Below the pieces are notes generated by a model. It worked only from the letters and a program-made list of their open reading frames with translations, was not told the DNA's origin and did not search any database. A DNA stretch of 5,299 nucleotides from Desulfobacterales bacterium. GTDB taxonomy: Bacteria; Desulfobacterota; DSM-4660; Desulfatiglandales; Desulfatiglandaceae. The translations under genes were made by a program, and so were the position numbers. This document shows positions 1 to 5,299 of the stretch, in pieces. Location of the stretch: assembly GCA_022013615.1 (NCBI GenBank), contig JAKLQB010000449.1, positions 1 to 5,299 of the forward strand, written 5' to 3'. How positions within the stretch are numbered: the first letter of the stretch is position 1; every line of letters starts with the position of its first letter.

Positions 1-2427
1 CCAAGCCTTTGTTCTCATCCGGATCTTCCCCAGGCTGAAGGAATTCAGGCGGCAAAGGTGATATACCAGGGTGAACGTAAGATTGAAAACGCCATGCCCG
101 AGGAAGCAGGAAAAGGCTGTGGCCTTTGTGTGGTGGAGGTTGAGGGTGAGACAGATCTGGTCAAGTCCTGCTCGACCGAAGTCCAGGAAGGCATGGTAGT
201 TATCACTGACAATGATCGGATCAAGGCCGAGCGCCAGGAAAATTTAATCCCTATACTTACTCGTCATCGTCATGCCTGCCTGACCTGTGCCCAACAGGAA
301 GGTTGCAGCCGGAGCCAATGCTCCTCTAATGTTCCGGAAAACGAAAGATGCTGCACACTGTTTGGCCACTGTGAACTCCAGAATGTGGCCAACTACGTGG
401 GTATCTCTCCTACAACACCAAAATGGGTGTCCACCGATCTTCTCGTACTTGAAAACCAACCCCTTTTTATAAGGGACTATAATCTTTGTATCGGTTGCAC
501 AAGGTGCATACGCGCATGCCGCGATCTCAGGGGGATTGAGGCCCTGGGCTTTGTGTATGATGAAAAGGGACAGGTCCAGGTGGGGACACTTGCCCCTACG
601 CTTGAGGATTCCGGGTGTAAATTCTGCACGGCCTGTGTTGAGGTCTGCCCTACGGGCGCTCTGATGGATAAATCCGTGCGACCGGGTAAGAAGGAAGAAG
701 ATATTGTCCCATGCAAAGAGGCCTGTCCTGCCCATATTGATGTTCCAGGGTATTTGAGACTGATCGCCCAGGGCAAAAGGGACGAGGCAAATGCAGTAAT
801 CAGGGAAAAAGTGCCTTTGCCTGGAATTCTTGGCAGGGTATGCATTCATCCCTGTGAAGATGTATGCCGGAGGGGAGAAGTAAATGGGCCCGTATCTATC
901 TGTGCTCTCAAGAGACATGCCGCTGACGGCGAAAAGGGGCTGTGGAAGAAAAATGCAAAGGCAGGGAATGATACCGGGAAAAAAGTAGCGATTGTTGGCG
1001 CTGGGCCTGCCGGTTTAACAGCGGCCTTTTATCTCAGGAAGCAGGGGTATGCAGTTACAATTTTTGACGGCCATGCCGAGCCTGGAGGTATGATGCGTTA
1101 TGGCATCCCTTCCTACCGCCTTCCTAAGGATATTCTGGATAAGGAAATTAATGAAATCCTGGACCTTGGAGTTGAGTTTAGGCCCAATCAGACCCTGGGC
1201 AGGGACGTTACCCTGGACCAGATAAAGAATGACGGATTTGATGCTGTATTTTTAGGTGTCGGCTTACAATCGAGCCGGCGTATCCCGCTGGAAGGATCTG
1301 ATCTGCCCGATGTTTTATGGGGCGTTGATTTTCTCAGACAGGTTGCGGAAGGAGAGGATATTCATCTCAAAAACAGGGTTATCGTGGTTGGAGGCGGCAA
1401 TGTGGCAGTTGACGTGGCCCTTAGCGCAATGAGATGCTGGGCCAATGATGTGACCATGGTTTGTCTTGAGGGCAGGGAGGAGATGTCTGCCCACGAATGG
1501 GAGATCCAGGGCGTATTAGACGAAGGTGTCCGTTTGCTGACTTCATGGGGACCGCACAAAATCCTGTGCGAAAATGGTCAAATCACGGGTATGGAGCTGG
1601 TTCATTGTGTGTCGGTATTTGATGACCAGTGCATTTTCAATCCCTCTTTTGACGATGCAAAGGAGAAGATAGAAGGAGATCAGGTTGTTTTGGCCATAGG
1701 CCAGGCGTCTGACCTGACATTCCTGGCAGATGACAGCCAAATTACTGTGGACCGGGGCCTTATTGTGGTAGACGAAGACACACTTGAGACTGGCATGAAA
1801 GGGGTCTATGCCGGTGGTGATGTGGCAGCAGTGCCAGGCGCTATTATTCATGCTATTGCTGCCGGGCGAAAGGCAGCATCATCCATAGCCGAGGCCCTGG
1901 GAGGCACAGGAGATATCGAGGAAGTACTGTTTGCAAGGGGTGCTCCTGATCAGCACATAGGCCGGGATGAGGGCTTTGCTTCATGGCCGCGTGAAAAGAT
2001 CCCTGAACTTGAATTGAAGGCAAGACGCCAGGGATTTCAGGAAGTGGTTTTAGGATACGAAGATGAACAGGCAATAAAGGAGGCCAGGCGTTGTCTCCAA
2101 TGCGATTTACGCCTATATCTTGAAAGTAACCCTTCTCCCCCTGAAAAAATACTGATCTTCAATGAGGAAAATATAAACCAGGTGCCTGAAGACGAGGGAG
2201 TATTTCAACTCTATGATGATGAAAAAAAGGTCATTTCCATAAAAGGGACCGGTACTCTGCGTCAGAGTCTGCTCGAAGCACTGGAAGATTATGAAAACGC
2301 TTCCTGGTTTGATTTTGAAGAAGATAAGATGTACTCCCAACGGGAAAGTGAGTTGATCCAACAGTACCTTCAGAAGCATGGTGAAATGCCTGGAGGGGGA
2401 GATTCCGATCTGGATGATCTGTTTTAG
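1..2427 (+). CDS. NuoG/GltD-like NAD(P)H-dependent FAD and iron-sulfur oxidoreductase, 5' end missing
   Basis: Cytosolic flavoprotein predicted to move electrons between NAD(P)H and an Fe-S chain. The frame is open from base 1; the GTG at 58 is internal because the first [2Fe-2S] ligand, C4 in SLCSHPDL, precedes it. Residues below count from base 1 (808 seen). In order: NuoG-type [2Fe-2S] ligands C4, C40, C43, C57; a His/Cys domain with H89, C93, C96 and C124 (CELQ) split by a cysteine-rich insertion; two [4Fe-4S] motifs, C163/166/169/173 and C206/209/212/216; a GltD-type Fe-S domain with C238, C242, C281, C285, C289, C301; FAD Rossmann motif GAGPAG at 333-338; pyridine nucleotide motif GGGNVA at 464-469, with strand-end E490 where GltD has basic residues, hinting at NADH; FAD-closing GGD at 605-607; a CLQC pair C698/C701. 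From about 726 the tail resembles a degenerate GIY-YIG domain. NfnB and GltD share only the flavin half. Family assignment is firm; physiological partner and nucleotide preference are inferred. Confidence 0.9.
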   Translation, partial: PSLCSHPDLPQAEGIQAAKVIYQGERKIENAMPEEAGKGCGLCVVEVEGETDLVKSCSTEVQEGMVVITDNDRIKAERQENLIPILTRHRHACLTCAQQEGCSRSQCSSNVPENERCCTLFGHCELQNVANYVGISPTTPKWVSTDLLVLENQPLFIRDYNLCIGCTRCIRACRDLRGIEALGFVYDEKGQVQVGTLAPTLEDSGCKFCTACVEVCPTGALMDKSVRPGKKEEDIVPCKEACPAHIDVPGYLRLIAQGKRDEANAVIREKVPLPGILGRVCIHPCEDVCRRGEVNGPVSICALKRHAADGEKGLWKKNAKAGNDTGKKVAIVGAGPAGLTAAFYLRKQGYAVTIFDGHAEPGGMMRYGIPSYRLPKDILDKEINEILDLGVEFRPNQTLGRDVTLDQIKNDGFDAVFLGVGLQSSRRIPLEGSDLPDVLWGVDFLRQVAEGEDIHLKNRVIVVGGGNVAVDVALSAMRCWANDVTMVCLEGREEMSAHEWEIQGVLDEGVRLLTSWGPHKILCENGQITGMELVHCVSVFDDQCIFNPSFDDAKEKIEGDQVVLAIGQASDLTFLADDSQITVDRGLIVVDEDTLETGMKGVYAGGDVAAVPGAIIHAIAAGRKAASSIAEALGGTGDIEEVLFARGAPDQHIGRDEGFASWPREKIPELELKARRQGFQEVVLGYEDEQAIKEARRCLQCDLRLYLESNPSPPEKILIFNEENINQVPEDEGVFQLYDDEKKVISIKGTGTLRQSLLEALEDYENASWFDFEEDKMYSQRESELIQQYLQKHGEMPGGGDSDLDDLF

Positions 2428-2443
2428 TTGGTTTTTCCTTCCT

Positions 2444-2473
2444 AAAATTACCGCAAAAAAGCGAAGTTATTTT
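2444..2473 (+). terminator. weak hairpin, possible attenuator or inefficient terminator
   Basis: AAAATTAC pairs with GTTATTTT with one T-T mismatch, enclosing a CGC/GCG pair around an A6 loop and an unpaired AA. The 3' arm itself ends in a run of five T residues (2470-2474). The stem is mostly A-T and the T-run is part of the stem, so it is a poor match to an intrinsic terminator. It begins 16 bases after the upstream stop codon, where a 3'-end structure would be expected. It may be chance in AT-rich DNA. Confidence 0.2.
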
Positions 2474-2513
2474 TGAGCGAGCCCTATGGAGGCAAAAACC
2501 ACAAAAAGTAGAA

Positions 2514-2542
2514 TTGACATATTGTACTATAAATTGTTAATG
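2514..2542 (+). promoter_or_regulatory. possible sigma-70-like promoter, perfect -35 and poor -10
   Basis: A perfect TTGACA lies at 2514-2519. At a spacing of 16 bases the -10 candidate is GTTAAT (2536-2541), matching four of six consensus positions but lacking the important A at position 2. Transcription from it would begin almost at the ATG at 2551, leaving nearly no leader. Better -10-like words (TACTAT at 2525, TATAAA at 2528) are too close to this -35. A promoter here for the HdrD-like and hdrA genes is possible but weakly supported. Confidence 0.2.
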
Positions 2543-2550
2543 GAATAGCT

Positions 2551-3693
2551 ATGGAAATTGTGAATCCGCTCAGTGAAGTAGCCGAGGCTATAATCGAGGC
2601 TGGAGGAGAAGCTTTAAAATCCTGCTACCAATGCGGGCTCTGCACGGCTTCTTGTCCCTGGAATCTGGTACGCAGCTTTCTCACACGAAGACTTATTCAT
2701 GAGTCTCAGGTTGGCCTGCTGGACCTTGGGAGCGAAGAAGTCTGGCTTTGTGCCACCTGTGGCGCTTGTGTGGAACGATGCCCCCGCGGTGTGGAGATTA
2801 TAGATGTCTTCAAGGCATTGCGGGGGATCGGAAGCCAGTGGGGGAATGCTCCTAAGACCGTAAAGGTTGTAATGGGTGGTATTGGGAGTTCGGGGAACCC
2901 ATGGGGTGGGCTTCGGGAGGAGAGAGCAGACTGGGCAAAGGACCTTGGGTTGGAGACCTTCACGCCTGGCACTGAACTTCTTTATTACCCCTGTTGTACC
3001 CCGGCGTATGATAAAAGGGCCCGAAGGATCGCCCTGGCCACGGTGGATATCTTGAAGAAAGCCGGTGTCGATTTCGGGATTCTGGGGCTTGAGGAGAAAT
3101 GTTGCGGAGAAAGTGCGCGCAAGGTGGGCGAGGAGGATATTTTTCAAGGCCTGGCCCGGGGCAATATTGATGTCTTCAAGAATCATGAAGTTAAAAGGGT
3201 CCTGGTCTCCTCACCTCACTGCTACCATACCTTCAAAAACGAATACCCCGATCTTGGTGGGGATTTTGAAGTTGTTCACATCACTCAGTTCCTAATGGAA
3301 TTGATTGAGGATGGGAGGATAAAGCCCGAGAAGCCTTTTCCAAAGAAGGTCACCTATCATGACCCCTGTTACCTGGGGCGTCATAATAAGGTATACGAGG
3401 AGCCAAGAAAGGTATTGGAAAGCATTCCGGAACTTGAACTCATTGAGCTTCCAGACTCCCGGGAGGAAGCCGTCTGCTGCGGTGGCGGCGGGGGAAGGAT
3501 ATGGATGGAGACCAAGAAAGAAGAAAGGCTTTCCGACCTTCGAATACAACAGGCTCTGGATGTAGGTGCAGAGGTGCTGGCCATTTGCTGCCCTTATTGC
3601 ATGCTCAACTTTGACGATAGCCTCCTCAACATGGGCAAGGAGGATGTGCTCGAGATTCGGGATATTGCGGAGTTGGTTAATGAAGTAATTTAG
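2551..3693 (+). CDS. hdrD: HdrD-like (HdrC-HdrB fusion) iron-sulfur protein with two CCG domains
   Basis: Complete 380-residue soluble protein; no membrane segment or signal peptide is visible. Residues 1-90 form an HdrC-like ferredoxin with two [4Fe-4S] motifs, C25/C28/C31/C35 and C67/C70/C73/C77, both followed by proline. The remainder is HdrB-like, with two CCG domains. Domain 1 has C149, the pair C184-C185 followed by G, and C224, but T227 stands where a fifth cysteine is expected. Domain 2 is complete: C273, C309-C310-G, C346-C347-P-Y-C350. In heterodisulfide reductases, CCG domains bind non-cubane [4Fe-4S] clusters and form the disulfide-reducing site; related proteins include GlpC, LldE-type proteins and BamD. 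The symbol is family-level only: methanogen HdrD acts on CoM-S-S-CoB, and the substrate here is unknown. The ATG at 2551 has no good Shine-Dalgarno, only GGA at 2542-2544. The hdrA gene starts 10 bases downstream, so HdrA is the likely electron-donor partner in the same operon. Confidence 0.9.
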   Translation: MEIVNPLSEVAEAIIEAGGEALKSCYQCGLCTASCPWNLVRSFLTRRLIHESQVGLLDLGSEEVWLCATCGACVERCPRGVEIIDVFKALRGIGSQWGNAPKTVKVVMGGIGSSGNPWGGLREERADWAKDLGLETFTPGTELLYYPCCTPAYDKRARRIALATVDILKKAGVDFGILGLEEKCCGESARKVGEEDIFQGLARGNIDVFKNHEVKRVLVSSPHCYHTFKNEYPDLGGDFEVVHITQFLMELIEDGRIKPEKPFPKKVTYHDPCYLGRHNKVYEEPRKVLESIPELELIELPDSREEAVCCGGGGGRIWMETKKEERLSDLRIQQALDVGAEVLAICCPYCMLNFDDSLLNMGKEDVLEIRDIAELVNEVI

Positions 3694-3703
3694 CGGGGTC
3701 TGT

Positions 3704-5299
3704 ATGGAAAAAAGAATAGGCGTTTACGTTTGCCACTGCGGGCTAAACATTGCTGCCACAGTTGATCCGAAGGATGTAGCGGAATCTGCTGCTTCCCTTA
3801 ATGGAGTTGTGTTAGCCCGGGATTATATGTTCATGTGCTCCGATCCAGGTCAGGAGCTAATTCTTAAAGATATCAAGGAACACAAACTTGACAGGGTGGT
3901 AGTGGCTGCATGCTCTCCTTTAATGCACGAACGTACTTTTCGCCGTGTTTGCCGTGAGGCCGGAATAAACCCCTATTTTTTAGAAATCGCCAATATCCGG
4001 GAGCATTGTAGCTGGGTTCACGATGATGGGGCTACTGAGAAGGCCAAAGAGCTTGTTAGGGCAGCGGTCATGAAGGCTTACTATGACGAACCCCTGGAGA
4101 CAAGCGAAGTTTCCATCAATCCGAACACCCTTGTTGTAGGAGGCGGGATTGCCGGAATTCAGGCAGCCTTAGATATAGCCAACGCCGGCTACAAAGTTTA
4201 TCTGGTTGAGCGTGAACCCTCCATTGGTGGGCATATGATTCAGCTTGATAAGACATTCCCTACGCTTGACTGCTCTGCCTGCATCCTGACACCGAAAATG
4301 AGCGATGTCGGGTCCCATCCTAATATTGACCTTCTATCCTATAGCGAGGTTGAGGAAGTCTCAGGAAGTATAGGTGAATTCAGGGTCAAGATCAGGAGGA
4401 AGGCCCGTTATGTGGACGAGGACAAGTGCACAGGATGTGGCCTTTGTATGGACGTATGCCGTTTGAAGGGCCGTATACCCAGTGAATTTGATTTGGGTTT
4501 AGGAAAAAGAAGTGCTATCTATACCCCTTTTGCCCAGGCTGTGCCGAATAAACCTGTGATTGATCCTGAGCACTGCCTCATGCTGAAAAAAGGTAAGTGC
4601 GGCAAGGAAGGGCCAAAGTGCGTTGAGGCATGCGGGCCGCAGGCGATCGACTTCGAGCAGAAAGATACGTATCTGGAACTTGATGTGGGGAGCATTATCC
4701 TGGCAACCGGCTATGACCAGCATGACCCCTCGGCTGTGCCACAGTACGGATATGGTAGATACGACAATGTCATCAGCGGATTGGAATTTGAGCGGCTTTC
4801 AAATGCCGCAGGCCCAACCGAAGGACAGATCTTGCTCAAGAACGGCCAGACACCCGAGAGTGTTGCCATTATTCATTGTGTGGGCAGTCGGGATAAGAAT
4901 TTTCACGAATATTGCTCCAGGGTATGCTGCATGTATGCCCTCAAGTTCGCCCACCTGATAAGAGAGAAGACTAACGCCGACGTATACCAGATGTATATAG
5001 ATATGAGGTGCTTTGGAGAAGGGTATGAGGAGTTCTATGAGCGCCTCAGTACCGAGGATGGGATAATGTTTATCCGGGGTAAGGCCTCCCAGGTTACCGA
5101 CCGGGCCCAGACCAAGGAGGAAAAAGGGAAGCTGACCGTATGTGTAGAGGATACACTATTAGGGAAATTTATCCGGGTGCCGGTGGACATGGTTATTCTC
5201 TGCGACGCCCTTGAACCGAGAGCAGACACAGAGCAGACAGCCAAGGTTTTCTCCATCGGCCGGAGGGCGGATGGCTTTTTCATGGAGAGGCACGTTAAG
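3704..5299 (+). CDS. hdrA: HdrA-like FAD/iron-sulfur electron-bifurcating subunit, 3' end missing
   Basis: The frame starts at ATG 3704, with GGGG at 3695-3698 as a modest ribosome site, and stays open through 532 codons to the window edge. Residues 1-125 match the HdrA N-terminal domain: VYVCHCGLNIA with C10/C12, C45, C70 in ACSP, and NIREHCSWVH. An FAD-binding thioredoxin-reductase-like domain follows, with GGGIAG at 146-151, IGG at 174-176, and the diagnostic stretch around 181-199 (LDKTFPTLDCSACILTPKM, C190/C193). An inserted ferredoxin has C242/C245/C248/C252 and a second set C291/C299/C306/C310 with unusual spacing. The flavin domain resumes with C392 in HCVGSR and C404/C408/C409 in YCSRVCC, which supply an extra [4Fe-4S] cluster in structurally known HdrA. 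In Hdr complexes HdrA bifurcates electrons at its FAD between ferredoxin and the HdrBC arm. The final FAD-binding segment and any C-terminal ferredoxin or fused MvhD-like domain lie beyond the window. QmoA is a relative but lacks this N-terminal domain; BamE of benzoyl-CoA reductase clusters is another. Confidence 0.92.
   Translation, partial: MEKRIGVYVCHCGLNIAATVDPKDVAESAASLNGVVLARDYMFMCSDPGQELILKDIKEHKLDRVVVAACSPLMHERTFRRVCREAGINPYFLEIANIREHCSWVHDDGATEKAKELVRAAVMKAYYDEPLETSEVSINPNTLVVGGGIAGIQAALDIANAGYKVYLVEREPSIGGHMIQLDKTFPTLDCSACILTPKMSDVGSHPNIDLLSYSEVEEVSGSIGEFRVKIRRKARYVDEDKCTGCGLCMDVCRLKGRIPSEFDLGLGKRSAIYTPFAQAVPNKPVIDPEHCLMLKKGKCGKEGPKCVEACGPQAIDFEQKDTYLELDVGSIILATGYDQHDPSAVPQYGYGRYDNVISGLEFERLSNAAGPTEGQILLKNGQTPESVAIIHCVGSRDKNFHEYCSRVCCMYALKFAHLIREKTNADVYQMYIDMRCFGEGYEEFYERLSTEDGIMFIRGKASQVTDRAQTKEEKGKLTVCVEDTLLGKFIRVPVDMVILCDALEPRADTEQTAKVFSIGRRADGFFMERHVK

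Follow-up and report, generated by a model that had tools for sequence, protein, structure and literature searches.

A catalytically degenerate GIY-YIG domain at the C-terminus of BzdV-type flavoproteins: a candidate docking module for electron donors of benzoyl-CoA reductase

Electron donors of benzoyl-CoA reductases and the flavoprotein of the window

The route by which low-potential electrons reach ATP-dependent benzoyl-CoA reductases is poorly settled beyond a few model organisms. For the bzd-type clusters, the accessible text of one report gives BzdV as a putative NADPH:ferredoxin oxidoreductase (PMC5658619), and the accessible portion of another describes korAB together with bzdV as a ferredoxin-regenerating system, with an Hdr-IFO complex encoded immediately after the reductase genes (PMC5736913). 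In an Asgard archaeon, according to the available part of the paper, a BzdV gene shares its contig with a ferredoxin and with BcrABCD genes (PMC8163825), and a strain without the Nfn-like protein AadN is described, in excerpts, as having a growth defect on benzoate while growing on cyclohexane carboxylate (PMC9973337).

According to excerpts of one study (PMC5890173), the chloroplast glutaredoxin GRXS16 has a GIY-YIG domain that cuts DNA, and its two domains are proposed to be joined by a disulfide. In the available portion of a 2006 survey of the GIY-YIG superfamily (PMC1564403), the terms oxidoreductase, flavoprotein, inactive and glutaredoxin are absent. A search of the open-licence literature, outside which most subscription papers lie, returned no paper pairing GIY-YIG with benzoyl-CoA reductase, and none in which DUF7508 is mentioned; for inactive GIY-YIG fusions it returned a single entry, on a phage-defence nuclease.

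The stretch of DNA analysed here (5,299 nucleotides, hereafter the window) contains three genes, all on the + strand, encoding a flavoprotein, an HdrD-like protein and an HdrA-like protein (Table 1). It begins inside the flavoprotein gene, and the genes upstream of that flavoprotein lie outside the window. The flavoprotein frame runs uninterrupted between base 1 and a stop at 2425-2427, giving 808 amino acids of a protein cut at its 5' end; its near-identical relatives P0002-P0005 have 840 amino acids. The FAD/NAD(P) and Fe-S domains expected of a BzdV-type donor are present by Pfam. In the N-terminal module, PF13510 and PF12838 score over their cut-offs and PF10588 just below, and the flavin part matches NF009410 in NCBIfam with 472 bits, under the cut-off of 516. 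The strings quoted in the initial annotation of this DNA, its CLQC pair and its residue numbers (S746, K748, S756, E782, E784 and the DSDLDDLF peptide) are correct as given. Its C-terminal placement of the extra domain, past CLQC, also holds, with a start slightly earlier than proposed, at about residue 717 (base 2149).

Table 1. Features of the window, with nucleotide positions and residue numbers counted from base 1
Feature	Position	Strand	Description and basis
Flavoprotein gene	1..2427	+	5' end cut by the window; NuoG-like Fe-S, GltD-like FAD/NAD(P) and GIY-YIG-like tail; Pfam and 840-aa relatives
N-terminal electron-wire module	103..660	+	2Fe-2S, residues 35-71; 4Fe-4S, residues 118-136 and 163-220
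NfnL/GltD-like flavin part	709..1866	+	Fer4_20, residues 237-311 (PF14691); Pyr_redox_2, residues 327-622 (PF07992)
CLQC pair	2092..2103	+	Residues 698-701; sequence reading
GIY-YIG-fold tail domain	2149..2391	+	Residues 717-797; Pfam DUF7508, structure models, profile alignment
E782 codon	2344..2346	+	Aligned with the UvrC catalytic Glu; identical in 86/86 tails
Acidic C-terminal peptide ending DDLF	2401..2424	+	L807 in 84/86 and F808 in 82/86 tails
HdrD-like protein, 380 aa	2551..3693	+	Two CCG stretches, Fer4; Pfam, NCBIfam
HdrA-like flavoprotein	3704..5299	+	Cut by the window end; Pfam, NCBIfam

Among the clustered loci (L020-L099), an HdrD and HdrA pair directly after the flavoprotein is otherwise seen only in L028. 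There (L028:3780-4600, genome G011) the flavoprotein copy is broken, with only its end remaining and a stop just past CLQC; the tail frame is still open despite that stop, and HdrD and HdrA come next, as in the window.

A catalytically degenerate GIY-YIG domain

The tail comprises about 80 residues past the flavin domain and CLQC. It is matched at E <= 0.001 by 395 proteins, the window's own included (at least 120 of them listed), and its dN/dS is 0.12 against L020 and 0.10 against L021, compared with 0.23 and 0.24 for the preceding 300 codons. Given these matches, the dN/dS values and six invariant positions (vide infra), the tail is not a chance stretch. Whether homologues always carry it had been raised by the initial annotation; distant GltD-like plasmid proteins lack it. 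For these, similarity stops at query residue 701-709 in 13 of the 15 matches listed, and none of the 138 plasmid records matching the query covers 80% of it. Because the distant matches end there, the tail is best described as an addition to the flavoprotein.

Two models were predicted for the tail alone, as a single chain, and both have the order b-b-a-b-a with a three-stranded sheet (b1 733-738, b2 744-750, a1 753-763, b3 769-774, a2 778-793). Their top structural matches in the PDB are GIY-YIG domains, the highest or joint highest being 2lwf, entered as a plant glutaredoxin, which we take to be GRXS16. The initial annotation had called a degenerate GIY-YIG fold and had named a model without the three-stranded sheet, or a profile match to an unrelated family, as contrary outcomes; neither occurred, and the eight weakest matches of the tail profile are themselves UvrC-type.

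Sequence comparisons lead to the same family. In Pfam the window tail matches PF24348 (DUF7508) with 32.8 bits against a cut-off of 26, and 60 of the 63 members of tail set A1 match that model at E <= 1; the window tail has no direct match to PF01541, and besides DUF7508 only two weak unrelated rows appear at E <= 1. Profile-profile alignment with hhalign joins 63 tails to ten UvrC domains over 73 columns (probability 82.6, E 9.6e-6), and 79 tails to 19 UvrC-type domains over 44 columns (probability 95.6, E 1.1e-8), while 15 control families taken from these loci reach a probability of at most 0.7 and E >= 0.08. L109, one of the 19 UvrC-type domains, is located at residue 211 of its frame, perhaps as part of a UvrC-like fusion. 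The relative P0248 has YIG at the right place and scores over the PF01541 cut-off (27.2 vs 22.6 bits, E 4.9e-6). When 198 genomes from the phylum of G001, presumably Desulfobacterota, were searched with a tails-only profile, the 15 matches comprised six clear tails, eight weak matches, all with the UvrC YIGKA/YVGKA motif, and one further match in G432 (E 1.7e-7) with an internal stop. The DUF7508 matches in 41 genomes related to the window divide similarly into nine tails and ten proteins with YIGKA/YVGKA (n=19).

Other searches were less informative. A single tail searched against PDB sequences found nothing convincing, VioF appearing at E 0.17; with the A1 profile, the PDB yielded matches to the GltD-type CLQC stretch, to a repetitive chain named E8 and, weakly, to a few others, which are uninformative on fold; and no NCBIfam model matches the tail. 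Fold and homology together identify the tail as a GIY-YIG domain that is catalytically degenerate, corresponding to Pfam DUF7508 and homologous to the UvrC N-terminal domain, and both its fold and its kinship with UvrC-type domains can be regarded as close to certain.

The DUF7508 model itself scores UvrC-type proteins over its curated cut-off, as in three that were read (L140, L143 and L144; for example 35 bits in G328). DUF7508 therefore probably belongs with GIY-YIG, with a cut-off that lets UvrC in, and a Pfam family that carried no annotation is thereby placed in the GIY-YIG fold.

Conservation was assessed over 86 aligned tails, namely 78 from L020-L099 (L048 and L065, missed by the motif search, being left out), seven flavin-less forms and the window. 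G733, I747, G749, E782, G794 and P797 are identical in all 86, R781 is R or K in all 86, and E784 and Q787 are each found in 85. In the 63-tail hhalign alignment of 73 columns, E782 falls opposite the UvrC catalytic Glu and G794 opposite its Asn; the stronger 44-column alignment stops short of that helix. The retained acidic residue, for which the initial annotation had offered E782 or E784, is thus E782 by profile alignment. Of the four positions it had considered lost, three are lost throughout the set: Arg is found at the catalytic site (756) in 0/86 tails, Gly at the YIG site (748) in 0/86, and the Asn site is Gly in 86/86. The YIG Tyr (746) is mostly lost, being kept in 11/86. Outside the set, G023 has the Arg and P0248, as above, has YIG. 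Among the residues of an active GIY-YIG nuclease, the Glu of the last helix is the one retained in all 86 tails.

The tails are also acidic. When the acidic end is counted, their mean net charge is -12 (range -19 to -3; window -16); when it is left off, the mean is -7.8 (range -16 to +1; window -12). The 19 UvrC-type domains, by comparison, average +7.2. The DDLF end is itself conserved (D806 in 78/86 tails, with L807 and F808 as in Table 1), and the predicted models place it outside the fold, at low confidence. That the tail is still a nuclease or a nucleic-acid binding or sensing domain, in the manner of UvrC or GRXS16, would agree with the GIY-YIG fold and the invariant Glu, and the GRXS16 domain cuts DNA as a fusion with a redox protein, according to the accessible part of that study (PMC5890173). 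Such activity is nevertheless very improbable in view of the lost Arg, Gly, Asn and, mostly, Tyr, the reversal of charge, and neighbouring genes that concern aromatic reduction. A nuclease role was set aside on the catalytic residues and the charge. Of the roles suggested in the initial annotation, docking or a structural function fits best, and nucleic-acid sensing is disfavoured by the negative charge and the catalytic losses.

The conservation of E782, G794, P797, E784 and Q787 goes beyond the need of a plain docking patch, and the Glu, being invariant, could have been kept for binding a metal or ligand instead of for docking. The tail might accordingly sense a small ligand or bind a metal through this Glu and the RESELIQQ helix, gating electron flow allosterically. 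This is quite unlikely, as neither Pfam nor NCBIfam places the tail in a ligand-binding family, and cysteine is absent from 65 of 78 tails. A disulfide switch like that of GRXS16, considered unlikely for the same lack of cysteine, was also set aside.

Distribution, neighbouring genes and natural dissections

A contig scan confirmed 187 stretches, of which 80 loci were kept. By their titles these come from Desulfobacterales and other deltaproteobacteria, Thermoplasmata, Methanomassiliicoccales, Archaeoglobus and Hermodarchaeum, as well as from Ignavibacteria, Bacteroidetes, Chloroflexota, Planctomycetota, Zixiibacteriota, Acidobacteriota, Gemmatimonadota and others. The gene order seen most often is bzdN, bzdO, bzdP, bzdQ, ferredoxin, flavoprotein.

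For the upstream counts, L028 was left out, its flavoprotein not being intact, and 22 other loci had too little upstream sequence. At least 1.5 kb of sequence precedes the flavoprotein in 57 loci. Of these, 44 have a BcrAD/BzdPQ-type ATPase upstream within 6 kb on the same strand and 13 have none, and a ferredoxin is upstream in 21. Divided by locus title, the ATPase is upstream in 11 of 19 deltaproteobacterial loci and in 33 of the 38 others. Where at least 5 kb was available (46 loci), 25 have the ATPase and both HgdAB-type subunits, 31 have at least one such subunit, and nine have no such ATPase. Ten neighbouring proteins were scored against NCBIfam: bzdO was over the cut-off in both of two loci and bzdQ in all of three (L043, L087 and L023), bzdN was over it in L043 and below it in L087 (425.5 vs 453.8 bits), two BzdP-type neighbours were assigned to CoA_E_activ, and the ferredoxin neighbour matched no family. 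Two of the tail proteins listed, P0130 and P0189, bear the name BzdV.

A neighbourhood with aldehyde ferredoxin oxidoreductase-like genes and a small Fe-S protein near the tail protein is seen in L033, L048, L055, L061, L068, L074, L082 and L089, the first of which also has HdrD/HdrA-like genes. Four of the oxidoreductase-like proteins were scored, and NCBIfam assigned them only to aldehyde ferredoxin oxidoreductase, below the cut-off. Together with the Hdr-like genes they suggest a possible link to class II benzoyl-CoA reductase, which is offered as a lead.

Co-occurrence with bzdO varies between lineages. In 196 genomes from the phylum of the Archaeoglobus genome G042, presumably Halobacteriota, nine match the tail strongly, and bzdO scores over the cut-off in exactly these nine, on the same contig as the tail; the corresponding Fisher value of 1e-15 overstates independence, the nine being probably close kin. 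The one further match in those 196 genomes (E 6.4e-4) is a DUF7508 protein (G200, L111). In the 198-genome sample, six genomes have the tail, seven have bzdO at E <= 1e-60 (three over the cut-off), and four have both. The two tail genomes with no bzdO match are G001 and G411, and in G411 both ATPases adjoin the tail protein despite the missing match. The three of seven bzdO genomes with no tail are G267, where bzdO is over the cut-off and near a contig end, and G291 and G427, where the bzdO matches are weaker and below it. Of 41 relatives of the window, several of them incomplete genomes, 12 have the tail and just three of these have bzdO at E 1e-60; in G041, bzdO and the tail gene are some 370 kb apart and no ATPase adjoins the tail protein. 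Within the family of the window, the bzd link is thus loose, and the catalytic subunit is often not seen.

Several genomes provide what amount to natural dissections of the system. Six genomes from the Archaeoglobus phylum (L127, L128, L129, L132, L133 and L136), together with G432 (L162) and G014 (L171), encode a form from which the flavin domain is absent and in which the tail directly follows the Fe-S module; L132 corresponds to protein P0241 (363 aa), named Geoglobus acetivorans. A protein search with this flavin-less form gave 21 matches at E <= 1e-20, 18 of which are 318-374 amino acids long and aligned over at least 96% of the query. Immediately before the gene for this form, a BcrAD-type ATPase is encoded in L162 and L171 by blastp, and in L127 and L129 by reading. 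The catalytic genes may be missing instead: by tblastn, the tail protein of L034, L039, L047, L161 and L168 is preceded by bzdP and bzdQ, with bzdN and bzdO not found in at least 5 kb further upstream, and L168 belongs to a genome (G023) that is 100% complete. L036 has both ATPase genes and only a bzdN fragment (tblastn), and by clustering L079 and L090 have the ATPase without HgdAB-type genes. The units that stay together are the Fe-S module, the tail and the ATPases, and this constancy points to the ATPase (activator) side as the partner.

The same arrangement bears on whether the tail could act within its own chain, or in dimerisation, to stabilise the Fe-S part with no outside partner, as in the forms read the two share one chain whether the flavin domain is present or absent. 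This is unlikely, since distant GltD-like proteins manage without the tail, and a conserved acidic DDLF end lying outside the modelled fold suits an outside partner better.

A docking role and comparison with described systems

The family at large is very likely linked to electron supply for benzoyl-CoA reductase; for the window's own protein the link is probable. The degenerate GIY-YIG tail itself is probably a C-terminal docking module of BzdV-type donors to class I (ATP-dependent) benzoyl-CoA reductase and related systems, and docking, taken separately as the function of the tail, has about an even chance of being correct. The tail would not cut nucleic acid but would dock the Fe-S/flavin donor to an acceptor, for which the BzdPQ ATPase/activator, or else its ferredoxin, is the likeliest candidate. 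Docking would use the conserved RESELIQQ helix at the end of the fold together with the acidic DDLF end, and low-potential electrons would thereby be passed on in a protected complex. In the window, the HdrD- and HdrA-like proteins may be a further electron partner. It is tentatively suggested, at somewhat less than an even chance, that a retired DNA-repair nuclease fold has become an obligatory adaptor that picks and holds the electron donor of BzdPQ, and that it has travelled with BzdPQ through many bacterial and archaeal phyla, outliving the flavin domain or the reductase catalytic genes in some lineages. A conserved non-catalytic tail also offers a handle, to be cut, tagged or swapped, toward the real partner.

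Among the described donors, BzdV of bzd-type clusters is close, given the name on two tail proteins and the bzdNOPQ-ferredoxin-flavoprotein order in relatives of the window, and the Hdr-IFO complex, as set out in the accessible portion of its report (PMC5736913), recalls the HdrD-HdrA pair. AadN of Rhodopseudomonas palustris resembles the window flavoprotein as an NfnL/GltD-type protein proposed to feed benzoyl-CoA reductase; it differs from the tail proteins as a fusion of large and small NfnI subunits, with no such tail mentioned in the part of the paper available (PMC9973337).

A likeness to the tail is also found in small DUF7508 proteins of the Archaeoglobus phylum (L110-L126), whose Pfam cut-off the window tail passes. 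There the DUF7508 match ends open frames of 81-575 codons, just past a Met, and these are probably separate proteins of about 80 amino acids, in genomes that we infer to be haloarchaeal. They also look like degenerate GIY-YIG domains but, unlike the tail, show no RESEL helix on reading.

The UvrC N-terminal GIY-YIG domain (PF01541; PDB 1yd6, 1ycz) shares with the tail its fold, the order of strands and helices, a GVF/GVY start, an L-R after the second strand and a Glu in the last helix, in addition to the profile match at E 1.1e-8. The tail departs from it in the lost catalytic Arg, YIG Gly and Asn sites and the mostly lost YIG Tyr, in a shorter segment between a1 and b3, in its acidity, and in its fusion to an electron-transfer protein. 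In this last respect it resembles GRXS16, the plant chloroplast glutaredoxin with an N-terminal GIY-YIG domain, from which it differs in the loss of catalytic residues and, for most tails, in having no cysteine. GRXS16 is the one parallel found for a GIY-YIG domain on a redox protein, as far as the accessible text of its description goes (PMC5890173), and the tail proteins provide a prokaryotic parallel to this plant GIY-YIG/glutaredoxin fusion.
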